Shown here piece after piece: positions 1 to 47,460 of a stretch of DNA of 47,460 nucleotides. Each line of letters starts with the position of its first letter. Position 1 is the stretch's first letter. The notes under the pieces are model-generated. The model was not told the origin of the DNA, made no database searches, and saw only the letters and a program-made list of their open reading frames with translations. The DNA comes from Gammaproteobacteria bacterium (GTDB lineage: Bacteria; Pseudomonadota; Gammaproteobacteria; Eutrophobiales; Eutrophobiaceae), in NCBI GenBank assembly GCA_028281365.1, contig JANQJZ010000014.1, positions 1-47,460 on the forward strand. Reading direction: 5' to 3'. Both the position numbers and the translations under genes were made by a program.

Positions 1-1318
1 TTTGGTGTCCCCACCAGAGTTGCCGACTGATACACCAGTCTTCAATATTACGCATCCATTCAAAATAGGTTTTATCCCAGTTCCCGGGAACAAGTTTAAT
101 ATTACCGTTTTCTACTGCTTTAATAGCGGGATCGGCCAGAGCTTGAATCTTTACATACCATTGATCGGTTAAATAAGGTTCAACAACAGCATGTGAACGA
201 TCGCCTCGCGGCACCATGAGTTTATGATCTTCAATCTTTTCTAATAAGTTTTGTTGTTCAAGGTCTTTGACGATCTGTTTACGTGCGTCATAACGATCTA
301 GCCCTTGATATTTTTTTGGAATTCCAATATCGCAAGCCATATCAATAACATCTCTAACCCTAATAATTCCATATTTACGAGTTTCTTCTGAGTCTGGCCA
401 ATCTAAATCACTAACAATTTTTGCGTCACGAGTAAAAATATTGAAAAGAGTTAATTTATGTTTTTGTCCTATCTCATAGTCATTAAAGTCATGTGCTGGT
501 GTGATCTTGACACAACCGGTTCCAAATTCAGGATCAACATAGTCATCTGCAATTACCGGTAAGGTTCTGTCCGTTAACGGTAATAAGACCTCTTTACCAA
601 TTAAATTTTTATAACGTTCGTCATCCGGATGCACAGCGACCGCAGCATCACCCAGCATCGTCTCTGGCCGGGTGGTAGCAACAATAAGGTACTCAAGATC
701 ATCAACGGGTTCCTTTAATGGATAACGCATATGCCAAAGATGGCCATTTTCTTCTTCAGAGATCACTTCCAGATCCGAGATGGCGGTATGCAATACCGGA
801 TCCCAGTTAACCAGTCGTTTGCCACGATAGATCAAACCTTCATCATATAAACGAACAAAGACTTCTTTAACTGCATTTGATAATCCCTCGTCCATGGTAA
901 ATCGTTCGCGTGACCAATCCATGGATGTGCCAAGTCGACGTGACTGGCGTGTTATGGTATTACCAGAATGTTCTTTCCAGTCCCAAACGGCTTCAATAAA
1001 TTTTTCTCGCCCAAGGTCATGACGTGAAATATCTTTTTGTTGTAACTGTCGTTCAACGACCATCTGGGTTGCAATTCCCGCATGGTCAGTACCACATTGC
1101 CAGAGGGTGGTATTGCCGTTCATTCGATGGTAGCGAATTAATACATCCATCAGTGTTTGTTGAAAGGCGTGGCCCATGTGCAGACTACCGGTAACATTCG
1201 GTGGGGGTAACATAATGCAATAGGACTCCCCTTCGCCTTTCGGTGCAAAGTAATTATTTTTTTCCCATTGCTCGTAGCAATTGGCTTCTATCGCTTCCGG
1301 TTTATACGTTTTATCCAT
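1..1318 (-). CDS. valS: valine--tRNA ligase, N-terminal part (cut by window edge)
   Basis: Charges tRNA-Val with valine in the cytoplasm. Translating the minus strand from the ATG at 1318 gives an open frame of 439 codons that runs off the start of the window. It opens [19 protein letters not shown], carries the class I signature [14 protein letters not shown] (HIGH box as HMGH), and continues through the editing domain ([29 protein letters not shown]). The last visible residues, [11 protein letters not shown], are typical of ValRS shortly before the second half of the catalytic domain. The KMSKS motif and the C-terminal coiled coil lie outside the window. It is the last visible gene of a minus-strand run pepA-holC-small protein-valS, a common gammaproteobacterial order. 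Confidence 0.97.
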
Positions 1319-1414
1319 TATTGAATAATTTTTTGAGAGCTTATTCGGCTAGTCCGGGTATTGGGGGGCGTATTGTCCACGTAGAGGCTATCTAGGGCAA
1401 ATAAAATAATCGTA

Positions 1415-1780
1415 TTATTTATCTTTATTAAGATGGAGTTCTTTTAGCAGACGCATTTTAACTTCATCAATAATGCTGTCTTTTAACATAACAATGAGCT
1501 CATCTAAATCCTGAGTAATTTCCTTGTCAATTTTATCGATAATGCTATTAATAATTTCTTCGTCCTCGTTCAATTTATCATCTGATATTGTTTCTACCAA
1601 AACTGGAATTCCATCTGTACCAATTTTAAGTTTTGTTGAATTAGTATTATCTTGAGCTTGTTGTTGAGATTCGGCCTTTTTTTTGGCCAGTATTTTTTCC
1701 AGTTCGTCTATACGGTTTAATAATTGATTACGATCTGTTTCAGATAAATCAGTGTTGGATCTTTTAGTTGAATCAACCAT
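1415..1780 (-). CDS. small coiled-coil hypothetical protein between holC and valS
   Basis: A 121-residue acidic, Lys/Glu-rich protein of unknown function. Residues about 15-45 (ending in KKKAESQQQAQ) and about 70-118 look helical, and the first stretch reads as a coiled coil. No signal peptide, membrane segment or catalytic motif is visible. The ATG at 1780 lies 1 bp after the holC stop, so the two are probably co-translated. Its position suggests an accessory protein of the holC-valS operon, but nothing in the sequence proves a function. The tight spacing makes it likely to be a real gene. Confidence 0.7.
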   Translation of the reverse strand: MVDSTKRSNTDLSETDRNQLLNRIDELEKILAKKKAESQQQAQDNTNSTKLKIGTDGIPVLVETISDDKLNEDEEIINSIIDKIDKEITQDLDELIVMLKDSIIDEVKMRLLKELHLNKDK

Positions 1781-1781
1781 A

Positions 1782-2213
1782 TTATTTCAGGTTATCGATT
1801 TTATGATCATGAATCTCGTAATTATCGTCTTTGTATTTTCTATAGCGTTGCCGTGCTAATTGCTTGGTTGATTCATTACCCCCGGCAATTTCAATTATTC
1901 GATCAAAGTTATTTACAAAATCCGGTATGTCATTATCCAGGTTGATGATGACCTGTGTTGATTCAGGGTACTGTTCGCTGAATCCAATAGTCACAAGTGT
2001 TTCTTGACTAACTTCACCGAAGAAGATTTCATGTGGAACAAAGCTTATGTCACGATAAGTCCATAATAAGCTATCTATATTTTCAGCCATCTGTTCAGAT
2101 TGGGTATGAATATGTACTCGATTCCCCTTTGACCAGGCTTTGGCGGCGATATTACATGCAAAGCGATCAATGCTGGTGCCATCAGACAATATATAAAAAT
2201 CAACACGTGACAT
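1782..2213 (-). CDS. holC: DNA polymerase III subunit chi
   Basis: The chi subunit of the polymerase III clamp-loader complex; in the known family it bridges psi to single-strand-binding protein. The 143-residue protein has the family opening (RVDFYIL, residues 3-9), the segment KGNRVHIHT, the LLWTYRDISFVPHE block, and a C-terminal RQRYRKYKDDNYEIHDHK that replaces the usual ArgTyr-rich end. Length and operon position between pepA and valS are normal for gammaproteobacteria. It is separated from pepA by 14 bp, so both should share the pepA promoter. Confidence 0.92.
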   Translation of the reverse strand: MSRVDFYILSDGTSIDRFACNIAAKAWSKGNRVHIHTQSEQMAENIDSLLWTYRDISFVPHEIFFGEVSQETLVTIGFSEQYPESTQVIINLDNDIPDFVNNFDRIIEIAGGNESTKQLARQRYRKYKDDNYEIHDHKIDNLK

Positions 2214-2227
2214 TGCGCGGAACTATT

Positions 2228-3718
2228 CTATTTTATCTGATTAAGTATATATTGCATTAGCAGAGAAACAGGCCGGCCAGTAGCTCCTTTTTTGGATCCA
2301 CTTAACCATGCTGTACCGGCAATATCAAGATGTGCCCAATGATATTTTTCAGCAAAACGCGAAAGAAAACAGGCTGCTGTAATTGTTCCTGCTTCCCGGC
2401 CACCAATATTTGCCATATCTGCAAACGGACTATTGAGTTGTTGCTGATAGTCATTCCATAAGGGTAGTTGCCAGGCTCGATCACAGGCTTCTTCACCTGC
2501 ATTTAAAAGATCTCTCGCCAAAGGGTTATGATTACTCATCAAACCTGAAGCATGTTTTCCGAGTGCGATAACACAGGCACCAGTCAGTGTGGCAATATCA
2601 ATTATCACCGCTGGATTAAATCTTTCGCTATAGGTGATTGCATCACAAAGTATTAATCTTCCTTCAGCATCCGTATTGAGTACTTCAACAGTCAGTCCGG
2701 ACATACTGGTAAAAATATCGCCTGGTTTAGTAGCCGTTCCACTGGGCATATTCTCTGTTGTCGGGACCACACCAACGACATTAATCGGCAAGTTCAATTC
2801 GGCGACTGCAGATACCGTTCCTATAACCGATGCTGCGCCACACATATCATATTTCATTTCGTCCATTGCTGGTGAAGGTTTAATTGAAATACCCCCCGTG
2901 TCGAAAGTAACTCCCTTACCAACCAGTACAATAGGCTTTTGTGTTTTCTTCGATCCCTTGTGTTCTAAAATAATCAGTTTGGCCGGTTCCTCTGAACCCT
3001 GTGATACAGATAGCAAGGAATTCATCCCAAGCTTTTTCATTTCGGCTTCATCAAGTACATTCACACTAAGAGAACGATATGTTTTGGCAAGACTGGTTGC
3101 CTGTTCTGCCAGGTAAGCAGGTGTACAAATATTTGCAGGACGATTTGCCAGATCGCGAGTCAGTCGAATGCCATTGGCAATAGCGCGCCCTTCATTCATC
3201 GCCTGTTCACTTTCGGGCAATTCCCTTCTGGTAGGAACAGTAAATGTTAATTTACGCAAAGGACGTCTATTTTTTTTCTTTTTACTTTTTAATTCGTTAA
3301 ATTCATACAGTATGTGTTCAGTTACCTTGACTGCCTCTCGGACCTTCCAGCAATGATCACGACCTTTAATTGTTAGTTCACTTAAATAATTTACCGCTTC
3401 AAGTGCACCGGTTTCCTTCAGGGCACGAACACTGTTGGCAATAATCCTCAGGTACGCCTTATCATTAATCTCTCTTTCTTTACCACAACCAATTAATAAC
3501 ACTCTATCTGCGATCATCCCCGGGACGTTGTGTAATAACAGGTATTGGTCTTTTTTTCCGTCCATATCGCCACGCCGGATTAAATTTGAAAGATATTTTT
3601 TACTAACCGCATCGATGGCCTTTGCGGCAGGTGATAGACGTCTTGAATCGAAAATACCTACGATTACACAGGCGGTACGCTGCTTTTCAGGGTTACCACT
3701 TTTAATATTAAAATCCAT
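2228..3718 (-). CDS. pepA: leucyl aminopeptidase (M17 family)
   Basis: A cytosolic metallo-aminopeptidase that removes N-terminal residues from peptides; in Escherichia coli the homologue also binds DNA at xer and carAB sites. The 496-residue length is normal. The C-terminal catalytic half has [16 protein letters not shown], with the metal-binding Lys and Asp, DMCGAASV, the diagnostic NTDAEGRL, and [13 protein letters not shown]. The N-terminal macro-like domain is more divergent. It is the first gene of the minus-strand run to holC and valS, and it diverges from lptF across a 216 bp gap. Confidence 0.97.
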
Positions 3719-3934
3719 ACTAACTCCAGATTATTGACTTTATGCTATATAAATTATTGTTATTTATTGGTAAATTAGAACCAGTTAATCCGGTATATCA
3801 ACTTTAATCCGGTCTTCTACGCCTTGTTTTAATGTTAAAAAACGGAGAAAAATGGATCAAATTGATTATTTAGCTAAGTTTATTCATTTATCTGCCAACA
3901 AGTAAAGTCACGATAGAGTAAAAAGACAGAAAAC
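3719..3934. promoter_or_regulatory. divergent pepA/lptF control region with a direct repeat
   Basis: A 216 bp AT-rich gap between divergent pepA and lptF. The decamer TTAATCCGGT occurs twice in direct orientation, at 3785-3794 and 3804-3813, 19 bp start to start. That is close to two helical turns, so both copies would face the same side of the DNA, as in a dimer operator. The regulator is unknown. I did not find a clear sigma-70 promoter pair. Confidence 0.35.
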
Positions 3935-5038
3935 GTGATCATTCAACGCTATATATTTCGGGAATTAACTCAAAAATTATTCTGGATACTGGGCCTCCTT
4001 ATTCTGGTCTTTACCAGTAATAAATTTGTTGGTTTTCTGGCTGATGCTGCTGAAGGCAGTCTTCCAGGAGAGATGGTCTTTATGATGTTGTCGTATAAGA
4101 TGTTGGCAACATTACCCAAGATTTTTCCAATCGCAATACTGGTTGCAATGTTATTGGCTTTTACCCGTATGACCAGTGACAGGGAACTTGTGATTCTTTC
4201 TGCGGCGGGAATAAGTAAACGATATCAACTCGGGGTCGTTATCCAGTTTGCATCAATATTTTGTGTGCTGGTTGCTTGTATTACATTGTATTTAGCACCC
4301 TGGGCCGAGCAGAATGTGCACAATCTTAAAGAAAGGGCCAAGCAGGAATCAGATATTTCAGGAATTAAGCCGGGACAATTCAAGGAATTTAGTCAAGGTG
4401 ACAGAGTTGTGTATGTCCAAAAACCTTCAGTTGACAAAAGATCAATGGAAGAGGTTTTTTTGCAAGTCAGACAGGAAGGAAAATTAGGTGTATTAACTTC
4501 TGATAGTGCACGTTTCAGAATTGACGAAAAATCAGGTAATAAATATATCGTATTTAGTGAAGGGCGTCGTTATGTTGGTGAACCCGGTTTACTGGACTAT
4601 CAGATTACTGAATATGAGAAATACGCAATTCTGACAGAACCGGCAGAAGCAGATGCATCCGGCGCAAAGATGTCTGCACTTTCAACTAATGAAATCATTG
4701 GATCAGACAACACTCACCATCAGGCAGAGTTTCAATGGCGAATTTCCCTGATTATTTCCTGTTTATTATTGCCCGTTCTCGCATTGCTGTTGATCCAGCC
4801 CCATGCCAGTGATAGACGCTATCAACCATTTGTAATCGGCTTATCTATTTATCTTATTTATAGTAATTTACTTGGTATTGCACAGACATTACTGAAACGT
4901 GAAGTTGTCCCTGTCTTCATCGGGATATGGTGGGTGCATTTATTACTGATTATTTTATTGTTTGTTCTTTATTACCTGCCAAAAATACGCAATATCTCTA
5001 CCAATGAAGATGAACATCAATTTATCCCTGCTGAATAG
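3935..5038 (+). CDS. lptF: LPS export ABC transporter permease LptF
   Basis: An inner-membrane permease of the LptB2FG complex that extracts lipopolysaccharide and pushes it to the LptC-A-D bridge. It has 367 residues and starts at a GTG (3935) giving MIIQRYIFRELTQK, the typical LptF opening. Three membrane segments lie near residues 12-120. A periplasmic beta-jellyroll region spans roughly 125-260. Three further segments follow in the C-terminal third (from LIISCLLLPVLALLLI on). Its stop is 2 bp from the lptG start, so the two subunits are translationally linked. Confidence 0.95.
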   Translation: MIIQRYIFRELTQKLFWILGLLILVFTSNKFVGFLADAAEGSLPGEMVFMMLSYKMLATLPKIFPIAILVAMLLAFTRMTSDRELVILSAAGISKRYQLGVVIQFASIFCVLVACITLYLAPWAEQNVHNLKERAKQESDISGIKPGQFKEFSQGDRVVYVQKPSVDKRSMEEVFLQVRQEGKLGVLTSDSARFRIDEKSGNKYIVFSEGRRYVGEPGLLDYQITEYEKYAILTEPAEADASGAKMSALSTNEIIGSDNTHHQAEFQWRISLIISCLLLPVLALLLIQPHASDRRYQPFVIGLSIYLIYSNLLGIAQTLLKREVVPVFIGIWWVHLLLIILLFVLYYLPKIRNISTNEDEHQFIPAE

Positions 5039-5040
5039 CC

Positions 5041-6102
5041 ATGATTCTTGATCGCTATATTGCACGAAATTTGATTGCTATTAGCCTGTTGGCTTTATTT
5101 GCATTAGTTGTTGTTTTTTCTTTTTTTTCATTAGTCGATCAGCTTGATGATACTGGTGTCGGTAATTACGGTGTTTTACAGGCTGTTCAATACGTTCTGT
5201 TAACCATACCAAGATTGAGTTATGAACTTTTTCCTATTGCTACAGTAATAGGCAGTATGGCGGTACTGGGAATTCTGGCGAACAATTCGGAGTTAGCTGT
5301 AATCAGAACATCGGGTGTTTCCCAATTACAGTTAGCACTATCATTTTTAAAAACCAGTATTGTGTTTATCATTGTAAGTATCATTATTGGAGAATTCATC
5401 GCACCTGTAAGTGAGCATGCTGCACAACAGAAACGGTCTATTGCGCTAACCAAGCAGATATCATTAAAAACAAAACATGGTTTTTGGTCTCGTGACGGTG
5501 ATAGTTATATCAATATTAGAAAGATCTTGCCCGGTGACAGGGTTGAACAAATTTATATTTTTGAGTTTGATAAAAATCATGAATTGAGATCAAGTATCCA
5601 TGCCAGGCATGCAGAATATAATAATGATAAATGGATCTTGCACGACATTCTGAAAACTGAAATTTCCGAAGAACAAATTTCGACAAAACGTTACGATACT
5701 GCAGAATGGGAAGCAGTACTTAACCCGGAAGTTATAGATTTAGTAACGATTAAACCACGCTATTTATCGTTGTATGGTTTAGTAAGTTATATTCAATATC
5801 TAAAGGCCAATAACCAGAACAGTAAGCTTTATGTACAGGCATTTTGGTCTAAAATTTTGAATCCATTTGCAATTATTGCGATGATATTACTGGCATTGTG
5901 TGTTGTTAAATGTGAAGCACGTCCGATAGGACTTGGCCAGCGTGTTTTTATTGGTGCTTTAATAGGGATTATTTTTCATCTGGTTAACCAGGTAAGTGGA
6001 CATCTCGGAATCGTTTATGGAATTCCTTCTTTTATTAGTGTTAGTCTGCCTACTATTTTAGTACTTGGTTACATTTATTATTCACTAAGTAGAAACCGGT
6101 AG
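5041..6102 (+). CDS. lptG: LPS export ABC transporter permease LptG
   Basis: The partner permease of LptF. It has 353 residues with the family opening MILDRYIARNL, an N-terminal set of three membrane helices, a soluble periplasmic domain (about 125-265) and a C-terminal set (KILNPFAIIAMILLALC onward). The segment EARPIGLGQRVFIGALIGIIF, split by the bilayer, is typical of LptG. It follows lptF with no room for a promoter. It converges on the RDD gene with a 3 bp gap. Confidence 0.95.
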   Translation: MILDRYIARNLIAISLLALFALVVVFSFFSLVDQLDDTGVGNYGVLQAVQYVLLTIPRLSYELFPIATVIGSMAVLGILANNSELAVIRTSGVSQLQLALSFLKTSIVFIIVSIIIGEFIAPVSEHAAQQKRSIALTKQISLKTKHGFWSRDGDSYINIRKILPGDRVEQIYIFEFDKNHELRSSIHARHAEYNNDKWILHDILKTEISEEQISTKRYDTAEWEAVLNPEVIDLVTIKPRYLSLYGLVSYIQYLKANNQNSKLYVQAFWSKILNPFAIIAMILLALCVVKCEARPIGLGQRVFIGALIGIIFHLVNQVSGHLGIVYGIPSFISVSLPTILVLGYIYYSLSRNR

Positions 6103-6105
6103 TGT

Positions 6106-6537
6106 CTATTCCGGTTGTTTAACGACCAATCGGGTTTTTGACAAATGATCATGGAGTGCCAGCTTGTTGCGATCGACAATAGACCATAAAAAACCCAGGC
6201 CAACGAGGAAAGTTGATAATAATGAACAAATAAACCTGATTGATGCCTGTTGCCAGTCAGGATAATTATTAGATGAGTTAACAACATAAATATTCCAGCT
6301 ACGCATTCCCAATGTTTGACCACCATTAGTCCATTGCCAGCAAAAATACAAATAGCAGATAATCAGCAAGAAAAGGTTATAAGCAATATTGCCGCTATCG
6401 ATTGCGCCATCTACTGATAATGGTATCAAGATTAATGATGTGAAAAATAATACGGAAAAAAGCAAAAGGCTGTCATAAAAAATAGCTGCCAAACGGCGCA
6501 GGAAGGAACAATTCGTATGCTTATTTTCTTGCGGCAT
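6106..6537 (-). CDS. RDD family membrane protein
   Basis: A small (143-residue) membrane protein of the RDD family. RDD proteins are named for Arg-Asp-Asp residues in their first helix. Here that position reads RRLAAIFYDSLLLFSVLFF, with the basic and aspartate residues preserved in a looser form. Two more hydrophobic segments follow, and the linker QTLGMRSWNIYVV is the typical post-helix motif. Function is generally unknown; some members are implicated in ion transport. It converges with lptG, where many gammaproteobacteria also place an RDD gene. Confidence 0.85.
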   Translation of the reverse strand: MPQENKHTNCSFLRRLAAIFYDSLLLFSVLFFTSLILIPLSVDGAIDSGNIAYNLFLLIICYLYFCWQWTNGGQTLGMRSWNIYVVNSSNNYPDWQQASIRFICSLLSTFLVGLGFLWSIVDRNKLALHDHLSKTRLVVKQPE

Positions 6538-6590
6538 ATTTACGATACTATAATTAAATAATGTTATGTTAACAAAAATATAAAAATTCG

Positions 6591-7256
6591 ATGGATTTCG
6601 TAACCCTGTTTCTCCCGAATGTTGTAAGTCTGGGTCTTATTCTCTTTACAGTTTTAGTTTCGATTTATATCGCCTTTAGAATTAAGTGGCTGAAAAAACT
6701 AAACGACGGGAATTTTAATGTCTGGATGATTAGTATATTAAGTTTAAGTCTCGTTTGGATGATGAGGGCAAGTCTTGATTCAGGCCTGAATATCCATCTT
6801 TCAGGTGCAATGCTTTTCACTCTGATGTTCGGTTGGCGCTTGGGTGTTTTAGGGATGACGCTAACATGTATACTAGTTTCTTTATGGGGGAATAGTTTGT
6901 TAGCCAATATCGGTTTGGCAATAATAATAAATGCTTATATTTCTATTTCTTTTTGCTATTTATACTTTTTAATTGTAGAGACATTTTTTCCAAGAAACTT
7001 GTACATCTATTTATTTGTGACTTCATTTTTTGGTTCAGCGTTAATTTATATATTATCAGGATGTATATCCATATTAGTATTGTTACTGTTTGATATTTAT
7101 TCATATACACAAATTTTAAACGAATACTTGCCTTATTATTTTTTATTAAGTTTCGCTGAGGCCTTCATAACATGCGGATTAATTACTTTGTTCGTCGTCT
7201 ATCGTTCAGAATGGGTTTATAGCTTTAGGGATGAGAAATACCTGTCCAATAATTAA
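6591..7256 (+). CDS. CbiM-like (energy-coupling-factor-type) integral membrane protein
   Basis: A 221-residue protein with about six membrane helices. The pattern HLSGAMLFTLMFGWRLGVLG in the middle resembles the H-x-x-G and G-W/P-x-L-A-x-L-G region of CbiM/NikM substrate-binding membrane subunits. The end, VVYRSEWVYSFRDEKYLSN, resembles the C terminus of a related uncharacterised gammaproteobacterial family. The short N-terminal Met-His metal-binding motif of true CbiM/NikM is absent; the chain begins MDFVTLFLPN. No ATPase or second transmembrane subunit is nearby, so metal transport cannot be claimed. It diverges from the RDD gene across 53 bp. Confidence 0.6.
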   Translation: MDFVTLFLPNVVSLGLILFTVLVSIYIAFRIKWLKKLNDGNFNVWMISILSLSLVWMMRASLDSGLNIHLSGAMLFTLMFGWRLGVLGMTLTCILVSLWGNSLLANIGLAIIINAYISISFCYLYFLIVETFFPRNLYIYLFVTSFFGSALIYILSGCISILVLLLFDIYSYTQILNEYLPYYFLLSFAEAFITCGLITLFVVYRSEWVYSFRDEKYLSNN

Positions 7257-7273
7257 CCGGTCTTTTTTGAGTT

Positions 7274-7349
7274 TGGTGCTCCCTAGGGGACTCGAACCCC
7301 TGTTTACGCCGTGAGAGGGCGGTGTCCTGGGCCACTAGACGAAGGGAGC
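7274..7349 (-). tRNA. tRNA-Glu (anticodon CTC)
   Basis: Read on the minus strand this is a 76 nt tRNA with encoded CCA. Acceptor strands GCTCCCT and AGGGAGC pair fully. The D arm (GTCTAGTGGCCCAGGAC) and T arm (AGGGG TTCGAGT CCCCT) match the tRNA-Glu pattern. The anticodon loop is CTCTCAC, so the anticodon is CTC and decodes GAG. The usual gammaproteobacterial tRNA-Glu reads TTC. The outermost anticodon-stem pair (27-43) is C opposite U, a mismatch in an otherwise good stem. Confidence 0.92.
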
Positions 7350-7410
7350 AATAGTAAATTAACTGCGTTATTATAGAAGTTAGTTAATGTGAGATTGTAG
7401 TAATTTTTAA

Positions 7411-8745
7411 ATGACACAAGCAGATCAAAACGGAAAAATTGTACGGCTAAAGCCCGAACCAAGAATAATTCCACGTGATCAACACAATATATCCCGTTCT
7501 GTTATTAGTGATAATGCATTAAAAGTGCTTTATCGTCTAAAAAACGCCGAATATAAAGCTTATCTCGTCGGTGGCGGTGTACGTGATATTTTATTAGGCA
7601 GGGAACCAAAGGATTTTGATGTAGTTACTAACGCAAAGCCGGAACAGATCCGCGAATTATTTCGTAATTGTCGTTTGATTGGTCGACGTTTTCGCCTGGC
7701 CCATGTTCGTTTTGGTGATGACGTAATTGAAGTATCAACTTTTCGCGCTCCTCACCATGTTTCTGATTCGAAAGGTGAGGGACATATAGAAGATGGCAGG
7801 ATAATACGGGATAACGTATACGGTGATATTGATGACGATGTCTGGCGTCGTGATTTCACTATTAATGCATTATTTTACAACATCGAGGATTTTTCTATTA
7901 TCGATTATGTTGATGGTGTGAAAGATCTTGAAGCAGGCCAACTCAGATTGATAGGTGATCCTGCACAACGGTACATTGAAGATCCTGTACGTATGTTACG
8001 AGCAGTAAGATTTGCATCCAAGTTGGGATTACGTATTCATCCGGGTACAGAAGAACCGATTAGTGAATACGCACCCTTATTAAAAAATATTCCGCCAGCT
8101 CGTCTTTTTGAAGAAATTAGCAAACTGTTTATGGCCGGTACAGCGTTACAGACATTCGAATCATTAAGGCATTTCGATTTATTCAAGTATCTTTTTCCAC
8201 AAACAGATTATTTACTGGATACAAATGAAGATAACTATCCACATACATTCATAATGCATGCACTGAAGAATACCGATCAACGTTTGAATGAAGGTAGTTC
8301 TGTTACGCCGGGGTTTTTATTAGCGGCAATGTTATGGGAACCAATGCGTGTGGTAGCTGATGAACATATCGCACATGGCTTACCGGAGATGGAGGCGGTA
8401 CAACTCGCGGCCGATACAGTTATTTCAAGACAAATATTAACGACAGCCATGCCGAGAAGGTTTACCCAGATGGCAAGAGATATCTGGTCGCTACAGGTAA
8501 GATTAAAACGCACAGGTAAACGATCTTTTCGTGTACTAATGCACCCTAAATTTCGTGCAGCTTATGATTTTCTGTTGTTAAGGGCACAAGCCGGTGAGTC
8601 AGTGGCCAATCTGGTTGATTATTGGACTCAGGAACAATTGAATGAACCTTTGGCAGGAAAAAACAAGATAAAATCCGGATACTATAAACCGCGTCCACGT
8701 CGTCGACCACGTAGCAGAAAAAGAAATAATAAACCGGATTCATGA
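7411..8745 (+). CDS. pcnB: poly(A) polymerase I
   Basis: Adds 3' poly(A) tails to RNA and so marks it for decay. It has 444 residues. The nucleotidyltransferase core includes YLVGGGVRDILLGREPKDFDVVTNA, in two blocks, with the GG motif and the DFDVV metal-binding aspartates. The family's RRFRLAHVRFGDDVIEVSTFR, RRDFTINALFYN and RYIEDPVRMLRAVRFASKLG follow. The C terminus is very basic (KPRPRRRPRSRKRNN), typical for RNA contact. These features favour PcnB over CCA-adding enzyme. Its stop overlaps the folK start, opening the pcnB-folK-kinase-panBCD operon. Confidence 0.95.
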   Translation: MTQADQNGKIVRLKPEPRIIPRDQHNISRSVISDNALKVLYRLKNAEYKAYLVGGGVRDILLGREPKDFDVVTNAKPEQIRELFRNCRLIGRRFRLAHVRFGDDVIEVSTFRAPHHVSDSKGEGHIEDGRIIRDNVYGDIDDDVWRRDFTINALFYNIEDFSIIDYVDGVKDLEAGQLRLIGDPAQRYIEDPVRMLRAVRFASKLGLRIHPGTEEPISEYAPLLKNIPPARLFEEISKLFMAGTALQTFESLRHFDLFKYLFPQTDYLLDTNEDNYPHTFIMHALKNTDQRLNEGSSVTPGFLLAAMLWEPMRVVADEHIAHGLPEMEAVQLAADTVISRQILTTAMPRRFTQMARDIWSLQVRLKRTGKRSFRVLMHPKFRAAYDFLLLRAQAGESVANLVDYWTQEQLNEPLAGKNKIKSGYYKPRPRRRPRSRKRNNKPDS

Positions 8746-9224
8746 CTATCGTTTATATTGGCTTGGGTAGTAATATGGATACACCTGAGCAGCATATTAA
8801 TTCTGCCATTGATTCACTTAACAATTTACAATCGAGTCGATTATTAAAAGTTTCTTCTTTATATAAGAGTAAGCCTGTAGGCCCGCAAAACCAGGATGAT
8901 TATATAAATGCTGTTGCAGAATTGGATACAGGACTAGAAGCCTTGGAATTACTGGATAATTTACAAAAAATTGAAGTTGAACATGGTAGAGATCGTTCGG
9001 GCGAACGTTGGGGACCGCGTACGCTTGACCTGGATATTCTAATTTTTGGTAATAAACAAATTGATAATTCACGCTTAAATGTTCCTCATCGTGAAATGTT
9101 AAAACGTGCGTTTGTTTTAGTCCCTTTAGCGGAGATCAATCCTGATTGTGAAATTCCAGGTGCAGGTGTTGTCAGTGATCATATATATAAACTTGATCAA
9201 GATGGCCTGGAGAAACTGCAATGA
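8742..9224 (+). CDS. folK: 2-amino-4-hydroxy-6-hydroxymethyldihydropteridine pyrophosphokinase
   Basis: Transfers pyrophosphate from ATP to hydroxymethyldihydropterin in folate synthesis. It has 160 residues. Visible motifs are YIGLGSNMDTPEQHI at the N terminus, SSLYKSKPVGPQNQDDYINAV, and the signature RSGERWGPRTLDLDIL with the catalytic DLDI. The C-terminal half includes VPHREMLKRAFVLVPLAEI. The ATG overlaps the pcnB stop by 4 nt (ATGA) and its own stop overlaps the next start, so it is translated within the operon. Confidence 0.96.
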   Translation: MTIVYIGLGSNMDTPEQHINSAIDSLNNLQSSRLLKVSSLYKSKPVGPQNQDDYINAVAELDTGLEALELLDNLQKIEVEHGRDRSGERWGPRTLDLDILIFGNKQIDNSRLNVPHREMLKRAFVLVPLAEINPDCEIPGAGVVSDHIYKLDQDGLEKLQ

Positions 9225-9865
9225 AACAGGGTCACCCGGATTATATTGTTGTTGAAGGACCTATTGGTGTAGGCAAAACAACATTGGCCAAGCGTCTTGC
9301 CAGGACTTTTCATACTGAATTAATGCTGGAGCTGGCAGCAGAAAATCCTTTTTTACCCCGCTTTTATGAAGACCCACGCTCAGTAGCATTACCAACACAA
9401 CTGTTTTTTTTATTTCAACGTGCAAAACAGATTGAAACATTACGACAAACAGATATGTTCAAACCTGTACAAGTATCTGACTTTTTAATAGAGAAAGATA
9501 AATTGTTTGCTTCGGTTACGTTAGATGATGATGAATTGGCACTATATCATCAGGTTTATGAACGTCTGACATTGGATGCACCGGTTCCGGATTTGGTTAT
9601 TTATTTACAGGCACCGATTGATGCTTTAATGCAACGTATAATTGAGCGTGGTCATGATTATGAACGACCGATTAACCGAAATTATCTGAGAAAAATTTCA
9701 GATGCCTATGTTGAGTTCTTTTACCACTACACGACAGCACCTCTTCTTATCGTAAATACGGATGATTTTGATCTGTCCGGTAGTGAAAAGGATTATGGGT
9801 TGCTTCTCGAACATATTTATCAATTACCTCCTGGCAGACATTATTTCAATCCTACCGAGTCATGA
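9221..9865 (+). CDS. deoxynucleoside kinase family protein
   Basis: A P-loop kinase of the deoxynucleoside (deoxyadenosine/deoxyguanosine) kinase family, expected to phosphorylate salvaged deoxynucleosides. It has 214 residues. The Walker A motif GPIGVGKTT lies at residues 14-22. Family features follow: PTQLFFLFQRAKQ, the DFLIEKDKLFA block in place of the common DRY/ERS region, and the lid RIIERGHDYERPINRNYL. It overlaps both neighbours, folK and panB, by 4 nt. The same position next to folK and panB is seen in other gammaproteobacteria. Substrate preference cannot be read from the sequence. Confidence 0.88.
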   Translation: MKQGHPDYIVVEGPIGVGKTTLAKRLARTFHTELMLELAAENPFLPRFYEDPRSVALPTQLFFLFQRAKQIETLRQTDMFKPVQVSDFLIEKDKLFASVTLDDDELALYHQVYERLTLDAPVPDLVIYLQAPIDALMQRIIERGHDYERPINRNYLRKISDAYVEFFYHYTTAPLLIVNTDDFDLSGSEKDYGLLLEHIYQLPPGRHYFNPTES

Positions 9866-10656
9866 TTACAAAACTGGTTATTTCTGATTTAAAACGCATG
9901 AAAGAAACGGGTGAAAAAATAGCTTGTTTAACATCATATGATGCAAGCTTTGCCAGGCTTCAGGATGAAGCAGGTATTGACGTGTTATTGGTCGGTGATT
10001 CACTGGGTATGGTGTTGCACGGTGATAAATCAACGAGAAACGTCACAATGGATGACATGATCTATCATACTCGCCTGGTTAATAATGTCCGGCAACGGGC
10101 ATTGGTTATTAGTGACATGCCTTATCAAAGTTACACTTCCACTGAACTCGCAGTAGGAAATGCTAAAAGACTGGTAAATGAAGGTGGTGCGGATATTGTT
10201 AAACTGGAAGGTGGTGAAGAGATAAGCGATATTATTACCGCGATAAAAAATATAGATATTCCGGTTTGTGGTCATCTTGGTTTAACACCGCAGTCATTTA
10301 GTACAAGTGATGGCTTTAAAGTACAAGCTACTACAGAGGATGCAGCAGAAAAATTAAAACAGGATGCTTTGCTTATACAACAGGCTGGTTGTGATTGCAT
10401 GGTTTTTGAGTGTATCCCTGCAGAAGTCGCAAAAGAGGTAACACAGGCATTGAACATTCCCACGATAGGAATTGGTGCCGGAGTCGATTGTGATGGACAG
10501 GTACTGGTTCTACATGACATGTTGGGAATAACAGGAAAAAAGTTCAGGTTTTTAAAAAATTTTCTCAAGGGCAATGATTCAATTACGGATGCAATAAAGA
10601 CATATATTAGCGAAGTTAAAAATAAATCTTTTCCCGCGTCTGAACATTTTTTTTAA
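9862..10656 (+). CDS. panB: 3-methyl-2-oxobutanoate hydroxymethyltransferase
   Basis: First committed step of pantothenate synthesis: transfers a hydroxymethyl group from methylene-tetrahydrofolate to ketoisovalerate to give ketopantoate. It has 264 residues, a TIM-barrel protein. Recognisable blocks are CLTSYDASFARLQDEAGID, LLVGDSLGMVLHG, VKLEGGEE, PVCGHLGLTPQS, VFECIPAEVAKEVT, and IGIGAGVDCDGQVLVLHDMLG. It is translationally coupled to the kinase gene upstream, and panC follows after 2 bp. Confidence 0.97.
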   Translation: MITKLVISDLKRMKETGEKIACLTSYDASFARLQDEAGIDVLLVGDSLGMVLHGDKSTRNVTMDDMIYHTRLVNNVRQRALVISDMPYQSYTSTELAVGNAKRLVNEGGADIVKLEGGEEISDIITAIKNIDIPVCGHLGLTPQSFSTSDGFKVQATTEDAAEKLKQDALLIQQAGCDCMVFECIPAEVAKEVTQALNIPTIGIGAGVDCDGQVLVLHDMLGITGKKFRFLKNFLKGNDSITDAIKTYISEVKNKSFPASEHFF

Positions 10657-10658
10657 TA

Positions 10659-11504
10659 ATGCGACAGCTTAAATCAATATCTGAATTGCGAGAGCAACTG
10701 AATACTGTTCGCAAAGCAGATAAGAAAATCATCCTGGTTCCAACCATGGGTAATCTACATGATGGACATTTATCGCTTGTAAAACAGGCACAGAAAATCG
10801 ACGGACTGATCGTAACGACAATATTTGTTAACCCAACACAGTTTGTAGCAGGCGAAGACTTTGATAGTTATCCTCGTACCCTGGAAAATGACTTATCATT
10901 ACTTGAACAATTAAACCCGGATATTGTTTTTATTCCTGATACAAATGAAATTTATCCTGATAGTCAAATAAAAGCCGAAATAATTGTCCCTGAACTTGAT
11001 TCAATCTATTGCGGTGAATTTAGGCCGGGGCATTTTAGAGGTGTCGCAACAGTAGTAACCAAATTATTTAATATTGTACAACCTGATATAGCTATATTTG
11101 GTGAAAAGGATTATCAACAATTATTAGTAATAAGAAGCCTGGTTCAAAGTCTTGACCTGCCTGTTGAGATTGTTGGGTCAGCTACAGTTCGGGAAGCGGA
11201 TGGATTAGCCATGAGTTCCCGGAATAGTTACCTGACTGATGAAGAAAGAAGACAGGCACCAATATTATATGAGTGTCTGTGCGGAATAGCTGATGCGATA
11301 AAACAGGGTGACTCAAATTTCGAAAAACTGGAAAAAAACGGGCTAAATCGACTAAAAGAGAGTGGTTTTAGACCTGAATACCTAAACATATGTGATGCAG
11401 AAACCCTAAAAGAACCTAAAAATCATAAACTTGTAATTATATGTGCAGCCTGGCTGGGAAAAGCGCGTTTAATTGACAATGTTGCGGTGCACACCTATGA
11501 TTGA
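10659..11504 (+). CDS. panC: pantothenate synthetase
   Basis: Condenses pantoate and beta-alanine with ATP. It has 281 residues. The nucleotidyltransferase signature PTMGNLHDGHLSLVKQA is at about residues 28-44, with the HxGH-like motif as HDGH. IFVNPTQFVAGEDFDSYPRT, FGEKDYQQLLVIR and LAMSSRNSYL follow, giving the complete active-site set. It starts 2 bp after panB; panD follows 54 bp later, so the whole route is in one unit. Confidence 0.97.
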   Translation: MRQLKSISELREQLNTVRKADKKIILVPTMGNLHDGHLSLVKQAQKIDGLIVTTIFVNPTQFVAGEDFDSYPRTLENDLSLLEQLNPDIVFIPDTNEIYPDSQIKAEIIVPELDSIYCGEFRPGHFRGVATVVTKLFNIVQPDIAIFGEKDYQQLLVIRSLVQSLDLPVEIVGSATVREADGLAMSSRNSYLTDEERRQAPILYECLCGIADAIKQGDSNFEKLEKNGLNRLKESGFRPEYLNICDAETLKEPKNHKLVIICAAWLGKARLIDNVAVHTYD

Positions 11505-11558
11505 CGCCGTTTCATTGTTCGGTAATATTTACGATTAAATTATTAGCTCACAAACATT

Positions 11559-11939
11559 ATGGAACTTACGGTTTTAAAAGCAAAATTACACCAGGCTTGT
11601 GTGACTCATTCCGAACTTGAGTATGATGGGTCGTGTGCCATTGATGGCGCTTTACTCGATAAAGCAGGGATCCATGAATACGAGCAGATTGATATTTATA
11701 ATATTACCAATGGCGAACGTTTTACTACCTATGCTATCCGTGCGGAAGATCACTCACGTATTATTTCTGTAAATGGCGCTGCTGCCCATAAAGCAAATCC
11801 GGGTGATCGAGTCATTATTTGTGCTTATGGTCGAATTAATGAAAACGAAATGAGTAAATTTAAACCAACCCTGGTTTATCTTGATCAAGATAACAATATT
11901 ACCCACATTAAAGATCGTATCCCTGTCCAGGCTGCCTGA
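11559..11939 (+). CDS. panD: aspartate 1-decarboxylase proenzyme
   Basis: Makes beta-alanine from aspartate for pantothenate synthesis. It has 126 residues. The proenzyme self-cleaves at Gly-Ser to form a pyruvoyl group. The site is visible in [19 protein letters not shown], with cleavage expected between Gly24 and Ser25. YTNG-like [28 protein letters not shown] and the short C terminus match the family. A small hairpin (ACCTGT at 11972-11977 with ACAGGT at 11982-11987) lies about 30 bp downstream and may end the transcript, though it lacks a good U tract. Confidence 0.96.
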
Positions 11940-12056
11940 GTAAGGCTATCTTAATTTCTTCTCTTTTTTAAACCTGTCGGAACAGGTGTGTTTCATATGC
12001 ACTTGATGTACGATTTATTCACTTTAATTAAATAAAGTAATTAATCGAGTATCGAT

Positions 12057-12821
12057 TTGACACAGGACACTTCACAAAAAACGGCCGTCATTATTGTTAT
12101 TGGTAACGAAATATTATCCGGCCGTACCCAGGATGCAAACATTGCTTATATAGGTAAGCAACTTGAAAATTTAGGTATCATTTTAGAAGAAGTTACTATT
12201 ATTCCAGATGTAGAACAGACTATTATCAATAAAGTAAAAATGTATTCAGAAAATTATGACTATGTTTTTACAACGGGTGGGATTGGTCCAACGCATGACG
12301 ATATAACAACAGTTTCTATAGCGAAGGCATTCAATAAAAAACTTGAACGTAATCCTGATGCCGTTGCTTGTATGGAACGTTATTACGAACCCGGTACTTT
12401 AACTGAAGCTCGTTTAAAGATGGCTGACATTCCTGAGGCTGCGAGACTTATAGACAACCCTGTTAGTGGTGCACCGGGTTATCAAATAGAAAACATCTTT
12501 GTCCTGGCCGGTGTTCCCGGGATTATGCAGGCAATGTTTGATGGACTTGCTGATCGATTAACAGGTGGGCCACCAATATTAACAGCCAGTATTTGTACTA
12601 ATTTAACGGAAAGTAAGTTAGCTGAAGGCATGACTAAAATTCAAAACGAATGTAGTGAAGTAAGCATTGGAAGTTACCCCTATCTAAAAAGAGGAAGATT
12701 AGGAGTGAATATCGTTTTGCGTTCGATAGATAAAGTGTTATTAGAAAAACAAACTGGTTTAATTATTAAATTAATAGAAGAAATTGGTGGAAAGGTTCTT
12801 GAGAGTAAATTACCGGATTAA
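12057..12821 (+). CDS. CinA N-terminal / MoaB-like molybdopterin-binding domain protein
   Basis: A stand-alone 254-residue MoCF-type domain as in the N-terminal half of CinA. The start is a TTG at 12057; no ATG is available near the conserved N terminus. Motifs include VIVIGNEILSGRTQDANI, FTTGGIGPTHDDIT (the GGTG-like nucleotide/pterin-binding loop), NPVSGAPGYQIENIFVLAGVPGIM and a C-terminal alpha/beta extension. The CinA deamidase (PncC) domain is absent. The family is linked to nicotinamide-nucleotide repair or pterin binding; this member's substrate is not evident. Confidence 0.85.
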   Translation: MTQDTSQKTAVIIVIGNEILSGRTQDANIAYIGKQLENLGIILEEVTIIPDVEQTIINKVKMYSENYDYVFTTGGIGPTHDDITTVSIAKAFNKKLERNPDAVACMERYYEPGTLTEARLKMADIPEAARLIDNPVSGAPGYQIENIFVLAGVPGIMQAMFDGLADRLTGGPPILTASICTNLTESKLAEGMTKIQNECSEVSIGSYPYLKRGRLGVNIVLRSIDKVLLEKQTGLIIKLIEEIGGKVLESKLPD

Positions 12822-12836
12822 GTAATTATATAAATA

Positions 12837-13004
12837 TGGTGCCGGGAGACGCCTACAGGACGTAGGCGGTACGATTACATGGATGTAATCGGTAGAGACG
12901 AGTCTGGAACAGAGACCGAGAAAACGTCGGGAAGTGCGTTTATAGCCTACCTGTAGGTACACGTTTTCGAGAGACTCAACAAATTCGTGTATCACGAATT
13001 TGTT
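12837..13004 (+). repeat. tRNA-end-like repeat interrupted by tandem hairpins (left islet border)
   Basis: Begins with TGGTGCCGGGAGA (12837-12849), the same 13 bases as at 16822 and close to the 3' end of tRNA-Leu read on the plus strand. It resumes with GAGACTCAACAAATTC (12971-12986), which continues the sequence found uninterrupted at 16834. Between them are inserted hairpins: CGCCTAC/GTAGGCG (12850-12868, loop AGGAC), GATTACA/TGTAATC (12873-12890, loop TGGA), and AAAACGT/ACGTTTT arms. The last hairpin, 12978-12989 with 12993-13004, is a perfect 12 bp stem with a 3 nt loop and may also terminate the gene upstream. Confidence 0.7.
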
Positions 13005-13121
13005 ATTTTAATCTAATTGAAAATATAAAAAATAACTCAAGCCATTTATCAGTATTGAAGCCAGCTTTTTTTGGGGATTTTTCAGGGACAGACCCCTATT
13101 TCCCTATATCAAACCGGCTAG
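13005..13121. repeat. intergenic stretch with a GGGACAGACC motif
   Basis: AT-rich, non-coding. It contains AGGGACAGACCCCTATTTCC at 13084-13103. The core GGGACAGACC recurs at 47287-47297 in this window. This motif resembles those found near REP-associated transposase genes in many bacteria. No transposase gene is present here. Confidence 0.4.
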
Positions 13122-14972
13122 CTAGAGTTTTTTGTTTTGCGTCACCATCTCGAAAAAAGCATCGGCGTCAACCGGTGGACTAAATAGATATCCTTGTATT
13201 TCATCACATTGACAGGCATGCAGGAATGTCAACTGTTCTTGCGTTTCCACACCTTCAGCTACAACTTTTATATCAAGTCCATGAGATAAATTGACGATGC
13301 CCTGAGCGATCTTTGCGTCAGCCGATTGAGTTGCAAGATCTTGCACAAACGAGCGGTCGATTTTCAACTCATTTATAGGCATTTGTCGAAGGTAACTCAA
13401 AGATGAAAATCCGGTCCCGAAATCGTCAATTGAGAAAGATACGCCTAGTCTCTTCAAGTTGTTCATGATTTTAATCGCGCCTTCGGTATCTTCGATCAAA
13501 GAACCCTCCGTGAGCTCAAGTTTGAGAAAGGCAGGGTTCATCCCAGTTTCCTCAAGTGTAGCTAATACTGTTGAAGTAAAATCCGGTTGACGCAATTGGC
13601 GGCTGGTCACATTGACGCTGATAGGTAGCGCGCGCATGCCCTTTTCGTCCCACCTCAGTTTTTGCTCGCATGCTGCGTGTAAAACCCAGCACCCCAAATT
13701 GATCGTCATGCCGTATTGCTCCGCGATAGGAATAAATTCGGCCGGTGAGACATTACCCAACGTCTTACTGTTCCACCGTAATAATGCTTCAGCACCACAA
13801 ATGGTCCCTTCTTTAATATCGACTTTGGGTTGAAAAACAAGGTGAAACTCGTCATGGCTTTTCAGCGCTGCACGCAGCCCCTGTTCGATCTCAAAGCCCC
13901 TGATGATCTGGGATTTTAGATCGGTTGTGTAGAAACGATATGCTACTCCTTCATGTACTGGATTCGCACGGACGGCTGCGGTGGCGTTCTCGACAAGCGA
14001 TAAGGCATCGTTCGCATCATCCGGCCATATGCTTGCACCGAGACTCACGTCTTTAATCAAGGACGAACTTGCTTCGTCTCCGGGAGATTTAAAGACCCCG
14101 AGGATACTATCTATTAATTTGAACAAATCTAAGTCATGGTTATCAAGTGGTGCCACTATAGACAACGTGTCATCCTGCCAACGTCCAACAAATGAGGCGG
14201 GCCCAATTATCTCCATTAGTTTACTTCCCAACTCGCCGATCAACTTGCTTGCTTCCGGGTTGCCGCGAGCCCCTTCGATTTGTGCGAATCGATCAATTCG
14301 TACAAGCGTGAGAAGCAATCGATTTTCAGTATTTGTCGCGCTATTGATAATCGATTTAAGACGATCCATAAACAGTGTCCGGTTGGGTAAATTAGTAAAC
14401 GGATCATACAGAGCCGTCTGTCGCACTTTTTCACGGAGTCTCTTGAACTCGGATTCGGTCCGTATTTCCCACTCAATAATTCCCCCGAGCATCTTCAGAA
14501 TTTTTTTTTCGTGTGTTCCTATTTCGCGTGGCTCTCTGTCGATTATGCAACAGGTGCCGATCTTCTTCCCCGATGGTCCCCGTATAACAGCTCCTGCGTA
14601 GAATTTGATGTTCGGATCGCCAGTAACCAGAGGATTCTCCGCAAATCGAGAGTCCTTTGTCGCATCCGGTACAATAAGAAAATCATCCAGGTGAATTGCA
14701 TGACCACAGAATGAAATATCACGGGGGGTTTCGGAAGCATCTATTCCTGTCTTCGATTTAAACCATTGTCTCTCCTTATCTACCAGTGAGATTAGCGCAA
14801 TTGGAACGTCGAGAACTTCAGCGGCGAGGCGAGTCCATTGGTCATACCGCTCATCGGCTGCAGTGTCCAGAATCTCCAGGGCATACAATTCTTCCAGACG
14901 TTCGGATTCGTCAGACGGTATTGACGGTGGACTGCAGGAGTTCTTTTTTGAAGACATGTTAACTTTTCTCAT
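13122..14972 (-). CDS. GAF-GGDEF-EAL protein, probable cyclic-di-GMP phosphodiesterase
   Basis: A soluble 616-residue signalling protein. A GAF domain (about 20-175) contains CGHAIHLDDFLIVPDATKD. A GGDEF-type domain (about 185-345) keeps DPFTNLPNRTLF, but its active loop reads GRWQDDTLS instead of GGDEF, so cyclase activity is unlikely. The EAL domain (about 355-610) is intact: GAEALLRW, NVTSRQLRQPDF, LELTEGSLIED, DDFGTGFSSLSYL, ELKIDRSFV, VVAEGVET. It should hydrolyse cyclic-di-GMP in response to a ligand or light/redox signal at the GAF domain. By eye its GC content is higher than that of its neighbours. With its flanking repeats this suggests acquisition. An alternative start is the Met at 14957. 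Confidence 0.9.
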   Translation of the reverse strand: MRKVNMSSKKNSCSPPSIPSDESERLEELYALEILDTAADERYDQWTRLAAEVLDVPIALISLVDKERQWFKSKTGIDASETPRDISFCGHAIHLDDFLIVPDATKDSRFAENPLVTGDPNIKFYAGAVIRGPSGKKIGTCCIIDREPREIGTHEKKILKMLGGIIEWEIRTESEFKRLREKVRQTALYDPFTNLPNRTLFMDRLKSIINSATNTENRLLLTLVRIDRFAQIEGARGNPEASKLIGELGSKLMEIIGPASFVGRWQDDTLSIVAPLDNHDLDLFKLIDSILGVFKSPGDEASSSLIKDVSLGASIWPDDANDALSLVENATAAVRANPVHEGVAYRFYTTDLKSQIIRGFEIEQGLRAALKSHDEFHLVFQPKVDIKEGTICGAEALLRWNSKTLGNVSPAEFIPIAEQYGMTINLGCWVLHAACEQKLRWDEKGMRALPISVNVTSRQLRQPDFTSTVLATLEETGMNPAFLKLELTEGSLIEDTEGAIKIMNNLKRLGVSFSIDDFGTGFSSLSYLRQMPINELKIDRSFVQDLATQSADAKIAQGIVNLSHGLDIKVVAEGVETQEQLTFLHACQCDEIQGYLFSPPVDADAFFEMVTQNKKL

Positions 14973-15116
14973 TTTACTTGAGGAGTGTCGAAAACATCGG
15001 CCAGGAAAGGCGGTTGCCCAGAATACTCATGGATTCAATTTCCCATCCCTCAAATATAATTTATCACTTTTGTGTATGCTTCTTGAAATATCTCATGGGG
15101 TGTTTTCGAGTTTAGG

Positions 15117-15192
15117 AATAAGTGGGGCCAGATAAGATATTTATCAGCAAAACTAATAAAGTGCTAGTAAGTCTTATCTGACCCTACTTATT
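15117..15192. repeat. imperfect inverted repeat, REP/MITE-like
   Basis: Two 21 bp arms, 15117-15137 and 15172-15192, are complementary at 19 of 21 positions around a 34 bp spacer. The arms contain GTGGGGCCAGATAAG and CTTATCTGACCCTAC. A third partial copy, ACCCCACTTATTTA, follows at about 15195-15208. Such elements are typically mobilised in trans. No transposase is present nearby. Confidence 0.65.
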
Positions 15193-15446
15193 TAACCCCA
15201 CTTATTTATCTTTGCAACAAGAAATTTGGCCAATTTGCATAGTGATCAGACTATAGCCGGAGACGATGATCCGGATATTTTTACTTTTCGAGTAGCTGTT
15301 GATTTTTAAACTTGTGATTTTAATCGGTAGTTGTTATTCGACAGTTCGTACTTCCGAAGAAACTGTATTTTGGGTCTATTGCAGTTCATCCATAGTGATT
15401 AAGCGATAGCTGGTACTTCGACCACCTCCAGGATTTTTAATTCAAC

Positions 15447-15517
15447 GAGCCAAATAATAGATATAATCAAATCATTTTTTGATTTATTTTGAGCCGAATA
15501 AGAACTATAATCGGCTC
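15447..15517 (+). promoter_or_regulatory. probable fic promoter overlapped by a palindromic operator
   Basis: A perfect 7 bp inverted repeat, GAGCCGA (15491-15497) and TCGGCTC (15511-15517), ends directly against the fic ATG at 15518. A consensus -10 box TATAAT lies at 15506-15511 inside the palindrome, and TTTATT at 15483-15488 could be a weak -35 with a 17 bp spacer. Transcription would then start at or beside the ATG, giving a leaderless message. A related half-site series starting GAGCCAAATAA lies upstream at 15447-15468 (18 of 22 matches to 15491-15512). The Fic protein carries a C-terminal winged-helix region that could bind here. Confidence 0.55.
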
Positions 15518-16636
15518 ATGAAATATAATTGGCAACAAGCTGACTGGCCCAAATTTACCTATACCTTTAATGGAGTAGAAAATCGGCTCTTTGAATTCAC
15601 TGAAAGAGTGGGGCGTGTGAGTGGTTTGTTGGAAGGACTGCCTGAAGGTATCAAGACAGATACTATGCTCGATATTTTGGTTGCAGAAGCGATTAAAACA
15701 TCAGAGATAGAAGGTGAATTCTTAAGTCGTCGCGATGTGATGTCATCGATACGAAATCAGTTGAATCTTAACCCAACTGAAGAAGAGGTGCGTGACCAAA
15801 GAGCAAAAGGGATAGGTCAGCTTATTACTGTTGTACGTAAGGACTATACAAAAAAGCTGACTAAAAAGATGTTACTGGATTGGCATAACATGCTGATGCA
15901 AGGAAACAGAAGAATAGTTATTGGAAAATGGCGTACACACCAAGAACCGATGCAGATTGTTTCCGGTCCTATTGGTAAAGAAAAAATCCATTTTCAGGCT
16001 CCGCCTTCCACTGTTGTGTCAGATGAAATGCGACGTTTTATTAACTGGTTCAATGAAACAGCACCTGGAAAATCACAAGCAATTAACAAACCGCCCATAA
16101 GGGCAGCTATTGCCCATCTTTATTTTGAAAGTATTCACCCGTTTGAGGATGGCAATGGTCGGATCGGTCGGGCCATCTCAGAAAAAGCTTTATTGCAAGG
16201 GATAGGATATCCTGCTTTGTTTAGTTTATCTAAAGCGATAGAAGCTAAAAGAAAAACCTATTATGCCGAGTTAAAAGCGGCACAGCGATCCAATGATATC
16301 ACGGCTTGGATAAAATATTTCGTGCAGGTTTGTCTTGATGCACAAATTCAGACGGAAGAGTTGATTCAATTTACGCTTAAGAAAACCCGCTTCTTTGATT
16401 CTTTTAAAGAACGATTAAATGAGCGTCAGTTACGTGTTGTACAACGCATGTTAAAAGAAGGACCTCAAGGTTTTGAAGGGGGTATGAGCGCTAAGAAATA
16501 TATCACTATCACAAAAACCTCTAAAGCAACGGCGACCAGAGATTTACAGGGCTTGGTAGAAAAAGGAATATTCAAAGCTTTAGGTGGCGGTCGCAGTACC
16601 GCTTATGAATTGGATTTAGATGTTAACGTAAGCTAA
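15518..16636 (+). CDS. Fic family protein (AMPylator-type) with N-terminal DUF4172-like domain
   Basis: A 372-residue Fic protein expected to transfer AMP or a related group to target proteins. I chose the ATG at 15518 because the conserved domain begins MKYNWQQADWPKFTY; an upstream TTG at 15479 would read through the operator. The N-terminal domain carries the inhibitory motif TSEIEG (61-66), fitting the S/T-x-x-x-E-G/N pattern of class II Fic proteins. The catalytic motif HPFEDGNGRIGR spans 207-218 with His207 intact. The C-terminal 70 residues (SAKKYITITKTSKATATRD, then GRSTAYEL) look like a winged helix. No antitoxin gene is adjacent, which fits self-inhibition. Confidence 0.93.
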   Translation: MKYNWQQADWPKFTYTFNGVENRLFEFTERVGRVSGLLEGLPEGIKTDTMLDILVAEAIKTSEIEGEFLSRRDVMSSIRNQLNLNPTEEEVRDQRAKGIGQLITVVRKDYTKKLTKKMLLDWHNMLMQGNRRIVIGKWRTHQEPMQIVSGPIGKEKIHFQAPPSTVVSDEMRRFINWFNETAPGKSQAINKPPIRAAIAHLYFESIHPFEDGNGRIGRAISEKALLQGIGYPALFSLSKAIEAKRKTYYAELKAAQRSNDITAWIKYFVQVCLDAQIQTEELIQFTLKKTRFFDSFKERLNERQLRVVQRMLKEGPQGFEGGMSAKKYITITKTSKATATRDLQGLVEKGIFKALGGGRSTAYELDLDVNVS

Positions 16637-16936
16637 CATACATAAAAGCAAGCTACATTCATGGTGCAGGTCGTAAGCTTATTCCGTACATCCCTTTACT
16701 CTACCCTTTCGGGGCCAATGTCGTTTCGCTCCATTGTTCAAATTTATTTTTGATAAATTTGTCGAATTCACATTCCTTACGGAACGGGTTAAGGAAACCC
16801 GCCTAGGCAATAGATAATTATTGGTGCCGGGAGAGAGACTCGACAAATTCATCTGGAATGAATTTGGACGCACGAAGTGCGCCCGAAGGGTGAAAACCAT
16901 GGATGGTTTTCATCAGCTTTCACTCTTTTGAATATC
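16637..16936. other. 300 bp intergenic region with hairpins
   Basis: No credible gene. It contains an AT-rich hairpin (CAAATTTA/TAAATTTG near 16738-16760) and the repeat at 16822-16912. An open frame spanning these palindromes on the minus strand is not coding in character. Confidence 0.5.
16822..16912 (+). repeat. tRNA-end-like repeat with hairpins (right islet border)
   Basis: TGGTGCCGGGAGAGAGACTC begins at 16822. Over its first 22 bases it matches the plus-strand view of the tRNA-Leu 3' end at 16937-16958 at 17 positions. It is followed by stem-loops: CAAATTCAT/ATGAATTTG (16844-16866), CGCAC/GTGCG (16869-16881) and an 11-base-armed palindrome TGAAAACCATG/GATGGTTTTCA (16891-16912). The uninterrupted form shows what the copy at 12837 looked like before hairpins were inserted. 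Confidence 0.7.
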
Positions 16937-17023
16937 TGGTGCCGGAGGTGGGACTCGAACCCACACTTGGTCACCCAAACCGGATTTTGAATCCGGCGCG
17001 TCTACCAGTTCCGCCACCCCGGC
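16937..17023 (-). tRNA. tRNA-Leu (anticodon CAA)
   Basis: An 87 nt class II tRNA on the minus strand with encoded CCA. The acceptor strands are GCCGGGG and CTCCGGC. The anticodon arm is CCGGA TTCAAAA TCCGG with anticodon CAA. A long variable arm (TTTGGGTGACCAAG region) and T arm GTGGG TTCGAGT CCCAC complete it. It lies at the right edge of the EAL/Fic islet and shares sequence with the islet border repeats. Confidence 0.96.
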
Positions 17024-17134
17024 ATAGAGGTCAAAATAAACAGGCGAGCAAGTATAAGGAAAGCTCGCCTAATATCAAATATTAGCTATAGCGATTAAAT
17101 TATTTGAGCTTAATTTCTGTTAACATCGCGCGCC

Positions 17135-18152
17135 ATGCTAACCCGTGATTTTTCATATGAACTTCCGCAAGAGTTGATTGCGCAATATCCTGCTGGACAA
17201 CGTGATAGCAGTCGAATGTTATATCTGGATGCTAAAAAAAATATTACGGACACTTTATTTAGACAACTGCCACATTATCTTAAACCCGGTGATTTAATTG
17301 TATTGAACGATACTCGCGTTATCCCGGCACGGTTATATGCAAAGAAAGAAACTGGCGGTAAAGTCGAAATCATGCTCGAACGTGTTCAGGATGAGCACAC
17401 ATTATTAGTGCAACTGCGTGCGAGTAAAACACCAAAACCTGGATCATTATTAATACTGGATGAAAAAACTCAGTTTAAGGTAAAGAAACGTGAAGATGAT
17501 ATGTTTCTGCTTAATTATGATGGTGAAGCATTATTATCCGAAGTAATTGATCATCATGGCCACATGCCATTACCGCCTTATATAAGTCGTAATGATGAAA
17601 ACCTGGATCAAGAACGTTACCAAACTATTTATTCTGATAAGCCGGGTGCAGTTGCCGCACCAACTGCGGGATTACATTTTACAGATGAAATTTTAAAGAT
17701 GCTTAAATCAAAGGGTATTGATAATGTATGTTTAACCTTGCATGTTGGCGCAGGAACATTCCAGCCAGTGCGTGTTGATGATATTACCAGGCATCATATG
17801 CATAGCGAATATATGAACCTGTCTAATAACGTTGTTGAAAAAATAAACAGTACTAAAAAACAGGGTGGACGTATTGTTGCGGTAGGTACAACTGTCGTCA
17901 GGAGTCTGGAGACAGCGGCAAGTGATGGAGAACTAAAACCTTATGAAGGTGATACAGATATTTTTATTTACCCGGGTTTTAAATTTAATGTGGTCGATAT
18001 GTTATTAACTAATTTTCATCTACCGGAATCAACGTTATTAATGCTAGTTTGTGCCTTTGCCGGTAAAGATAATGTAATGCATGCTTATCAACATGCAATA
18101 AGACAAAAATATCGGTTTTATAGTTATGGTGATGCAATGCTTTTGACGAAGC

Positions 18153-18163
<11 letters not shown>
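17135..18163 (+). CDS. queA: S-adenosylmethionine:tRNA ribosyltransferase-isomerase
   Basis: Transfers and isomerises the ribosyl group of SAM to preQ1 in tRNA to give epoxyqueuosine. It has 342 residues. Family blocks are FSYELPQELIAQYPAGQRDSSR (read in two parts), LPHYLKPGDLIVLNDTRVIPARL, GAVAAPTAGLHFT, HVGAGTFQPVR, and FIYPGFKFNVVDMLLTNFHLP. The TGA stop falls inside a heptanucleotide array that continues to the tgt start. queA-tgt adjacency is the usual queuosine arrangement. Confidence 0.97.
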
Positions 18164-20226
<2,063 letters not shown>

Positions 20227-20230
<4 letters not shown>

Positions 20231-21144
20231 GTTTTGATCAACAGGAACATGTGTTGTTCGATCTGTTATTCGATAGTCATTTGCGCGAACAATTTTGCCA
20301 GGATCAAACGCTCGCGCTAACAAAATATGATCTTGATGAAACGGAATTAAACGATTTTAAAACGATTCGGCCGGAAGCATTACAACTCGATGCCGCAATG
20401 CGTGCAGATTTAATCTTATCTCATATCTGTAAATCGTTTCCGATCAGTTTCAGTATCACATCATCTTTTCCGAAAGGTATCGATACACTTAAACAATTAA
20501 TCGATATTGAAACCATGCGCAGTAAACCGATAGAACGTACGACGGTGTTTGGCAATCGATTGGGACAACACTATCCTGAATTTGCATTTTCATCCGATAA
20601 TGAAAGGGCGATCGCAATAGCGATATTAGAAGCAGAGCTTGGGATGTCCTGGACCAGTACTTCACTCAAACAGCTTGTTCTGGAAAATGGTAACCTGCCA
20701 CAAACCACCTTTGAACGGTTCCAGGATTGGTTAAACGAACCGATCAAATTAGCTGCCTATGTCAGTGCATCTGTCCTACCACAGTCATATACATTAATTA
20801 AACAACGTTTGTGCAAGGTTGAGGATGATTGTCTATGGCGGCATTTAAATACGGAAGCATTATCCGTTCCGGTTAGAAAGAAAACATTGCAAACTGAAGA
20901 TCCAAGGCTATTGATTGCAAAAGCATATGTATGCCGGGTATCGAAATGCGAACCGGTTATTGAACATAAAACAATGGAGTTGAGTGAAGGCTTTGCGCCA
21001 TTGTTCCAACATGTGAATGGCACGATGAGCGTTGGGCAAATAATCGAACAGTTAAAACAGATCGGTGCTGAGGAGCAAATGTTGCAAAGAATTCAGACAG
21101 TTTTCCAGCAATTACTGGAGACAGGGATGTTGGAGCTTCAGTAG
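20227..21144 (+). CDS. partner protein of the DUF692 enzyme, PqqD-like C terminus
   Basis: A 305-residue protein coupled by a 4 nt overlap (ATGA) to the DUF692 gene, matching the enzyme-partner pairs of this family. The first 45 residues (LFDSHLREQFCQDQTLAL, then YDLDETELNDF) resemble short helical leader/LigA-like domains. The last 60 (TMELSEGFAPLFQHVNGTMS, then a helix-rich end) look like a PqqD-type peptide-recognition fold. The middle is unassigned. Cysteines occur at C24, in HICKSF, LCKVEDDC and VCRVSKC. This suggests it presents a peptide or protein to the DUF692 enzyme. The substrate is unknown. Confidence 0.65.
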
Positions 21145-21276
21145 ATAAGCCTTTAGAAAGAATACAATTCTTGAAAACCGGGAAATTGCCCCAATAAGCA
21201 ATAAAGTAGTAACTATGCTGAATTAAGGTAGTTTTGTGGCATAATAGCGCGCTTTTTAAACCTGAGTATTCGATTA

Positions 21277-21603
21277 ATGCTGGATTTCTTCGTAAATAGT
21301 GCATGGGCGGCACCTGCGCAGCAGGAACCTGGTTTTGCCAGTTTTCTGCCACTTATTATTTTATTTGCCGTATTTTATTTTTTATTGATAAGACCGCAGT
21401 TAAAGCAGGCAAAACAACACAAGCAACTGGTTGCCGGATTAGCCAAGGGCGATGAAATAGCGACCAATGGTGGATTGCTTGGAAAGATAAAGGAAGTTGG
21501 TGATAACTTTATTATTGTAGAGATCGCAAAAGATACTGAAGTAAAAATACAAAAACAGGCTGTTGCTACGGTGATGCCTAAAGGTACGCTCAAGACACTT
21601 TGA
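21277..21603 (+). CDS. yajC: preprotein translocase subunit YajC
   Basis: A small inner-membrane partner of SecDF that assists the SecYEG translocon. It has 108 residues with one membrane helix (SFLPLIILFAVFYFLLIRPQ). After it come QAKQHKQLVAGLAKGDEIATNGGLLGKI and a short beta domain ending KQAVATVMPKGTLK. The start at 21277 follows a likely promoter region containing CATAAT at 21240-21245. Order yajC-secD-secF is standard. Confidence 0.96.
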   Translation: MLDFFVNSAWAAPAQQEPGFASFLPLIILFAVFYFLLIRPQLKQAKQHKQLVAGLAKGDEIATNGGLLGKIKEVGDNFIIVEIAKDTEVKIQKQAVATVMPKGTLKTL

Positions 21604-21630
21604 TTTAAATACAAGAATAAGAACTAAGTT

Positions 21631-23493
21631 ATGGTGATGAATCGATATCCAATCTGGAAATACTTATTAATATTAGTATTAGTTAGTATAGGTCTTCTAT
21701 TTGCTTTACCGAATATCTATGGCAAGGAGCCAGCGCTGCAAGTTACAAGTTCCCGGGCAGAGATCAGTGAACTGACAGAATTCCAGGTTAGTAATGCGCT
21801 GGAGGAAGCTGGAATAAATTATAAAGCCATGGATCTTGGTATCGAAAACCTGATCATACGTTTCGAAAACGAAGAAACACAACTAAAAGCACAATCTGTA
21901 GTAAAGGAATCATTAGGCAGGAATTTTGTAGTTGCACTTAACCTCGCACCGGCCACACCTTATTGGTTACGAAAATTTGGTGCTGAGCCCATGTTTCTGG
22001 GCCTTGATCTTCGTGGTGGTGTGCATTTCCTGATGGAAGTCGATATGGAAGCGGCTATTGCTAAAGCCGAAAACCGGTATATGACAGATCTTCGTAGTGA
22101 TTTGCGTGAGAGCAAAGTACGTTATAAAACGATAACCCGAAATGAATCAGGTGGTTTGTTAATCCGTTTTAAAAATGATGATGAACGTGATAAAGGCCAA
22201 GAGGTTATTGAAGATAGTTTTACAGATCTTGAGACAACGATTCCCCAGATAAGTAGTGATGAATCGCAATTGCTGGCAGCAATTAAAGAAGAAGTTGTGT
22301 TGGAAACACAGCGTCTGGCGTTACAACAAAACATCACGACTTTGCGTAAACGAGTTAATGAACTGGGCGTTGCTGAGCCGGTTATCCAACAACAAGGTTT
22401 AAAACGTGTTGTCGTACAATTGCCGGGTGTGCAGGATACAGCCAGGGCAAAAGAAATACTTGGTGCCACGGCAACACTGGAATTTCGACTGGTAGACGAC
22501 AAGCATGATCCACAAGATGCGGTAGATGGACGTGTCCCTGCCGGTTCAAAACTTTACTATGAGCGAACCGGACAACCAATATTGTTAAGAAAACAGGTGA
22601 TGTTGACCGGTGATTCAATAATCAATGCGGCCTCCGGTATTGATGCATTAGACGGTAGTCCAAATGTCAATATTTCACTGGATGGTAAAGGTGCAAAACG
22701 GATGAAACATGGCACCCGCGATAATGTTGGTAAACGGCTTGCGGTTGTTTTTATTGAAAATAAATCCGAAACAGTAGAAGAAAAAGGGGAACTTGTTCAA
22801 CAAAAGGAAACGATCGAAGAAGTCATTAGCGCTCCGGTTATCAGGGAACAGCTCGGTCAGAGATTTCAAATAACAGGTCTGGATTCAACCCAGGAAGCTC
22901 GTACTCTCGCATTATTATTACGTGCGGGTGCCCTTGCTGCACCGATCTATATTATTGAGGAACGAACGGTAGGACCAAGTCTGGGTCAGGATAATATCGA
23001 TAAAGGTTTTAATTCCGTGATGATCGGTTTTGTCCTGGTGCTAATATTTATGGCGTTGTATTACAAAGTGTTCGGTCTGGTTGCAGACGTTGCATTAGCT
23101 TTAAATCTGGTCCTGATTGTTGCATTGTTATCCTTATTGCAAGCCACGCTAACCTTACCGGGTATAGCAGGTATTGTATTAACCGTTGGTATGGCCGTGG
23201 ATGCAAATGTATTGATCTTTGAACGTATAAGAGAGGAAATACGTAATGGTAATTCTCCTCAGGCAAGTATTCATGCGGGTTACGAAAAGGCGTTTTCAAC
23301 GATTGCCGACGCAAATATTACGACATTGATTGCTGCATTGGTTTTGTTCAGCTTTGGTACCGGTCCAATCAAGGGTTTCGCAGTAACCTTATCATTAGGA
23401 ATTATTTCATCCATGTTTACAGCCATTATGGTAACACGTAGTTTGGTGAACCTTATTTATGGCGGGCGGCGACTGGAAAAACTCGTCATATAG
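21631..23493 (+). CDS. secD: protein translocase subunit SecD
   Basis: A proton-driven inner-membrane factor that completes export of proteins through SecYEG. It has 620 residues. There is a first membrane helix (YLLILVLVSIGLLFALPN), a large periplasmic P1 domain with LGLDLRGGVHFLMEVD and QNITTLRKRVNELGVAEP, and the conserved GQRFQITGL and GALAAPIYIIEERTVGPSLG. Five C-terminal helices include GMAVDANVLIFERIREE, with the essential Asp of the proton pathway. It is followed 24 bp later by secF. Confidence 0.97.
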   Translation: MVMNRYPIWKYLLILVLVSIGLLFALPNIYGKEPALQVTSSRAEISELTEFQVSNALEEAGINYKAMDLGIENLIIRFENEETQLKAQSVVKESLGRNFVVALNLAPATPYWLRKFGAEPMFLGLDLRGGVHFLMEVDMEAAIAKAENRYMTDLRSDLRESKVRYKTITRNESGGLLIRFKNDDERDKGQEVIEDSFTDLETTIPQISSDESQLLAAIKEEVVLETQRLALQQNITTLRKRVNELGVAEPVIQQQGLKRVVVQLPGVQDTARAKEILGATATLEFRLVDDKHDPQDAVDGRVPAGSKLYYERTGQPILLRKQVMLTGDSIINAASGIDALDGSPNVNISLDGKGAKRMKHGTRDNVGKRLAVVFIENKSETVEEKGELVQQKETIEEVISAPVIREQLGQRFQITGLDSTQEARTLALLLRAGALAAPIYIIEERTVGPSLGQDNIDKGFNSVMIGFVLVLIFMALYYKVFGLVADVALALNLVLIVALLSLLQATLTLPGIAGIVLTVGMAVDANVLIFERIREEIRNGNSPQASIHAGYEKAFSTIADANITTLIAALVLFSFGTGPIKGFAVTLSLGIISSMFTAIMVTRSLVNLIYGGRRLEKLVI

Positions 23494-23517
23494 GATTTTA
23501 TCTGGAAGAGAATCATT

Positions 23518-24453
23518 ATGGTAATGCTTAAAACACGATTCAATTTTGACTTTATGAGCAAACGTAAGGTTATGCTGCTTACATCCTGTATTCTCATTAT
23601 CGTCTCGATTATTTCATTATTTACCAGGGGCTTAAACCTCGGTATTGATTTCACGGGCGGTACCCTGGTTGAAGTTGGTTATACTGAAGCTGTAGACATA
23701 GAACCTATCCGTCAGACATTGGCAAATTCAGAATTTGGCGATGCAGTTGTCCAGTATTTTGGTTCAGCAAAAGATGTATTAATACGTATTCCACCGAAAG
23801 AGGGACTTAATACCGCTGATATCAGTAACAAGGTTCTGAACTTGTTATCAGGTTCCGGTCAGGGTCTGGAAATGCGACGGGTGGAATTTGTCGGACCTCA
23901 AGTCGGCGAGGAATTAAAAGAAGATGGTGGTCTGGCAATGTTAGCTGCATTGGCAATGATTATGTTGTACGTGGCAATTCGATTTCAGATGAGGTTTTCT
24001 GTCGGCGCGATTGCAGCACTTGCCCATGATGTATTGATTACCCTGGGTATTTTTTCAGTTACACAATTTGATTTTGATCTGACAGTATTGGCTGCATTAC
24101 TGGCTGTTATCGGTTATTCATTAAACGATACGATAGTGGTATTTGATCGTGTACGGGAAAATTTTCGTAGACTAAGAGAACTTACACCAATAGAAGTATT
24201 TAATGCCTCACTCAACCAGACATTAAATAGAACAATAATGACATCATTAACAACGTTGCTTGTACTTTTTGCATTATTTTTATTTGGTGGTGAAATTATT
24301 CACAGCTTTTCTATTGCCTTGATCATTGGTGTTTTAATTGGTACTTATTCATCTATCTTTGTCGCCAGCCCGGTAACACTGGCGCTGGGAATTACCAAAG
24401 AAGACCTGATGCCGGTACAGAAAGAGGGTGCCGATTTAGATACCGCTCCATAA
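23518..24453 (+). CDS. secF: protein translocase subunit SecF
   Basis: Forms the SecDF complex with SecD. It has 311 residues: an N-terminal helix, the LGIDFTGGTLVEVGY periplasmic motif, RRVEFVGPQVGEELKEDG, then five helices with AIGYSLNDTIVVFDRVREN-type sequence (here VIGYSLNDTIVVFDRVREN) and the closing NRTIMTSLTTLLVLFALFLFG. All family landmarks are present. pdxB follows after 6 bp. Confidence 0.97.
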   Translation: MVMLKTRFNFDFMSKRKVMLLTSCILIIVSIISLFTRGLNLGIDFTGGTLVEVGYTEAVDIEPIRQTLANSEFGDAVVQYFGSAKDVLIRIPPKEGLNTADISNKVLNLLSGSGQGLEMRRVEFVGPQVGEELKEDGGLAMLAALAMIMLYVAIRFQMRFSVGAIAALAHDVLITLGIFSVTQFDFDLTVLAALLAVIGYSLNDTIVVFDRVRENFRRLRELTPIEVFNASLNQTLNRTIMTSLTTLLVLFALFLFGGEIIHSFSIALIIGVLIGTYSSIFVASPVTLALGITKEDLMPVQKEGADLDTAP

Positions 24454-24459
24454 TTCATC

Positions 24460-25602
24460 TTGTCCAATTCATTATCTATAGTTGCTGACCAACAAGTCCT
24501 GTTTGCTAAAGAAGCCTTTTCAACTTTTGGTGATGTCAATCTGGTTGATGGCCGATCTATTGACAGGCAAACTATAAAAAATTCAGATGTTCTGCTGGTA
24601 AGATCTGTCACACCGGTAAATGAATCTCTACTAAAAAATTCTAAAATACGTTTTGTTGGTTCAGCCACAAGCGGTATTGATCATATCGATCAGGACTATT
24701 TAAAAAAGTCAGATATTCAATTCGTATATGCTCCGGGTAGCAATGCAAGATCTGTTGCCGAATATGTATTGAGTGCTTTATTTGCTGTTGCCGAGTTAAA
24801 TGATTTTGCGTTAACGGATAAGACAGTCGGTATAATAGGACACGGTCAGGTGGGTTCCCGGCTAGGTCGTTTTCTTAATATACTGGGCATCAAATGTTTG
24901 TTAAATGATCCGCCATTGGCTGAATTGAATTCAGATAATATTTATCAGGATCTCGATGAGGTATTGACTGCAGATATTGTTACTCTTCATGTTCCTCTTG
25001 TTCCGGATGGACCATACCCTACCAGACAACTGGTTAATAATGAGTTTTTAGCAAAATTAAAATCAGATGTGATATTAATTAATACGTCACGTGGTGAAGT
25101 CATTAATGAAAATACCCTGCTGGATTTTAAAATGCATAACCCGGATTCAACCTTGATACTGGATGTTTGGTGTAATGAACCAGGCATTAACAGGGAATTA
25201 CTAAAGGAAACATTGATCGCAACACCGCATATTGCCGGTTATAGCCTTGATGGTAAATTAAAGGCTACATATATGCTTGTCGACTCATTACAGCAATTTC
25301 TTAATAATAATATTGAAATACCCCGAAATAATTTACCGGAACCTGCACATATTAAACTTGAGTTGGGAGAAGGAAGTATTCAATGTGCTGTAATGCAAAG
25401 TTACGATATACGGTCTGATGCAGTTGGATTGCGAAATCTCTTTACATTGGAAGAAAATGAACGTGATAGTTATTTTGATAACTTGAGAAAATATTACCCG
25501 AACAGGCGTGAATTTAAAGTTCATACAATTAAGTCACAGATGCACAACATGGAAATGGAAATGAAACTGGAACAATTAGGGTTTAATGTAGAGATAATAT
25601 GA
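24460..25602 (+). CDS. pdxB: erythronate-4-phosphate dehydrogenase
   Basis: An NAD-dependent dehydrogenase in the DXP-dependent pyridoxal 5'-phosphate pathway. It has 380 residues and begins with a TTG at 24460 giving MSNSLSIVADQQVLFAKEAF. Key blocks are VRSVTPVNESLLKNSKIRFVG, SATSGIDHIDQDYL, the Rossmann motif GIIGHGQVGSRLG, INTSRGEVINENTLL and TPHIAGYSLDGKLKAT with the catalytic His. The C-terminal dimerisation domain of PdxB is present. It is probably co-transcribed with secDF. Confidence 0.94.
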   Translation: MSNSLSIVADQQVLFAKEAFSTFGDVNLVDGRSIDRQTIKNSDVLLVRSVTPVNESLLKNSKIRFVGSATSGIDHIDQDYLKKSDIQFVYAPGSNARSVAEYVLSALFAVAELNDFALTDKTVGIIGHGQVGSRLGRFLNILGIKCLLNDPPLAELNSDNIYQDLDEVLTADIVTLHVPLVPDGPYPTRQLVNNEFLAKLKSDVILINTSRGEVINENTLLDFKMHNPDSTLILDVWCNEPGINRELLKETLIATPHIAGYSLDGKLKATYMLVDSLQQFLNNNIEIPRNNLPEPAHIKLELGEGSIQCAVMQSYDIRSDAVGLRNLFTLEENERDSYFDNLRKYYPNRREFKVHTIKSQMHNMEMEMKLEQLGFNVEII

Positions 25603-26198
25603 AAAAACTTGGTATTTTGGTTTCCGGGCGCGGTAGTAATATGCTGGCAATTATGGATGCCTGTAAAACGGGCAAGCTTTCTGCCGAGGTATCAATCGTT
25701 ATAAGCAATAACCGGGACTCTAACGCGTTAACTATTGCCCGGGACAGAAATATAAAGACCGCCCATCTCAGTTCTATTACTCACCCTGATGTTCAATTTC
25801 TTGATATTGCGATGAAAGAAACGTTAATTGACAATGAAGTTGATTTTGTTTTGTTAGCGGGTTTTATGAAAAAAGTTGGTAGGGAAACTCTCAATGCTTA
25901 TAAAGGCAGGGTTCTTAATATTCATCCTTCTCTATTACCCAGGTTTGGTGGACAAGGGATGTTTGGTATACATGTGCACGAAGCGGTAATAACTGCGGCA
26001 GAGAAAGAAACAGGTGTCACAATACATCTGGTAGATAGTGAATATGATGGAGGTACCATTCTGGCTCAACGTAAGGTTCCGGTAAAAATAAATGATACTC
26101 CGGAGTCCCTTGCAGCAAGAGTATTAGAGGTGGAACATGTTTTATATGCTGAAACCATACAAAAAATAATTGATGGCAGTATCATATTGCCTGACTAG
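25599..26198 (+). CDS. purN: phosphoribosylglycinamide formyltransferase
   Basis: Transfers a formyl group from 10-formyltetrahydrofolate to GAR in purine synthesis. It has 199 residues. The family landmarks are [70 protein letters not shown] with the catalytic Asn-His, and [18 protein letters not shown] with the Asp. The start overlaps pdxB by 4 nt. purM, its usual neighbour, is not in this window. Confidence 0.96.
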
Positions 26199-26221
26199 AT
26201 GGCGGGAAGAGGAGAGCAGCT

Positions 26222-26605
26222 ATGAGAGTGATGCATACAATGTTAAGAGTTGGCGACCTTGATAAGTCATTGGATTTTTATCAAAACATATTGGGCATGA
26301 ATTTAATACGTAAACATGAGTATCCTGAACATGAATTTACCCTGGCATTTGTCGGTTATGGGGAAGAATCCAAGACGGCTGTGCTGGAGCTTACCTACAA
26401 CTGGGGTACAGACTCATACGATCTCGGCGATGCATATGGACATGTTGCAATAGGGGTAGGTGATGTTTACCAGGCATGTGACAAAATTAAAGAAAAAGGT
26501 GGAAAAGTAATCCGTGAAGCAGGCCCTATGCAAGGTGGAGATACGGTTATTGCTTTCGTTGAAGATCCGGATGGATACAAAATCGAGTTATTGGAAGATA
26601 AATAA
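26222..26605 (+). CDS. gloA: lactoylglutathione lyase (glyoxalase I)
   Basis: Converts the methylglyoxal-glutathione hemithioacetal to lactoylglutathione. It has 127 residues of the short bacterial type: [18 protein letters not shown] with metal ligand His5, the ELTYNWG segment with a Glu ligand, [13 protein letters not shown] with a His ligand, and [15 protein letters not shown] with the last Glu ligand. All four ligands are present. A good ribosome-binding site (GGAAGAGGAG, 26204-26213) precedes the ATG. Confidence 0.95.
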
Positions 26606-26717
26606 CAGGTTTTGTAATTTTTAAATCTAGGGTCATCATCGTTTTACAAATAAACATAACTTGTTTGTGTAGCCGTAATTACTGAAAAATAAAAACAATA
26701 AAGAAAACCATTTAATT

Positions 26718-29180
26718 GTGAAAGCGTATATAAAAAACTTCTATACCCTAACAGTATTAAAGTATCCGCTTGTTGTCTGTTTATTGATGGCAGGCATTCT
26801 ATGTTTTTTCGCCATACAGACCAGGGACTTTAAACTTGATGCCTCGGCTGATTCATTGTTACTGGATGATGATAAGGACCTGAAATTATTTCGTGAAACT
26901 TCAGAACGTTATGCTACAAAGGAATTCCTGTTTGTAACCTATGCTCCTGATGGAGATCTATTTTCACCGGAATCACTTGAAGTAATTACAAATCTGCGAA
27001 ATGAATTACGCGAACTGACTCCGGTTGAGTCGGTTATAAGCCTGGTTGATGTTCCGTTAGTCAGGCAGGTTGAAGGCTCCCTTTCTGATGTTGCTGAAAA
27101 TGTTCGTACCCTGGAAGGTGGTGATGTTGATATTGAAAAGGCAAAACAGGAATTATTAAGTAGTCCTATCTATAAGCAATTAATAATTAGTGAAGACGGA
27201 GAGACAACTGCATTACAGGTCAACCTGAAGGATCAGCCCGAGTTTCGCAAATTACAACAAACAAGAAACCATCTTCTGTTCAAGAAAAAAACGGAAGGTT
27301 TGTCTGAAGCGGAACAGGCAGAATTGAATCAGGTTTTGTTTGATTATACCGGGCAGAAAAAAGAGATTGACCAGATTAATCATGACAATATTGAAGCAGT
27401 CAGGAAAATAATTTCCCGGTATCAGGTTTTTGGCAGCTTGCATCTAGGTGGTGTCCCCATGATTGCTGACGATATGATTACATTTATAAAAAATGATCTC
27501 ATCGTTTTTGGTGTTGGTGTATTTTTATTTTTAATTGGCATGTTAACAATCATTTTTAGAAAACCACAGTGGGTGGTACTGCCATTATTAAGCTGTTTTT
27601 ATGCCGGTTTGTTAATGATTGGCCTATTGGGACTGGTAGGCTGGAATGTAACCGTTATTTCATCAAACTTTATATCCTTGATGTTGATAATCACGATGTC
27701 GATGAACGTCCATTTAATTGTTCGCTATAGACAACTAGCGAATGACTTTCCGGAATATTCTCAACACGATCTGGTTTTAACAACAACAAGCAAAATGGTT
27801 TGGCCCTGTTTATATACCGCACTTACAACGATCATGGCATTTAGTTCCCTGGTCGTAAGCGGCATTAAACCGGTGATAGATTTTGGCTGGATGATGACAA
27901 TTGGGTTAAGTGTTACATTTCTTACATCATTTATTCTCTTTCCAGCCTTACTGATACTACTTCCACGGACTTCAGAAAAAATAAATCCACGCGATGAGTT
28001 TCAGTTCACACCCAGGCTGGCCAGTTTGACTGAGAGGCATGGCGGTAAAGTATTAATAACAACATTAGTACTGGCAATAATTAGTCTGATTGGCATTGCA
28101 CGCCTCGAAGTGGAAAACAGTTTTATAAACTATTTCAGCGATGATACGGAAATCTATCAGGGTTTACGTTTAATTGATGAAAAACTGGGTGGAACGACAC
28201 CACTGGATATCATTCTTAGACTGGATGAACCTCCAGCGGAAGAAAATTTTGATGATGAGTTTGAAGATCTGGATGCAATGTTCGGTGCTTTTGAAGAACA
28301 GGAAGATAATGTCTGGTTCACACCGGAACGTATCGACCAGATTAAAATAGTACACGATTATCTGGATTCTTTGCCTGCTGTGGGTAAAGTCTTATCACTC
28401 GCATCAATTATTCGTGTTGGTGAGGAGATCAATGAGGGAGAGTTTGATGCATTTGAATTAGCCATTGTAAGTAAACGTATGCCGGATGAACTAAGAGAAA
28501 GCATGATTAAGCCCTATGTGTCGGAAGAAAATAATGAGGCCCGGATAAATATCCGGATTCTGGATTCGCTTGAAGATCTAAGGCGTAAGGAATTATTGGA
28601 ACAAATCAGGAACGACCTGATAGAAAAATATGAAATTGATGAAGACAAGGTGCAGATAACAGGAATACTGGTCTTATATAACAATATGTTACAAAGTTTA
28701 TTTCGATCGCAGATCCTTACTTTAGGTGTGGTTATGGCAGGAATCGCATTGATGTTGGTCATATTATTTCGCTCAATATCGTTGGCGATCATCGGCATTA
28801 TTCCAAATGTATTGGCAGCTGCAATTATTCTTGGACTAATGGGTCTGTTAGATATTCCATTGGATATGATGACGATAACGATAGCCGCTATCACAATAGG
28901 TATTGCCGTTGATAATAGTATTCATTATATCTATCGCTTTCGTGAGGAGTTTCCAAATAAAGGTGAATATATAAAAACAATGCATTATTGCCATGCAAAC
29001 ATAGGTAAGGCCGTTTTTTATACCGCAATTACTATTATTATCGGATTTTCAATATTGGTATTGTCTAACTTTATACCCACAATATATTTTGGTTTGTTAA
29101 CGGCACTTGCTATGTGTATAGCATTATTTGCAGCGCTTACATTATTGCCAAAATTGATTTTAGTCTGGAAGCCTTTTTAA
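26718..29180 (+). CDS. RND/MMPL-family exporter
   Basis: An 820-residue inner-membrane protein of the RND superfamily (COG1033/HpnN-like). It starts at a GTG (26718). There is one N-terminal helix, a periplasmic domain (about 40-255), five helices, another helix at about 460, a second periplasmic domain (about 480-650), and a final five-helix set. The segment ITIAAITIGIAVDNSIHYIYRF, in two overlapping parts, is the typical RND helix-4-like proton-site motif. The location just upstream of mlaC suggests a lipid substrate, as for hopanoid exporter HpnN next to HpnM. This is an inference from context only. Confidence 0.85.
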   Translation: MKAYIKNFYTLTVLKYPLVVCLLMAGILCFFAIQTRDFKLDASADSLLLDDDKDLKLFRETSERYATKEFLFVTYAPDGDLFSPESLEVITNLRNELRELTPVESVISLVDVPLVRQVEGSLSDVAENVRTLEGGDVDIEKAKQELLSSPIYKQLIISEDGETTALQVNLKDQPEFRKLQQTRNHLLFKKKTEGLSEAEQAELNQVLFDYTGQKKEIDQINHDNIEAVRKIISRYQVFGSLHLGGVPMIADDMITFIKNDLIVFGVGVFLFLIGMLTIIFRKPQWVVLPLLSCFYAGLLMIGLLGLVGWNVTVISSNFISLMLIITMSMNVHLIVRYRQLANDFPEYSQHDLVLTTTSKMVWPCLYTALTTIMAFSSLVVSGIKPVIDFGWMMTIGLSVTFLTSFILFPALLILLPRTSEKINPRDEFQFTPRLASLTERHGGKVLITTLVLAIISLIGIARLEVENSFINYFSDDTEIYQGLRLIDEKLGGTTPLDIILRLDEPPAEENFDDEFEDLDAMFGAFEEQEDNVWFTPERIDQIKIVHDYLDSLPAVGKVLSLASIIRVGEEINEGEFDAFELAIVSKRMPDELRESMIKPYVSEENNEARINIRILDSLEDLRRKELLEQIRNDLIEKYEIDEDKVQITGILVLYNNMLQSLFRSQILTLGVVMAGIALMLVILFRSISLAIIGIIPNVLAAAIILGLMGLLDIPLDMMTITIAAITIGIAVDNSIHYIYRFREEFPNKGEYIKTMHYCHANIGKAVFYTAITIIIGFSILVLSNFIPTIYFGLLTALAMCIALFAALTLLPKLILVWKPF

Positions 29181-29456
29181 CAAGTTGTTATATAATTTAT
29201 TCCTAAACAATGCCTTGTAGGCACTTTTTAAATCTATCGTGAGTATATGGATACCAATCAATTAAGAAAGCGTCTAATTGGTCACATCATAAATACTTTC
29301 TATCCTCATTTATTGTCATTACAATATGCGCGACCCAGGCAAGCCACTACTGTAACTGTCTGATTACTAACCAAACTAGATAAAATGGACTTTATTGTCC
29401 TGAACTACTAAAGTCCCATTGGGGTCAAAACAAAAATAACTCTCAGAGGTATAACG
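29181..29456 (+). promoter_or_regulatory. 276 bp mlaC upstream region with stem-loops
   Basis: Non-coding, AT-rich. Visible inverted repeats are TGCC/GGCA (29211-29223), ACCAAT/AATTGGT (about 29252-29283) and GGACTTTA/TAAAGTCC (about 29390-29415). A clear ribosome-binding site AGAGGT (29446-29451) precedes mlaC. Its length suggests that mlaC has its own promoter, but I cannot define it. Confidence 0.4.
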
Positions 29457-30080
29457 ATGAAAGGCAGAGTCATAAATGCAATATTTTTAACTTTATGCTT
29501 GATAACGGGTAGTCTTCAAGCAGCGGCACCATCGCCCGATATGGTCGTGAAAGCGACGGCGGACGGCGTGATTGATCGTATTAAAACTCAACGTGCAGAA
29601 TTAGAAGCTAACCCTGAAAAAATTTATGACGTAGTCAATGAATTGATTATTCCTAATTTTGATTTTGTCAGTATGTCAAAATGGGTGCTGGGTAAAAACT
29701 GGAAAGCCGCTACACAAGCACAACGCAATGAATTCATGGAGCAGTTTAAAACCCTTTTAGTACGAACCTATGCAAGAGCCCTGCTGGAATATTCAGATCA
29801 GGAAATTAAATATTTCCCGGTTGAACAAAAGCCAAATTCAAATCTGGCAGTTGTTAAGACTGAATTAACCAGCTCCAGTGCGCAACCATTTCCAGTGGCC
29901 TATCGCATGCACCAGAAGAACGAACAGTGGAAAGTGGTTGATGTAGCCGTTGACGGTGTAAGTCTGGTGTCCACCTATCGCGGTTCATTTGCTACACAAA
30001 TCAAGAAAAATGGCTTTGATTCCCTGATAAAAGAACTGGCTGATAAAAACGAAAAACTTGCCAGCAATCTCTCTAAATAA
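29457..30080 (+). CDS. mlaC: MlaC/Ttg2D-family periplasmic phospholipid-binding protein
   Basis: A soluble periplasmic carrier that ferries phospholipids between the outer membrane (MlaA) and the inner membrane. It has 207 residues. A Sec signal peptide (NAIFLTLCLITGSLQAAA) would be cleaved near residue 23. The core has IPNFDFVSMSKWVLGKNWK, QRNEFMEQFKTLLVRTYARAL, and the end GVSLVSTYRGSFATQIKKNG typical of the family. The usual partners mlaF, mlaE, mlaD and mlaB are not adjacent; an RND exporter lies upstream instead. ibaG and murA downstream are the normal order. Confidence 0.92.
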   Translation: MKGRVINAIFLTLCLITGSLQAAAPSPDMVVKATADGVIDRIKTQRAELEANPEKIYDVVNELIIPNFDFVSMSKWVLGKNWKAATQAQRNEFMEQFKTLLVRTYARALLEYSDQEIKYFPVEQKPNSNLAVVKTELTSSSAQPFPVAYRMHQKNEQWKVVDVAVDGVSLVSTYRGSFATQIKKNGFDSLIKELADKNEKLASNLSK

Positions 30081-30107
30081 TTAGAATTCATCTATAAAGC
30101 TTTGCAA

Positions 30108-30130
30108 CAACCGGGCTATATGCCCGGTTG
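30108..30130 (+). terminator. stem-loop after mlaC
   Basis: CAACCGGGC (30108-30116) pairs perfectly with GCCCGGTTG (30122-30130) around a 5 nt loop; GCAA and TTGC can extend the stem across a small bulge. The downstream sequence ATTGCTTTATAC is only moderately U-rich, so it may act as a partial terminator or an mRNA 3' stabiliser. Confidence 0.6.
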
Positions 30131-30186
30131 ATTGCTTTATACAGGTATAATATTTTAGTCATATCTCCTTTTTTGGTATATCTAAT

Positions 30187-30426
30187 ATGAATCCGAATAC
30201 GATAAAAGAATTGATTCAAGCGGGCTTGCCCGACGCAGATGTTGTTGTCGAGGGTGAAGACGGTACTCATTTTCAAGCAAGAATAATCAGCAATTCATTT
30301 GCCGGAATGAATATGGTGCAGCAACACCAGATGGTATATAAGACACTGGGTGATAAAATGGGCACGGACATACATGCCTTATCTTTCCAAACGTATACTC
30401 CTGATGAATGGGAATCTCAAAAATAA
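30187..30426 (+). CDS. ibaG: BolA family protein IbaG
   Basis: A 79-residue BolA-like protein; family members work with monothiol glutaredoxins in iron-sulfur cluster handling, and ibaG is linked to acid resistance. NTIKELIQAGLPDADVVVEG and the helix-turn-like block FAGMNMVQQHQMVYKTLG, ending IHALSFQTYTPDEW, match the IbaG subgroup. It sits immediately upstream of murA as in most gammaproteobacteria. Confidence 0.93.
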   Translation: MNPNTIKELIQAGLPDADVVVEGEDGTHFQARIISNSFAGMNMVQQHQMVYKTLGDKMGTDIHALSFQTYTPDEWESQK

Positions 30427-30446
30427 ATTCAGATCCTCAGGCATAA

Positions 30447-31727
<1,281 letters not shown>

Positions 31728-31832
31728 AATCATCAACCCATGAAGCTCGGGTAACGAAACTTTTTCAGTGTTTCTCATTCTATTGTATCCTGCTGATTTT
31801 TATTGAATCTATATTTATCACTGTTAAACATT

Positions 31833-32471
31833 ATGTCGGACAAAATAACCATTGCTGTTTCTAAAGGCCGTATTTTTGATGAGGCGATGCCTTTGCTCGC
31901 ACAATTGGATATTGTCCCCAGGGATGATCCTGTTGAATCGCGAAAATTAATTCTTGAGACTAACCAGGCCAATATCCAGATTTTGATAATTCGCGCTACT
32001 GATGTTCCAACTTATGTTGAACGTGGTGCCGCAGAACTGGGTATTGCCGGAAAAGATGTGTTAATGGAATATTCAGGCGATGGTCTGTATGAGCCAATTG
32101 ATTTAGGTATTGCTAAATGCCGAATGATGTTGGCTGGTGTAAAAGGGGCCGGACCAATAACTGACAGGCCACGTGTTGCAACAAAATATATCAATATTAC
32201 TCGCGACTATTTTGCCAACAAGGGACAACAGGTTGAGATAATAAAGTTATATGGTTCCATGGAGCTTGGGCCAGTGCTTGGATTATCGGACTGGATTGTT
32301 GATTTGGTAGATACCGGAAATACGTTAAAGGCCAATGGACTGGAAACATTGGAACACATTGCTGATATCAGCTCCAGGTTGATCGTCAATAAGGCTGCTA
32401 TGAAAATGAAACCGGCATTAATTAAACCAATACTTAATCAATTATCTGACATTATTGGTAATAAAGAATGA
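31833..32471 (+). CDS. hisG: ATP phosphoribosyltransferase, short form
   Basis: First step of histidine synthesis. I use the ATG at 31833 ([19 protein letters not shown]), giving 212 residues; a TTG at 31803 would add ten poorly conserved residues. Motifs are [45 protein letters not shown] and [14 protein letters not shown]. The C-terminal histidine-binding regulatory domain is missing, so this is the short form that needs HisZ; no hisZ lies in the window. The stop overlaps hisD by 4 nt. Confidence 0.95.
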
Positions 32472-33760
32472 TTCGGCGTCTTGATACTGCAGATGCTGAT
32501 TTTGAAACAGCATTACAATCTTTGCTCTCTTCTACTGATGAACCTGATCAGGATATCGTCAGTACTGTTACAAATATTATTAAAAATATTCGTGAGCGTG
32601 GTGATGACGCTTTACTTGAATATACGAATGAGTTTGATCATCGTTCGGCTGATCTGGATGCGTTAGAGATAGATAAAAAAGAACTGGATGGGGCGTGGAA
32701 GCGAATACCTGAAGAGTTGCGTACAGGATTAAAACATGCAGCACAAAGAATTCGTGAATTTCACCAGAAACAAAAGCAGACAACATGGACCTTTGAAGAC
32801 GAAGAAGGCAATCTGCTCGGTCAGAAGATTACACCGTTAGACAGTGTCGGGGTATATGTGCCTGGAGGGAAAGCGGCTTATCCGTCTTCTGTTTTAATGA
32901 ATGTCATTCCGGCACATGTTGCGGGTGTTGAAGAAATAATTATGGTCGTGCCAACACCTAACGACGAACGAAATGATCTGGTTTTGGCAGCTGCAGCAAT
33001 AGCCGGTGTCGATCGGGCTTTTAGTATAGGCGGTGCACAGGCAGTTGCTGCATTGGCCTACGGTACAAATCTGGTTCCCAAGGTCGATAAGATCGTTGGG
33101 CCCGGAAATATTTATGTCGCGACAGCCAAACGTGAGGTGTTTGGTATTGTTGGTATTGATATGATTGCCGGACCTTCTGAAGTCGTTATTGTTAGTGATG
33201 GTAGTGCTGATCCGGATTGGGTAGCAATGGATATGTTTGCCCAGGCTGAACATGATGAGCAGGCAACTGCAATATTAATTACACCCGATGCAGAGTTTAT
33301 CGATAAAGTTTCTGACAGTATCGAAAAGCTGCTGCCGGAAATGGAACGGTCTGAAATTATTGAGGCTTCATTAACAAATAATGGCGCAATGATTAAGGTT
33401 GAAGATCTGGATCAGGCCATTGCTATCGTTAATACAATTGCACCCGAGCATCTCGAGTTATCAGTCTCTGATCCTGATGTTTTACTTGATGATATCAGGC
33501 ACGCCGGTGCCATCTTTATGGGACATTATTCTGCTGAAGTACTTGGGGATTATTGTGCCGGTCCCAACCATGTGTTACCAACCGCGCGTACTGCCCGATT
33601 TTCATCACCATTAGGTGTTTATGACTTTCAAAAACAATCATCATTGATTAAGTGCACTGATAAAACGGTAGCAAGTATTGCAGGAACTTCTTCAGTATTG
33701 GCTAAAGGTGAAGGTTTGACGGCACATGCGCGTTCAGCGGAATTTCGTCGCGATTCTTGA
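32468..33760 (+). CDS. hisD: histidinol dehydrogenase
   Basis: Catalyses the last two steps of histidine synthesis with zinc and NAD. It has 430 residues. Landmarks are [23 protein letters not shown], split around the loop, [49 protein letters not shown], and the zinc-site region [36 protein letters not shown] holds the catalytic residues. It is coupled to hisG. The next his gene, hisC, is 6 kb away, beyond the zinc cluster, whereas many relatives keep hisG-hisD-hisC contiguous. Confidence 0.97.
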
Positions 33761-33782
33761 TCTATAATTTTATTAGATAAGC

Positions 33783-35039
33783 TTAGACTTTGACGGTCAG
33801 GCCATCTTTCAGACTACGTTTGTAAGCTATGAGAGAAGGGATAAGTCCAAGTAATGCCGCCAAACTAATAATAATGGTCAGTACATAAACCATCTCGAGA
33901 CTAATCGGCATAGCACTGATAAACAGACCGTACTCTGTTACCAGTATCGGTTTAATAATAGACAGCAATACAAAGATAAGAGCAACCCCAAGCAAACAGC
34001 CAATTAAAGCCAGTACAACCGCTTCGATCATTAACAATAAAAAGACATAAAGTGGTTGAGCACCTAACGAACGCAAGATGGCTATTTCACGCCGCCGTTC
34101 GTTCAATCCGGCAATCAGTGTCGTTAACATACCGGTCAAACCAGCAACCACGACCATGGCAGAGATAATTAACAATAGGTTTTCAATTACTGATACGATC
34201 TGCCACAACTCTACCAGGGCAACACCAGGTAATACCGCCATCAGTGGTTCTTTTCTATATTCGTTGATATAACGCTGAAGCTTGAATGTCGCTATCTTTG
34301 ACTTTAGACCCACCATCATTGCAGTGATCGATGCCGGGGTCAGATCATGCTTAAGTGCGTCCTCGGCAGAAATAACGAGTCCGGGTATCTTGACACCTTG
34401 CTGCCAATCCAAATGTATCGCCTCGATTCCGGCCAGACTAACATGTACTGTTCGATCAACCGGTGTTCCAGTTGCCTGTAATATTCCGACAACAGTAAAG
34501 GGTTTATCGTCATGCTTACTGAAACTGACTTTACCTAAACCATGCGAAATGATGATTTTTTGTTCGACCTGATAGCCCAGTTCTTTTGCAACGCTATACC
34601 CGAGTACCGCATCATAAACACCTTTAAATGACTCACCCTTACTGAAGGCTAACGGTTGTTTATCACCAAATCGATAATGATCGAAATAGCTCTGTGTCGT
34701 TCCCATTACTCGAAAACCCTTATGGGAATCACCCAATGATATGGGTATTGTCCAGGCAATATTCTTGTTCTCGGCAATCTCCTGATAACTTTCCCATGAA
34801 ATATTATTGGTCGCATTACCAATACGAAACACAGAATAAAGCAACAGATTTACCTGGCCGGAACGGGCACCGACTATGAGGTCTACGCCCGAAACGGTCT
34901 TGGTAAAACTGTCTTTTGCCTGGCGTCTGAGATGATCTACACCCAATAGCAGACTGACGCTGATCGCGATTGAAAGTATCGTTAACAAGATACTGGAACG
35001 CCTGTTCCATAAACTGAGGATGACCAATCGAAAAAACAT
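33783..35039 (-). CDS. FtsX/MacB-type ABC transporter permease (zinc cluster)
   Basis: A 418-residue permease with one N-terminal helix (ILLTILSIAISVSLLLGV), a periplasmic domain (about 45-265) and three C-terminal helices, the MacB/FtsX layout. GLNERRREIAILRSLGAQPL is the coupling-helix motif before the last helices. It overlaps the ATPase gene by 1 nt, so both make one transporter. Related permease-ATPase pairs sit with DUF3299 and DUF2796 genes in zinc-regulated clusters (as I recall, the Vibrio cholerae zrg genes). It converges on hisD with a 22 bp gap. Confidence 0.85.
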   Translation of the reverse strand: MFFRLVILSLWNRRSSILLTILSIAISVSLLLGVDHLRRQAKDSFTKTVSGVDLIVGARSGQVNLLLYSVFRIGNATNNISWESYQEIAENKNIAWTIPISLGDSHKGFRVMGTTQSYFDHYRFGDKQPLAFSKGESFKGVYDAVLGYSVAKELGYQVEQKIIISHGLGKVSFSKHDDKPFTVVGILQATGTPVDRTVHVSLAGIEAIHLDWQQGVKIPGLVISAEDALKHDLTPASITAMMVGLKSKIATFKLQRYINEYRKEPLMAVLPGVALVELWQIVSVIENLLLIISAMVVVAGLTGMLTTLIAGLNERRREIAILRSLGAQPLYVFLLLMIEAVVLALIGCLLGVALIFVLLSIIKPILVTEYGLFISAMPISLEMVYVLTIIISLAALLGLIPSLIAYKRSLKDGLTVKV

Positions 35040-35749
35040 CAGATTTCCACATCCTCGTTAGCAAGCGAATTTATATTGATTTGCCGATCAAAATAATGTG
35101 CCAGGCTTTTATCATGACTAACAAAGACTATGCTACTGTCTGTATCGGCAACAGATTTTAATAAGAGTTTAATAAAGACATCACGAGTATCCTGATCAAG
35201 GGCAGAGGTCGGTTCATCTGCGATAATTAATTCAGGTTGTCCGATCAACGCTCGCGCAACAGCAATACGTTGTTGCTGACCAACACTTAATTGAGTGGCC
35301 TGACGATGGTATAAGCTATCGTCCAAACCTAAAGAGTCCAGAATCTTTACTGCAACTTTATGCAAGGTCCCTTGTGCCAGTACCTTATTTTTCCGTTTAT
35401 CGGAAAAATGACAAGGCAATATCACGTTATCGATGACATTGAGGTAAGGTAACAAATTAAATTGTTGAAAAATTAGTCCAATGTGATCAGCACGAAATTT
35501 GTCACGCCGAGTTGTCTTAAGTGAACCAATGTCCGTTCCCAGTATCTTAATAGTACCCTGTACTGGAACATGAATCCCTGTCAATAAATCAAGCAGGGTT
35601 GTTTTACCGGAACCGGATGGTCCTTGTAGAAACAATTTTTCTTTCTGTTTAACAGCGAGTGAAGAGATGTTGAGAACCCAGTCAGGATTACTTTGCCAAT
35701 GAAACTTCAGTGATGAAACGGAAACAGTATTTAAATTCATGTAGTTCAA
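35039..35749 (-). CDS. ABC transporter ATP-binding protein (zinc cluster)
   Basis: A 236-residue ATPase of the LolD/MacB type. Walker A is GPSGSGKTT (about 43-51), followed by the Q-loop segment IGLIFQQFNLLPYLNVIDN. The signature is LSVGQQQRIAVARAL and Walker B LIIADEPTSALD, with the H-loop VFVSHD. The first Met is used here, though the Met three codons on is possible. It should energise the adjacent permease, and its promoter region faces the divergent DUF3299 gene. Confidence 0.9.
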   Translation of the reverse strand: MNYMNLNTVSVSSLKFHWQSNPDWVLNISSLAVKQKEKLFLQGPSGSGKTTLLDLLTGIHVPVQGTIKILGTDIGSLKTTRRDKFRADHIGLIFQQFNLLPYLNVIDNVILPCHFSDKRKNKVLAQGTLHKVAVKILDSLGLDDSLYHRQATQLSVGQQQRIAVARALIGQPELIIADEPTSALDQDTRDVFIKLLLKSVADTDSSIVFVSHDKSLAHYFDRQININSLANEDVEI

Positions 35750-35768
35750 TTCTACTAATAACTAACAG

Positions 35769-35791
35769 TAAGTGTTATATTTTTAAATAAT
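35769..35791. promoter_or_regulatory. possible weak Zur-like site between ATPase and DUF3299 genes
   Basis: Around TGTTATA at 35773-35779 the sequence agrees with the gammaproteobacterial Zur box (as I recall it) at about 14 of 22 positions; the right half is poor. A shared site in this 62 bp divergent gap would fit joint zinc control of both units. This is weak evidence. Confidence 0.25.
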
Positions 35792-35811
35792 TATCAGGTC
35801 GAGCCTTAATT

Positions 35812-36363
35812 ATGCGATTATTTTATATTGTTCTCATGTATCTTTGCTTTATTTTTCAGGTCAATGCCCTGGAATACAAGGCACTCGACTGGGACCAGTT
35901 AATTCCGGAAGAAGAGCTGAAGATCATGAAAAACCTTTCAGCTTTCTTGGCTAACCCGCATCAACCCCTGGATCCTAATAGCGGAATTCGTGATGAAATT
36001 ACAACGGCATTAGATCAACTCGGTGATCCCGACATTCAGGGACTGATGAATTCGATTAATGTCAGACCGGAGCTTAATAACAAATCTGTAAGCATCCCCG
36101 GTTTTATTGTGCCCGTTGAAACCAATGCAGAAAATGCGATCACTGAATTCTTCCTGGTGCCTTATTTTGGCGCATGTATTCATGTTCCACCACCACCTCC
36201 TAACCAGATCATATACGTTCGTTATGATAAAGGGCTGCAGGTAAAGGAAATATGGATGCCGTTTGAGATCAGGGGCACTCTATTTACTGAACTTCTGGAA
36301 AATGATATTGCCATCTCTGCCTATACATTCATTGCTGATTATGTGGAAGAATACAAAGAGTAA
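35812..36363 (+). CDS. DUF3299 periplasmic protein (zinc cluster)
   Basis: A 183-residue exported protein. Its signal peptide (RLFYIVLMYLCFIFQVNA) would be cleaved before LEYKALDWDQLIP. The DUF3299 core contains SIPGFIVPVE, FLVPYFGACIHVPPPPPNQ and a C-terminal ADYVEEY. The Cys-x-His pair in GACIHVPPP is a plausible metal site. It diverges from the ABC genes and is probably the extracytoplasmic partner of that transporter, by analogy with zinc clusters in other bacteria. The exact role is unproven. Confidence 0.85.
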   Translation: MRLFYIVLMYLCFIFQVNALEYKALDWDQLIPEEELKIMKNLSAFLANPHQPLDPNSGIRDEITTALDQLGDPDIQGLMNSINVRPELNNKSVSIPGFIVPVETNAENAITEFFLVPYFGACIHVPPPPPNQIIYVRYDKGLQVKEIWMPFEIRGTLFTELLENDIAISAYTFIADYVEEYKE

Positions 36364-36366
36364 TCG

Positions 36367-36993
36367 TCAAATAGCCTGTTCCTCCATAAGTAGATCTAAG
36401 TTTTTATAAGCTGTCTCATAAAAATTATCTGGCTCACCTTGGTATAGACCAATATCTAAATCGATCTTGTATTTTAAAAATTGCTTAATAATCGAATACG
36501 CTTCTTTTTTATATTCATCCCAACTTATATTCACAGCACTAAGCATTTGTCTCTCGTGATAGAGCGCTACGGACTTTTCCCTGAAATCAGTATAAGCCGC
36601 CATCAAGCCATATAAATCTGCAGCGCGAACGACTTGATCTTCTGTTGAATTACATTTCGCATGCATCTGTGTAGACATAATCGCCTGTTTGACCTGCCAG
36701 ATATGAATTTCCGAATAATCTTCATCAATAAGTACATTCTCTGCCAAACTGGCAGAATAAGATTCCTTGGAATCATATCCGAGTGTTTCATGATTTTCAT
36801 GATAGCCAGCATCATGAAACAGAATAGCGTGGTAAATAACAGGTTCATTAAAATCGATTCCATTCTTCCTGCATTCGAACAGTATTTCATCACCCGCTGC
36901 CAATACATCGAGGATATGTTGAAAGTTATGATAGGGTAAATGCGTACTATATAAGCTGGCAGTTATCTTTTCTAAACGTTCATCGCGTATCAT
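36367..36993 (-). CDS. HD-domain protein, predicted metal-dependent phosphohydrolase
   Basis: A 208-residue protein with a small HD fold: YHNFQHILDVLAAGDEI (first His), AILFHDAGYHENHET (the HD pair), QAIMSTQMHAK, and the distal Asp in RAADLYGLMAAY. This arrangement matches predicted metal-dependent HD phosphohydrolases of unknown substrate. It overlaps the preceding small gene by 14 nt and converges with the DUF3299 gene across 3 bp. Its position inside the zinc cluster hints at a zinc-related or zinc-sparing role, but that is guesswork. Confidence 0.8.
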   Translation of the reverse strand: MIRDERLEKITASLYSTHLPYHNFQHILDVLAAGDEILFECRKNGIDFNEPVIYHAILFHDAGYHENHETLGYDSKESYSASLAENVLIDEDYSEIHIWQVKQAIMSTQMHAKCNSTEDQVVRAADLYGLMAAYTDFREKSVALYHERQMLSAVNISWDEYKKEAYSIIKQFLKYKIDLDIGLYQGEPDNFYETAYKNLDLLMEEQAI

Positions 36994-37207
36994 TTAGCTC
37001 TTTTTTAGCTTGTTTAAACCATGCTACGACATTTTCTAAATGTTGTTTACCATATATTTTTATGAAATGCTGAGTATAAGTAGATTGTATATTTTTTAAT
37101 TCCATCAGCCGTTGTTCAATATAATTGATTGTCAACGGTATGCCACATTCAACAGTAATACAGTATTTCCATTCGGCATAATTAGATGGAATAAGTTGCT
37201 GATACAT
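36980..37207 (-). CDS. 75-residue hypothetical protein in the zinc cluster
   Basis: Unrecognised. The protein reads as a soluble, mostly helical chain (MYQQLIPSNYAEWKYCITV, then a helix ending FKQAKKELNDTR), with two cysteines flanking a short segment (WKYCITVECGIPL). It lies 33 bp after the DUF2796 gene and overlaps the HD gene by 14 nt, so it is probably translated as part of the zinc-responsive operon. Confidence 0.65.
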   Translation of the reverse strand: MYQQLIPSNYAEWKYCITVECGIPLTINYIEQRLMELKNIQSTYTQHFIKIYGKQHLENVVAWFKQAKKELNDTR

Positions 37208-37240
37208 TTATTAATACTAAATATATAAATAGTAATTCAA

Positions 37241-37822
37241 TCAAAATTTCACTAATGTATTTTCTGAACTCAAGTCTGTTTTTCCCTGCTTTTGTTCATG
37301 AATCCAGTTTAAATCGACATGCTCAAACCCAGGAAAGTTTTTAAATAAATTAATGTCCAGGCTGAGGTCTTTTAATGAGTCGCAATAGACTGTGTAATTA
37401 AGATGATATTCACTATGCACATCGTTATGCTCGTCATCGTGATGTTTGTCGTGATGGTCGTCATGATGTTTATCGTCATGTGAATCATGAGCAAACTCCA
37501 GTTCACTCCCGGTTTGTTTACACTGCTTATCTGGAATTGATAAAATACTCAGATAGCTTTTAAATTGTTCATTAGCCTGCTTGACAATAGCATGGTGTTC
37601 TTCAGTTTTAGGTTCATGCTCAAAGCCGAGTATATTCATGGCCGGTGACTCAAGTTCTATCAATATAGTTTTATCTTCAACCACAATATTTAACACGGCG
37701 GCACCATGAACATGTACGTCTTCTTGATGGTGGTGTTCATCGGTATCAGAAAATACATTCAATGAAAAAGTCATCAAAATTGTAGTGATTGCGAGCTGTT
37801 TAATCTTATTTTTCATAGTCAT
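37241..37822 (-). CDS. His-rich DUF2796 periplasmic zinc-binding protein (ZrgA-like)
   Basis: A 193-residue exported protein with a signal peptide ending near SLNVFSDTDEHHH. There are two histidine clusters: an N-terminal DEHHHQEDVHVHG and a central run of about 30 residues (positions about 113-137) made of His, Asp, Glu and Lys, such as DDKHHDDHHDKHHDD. This suits capture of periplasmic zinc. The N-terminal HVHGAAVLNIVVE and IELESPAMNILGFEH are DUF2796 hallmarks. The ATG at 37816 (MKNKIKQL) has better ribosome-site spacing (AAGGA, 9 nt) and may be the true start. Confidence 0.88.
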   Translation of the reverse strand: MTMKNKIKQLAITTILMTFSLNVFSDTDEHHHQEDVHVHGAAVLNIVVEDKTILIELESPAMNILGFEHEPKTEEHHAIVKQANEQFKSYLSILSIPDKQCKQTGSELEFAHDSHDDKHHDDHHDKHHDDEHNDVHSEYHLNYTVYCDSLKDLSLDINLFKNFPGFEHVDLNWIHEQKQGKTDLSSENTLVKF

Positions 37823-37837
37823 ATATCCTTTCTTATT

Positions 37838-38500
37838 TCAAACAAAGTCCAATGATAATAACAAACGTGAGTTCCCTTTACCTACGACAGGGGAACGATG
37901 CACCAGACCGCGACCAGTATTGTCTGGCCAGTACTCACCTTTTAATAAAGCAATACTGTTTGGCTGGAGACGCATAATCTGATCTTCTTCCAGATAAATG
38001 CCAGATTCGTTATCTGGTTTTCCATTATTACCACGTCCCAGTTTACTCCGATCAAGGTTGTTTTCTGATAGCCATTCAGAGCCTGATTGATTATAGGTTG
38101 TTAACAAACGGCAAGGGACATTATCGGTGTGAAACCTGGGGCACATCGCTCGATCTAATACGGTTAACCGTAGACCAATATTAACTAATCCGAATAATAA
38201 GCTGTACATATCGCATAATTGAAATAAATCATATACGAACTCATCTTTTTCATCATAATCGGGTAATGCTTCGTTTAAAACAGATTCGACCGTATTCATA
38301 TTGACGATTTTACAGATTGCAAAAGCCGGTTTATTGCCAGCTAATTCTCTGGCATAAGCGCTGACATCCGGGTCGAGTTCTCTGTTATAACAAACCAGAT
38401 TTATATCTTTTTCGTAGATTCGTGAAAGAATATCTGTATGCCCGGATTCAATAGAATATGGCATATCCGGATTTGAATAAACGACATTCATCTCTGCCAC
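37838..38500 (-). CDS. DUF1826 protein (zinc cluster)
   Basis: A 220-residue cytoplasmic protein. The block [20 protein letters not shown], in its core [14 protein letters not shown], has a Cys-His-Asp-Cys set that could bind metal. [24 protein letters not shown]-free [19 protein letters not shown] and a C-terminal RLLLSLDFV follow. DUF1826 genes commonly lie beside COG0523 GTPases under Zur control. It overlaps the end of zigA by 13 nt, so the two are co-translated. The HxD and downstream Arg/His pattern is reminiscent of Fe(II)/2-oxoglutarate enzymes but this is uncertain. Confidence 0.85.
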
Positions 38501-39693
38501 TCCGGAAAAGGATCATCCAGTAATGCCCAATAGGCTTTCCCTTTTAATAAATCGTCATCGCTTAGTAAGCATGCATCGAGTTGCTTTCTGATTTTATTTT
38601 CATTAAGTGATTGACCGATAAATACCAGTTCCTGACGCATATCGCCAAATGGTTCAATCCATTTTTCCCTGATTGACGCCAGATATTCTTCGTCTTCCGG
38701 CCACTGATTTTCTGGAACAGCTTTCCAGAACATTCCGGCAAAGCTGTATCTGGCCACACCACCTGCCTGGCTCCACTGTATGGCATATTCAGGTCGAGTG
38801 GCTAACCAAAAATAACCTTTCGAGCGCAACAACTTACCATCAAGCTTATCCCAGTTCTGGTGTAAAAAATCATAAAACTTATCAGGATAAAACGGTTTAC
38901 GTGCCGCATAGACAAAACTTTTAATACCGTATTCCTCAGTTTCCGGTTTATGCTCACCACGCATCTCTTGCAACCAGCCTGGCGCTTGTTGAGCCTTCAG
39001 AAAATCAAACTTTTGTGTGTTAATGACTTTATTCAATGGTACTTTGCCATTTTCAATTGGCAAAATTTCTGCTGTTCGATTAAGTCCTTGCAAAATAGCT
39101 TTCAGGTTATCCAATTGTTTGGTGTCAATCAGATCCGTTTTACTTATTAAAATAACATCGCAAAATTCAATTTGATCGATGAGTAGATCTGCAACATTAC
39201 GTTCATCGTCTTCGCCCAGGCTTTCTCCTCTATCGAGTAAATCCAGCGCTTCTTCAAAATCTTTTATGAAATTAACAGCATCAACTACTGTTACCATCGT
39301 GTCTAAACGTGCAACTTCTGCGAGGCTTTCGCCGCTCTCATCTTCAAAGGTAAAAGTTTCTGCAACGGGAAGGGGTTCCGATATGCCGGTTGATTCGATC
39401 ATGAGATAATCAAATCGTTTGTTACGCGCCAATTCTTTCACTTCAAGTAAGAGATCCTCACGTAACGTACAACAGATACAACCATTACTCATCTCGACCA
39501 GTTTTTCTTCTGTTCTGTTGAGTTCTACTTCTTGTTTCACCAGTGAGGCATCAATATTGATCTCACTCATGTCATTAACAATCACGGCAACCTTGCGTCC
39601 TTCACGATTATTAAGAACATGGTTTAGTACCGTGGTCTTACCCGCACCCAAAAAGCCCGAAAGTACCGTTACCGGTAAACGTTCAGTTTCCAT
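38488..39693 (-). CDS. zigA: zinc-regulated COG0523 GTPase (ZigA-type metallochaperone)
   Basis: A 401-residue G3E GTPase. Walker [10 protein letters not shown] spans 13-21. The metal-binding motif [10 protein letters not shown] gives C72, C74 and C75. [13 protein letters not shown], the guanine-specific SKTDL motif, and a C-terminal domain with [13 protein letters not shown], in the long ZigA form, follow. Family members hand zinc to client enzymes when zinc is scarce. It is the first gene of the minus-strand run, and a Zur-like site lies 23 bp upstream of its start. Confidence 0.92.
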
Positions 39694-39715
39694 TGTCTTG
39701 ATCTAGCTATTCTTA

Positions 39716-39738
39716 TTAATGTTATGTTATAACATATC
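39716..39738. promoter_or_regulatory. Zur-like operator upstream of zigA
   Basis: The 23 bp site contains AATGTTAT (39718-39725) and TATAACAT (39728-39735), the two half-sites of the gammaproteobacterial Zur box. Against the consensus as I recall it, 18 of 22 informative positions match. A second register (39721-39743) has GTTATG/CATAAC ends, so two dimers could bind side by side. It lies between divergent zigA and hisC, nearer zigA. Confidence 0.8.
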
Positions 39739-39788
39739 ATAACTGACAGGGAAAATCAGTACCCAATTAAATTCAATATTCTCAGCAG

Positions 39789-39817
39789 TTAAATAAACGG
39801 ATCAGCCCGTGTAGAAT
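39789..39817 (+). promoter_or_regulatory. candidate hisC promoter
   Basis: TTAAAT (39789-39794) and TAGAAT (39812-39817) are spaced by 17 bp, the ideal sigma-70 distance. The -10 matches 5 of 6 and the -35 only 3 of 6. Separation of hisC from hisD by the zinc cluster means it needs its own promoter. Confidence 0.4.
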
Positions 39818-39850
39818 TATCAATTTACAAATTTCTGTCTGTAACGATCA

Positions 39851-40924
39851 TTGAATCTAAAAAAAATCATCAAGCCCGCTGTTCTTCAAGCAAATGCATA
39901 CCATATTCCCAAAGCAGAAGGTTTAATCAAACTGGATGCGATGGAAAACCCTTATGCATGGTCTGAAGAAATAAAAAATCAATGGGCTGAATACTTGAAA
40001 CAGGCAAACTTGAATCGTTATCCTGATGCTGATGCAAGTAATGTAAGACAACAGCTTAAGTCATCTCTAAATTTATCCGATAATATTGATATTTTATTTG
40101 GCAATGGTTCGGATGAATTAATCCAGATTATTCTGCTGGCATTAAATAAAGAATTTAATTCTGTTTTGGCTGTTGAACCCAGCTTTGTAATGTATCGTTT
40201 ACTGAGTGAATTACTGGAGTTAAATTTTTCTGGAGTTCTTTTAAATGGCGACTTCTCATTAAACTTGTCATCAGTAAAAGTGTCGATTGAACAGCAACAA
40301 CCCGGGGTGATTTTTATAGCCTGGCCAAATAACCCAACCGGTAATTGCTTTGGCGAAGATGAACTGGAACAGATATTTAATATTGCACCGGGACTTGTCG
40401 TAGTTGATGAGGCGTATCATGTGTTCGCTCAGAAGACGATGATGTCTTATTTAGAAAAATATCCAAACGTTTTATTAATGCGGACATTCTCAAAACTTGG
40501 TTTGGCTGGGTTACGTTTGGGAATGTTATTTGGTAGAAAAGAATGGATAAGCCAATTTAATAAAATACGATTGCCGTACAATATTGGTACATTGAATCAA
40601 CTGAGTGCCAGTTTCATTCTGGATAATATTGAAATTCTTGAACAACAGGCAATGCAAATACGTAAAGATCGGCAAACCATGTTTACTGCATTAACTGCAA
40701 TAAATGGAATACAAGCATGGCCAAGCAATGCAAACTTTATTTTATTTCGTGTTGAAGATAAACCTGCGGATGAAATACATGCCGCTTTACTGGATAACAA
40801 GATCCTGATTAAAAATCTGCATGGTAGCCAAGCATTGCTTAAAAATTGTTTACGTGTGACTGTTGGTACAGCAGAAGAAAACGAAAAATTTATTTCCTGT
40901 TTAAAAGCAATTATAAGTTCTTAA
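39851..40924 (+). CDS. hisC: histidinol-phosphate aminotransferase
   Basis: A PLP-dependent aminotransferase of histidine synthesis. It has 357 residues and begins with TTG (39851), giving MNLKKIIKPAVLQANAYHIP. Landmarks are LDAMENPYAW, LFGNGSDELIQIILLAL, WPNNPTGNCF, VVVDEAYHVF, and MRTFSKLGLAGLRLGMLFG with the PLP-binding Lys. It stands alone, split from hisG-hisD by the zinc cluster. No strong ribosome-binding site precedes the TTG. Confidence 0.95.
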   Translation: MNLKKIIKPAVLQANAYHIPKAEGLIKLDAMENPYAWSEEIKNQWAEYLKQANLNRYPDADASNVRQQLKSSLNLSDNIDILFGNGSDELIQIILLALNKEFNSVLAVEPSFVMYRLLSELLELNFSGVLLNGDFSLNLSSVKVSIEQQQPGVIFIAWPNNPTGNCFGEDELEQIFNIAPGLVVVDEAYHVFAQKTMMSYLEKYPNVLLMRTFSKLGLAGLRLGMLFGRKEWISQFNKIRLPYNIGTLNQLSASFILDNIEILEQQAMQIRKDRQTMFTALTAINGIQAWPSNANFILFRVEDKPADEIHAALLDNKILIKNLHGSQALLKNCLRVTVGTAEENEKFISCLKAIISS

Positions 40925-40947
40925 AATATTATAAAATTCTGACAGGT

Positions 40948-42075
40948 TTATTGCGGCATCAGTGCATAAGGCCGCTGCGCAATCCTGGCCGTTAACTCCT
41001 GTAGTTCCCACCCTCGCAGGATCTTAATCTTAATTTCTGTCCCAGGTTCAATATCGGTAATGGTTTCTATTGTCTGATCAGGTGAGGCTACATTTTGCCC
41101 ATTGATACTGATCATAATATCGCCGGGTACAATACCGGCATTTTCAGCAGGACCATTTCGCATTATTGCGGTTACCAGTACACCGCCGGTTTCTAAATTT
41201 GCTGCTTCAATCACATCCTGGCTCAATATTTGTGCTTCTATCCCTAACCAGCCCCTGACGACTTTTCCATTTTTAATAATCTGCTGCATGACATCCAGTG
41301 CCTGGTTAATCGGGGTTGCGAGACCAATACCTTCCGAACCACCTGTGCTGGATATGATGGCAGTATTTATACCGACTAACTCACCGGTAGCATTTATTAA
41401 TGCACCGCCTGAATTACCAAGATTAATATCCGCATCGGTTTGGATAAAATCATCAAAATAGGAAATCCCCCGGCGTTTTCTACTGGTTGCACTAACGATG
41501 CCTTGAGTAACTGTTTGACCAAAGTTATACGGGTTACCGATAGCCAGTACAATATCGCCAACCTGTAGTTTGGAGGAATCACCAATCGGGATTTGTGGCA
41601 GATTTTCCAGACTAATTTTCAGTATCGCCAAATCGGTATCAGTATCCAGACCAATCAATTGTGCCTGTACCTGCCGGCTATCATTCAATGTAACCCTAAT
41701 ATCATTTGCAATCTGTATAACATGGGCATTCGTCAAAATATAACCATCCGTGTTCATAATCACGCCAGAACCAATAGAGCTATCCCGGCGTTGTTTTGGC
41801 GCAGTTGGTGCGGTACCAAAAAAGCGCTGGAATAGAGGATCATCGAATAAAGGATGACGTCTTTCCTGGTAGACCTTGCTGGCATAAATATTAACGACTG
41901 CAGGCGCGGTTGCCGCGACAGCGTCATTAAATGAATGACGGCTGGACTTAAAAGGAGATGAAATTGAAAAATCAGATAAAAAATTGTCGGAAAAAACGAT
42001 TAGAAACAGAAATGCAGCAGCCAGGCCAAAGGCCGTGTATTGTAAAATAAATATAAAGGTCTTTTTGAATTGCAT
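40948..42075 (-). CDS. DegS/AlgW-type membrane-anchored serine protease
   Basis: A periplasmic HtrA protease that in relatives cleaves the anti-sigma factor RseA/MucA to start the envelope stress response. It has 375 residues: one N-terminal membrane anchor (residues about 10-30), a trypsin-like domain with the triad H118 (TNAHVI), D148 (DTDTDLAIL) and S222 (GNSGGAL), and one PDZ domain (about 275-365; GVLVTAIMRNGPAENAGI). A single PDZ and an uncleaved anchor favour DegS/AlgW over DegP. It converges with hisC across 23 bp and diverges from petA. Confidence 0.92.
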   Translation of the reverse strand: MQFKKTFIFILQYTAFGLAAAFLFLIVFSDNFLSDFSISSPFKSSRHSFNDAVAATAPAVVNIYASKVYQERRHPLFDDPLFQRFFGTAPTAPKQRRDSSIGSGVIMNTDGYILTNAHVIQIANDIRVTLNDSRQVQAQLIGLDTDTDLAILKISLENLPQIPIGDSSKLQVGDIVLAIGNPYNFGQTVTQGIVSATSRKRRGISYFDDFIQTDADINLGNSGGALINATGELVGINTAIISSTGGSEGIGLATPINQALDVMQQIIKNGKVVRGWLGIEAQILSQDVIEAANLETGGVLVTAIMRNGPAENAGIVPGDIMISINGQNVASPDQTIETITDIEPGTEIKIKILRGWELQELTARIAQRPYALMPQ

Positions 42076-42223
42076 ATTGCTAAAAGTTGCTTAAAATCGC
42101 GCTTTTTTCGTTTCGAGCTATTTATAAAAGCCGCTATTTATCAAATAGTTTGTTTAACTTATCATGTTACACTAGTGACTAATGATACTGATAATGAATC
42201 TGTCAGTAATTTGAGGGGAAATA

Positions 42224-42820
42224 ATGGAAAATACCATCGAGGTTGACGATAGTCGTCGACGATTCATTACTGCGGCCGCGACAGTTGTTGGAGGTGCTGG
42301 TGTCGTAGCTGGTGCCATTCCTTTCGTAGCAACAATGACCCCCAGTGCAAAGACCAAGGCAATTGGTGCGCCGATAGAGGTTGATATCAGTAACCTGCAA
42401 CCCGGTGAAAGAATCATTGAAAAATGGCAGGGAAAACCTGTCTGGATACTTCGCCGTACGCAGGAAATGCTGGATGATATTACGGCACAGAATAACGAAG
42501 TTGGTGATCCGGAATCAAACAGTAGTGCACAACCCAGTTATGCAAAGAATGAATACCGCGCGATCAAGGATGAGGTTCTGGTTGTCCTGGGCATCTGTAC
42601 CCATTTAGGTTGCTCACCGAATTATATACTGAAGGGTGCTGAGAACAGCCCGGCGGCAGATTGGAAAGGGGGTTTCTTTTGTCCCTGTCATGGTTCCAGT
42701 TTTGATTTGGCAGGCCGTGTGTTCAAGGGTGTGCCAGCACCAACGAATTTGGTTGTTCCGCCATATAAATTCCTGTCACCAACAAGATTACTGATCGGTG
42801 ATGATAGTGGGGCAGTGTAA
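42224..42820 (+). CDS. petA: ubiquinol-cytochrome c reductase Rieske iron-sulfur subunit
   Basis: The 2Fe-2S subunit of cytochrome bc1. It has 198 residues. A Tat signal/anchor holds SRRRFI (10-15) before the hydrophobic segment VVGGAGVVAGAIPFVA. Cluster ligands are visible in CTHLGC (C125, H127, C130 disulfide) and CPCHGSSFD (C153, C155 disulfide, H156). KGVPAPTNLVVPPYKF completes the fold. A strong ribosome-binding site (GAGGGG) precedes the ATG. petB starts at the final base. Confidence 0.97.
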   Translation: MENTIEVDDSRRRFITAAATVVGGAGVVAGAIPFVATMTPSAKTKAIGAPIEVDISNLQPGERIIEKWQGKPVWILRRTQEMLDDITAQNNEVGDPESNSSAQPSYAKNEYRAIKDEVLVVLGICTHLGCSPNYILKGAENSPAADWKGGFFCPCHGSSFDLAGRVFKGVPAPTNLVVPPYKFLSPTRLLIGDDSGAV

Positions 42821-44079
42821 TGACGGATATCGCTAAAAGAGTCGTTGATGGATTATATGGATTAAGGGACTGGGTCGATGCCCGTTTCCCGTTAATGAAA
42901 AGCTGGAATGAGCATCTTGCCAAATATTATGCGCCAAAGAATTTTAATTTCTGGTATTTCTTCGGTTCGTTAGCATTATTAGTGCTGGTTATCCAGATAT
43001 TAACCGGTATCTGGTTAACGATGAATTACCAACCTTCAGATGAAGGTGCTTTCGCTTCGGTTGAATACATCATGCGTGATGTTAGTTGGGGCTGGTTTAT
43101 TCGATATATGCATTCAACCGGGGCTTCAGCATTTTTTGTTGTCATCTATTTACATATGTTTCGGGCTTTATTGTACGGTTCTTACAAAAAGCCGCGCGAA
43201 TTATTATGGTTGTCCGGAATGGCGATCTATCTGGTCCTGATGGCGGAAGCATTTTTTGGTTACTTACTACCCTGGGGGCAGATGTCATACTGGGGAGCAC
43301 AGGTAATCATCTCATTGTTCGGTGCCTTGCCGTTTATCGGTGAAGAGCTATCCTTGTGGATTCGGGGTGACTTTGTTGTTTCCGGTGTTACGCTGAATCG
43401 ATTTTTCTCACTGCATGTAATTGCGTTTCCGTTACTCATTTGTGCTTTAGTTGGTTTTCATATCCTGGCATTACACGAAGTCGGTTCGAATAACCCGGAT
43501 GGTATAGAAATCAAAAAGAACAAAAATGAACAAGGAATACCCGTTGATGGTATACCATTTCACCCTTACTACACGGTAAAAGATATTTTAGGTGTCGTTG
43601 TCTTTCTGATTTTATTTTTTGGCGTGGTATTTTTTGCACCGGAAATGAAAGTACCTGGTACACAAGGTTTGTTTCTTGAAAGTGCAAACTTTATTCCTGC
43701 TGATCCATTAAAGACACCGGAACATATTGCGCCTGTCTGGTACTTTACACCGTTCTACGCGATCTTACGTGCTGTACCCAGTCAACTTGGCGGTGTGATT
43801 GCAATGGGATTGGCAACAAACCTGTTTTTATTATTGCCCTGGCTGGATCGCAGTCCGGTCAGGTCATGGCGATATCGTGGCTGGAACTATCGTTGTGCAT
43901 TAATTGCGTTTATTATCAGTTTTCTATGTTTAGGTTGGTTAGGTTTGCAGGTAGCGACACCATTGTATACCTGGATGTCCCGATTCTTTTCAGTCATCTA
44001 TTTTCTGTTCTTTTTCCTGATGCCTTTTTATACTGCCATCGATAATGATAAAGCCGTACCGGAAAGGGTGACAGGCTAA
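42820..44079 (+). CDS. petB: cytochrome b of the bc1 complex
   Basis: The transmembrane subunit carrying hemes bL and bH and both quinone sites. It has 419 residues and about eight helices. MKSWNEHLAKYYAPKNFNFWY, IRYMHSTGASAFFVVIYLHMFR with heme-ligand histidines, GYLLPWGQMSYWGAQVI (Qo region), RFFSLHVIAFPLLICALVGFH, with the other His ligands, and PEHIAPVWYFTPFYAILR (PEWF-like variant) are visible. Starts on the last base of petA and ends on the first base of petC. Confidence 0.97.
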   Translation: MTDIAKRVVDGLYGLRDWVDARFPLMKSWNEHLAKYYAPKNFNFWYFFGSLALLVLVIQILTGIWLTMNYQPSDEGAFASVEYIMRDVSWGWFIRYMHSTGASAFFVVIYLHMFRALLYGSYKKPRELLWLSGMAIYLVLMAEAFFGYLLPWGQMSYWGAQVIISLFGALPFIGEELSLWIRGDFVVSGVTLNRFFSLHVIAFPLLICALVGFHILALHEVGSNNPDGIEIKKNKNEQGIPVDGIPFHPYYTVKDILGVVVFLILFFGVVFFAPEMKVPGTQGLFLESANFIPADPLKTPEHIAPVWYFTPFYAILRAVPSQLGGVIAMGLATNLFLLLPWLDRSPVRSWRYRGWNYRCALIAFIISFLCLGWLGLQVATPLYTWMSRFFSVIYFLFFFLMPFYTAIDNDKAVPERVTG

Positions 44080-44816
44080 TGAAATATAAAAAATTACTTT
44101 TTATTTTATTGGTTACTATTTGTAATAACGTTATCGCTGCCGGTGGTGGATCGAAGTTAATGCATATGGATGTTGATTTATCGGATCAAACATCGTTACA
44201 GCGTGGCGCGGCAATATTCACTAACTATTGTCTTAGTTGCCACTCCGCTGCCTACATGAGTTATAGCCGGATTGGCAAGGATCTCGGCATAACTGATGAT
44301 GTATTAAAAAATAATTTTATGTTTGGTACCGATAAGGTCGGTGACTATATGACGGTATCCATGCGTAAGATAGACTCAGAACGTTATTTCGGTGTTGCGC
44401 CACCAGATTTGTCCGTTATCGCACGATCGCGCGGAGCGGACTGGCTCTATACGTACTTTAAAACCTTCTATATCGATGATTCAAAACCAGTTGGCGTGAA
44501 TAACCTGGTTTTCAAGGATGTCGGTATGCCGCATGTGTTTTGGGAATTGCAGGGCTTGCAACGTTTAAACTTACATGGTGATGAAGGTGCACATCATGTT
44601 CCTACTTATGAGGATTTGGAACTCGTTACACCCGGGAGCCAAACCGAGGAGGAATATGACCAAACGGTACGTGATTTGGTGAATTTCCTGGTCTACCTGG
44701 GTGAACCAATCAAGTTAAAACGTACGAAGATTGGTGTTTGGGTCATGTTGTACCTGTTTGTCTTCCTGATTGTTGCGTATATGCTGAAAAAGGAATATTG
44801 GCGCGACATCCATTAA
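44079..44816 (+). CDS. petC: cytochrome c1
   Basis: The c-type heme subunit of bc1 that passes electrons to a soluble or membrane cytochrome c. It has 245 residues. A signal peptide (KLLFILLVTICNNVIA) is cleaved near residue 20. The heme motif CLSCH spans 51-55. DKVGDYMTVSM and GVAPPDLSVIARSRGADWLYTY, in two parts, precede the C-terminal anchor (TKIGVWVMLYLFVFLIVAY). Expected to act in the periplasm. It overlaps petB by 1 nt. Confidence 0.96.
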   Translation: MKYKKLLFILLVTICNNVIAAGGGSKLMHMDVDLSDQTSLQRGAAIFTNYCLSCHSAAYMSYSRIGKDLGITDDVLKNNFMFGTDKVGDYMTVSMRKIDSERYFGVAPPDLSVIARSRGADWLYTYFKTFYIDDSKPVGVNNLVFKDVGMPHVFWELQGLQRLNLHGDEGAHHVPTYEDLELVTPGSQTEEEYDQTVRDLVNFLVYLGEPIKLKRTKIGVWVMLYLFVFLIVAYMLKKEYWRDIH

Positions 44817-44853
44817 CTTCGTTTTGATGGCCCAAAATTTTAGTAATCTGGTG

Positions 44854-44859
44854 TATAAT
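44854..44859 (+). promoter_or_regulatory. -10 box of the sspA promoter
   Basis: A perfect TATAAT lies 33 bp upstream of the sspA ATG, followed by a GC-rich CCCGCGC start region. The best -35 (TTAGTA, 44830-44835, spacer 18) is weak. The GC-rich discriminator fits a growth-rate or stringently controlled promoter. Confidence 0.5.
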
Positions 44860-44892
44860 CCCGCGCTTTCTTAATTCAGGCTGGAGAAAATT

Positions 44893-45522
44893 ATGGCAAG
44901 TGTGGCCAATCGCCGCTCATTAATGGTGTTGTATTCTGATAGTATTAGTCCGATTGGACATGCTGTTCGTATTGTCCTGGCAGAAAAGGACGTCAATGTC
45001 GAGATCAACTATATCGATGATGATAATGTTCCCGAAGAGTTAAATGATATTAATCCCTATAACTCAATCCTGACACTGATTGATCGTGATCTGGTGTTAT
45101 ATGATGCGCAGATCATTATGGAGTATCTGGATGAACGTTTTCCACATCCACCATTGATGCCGGTTGATCCGGTTAATCGTGCCAGTAACCGGCAATTACG
45201 TTACCGGGTTATGCGTGATTTATATACCGTCGTTGATGAACTGGATAGTGAAAACGAGATTGCTGCTGCCAATGCCAAGAAAGTTTTACGTGATAACCTG
45301 ACAGCTATTGCACCGGCATTTTCACAAATGCCGTTCTTTATGTCGGAGGAGTATTCCCTGGTTGATTGTTGCATGGCTCCACTAATGTGGCGTTTAACCC
45401 AATACGGTATCAAGATGCCGATGTCGGCCAAACCATTACAACAATATGCCGACAGGTTATTTGAACGTAAAGCATTTCAAACAAGTTTGTCAGAAATCGA
45501 AAAGGAATATAACGCTGCCTGA
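44893..45522 (+). CDS. sspA: stringent starvation protein A
   Basis: A glutathione-transferase-fold protein that binds RNA polymerase and affects stationary-phase and stress transcription in relatives. It has 209 residues. LMVLYSDSISPIGHAVRIVLAEK is the thioredoxin-like start, here without the catalytic Cys/Ser arrangement of true GSTs. NPYNSILTLIDRDLVLYDAQIIMEYLDERFP, given here in part as DAQIIMEYLDERFP, and the helical C-terminal domain follow. petABC-sspAB is a standard order. Confidence 0.95.
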   Translation: MASVANRRSLMVLYSDSISPIGHAVRIVLAEKDVNVEINYIDDDNVPEELNDINPYNSILTLIDRDLVLYDAQIIMEYLDERFPHPPLMPVDPVNRASNRQLRYRVMRDLYTVVDELDSENEIAAANAKKVLRDNLTAIAPAFSQMPFFMSEEYSLVDCCMAPLMWRLTQYGIKMPMSAKPLQQYADRLFERKAFQTSLSEIEKEYNAA

Positions 45523-45562
45523 TCGTCTATCAGGTTATTACCTGAATACCTGCGTAAAACAA

Positions 45563-45976
45563 ATGAATTCAAATCGTCCATATCTTATTCGCGCATTGTA
45601 TGACTGGATATGTGATAACCATATGACACCACATATCCTGGTTGATACCAGTGGCGATGACCTGAATGTGCCATTTGATTATGTTGAAGATGACCGAATT
45701 GTTTTAAACATTTCTCCGGGTGCGGTACGCGATCTCGATTTGAGCAATGACTATATTAATTTCAAGGCACGTTTCTCGGGACAAAGTATGAATGTTTATT
45801 TTCCTGTCGATGCAGTATTGGCCATCTATGCCAGAGAGAATGGCCGCGGTATGATCTTCCCGGATGAAGAACAGGAAGTAGAAGCGAATGAAGAAGCGGT
45901 ACCAACTTCTGAGGAAGAGAAAAAGGAAAATAAAAATAAAAAGAAAAAGGGATCGCATTTGAAAGTGGTTAAGTAA
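45563..45976 (+). CDS. sspB: ClpXP adaptor SspB (stringent starvation protein B)
   Basis: Delivers ssrA-tagged proteins to ClpXP. The ATG at 45563 gives 137 residues starting MNSNRPYLIRALYDWICDN, the family opening; the frame upstream overlaps sspA and is not conserved. TPHILVDTSGDDLNVPFDYVEDDRIVLNIS, in part TPHILVDTSGD, and FKARFSGQSMNVYFPVDAVLAIYA are the substrate-binding domain. A long charged linker rich in Glu and Lys (EEEKKENKNKKKKG) leads to the ClpX-binding tail SHLKVVK. Confidence 0.95.
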   Translation: MNSNRPYLIRALYDWICDNHMTPHILVDTSGDDLNVPFDYVEDDRIVLNISPGAVRDLDLSNDYINFKARFSGQSMNVYFPVDAVLAIYARENGRGMIFPDEEQEVEANEEAVPTSEEEKKENKNKKKKGSHLKVVK

Positions 45977-46303
45977 TTCCTCTATTTTCCTGACTTATAA
46001 ATTCTTTTAAATATCAGTTTCGCCTGATGGCGAGCAGCTTTTCTTTGCACGACCAAAGAAAAGCTACCAAAAGAAAGACCGCCCCGATGTTATGGCCTGC
46101 GGCTTCCCTCGTTCGTGATCAGTTATAACGGGTCTCGCATAGGCTAATCCCTGATCCGATGCGCTCAATTGTGCGTCCTGCACAATTGACCCTATAACCG
46201 TTCACTCCCTCGGCATAACATAAGGGGAATTTAAGACAAATATTCTTTACTGAATTTAACGGAGTAGTATTCTTAAAATTAAATTTATTGCTATTAATTA
46301 AAT
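45977..46303. other. 327 bp intergenic region holding structured repeats
   Basis: No gene is visible. A 10 bp perfect hairpin (GCTTTTCTTT and AAAGAAAAGC, about 46038-46065) is followed by the nested palindrome listed separately. Confidence 0.5.
46087..46221 (+). repeat. nested palindromic repeat, left copy
   Basis: A 135 bp element with nested complementary arms: ATGTTATG/CATAACAT (46087-46094, 46214-46221); GTTATA-AC-GGGTC with GACCCTATAAC (46122-46134, 46188-46198); GCAT/ATGC; and an inner 10 bp hairpin TCAATTGTGC/GCACAATTGA (46165-46189). Linkers shared with the right copy are CTTCCCTCGTT (46103-46113), ATGCGCT (46159-46165), TCCTG in the loop, and CTCGGC (46209-46214). Confidence 0.75.
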
Positions 46304-47248
46304 ATGGCTCTCGATCATTACGTATCACAAGTTTATTTAAAAAATTTCTATTCTCCTGAGTTAGGGAATGCATTTTATGTAATTAGAAAAAATAAACCAG
46401 GGATATTCCATCAAAGTTCTACAGGAGTTTGTCGAATAGAAAAAAACAGTACTAATGCATATTTAAAAGAAGACAGAATTATTGAAGAGTTTCTGAAAGG
46501 AGTAGAACCTAATTACAATAAATCTTTGGAAAATATAATTTCAGGAAATATTAATACTGAATCTATTTATGTAATAGCTGGCTTTGTGGCTTACATTCTA
46601 ACTTGTTCTCCAGCTGCTATGAGGATCCAATCGCATCCACTAAAAAATATAGTTGAAGTTACATCAGAAATGCTAGACTCAATGGGTAAAATTCCGGCCC
46701 CTCCTGAAATTTTGGGTGGAAAAACACTATCAAAATTAATTGAAGATGGAAAAATAGAAGTAAAAATTGATCCTAAATACCCTCAAGCTATAGGCATTAC
46801 AAATATACTATCTATTTTAAAAACTTTTGGAAATTCAACTTGGGAAATTTTATTAAACAATTATGACGATAATCCTTTTTTTACTAGCGACTTTCCTGTT
46901 GCTATTGAAAAAACTAATGACAATAGAATCTTAAATCGATTGGTACCTCTTTCTCCATATGTTGCGATACGAATAAATCCAGACATAAATTTGGATAAAG
47001 ATAAAACGGATTATGATTTCTCTAAATTCAGATACTTAATCAGAAAAATCAAAAGAAAAGAAATAGCATATATTAATAAGCAAATAGTTAAGTGTGCTGA
47101 AACTATTGTTATTTTTAGAAATAATCTTGATTGGGTTAACAAATTTATTAAGAAGTATTCTAATTATCGCATTGAACCTAAAGCACAAAAAATATCTCTA
47201 GATACAGGTAATTTGCTATGGTTTTCACAAGAGATTGTAAAAATATAA
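46304..47248 (+). CDS. DUF4238 domain protein, accessory
   Basis: A 314-residue soluble protein of the DUF4238 family, function unknown. The family opening is clear: MALDHYVSQVYLKNFYSP. The middle has a hydrophobic helix (VIAGFVAYILTCSPAAMR), and NPFFTSDFPVAIE is a typical conserved stretch before RLVPLSPYVAIRI. The C-terminal third is Lys- and Ile-rich. The gene is more AT-rich than the neighbouring sspAB and has no operon partner. It lies between inverted copies of a structured repeat, so it reads as a transferred single-gene cassette. DUF4238 genes are often found in variable genome regions; a defence role is possible but unproven. Confidence 0.85.
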   Translation: MALDHYVSQVYLKNFYSPELGNAFYVIRKNKPGIFHQSSTGVCRIEKNSTNAYLKEDRIIEEFLKGVEPNYNKSLENIISGNINTESIYVIAGFVAYILTCSPAAMRIQSHPLKNIVEVTSEMLDSMGKIPAPPEILGGKTLSKLIEDGKIEVKIDPKYPQAIGITNILSILKTFGNSTWEILLNNYDDNPFFTSDFPVAIEKTNDNRILNRLVPLSPYVAIRINPDINLDKDKTDYDFSKFRYLIRKIKRKEIAYINKQIVKCAETIVIFRNNLDWVNKFIKKYSNYRIEPKAQKISLDTGNLLWFSQEIVKI

Positions 47249-47313
47249 TTAATTATGTAGGTAAAGTAGGTATTCTTGGGGACATTGGGGACAGACCACG
47301 TTTTTAATTTCCG
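47249..47313. repeat. GGGGACAGACC motif downstream of the DUF4238 gene
   Basis: GGGGACATTGGGGACAGACC spans 47278-47297. Its core recurs at 13084 next to the EAL gene. Motifs of this kind accompany REP-associated transposases. Nothing else is visible in this stretch. Confidence 0.45.
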
Positions 47314-47452
47314 TGATGGCTTGCCGAGTTGTGAAATAGCGATAGCGGAAAACAGACAGGATGTCTGTTTTAGCGCATCCAGTCATGGATGACTGTATGC
47401 GTGACGCGTAAGCGCTATTGAATAACGAGGGAAGTCGAAGACCAAGCCATCA
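47314..47452 (-). repeat. nested palindromic repeat, right copy (inverted)
   Basis: A 139 bp element with outer arms TGATGGCTTG (47314-47323) and CAAGCCATCA (47443-47452), second arms AATAGCG (47335-47341) and CGCTATT (47413-47419), a 10 bp hairpin AAAACAGACA/TGTCTGTTTT with loop GGA (47349-47371), and CAGTCAT/ATGACTG flanked by GCAT/ATGC (47375-47400). Read on the minus strand it has the same order of linkers as the left copy: CTTCCCTCGTT, ATGCGCT, TCCTG, CTCGGC. Confidence 0.75.
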
Positions 47453-47460
47453 GGAAAAGG

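Follow-up and report, generated by a model that had tools for sequence, protein, structure and literature searches.

Near the right end of the window, the whole 47,460-nt stretch of DNA analysed here, a DUF4238 gene lies between two inverted structured elements. These elements are members of a widespread family whose ends are folded and polar and, inverted to each other, enclose single genes that can be swapped; several units of this family are linked to integron parts. We read them as transposon-like, integrase-less units with folded ends and exchangeable cargo, some of which carry a Pc-attI region loaded by IntI in trans, and we give this reading a probability of roughly two in three. The original prediction, in which inverted copies of a structured repeat frame the gene, was confirmed as an observation. 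Of its interpretation, the cassette and the selection on a fold are supported, a structured RNA is less supported, and the integron parts and the two end types go beyond it.

Structured ends of the window unit

The window contig (C21) is part of a 2.2 Mb gammaproteobacterial genome and stops at position 47460, 3 nt past the right core, so that the right outer arm lies outside the window. The genes sspA and sspB are found upstream of the left element, and the DUF4238 gene and the right element are both in the window. The unit comprises the following features:

46020–46033, + strand: outer hairpin 1 of the left end (TCGCCTGATGGCGA), read from the sequence; the same hairpin lies outside most copies
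46036–46065, + strand: outer hairpin 2 of the left end (AGCTTTTCTTTG...CAAAGAAAAGCT), then the linker ACCAAAAGAAAG, read from the sequence
46080–46229, + strand: left A-type structured end, core of the ACGGGT...ACCC type (model R1, 154.6 bits, E 1.8e-35)
46304–47248, + strand: cargo ORF of 314 aa, DUF4238 (Pfam PF14022, E 1.4e-22)
47287–47305, + strand: TIRYT-type terminal repeat (GGGGACAGACCACGTTTTT), one copy, placed after the gene and before the B end (19 nt match the repeat found beside a Y1 transposase gene in genome G228)
47308–47457, − strand: right B-type structured end, core of the ACGCGT...CGCT type (model R1, 151.7 bits, E 1.0e-34)

The two model matches bear out the opposite orientation of the elements, with one AT-rich ORF in the interior (28% GC), and the linkers CTTCCCTCGTT, ATGCGCT, TCCTG and CTCGGC occur in both elements in identical order, as originally described. 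The left core consists of an outer stem, a small hairpin, a long stem and a three-way junction with two TCC-loop hairpins. The A and B types of the window ends were assigned from columns 95/272. The extent first given to the elements is right for the core; the true element is longer and includes the two further hairpins at 46020–46033 and 46036–46065. Both are also kept as folds across copies, the second outside most copies with its layout kept and its letters changed.

The TIRYT-type repeat at 47287–47305 is probably a later passenger; it sits between the gene and the B end and may have replaced an attC. Repeats of this type (GGGGACAG / GGGGTCAG) lie 3′ of both DUF4238 genes, the one in the window and the one in unit L128 (at about 6440–6470).

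Covariation of the ends

When folded as single-stranded DNA and compared with shuffled sequences, the left element gave a z-score of −3.3 and the right (B) end one of −8.95. In an alignment of 16 copies made without structure guidance, 31 of the 40 predicted pairs show double changes. The 102-copy alignment, which was fitted to the model and leans towards structure, has 38 of 40 pairs changed on both sides and 91.5% of cells paired, against 63.0% in shuffled controls and about 39% with slid partners. That the stems differ in sequence yet pair was first noticed in two copies; these counts take it beyond a two-copy accident and support the proposed selection on a folded nucleic acid. GC-rich versions in other bacterial families keep the layout with almost no letters shared.

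On the strand of a conserved RNA, G-U pairs are expected to be tolerated in large numbers. In the structured ends wobble is rare: the outer-to-inner strand has 53 G-T cells (1.3%) against 110 A-C, and on the opposite strand wobble reaches 2.7% of cells, the maximum for either strand. With G-T/G-U below 3% on both strands, folded DNA fits better than RNA, and the ends, whose alignment cells are not independent, modestly favour a DNA fold on this sequence evidence. The elements might instead be RNA structures, paired terminators or insulators, that shield acquired single genes and are inherited with the cassette without moving it. Strong hairpins do flank single genes on both sides, and many sites lie between convergent genes, for example near xth. 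The same wobble counts speak against this explanation, as do an Rfam search of the window, which returned no family for the elements and only two tRNAs above the gathering score, and the units of genome G104, multiplied with interiors of 77–79 nt and no gene to protect. We therefore consider it quite unlikely, and the earlier suggestion of a structured RNA on either side of the gene loses ground with it. A likeness of the GGA/TCC loops to CsrA sites was dropped, such hairpins being present on both strands. With selection on folded DNA as the preferred reading, the end family is a rare case in which such selection can be read directly from covariation.

Distribution of the end family

DNA and model searches detected eight R1 copies in the window genome and up to 22 in its relatives; further copies thus exist beyond the original two, their stems covary and they enclose inserts. 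Copies were found in 18 of 53 family genomes, 12 of 185 sampled class genomes and 6 of 398 phylum genomes, counts that include the window genome and come from a search model biased to its own family. DNA similarity searches of plasmid and phage collections retrieved no useful relatives of the elements, and neither did a pattern search of viral contigs, apart from one weak model match. No match was found in the literature searched for the repeat family under several descriptions, which does not prove its absence.

Several variants were retrieved. Another family (genome G055; L141, L142 and L237–L240) has divergent, mostly single copies with the same three-way core and with outer arms that form one long palindrome. 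In G104, L068, L070 and L071 share the core and have differing outer hairpins, as if the outer module had been exchanged alone. The outer arms are very often directly adjoined by a distinct repeat, GTCATTCC...GGAATCCAG (L075, L076, L106, L109 and L112–L116).

Inward pairs and two end types

Among element neighbours no more than 5 kb apart, 33 of 35 pairs face inward, one is +/+, one is −/− and none faces outward. The interiors of inward pairs measure 36 to 4133 nt. The ends are split by columns 95/272 into A (GC) and B (CG), and of 32 typed pairs 25 are A/B, seven are A/A and none is B/B. In a permutation test the A/B excess gave p = 0.036 in the window's own family alone and p = 0.0004 across all units, a set made up of related copies. 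The same diagnostic bases occur in a second bacterial family, in G104, at an overall identity between families of about 50%. In this genome seven or more units, each about 580 bp long with a gene-free interior of 77–79 nt, are dispersed over the sequence; the pair is thus multiplied as a unit. The A/B rule also makes a concrete prediction, that of an enzyme with two different substrates. Of the cassette proposed to move through its ends, the bounding by elements is observed, and we infer the movement of the ends.

If the ends were ordinary MITE- or REP-like intergenic repeats, the cargo would be enclosed by chance and the cassettes would have landed by off-target IntI activity. Solo copies are indeed common (88 of 154 listed copies lack a close pair, many on short contigs), and G009 has sites with piles of small hairpin repeats, with neither core nor cargo. 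Chance enclosure, however, predicts outward and same-strand pairs as often as inward ones, which is not what the neighbours show, and B/B pairs are absent. Clusters of attC that lack an integrase are known to arise by off-target insertion of cassettes (PMC8618304). The leaders described below, however, are attI regions with a promoter, not random landing points, and taken together we judge this explanation unlikely.

Integron parts inside the units

Several of the units contain integron gene cassettes. When attC sites were sought with a model built exclusively from those next to intI, matches were obtained in L120 (E 9.5e-11), L108 (1.6e-9), L067 (0.0017), L109 (0.008) and L128 (0.031). Weaker matches lie just inside the 3′ ends in L108, L114, L115 and L116, three of them at E 0.48–2.6, and in the unit loci every match was on the inner side of an end. 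The L120 attC is 98% identical over 60 nt to an attC of the same genome's integron.

Leaders of 45–220 nt are shared among interiors, and in all annotated units with such a leader it lies 5′ to the cargo. Those of L117 and L120 align over 135 nt with the segment that separates intI from the first cassette in the sister species G226 and G018 (73–75% identity, E down to 1e-21) and keep a TGGACA...TATAAT promoter-like pair and a TAGTTA crossover. The leaders of L105, L130 and L067 also match G226 or G018 attI regions. In L128, GTTAGGC precedes the DUF4238 gene and an attC follows it, as in a gene cassette, and this second DUF4238 unit is clearly an integron cassette. The leader of L118 runs into GTTAACGAAGGG with no gene, and filled units end in ...CGTTA(A)..ACGAAGG; L118 thus looks like an empty unit. 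L067 (positions 4988–6631; G006:C7) has a single structured end with an attI-like leader, genes and an attC, its far end is missing, and its complete genome has no recognised integron integrase.

The window unit gave no attC match up to E 10 and no match to attI regions or to sister-unit leaders; L059 and L065 likewise had no attI or attC. We have therefore not classed the window unit as an integron cassette. In its ends, its layout and the kind of gene it carries it agrees with the family, of which it is a member that has either eroded or received its cargo in a different way.

IntI was detected above the curated cut-off in 15 of 53 family genomes, seven of which carry elements. None was recognised in the window genome, and in G000 and G006, genomes of about 100% completeness, units are present and no IntI exceeds that cut-off. 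Co-distribution of IntI with the elements is weak and not exclusive, and no structured ends were found within a few kb of intI genes.

Cargo genes

The pair interiors hold differing AT-rich genes: DUF4238, HNH, DpnII-MboI-type, SNase, MqsA-like and RNase T-BRCT genes and genes for small membrane proteins. Some of the unit cargo is toxin–antitoxin-like, and Phd/YefM and Fic genes lie inside single ends. No transposase or integrase was found inside any unit examined. The interior of L122 (2450–6480; G228:C23:42449–46479) contains eight small ORFs on one strand, separated by a 57–63 nt hairpin repeat (AATGTCTGCTT...GGCC...AGCGGACATT) without AAC/GTT boxes, and looks like a second kind of cassette array.

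The window DUF4238 protein scores 80.9 bits against PF14022 (cut-off 27). Its relatives were found only on rhizobial plasmids, at 40–47% identity, and none in viral contigs. A DUF4238 protein in a unit of another genus (G002) matched the PADLOC DUF4238-Pers model at 8.3e-84; the window protein is a distant member that hardly aligns to it. A single-gene DUF4238 system protects Escherichia coli against T7 (PMC9122126), which makes 'defence-like' a fair description of the window gene. Compared with that system, the window protein has the domain in common and appears distant, without a PADLOC match.

Shared sites between genomes

Different cargo was observed at the same site in different genomes. 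L108 and L114 (G009 genus) share a site with flanks 82–84% identical and leader-side ends 93% identical, and their cargo differs. Their far ends (L108R and L114L) are 54% identical; both the cargo and one end have thus been replaced, an outcome for which a simple swap of cassettes at attI does not account. L117 and L105 have the flank and the leader-side end in common (89–90%) and differ in cargo. No target-site duplication was found, the unoccupied comparators, the L119 sites in G224 and G003, being too diverged (73–80% identity) for one to be read.

The site near xth varies among relatives: some have a complete unit there, others one end, others two half-hairpins joined to each other, and others nothing more than a TTTCGCC...GGCGAAA-like palindrome, a series consistent with decay by deletion. 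Solo palindromes of this kind or variants of it, with the outer arms inverted around them, were also seen in L255, L256 and L257 (position 1501) and in L200, and are probably scars of unit deletion. Pre-existing TTTCGCC...GGCGAAA palindromes were rejected as targets, since they are rare (five in 53 genomes, three of them in element-rich ones).

Search for a mobilising enzyme

The search brought up no enzyme that acts on the ends; neither Y1 transposases nor IntI track the elements. The units could be REPIN- or TIRtron-like and moved by Y1 tyrosine transposases (RAYT/TIRYT), enzymes that act on folded DNA ends, and for some Y1 genes long flanking inverted repeats are described that fall into families (PMC3733652). 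Y1 genes do not, however, track the elements: G006, G018, G226, G227, G229 and G232 have elements and no PF01797. The Y1 genes of G000, G002 and G228 are accompanied, where any repeats were found, by their own of 21–31 nt, and no R1 element lies near them (loci of 1.5–3 kb). A Y1 transposase as the mobiliser is very unlikely and was rejected for now on co-distribution and neighbourhood.

A model for the units

In the reading that we propose, the window region is one of a dispersed set of transposon-like, integrase-less units, each with an A-type and usually a B-type end inverted around short, swappable cargo. The ends are conserved in their folding, which most likely takes place in single-stranded or cruciform DNA, and an enzyme encoded outside the unit would move or rearrange them. 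Close to one end, on its inner side, many units have a promoter and an attI that derive from a chromosomal integron, without intI. IntI acting in trans would insert cassettes at the unit attI, each with its attC, which would explain the changes of cargo from unit to unit and, at a given site, from genome to genome. The window unit combines the same two ends with a DUF4238 gene, of a family that occurs as an integron cassette in a sister unit.

Integron cassettes are usually pictured in one array beside intI, and stray attC clusters as debris. A broader and more tentative proposal, to which we give less than even odds, is that the units form a network of integron outposts across the chromosome: an undescribed recombinase would recognise the polar A/B ends by their folded structure, each unit would have a promoter and attI, and one IntI would load and swap cassettes, including defence genes, at many loci. 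If so, the integron would gain many expression sites across the chromosome from units in which folded, repeated ends accompany a promoter and attI, and the swapping of single defence genes at fixed intergenic sites would be explained.

Comparison with known systems

Like REPIN/RAYT and TIRtron/TIRYT systems (PMC3733652), the present elements are inverted folded repeats in dimers, intergenic and multiplied without a gene of their own. They differ in that the ends are far larger, with no GTAG tag seen and no Y1 neighbours. In IMU and other TIME-COMP elements, two short inverted elements surround passenger DNA and the transposase acts in trans (PMC13367494, PMC4133298); IMU itself encloses an integron fragment with a cassette. 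The resemblance lies in inverted elements that bracket passenger DNA, including integron parts. TIMEs, however, have Tn3-family terminal repeats and usually 5-bp duplications, whereas the present ends are covarying hairpins of about 260 nt, of types A and B, chromosomal and dispersed. The outer arms start near TTTCGCC, and a Tn3-like GGGG...TAAG end is not visible by eye.

CALIN, or integrase-less arrays (PMC8618304), likewise have cassettes with attC sites at a distance from intI; the present arrays differ in being enclosed by structured ends and in retaining a promoter and an attI-like leader. With integron cassettes the units share attC, a GTTRRRY-type junction and single AT-rich genes. The ends resemble attC in being putative folded recombination sites whose structure is kept more than their letters. 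They are not attC, having a three-way junction, TCC loops and an arrangement in inverted pairs, and no AAC/GTT boxes were seen in them. Where the defining features of known MITE families could be checked they were lacking, and the family appears to work like IMU crossed with an integrase-less integron.
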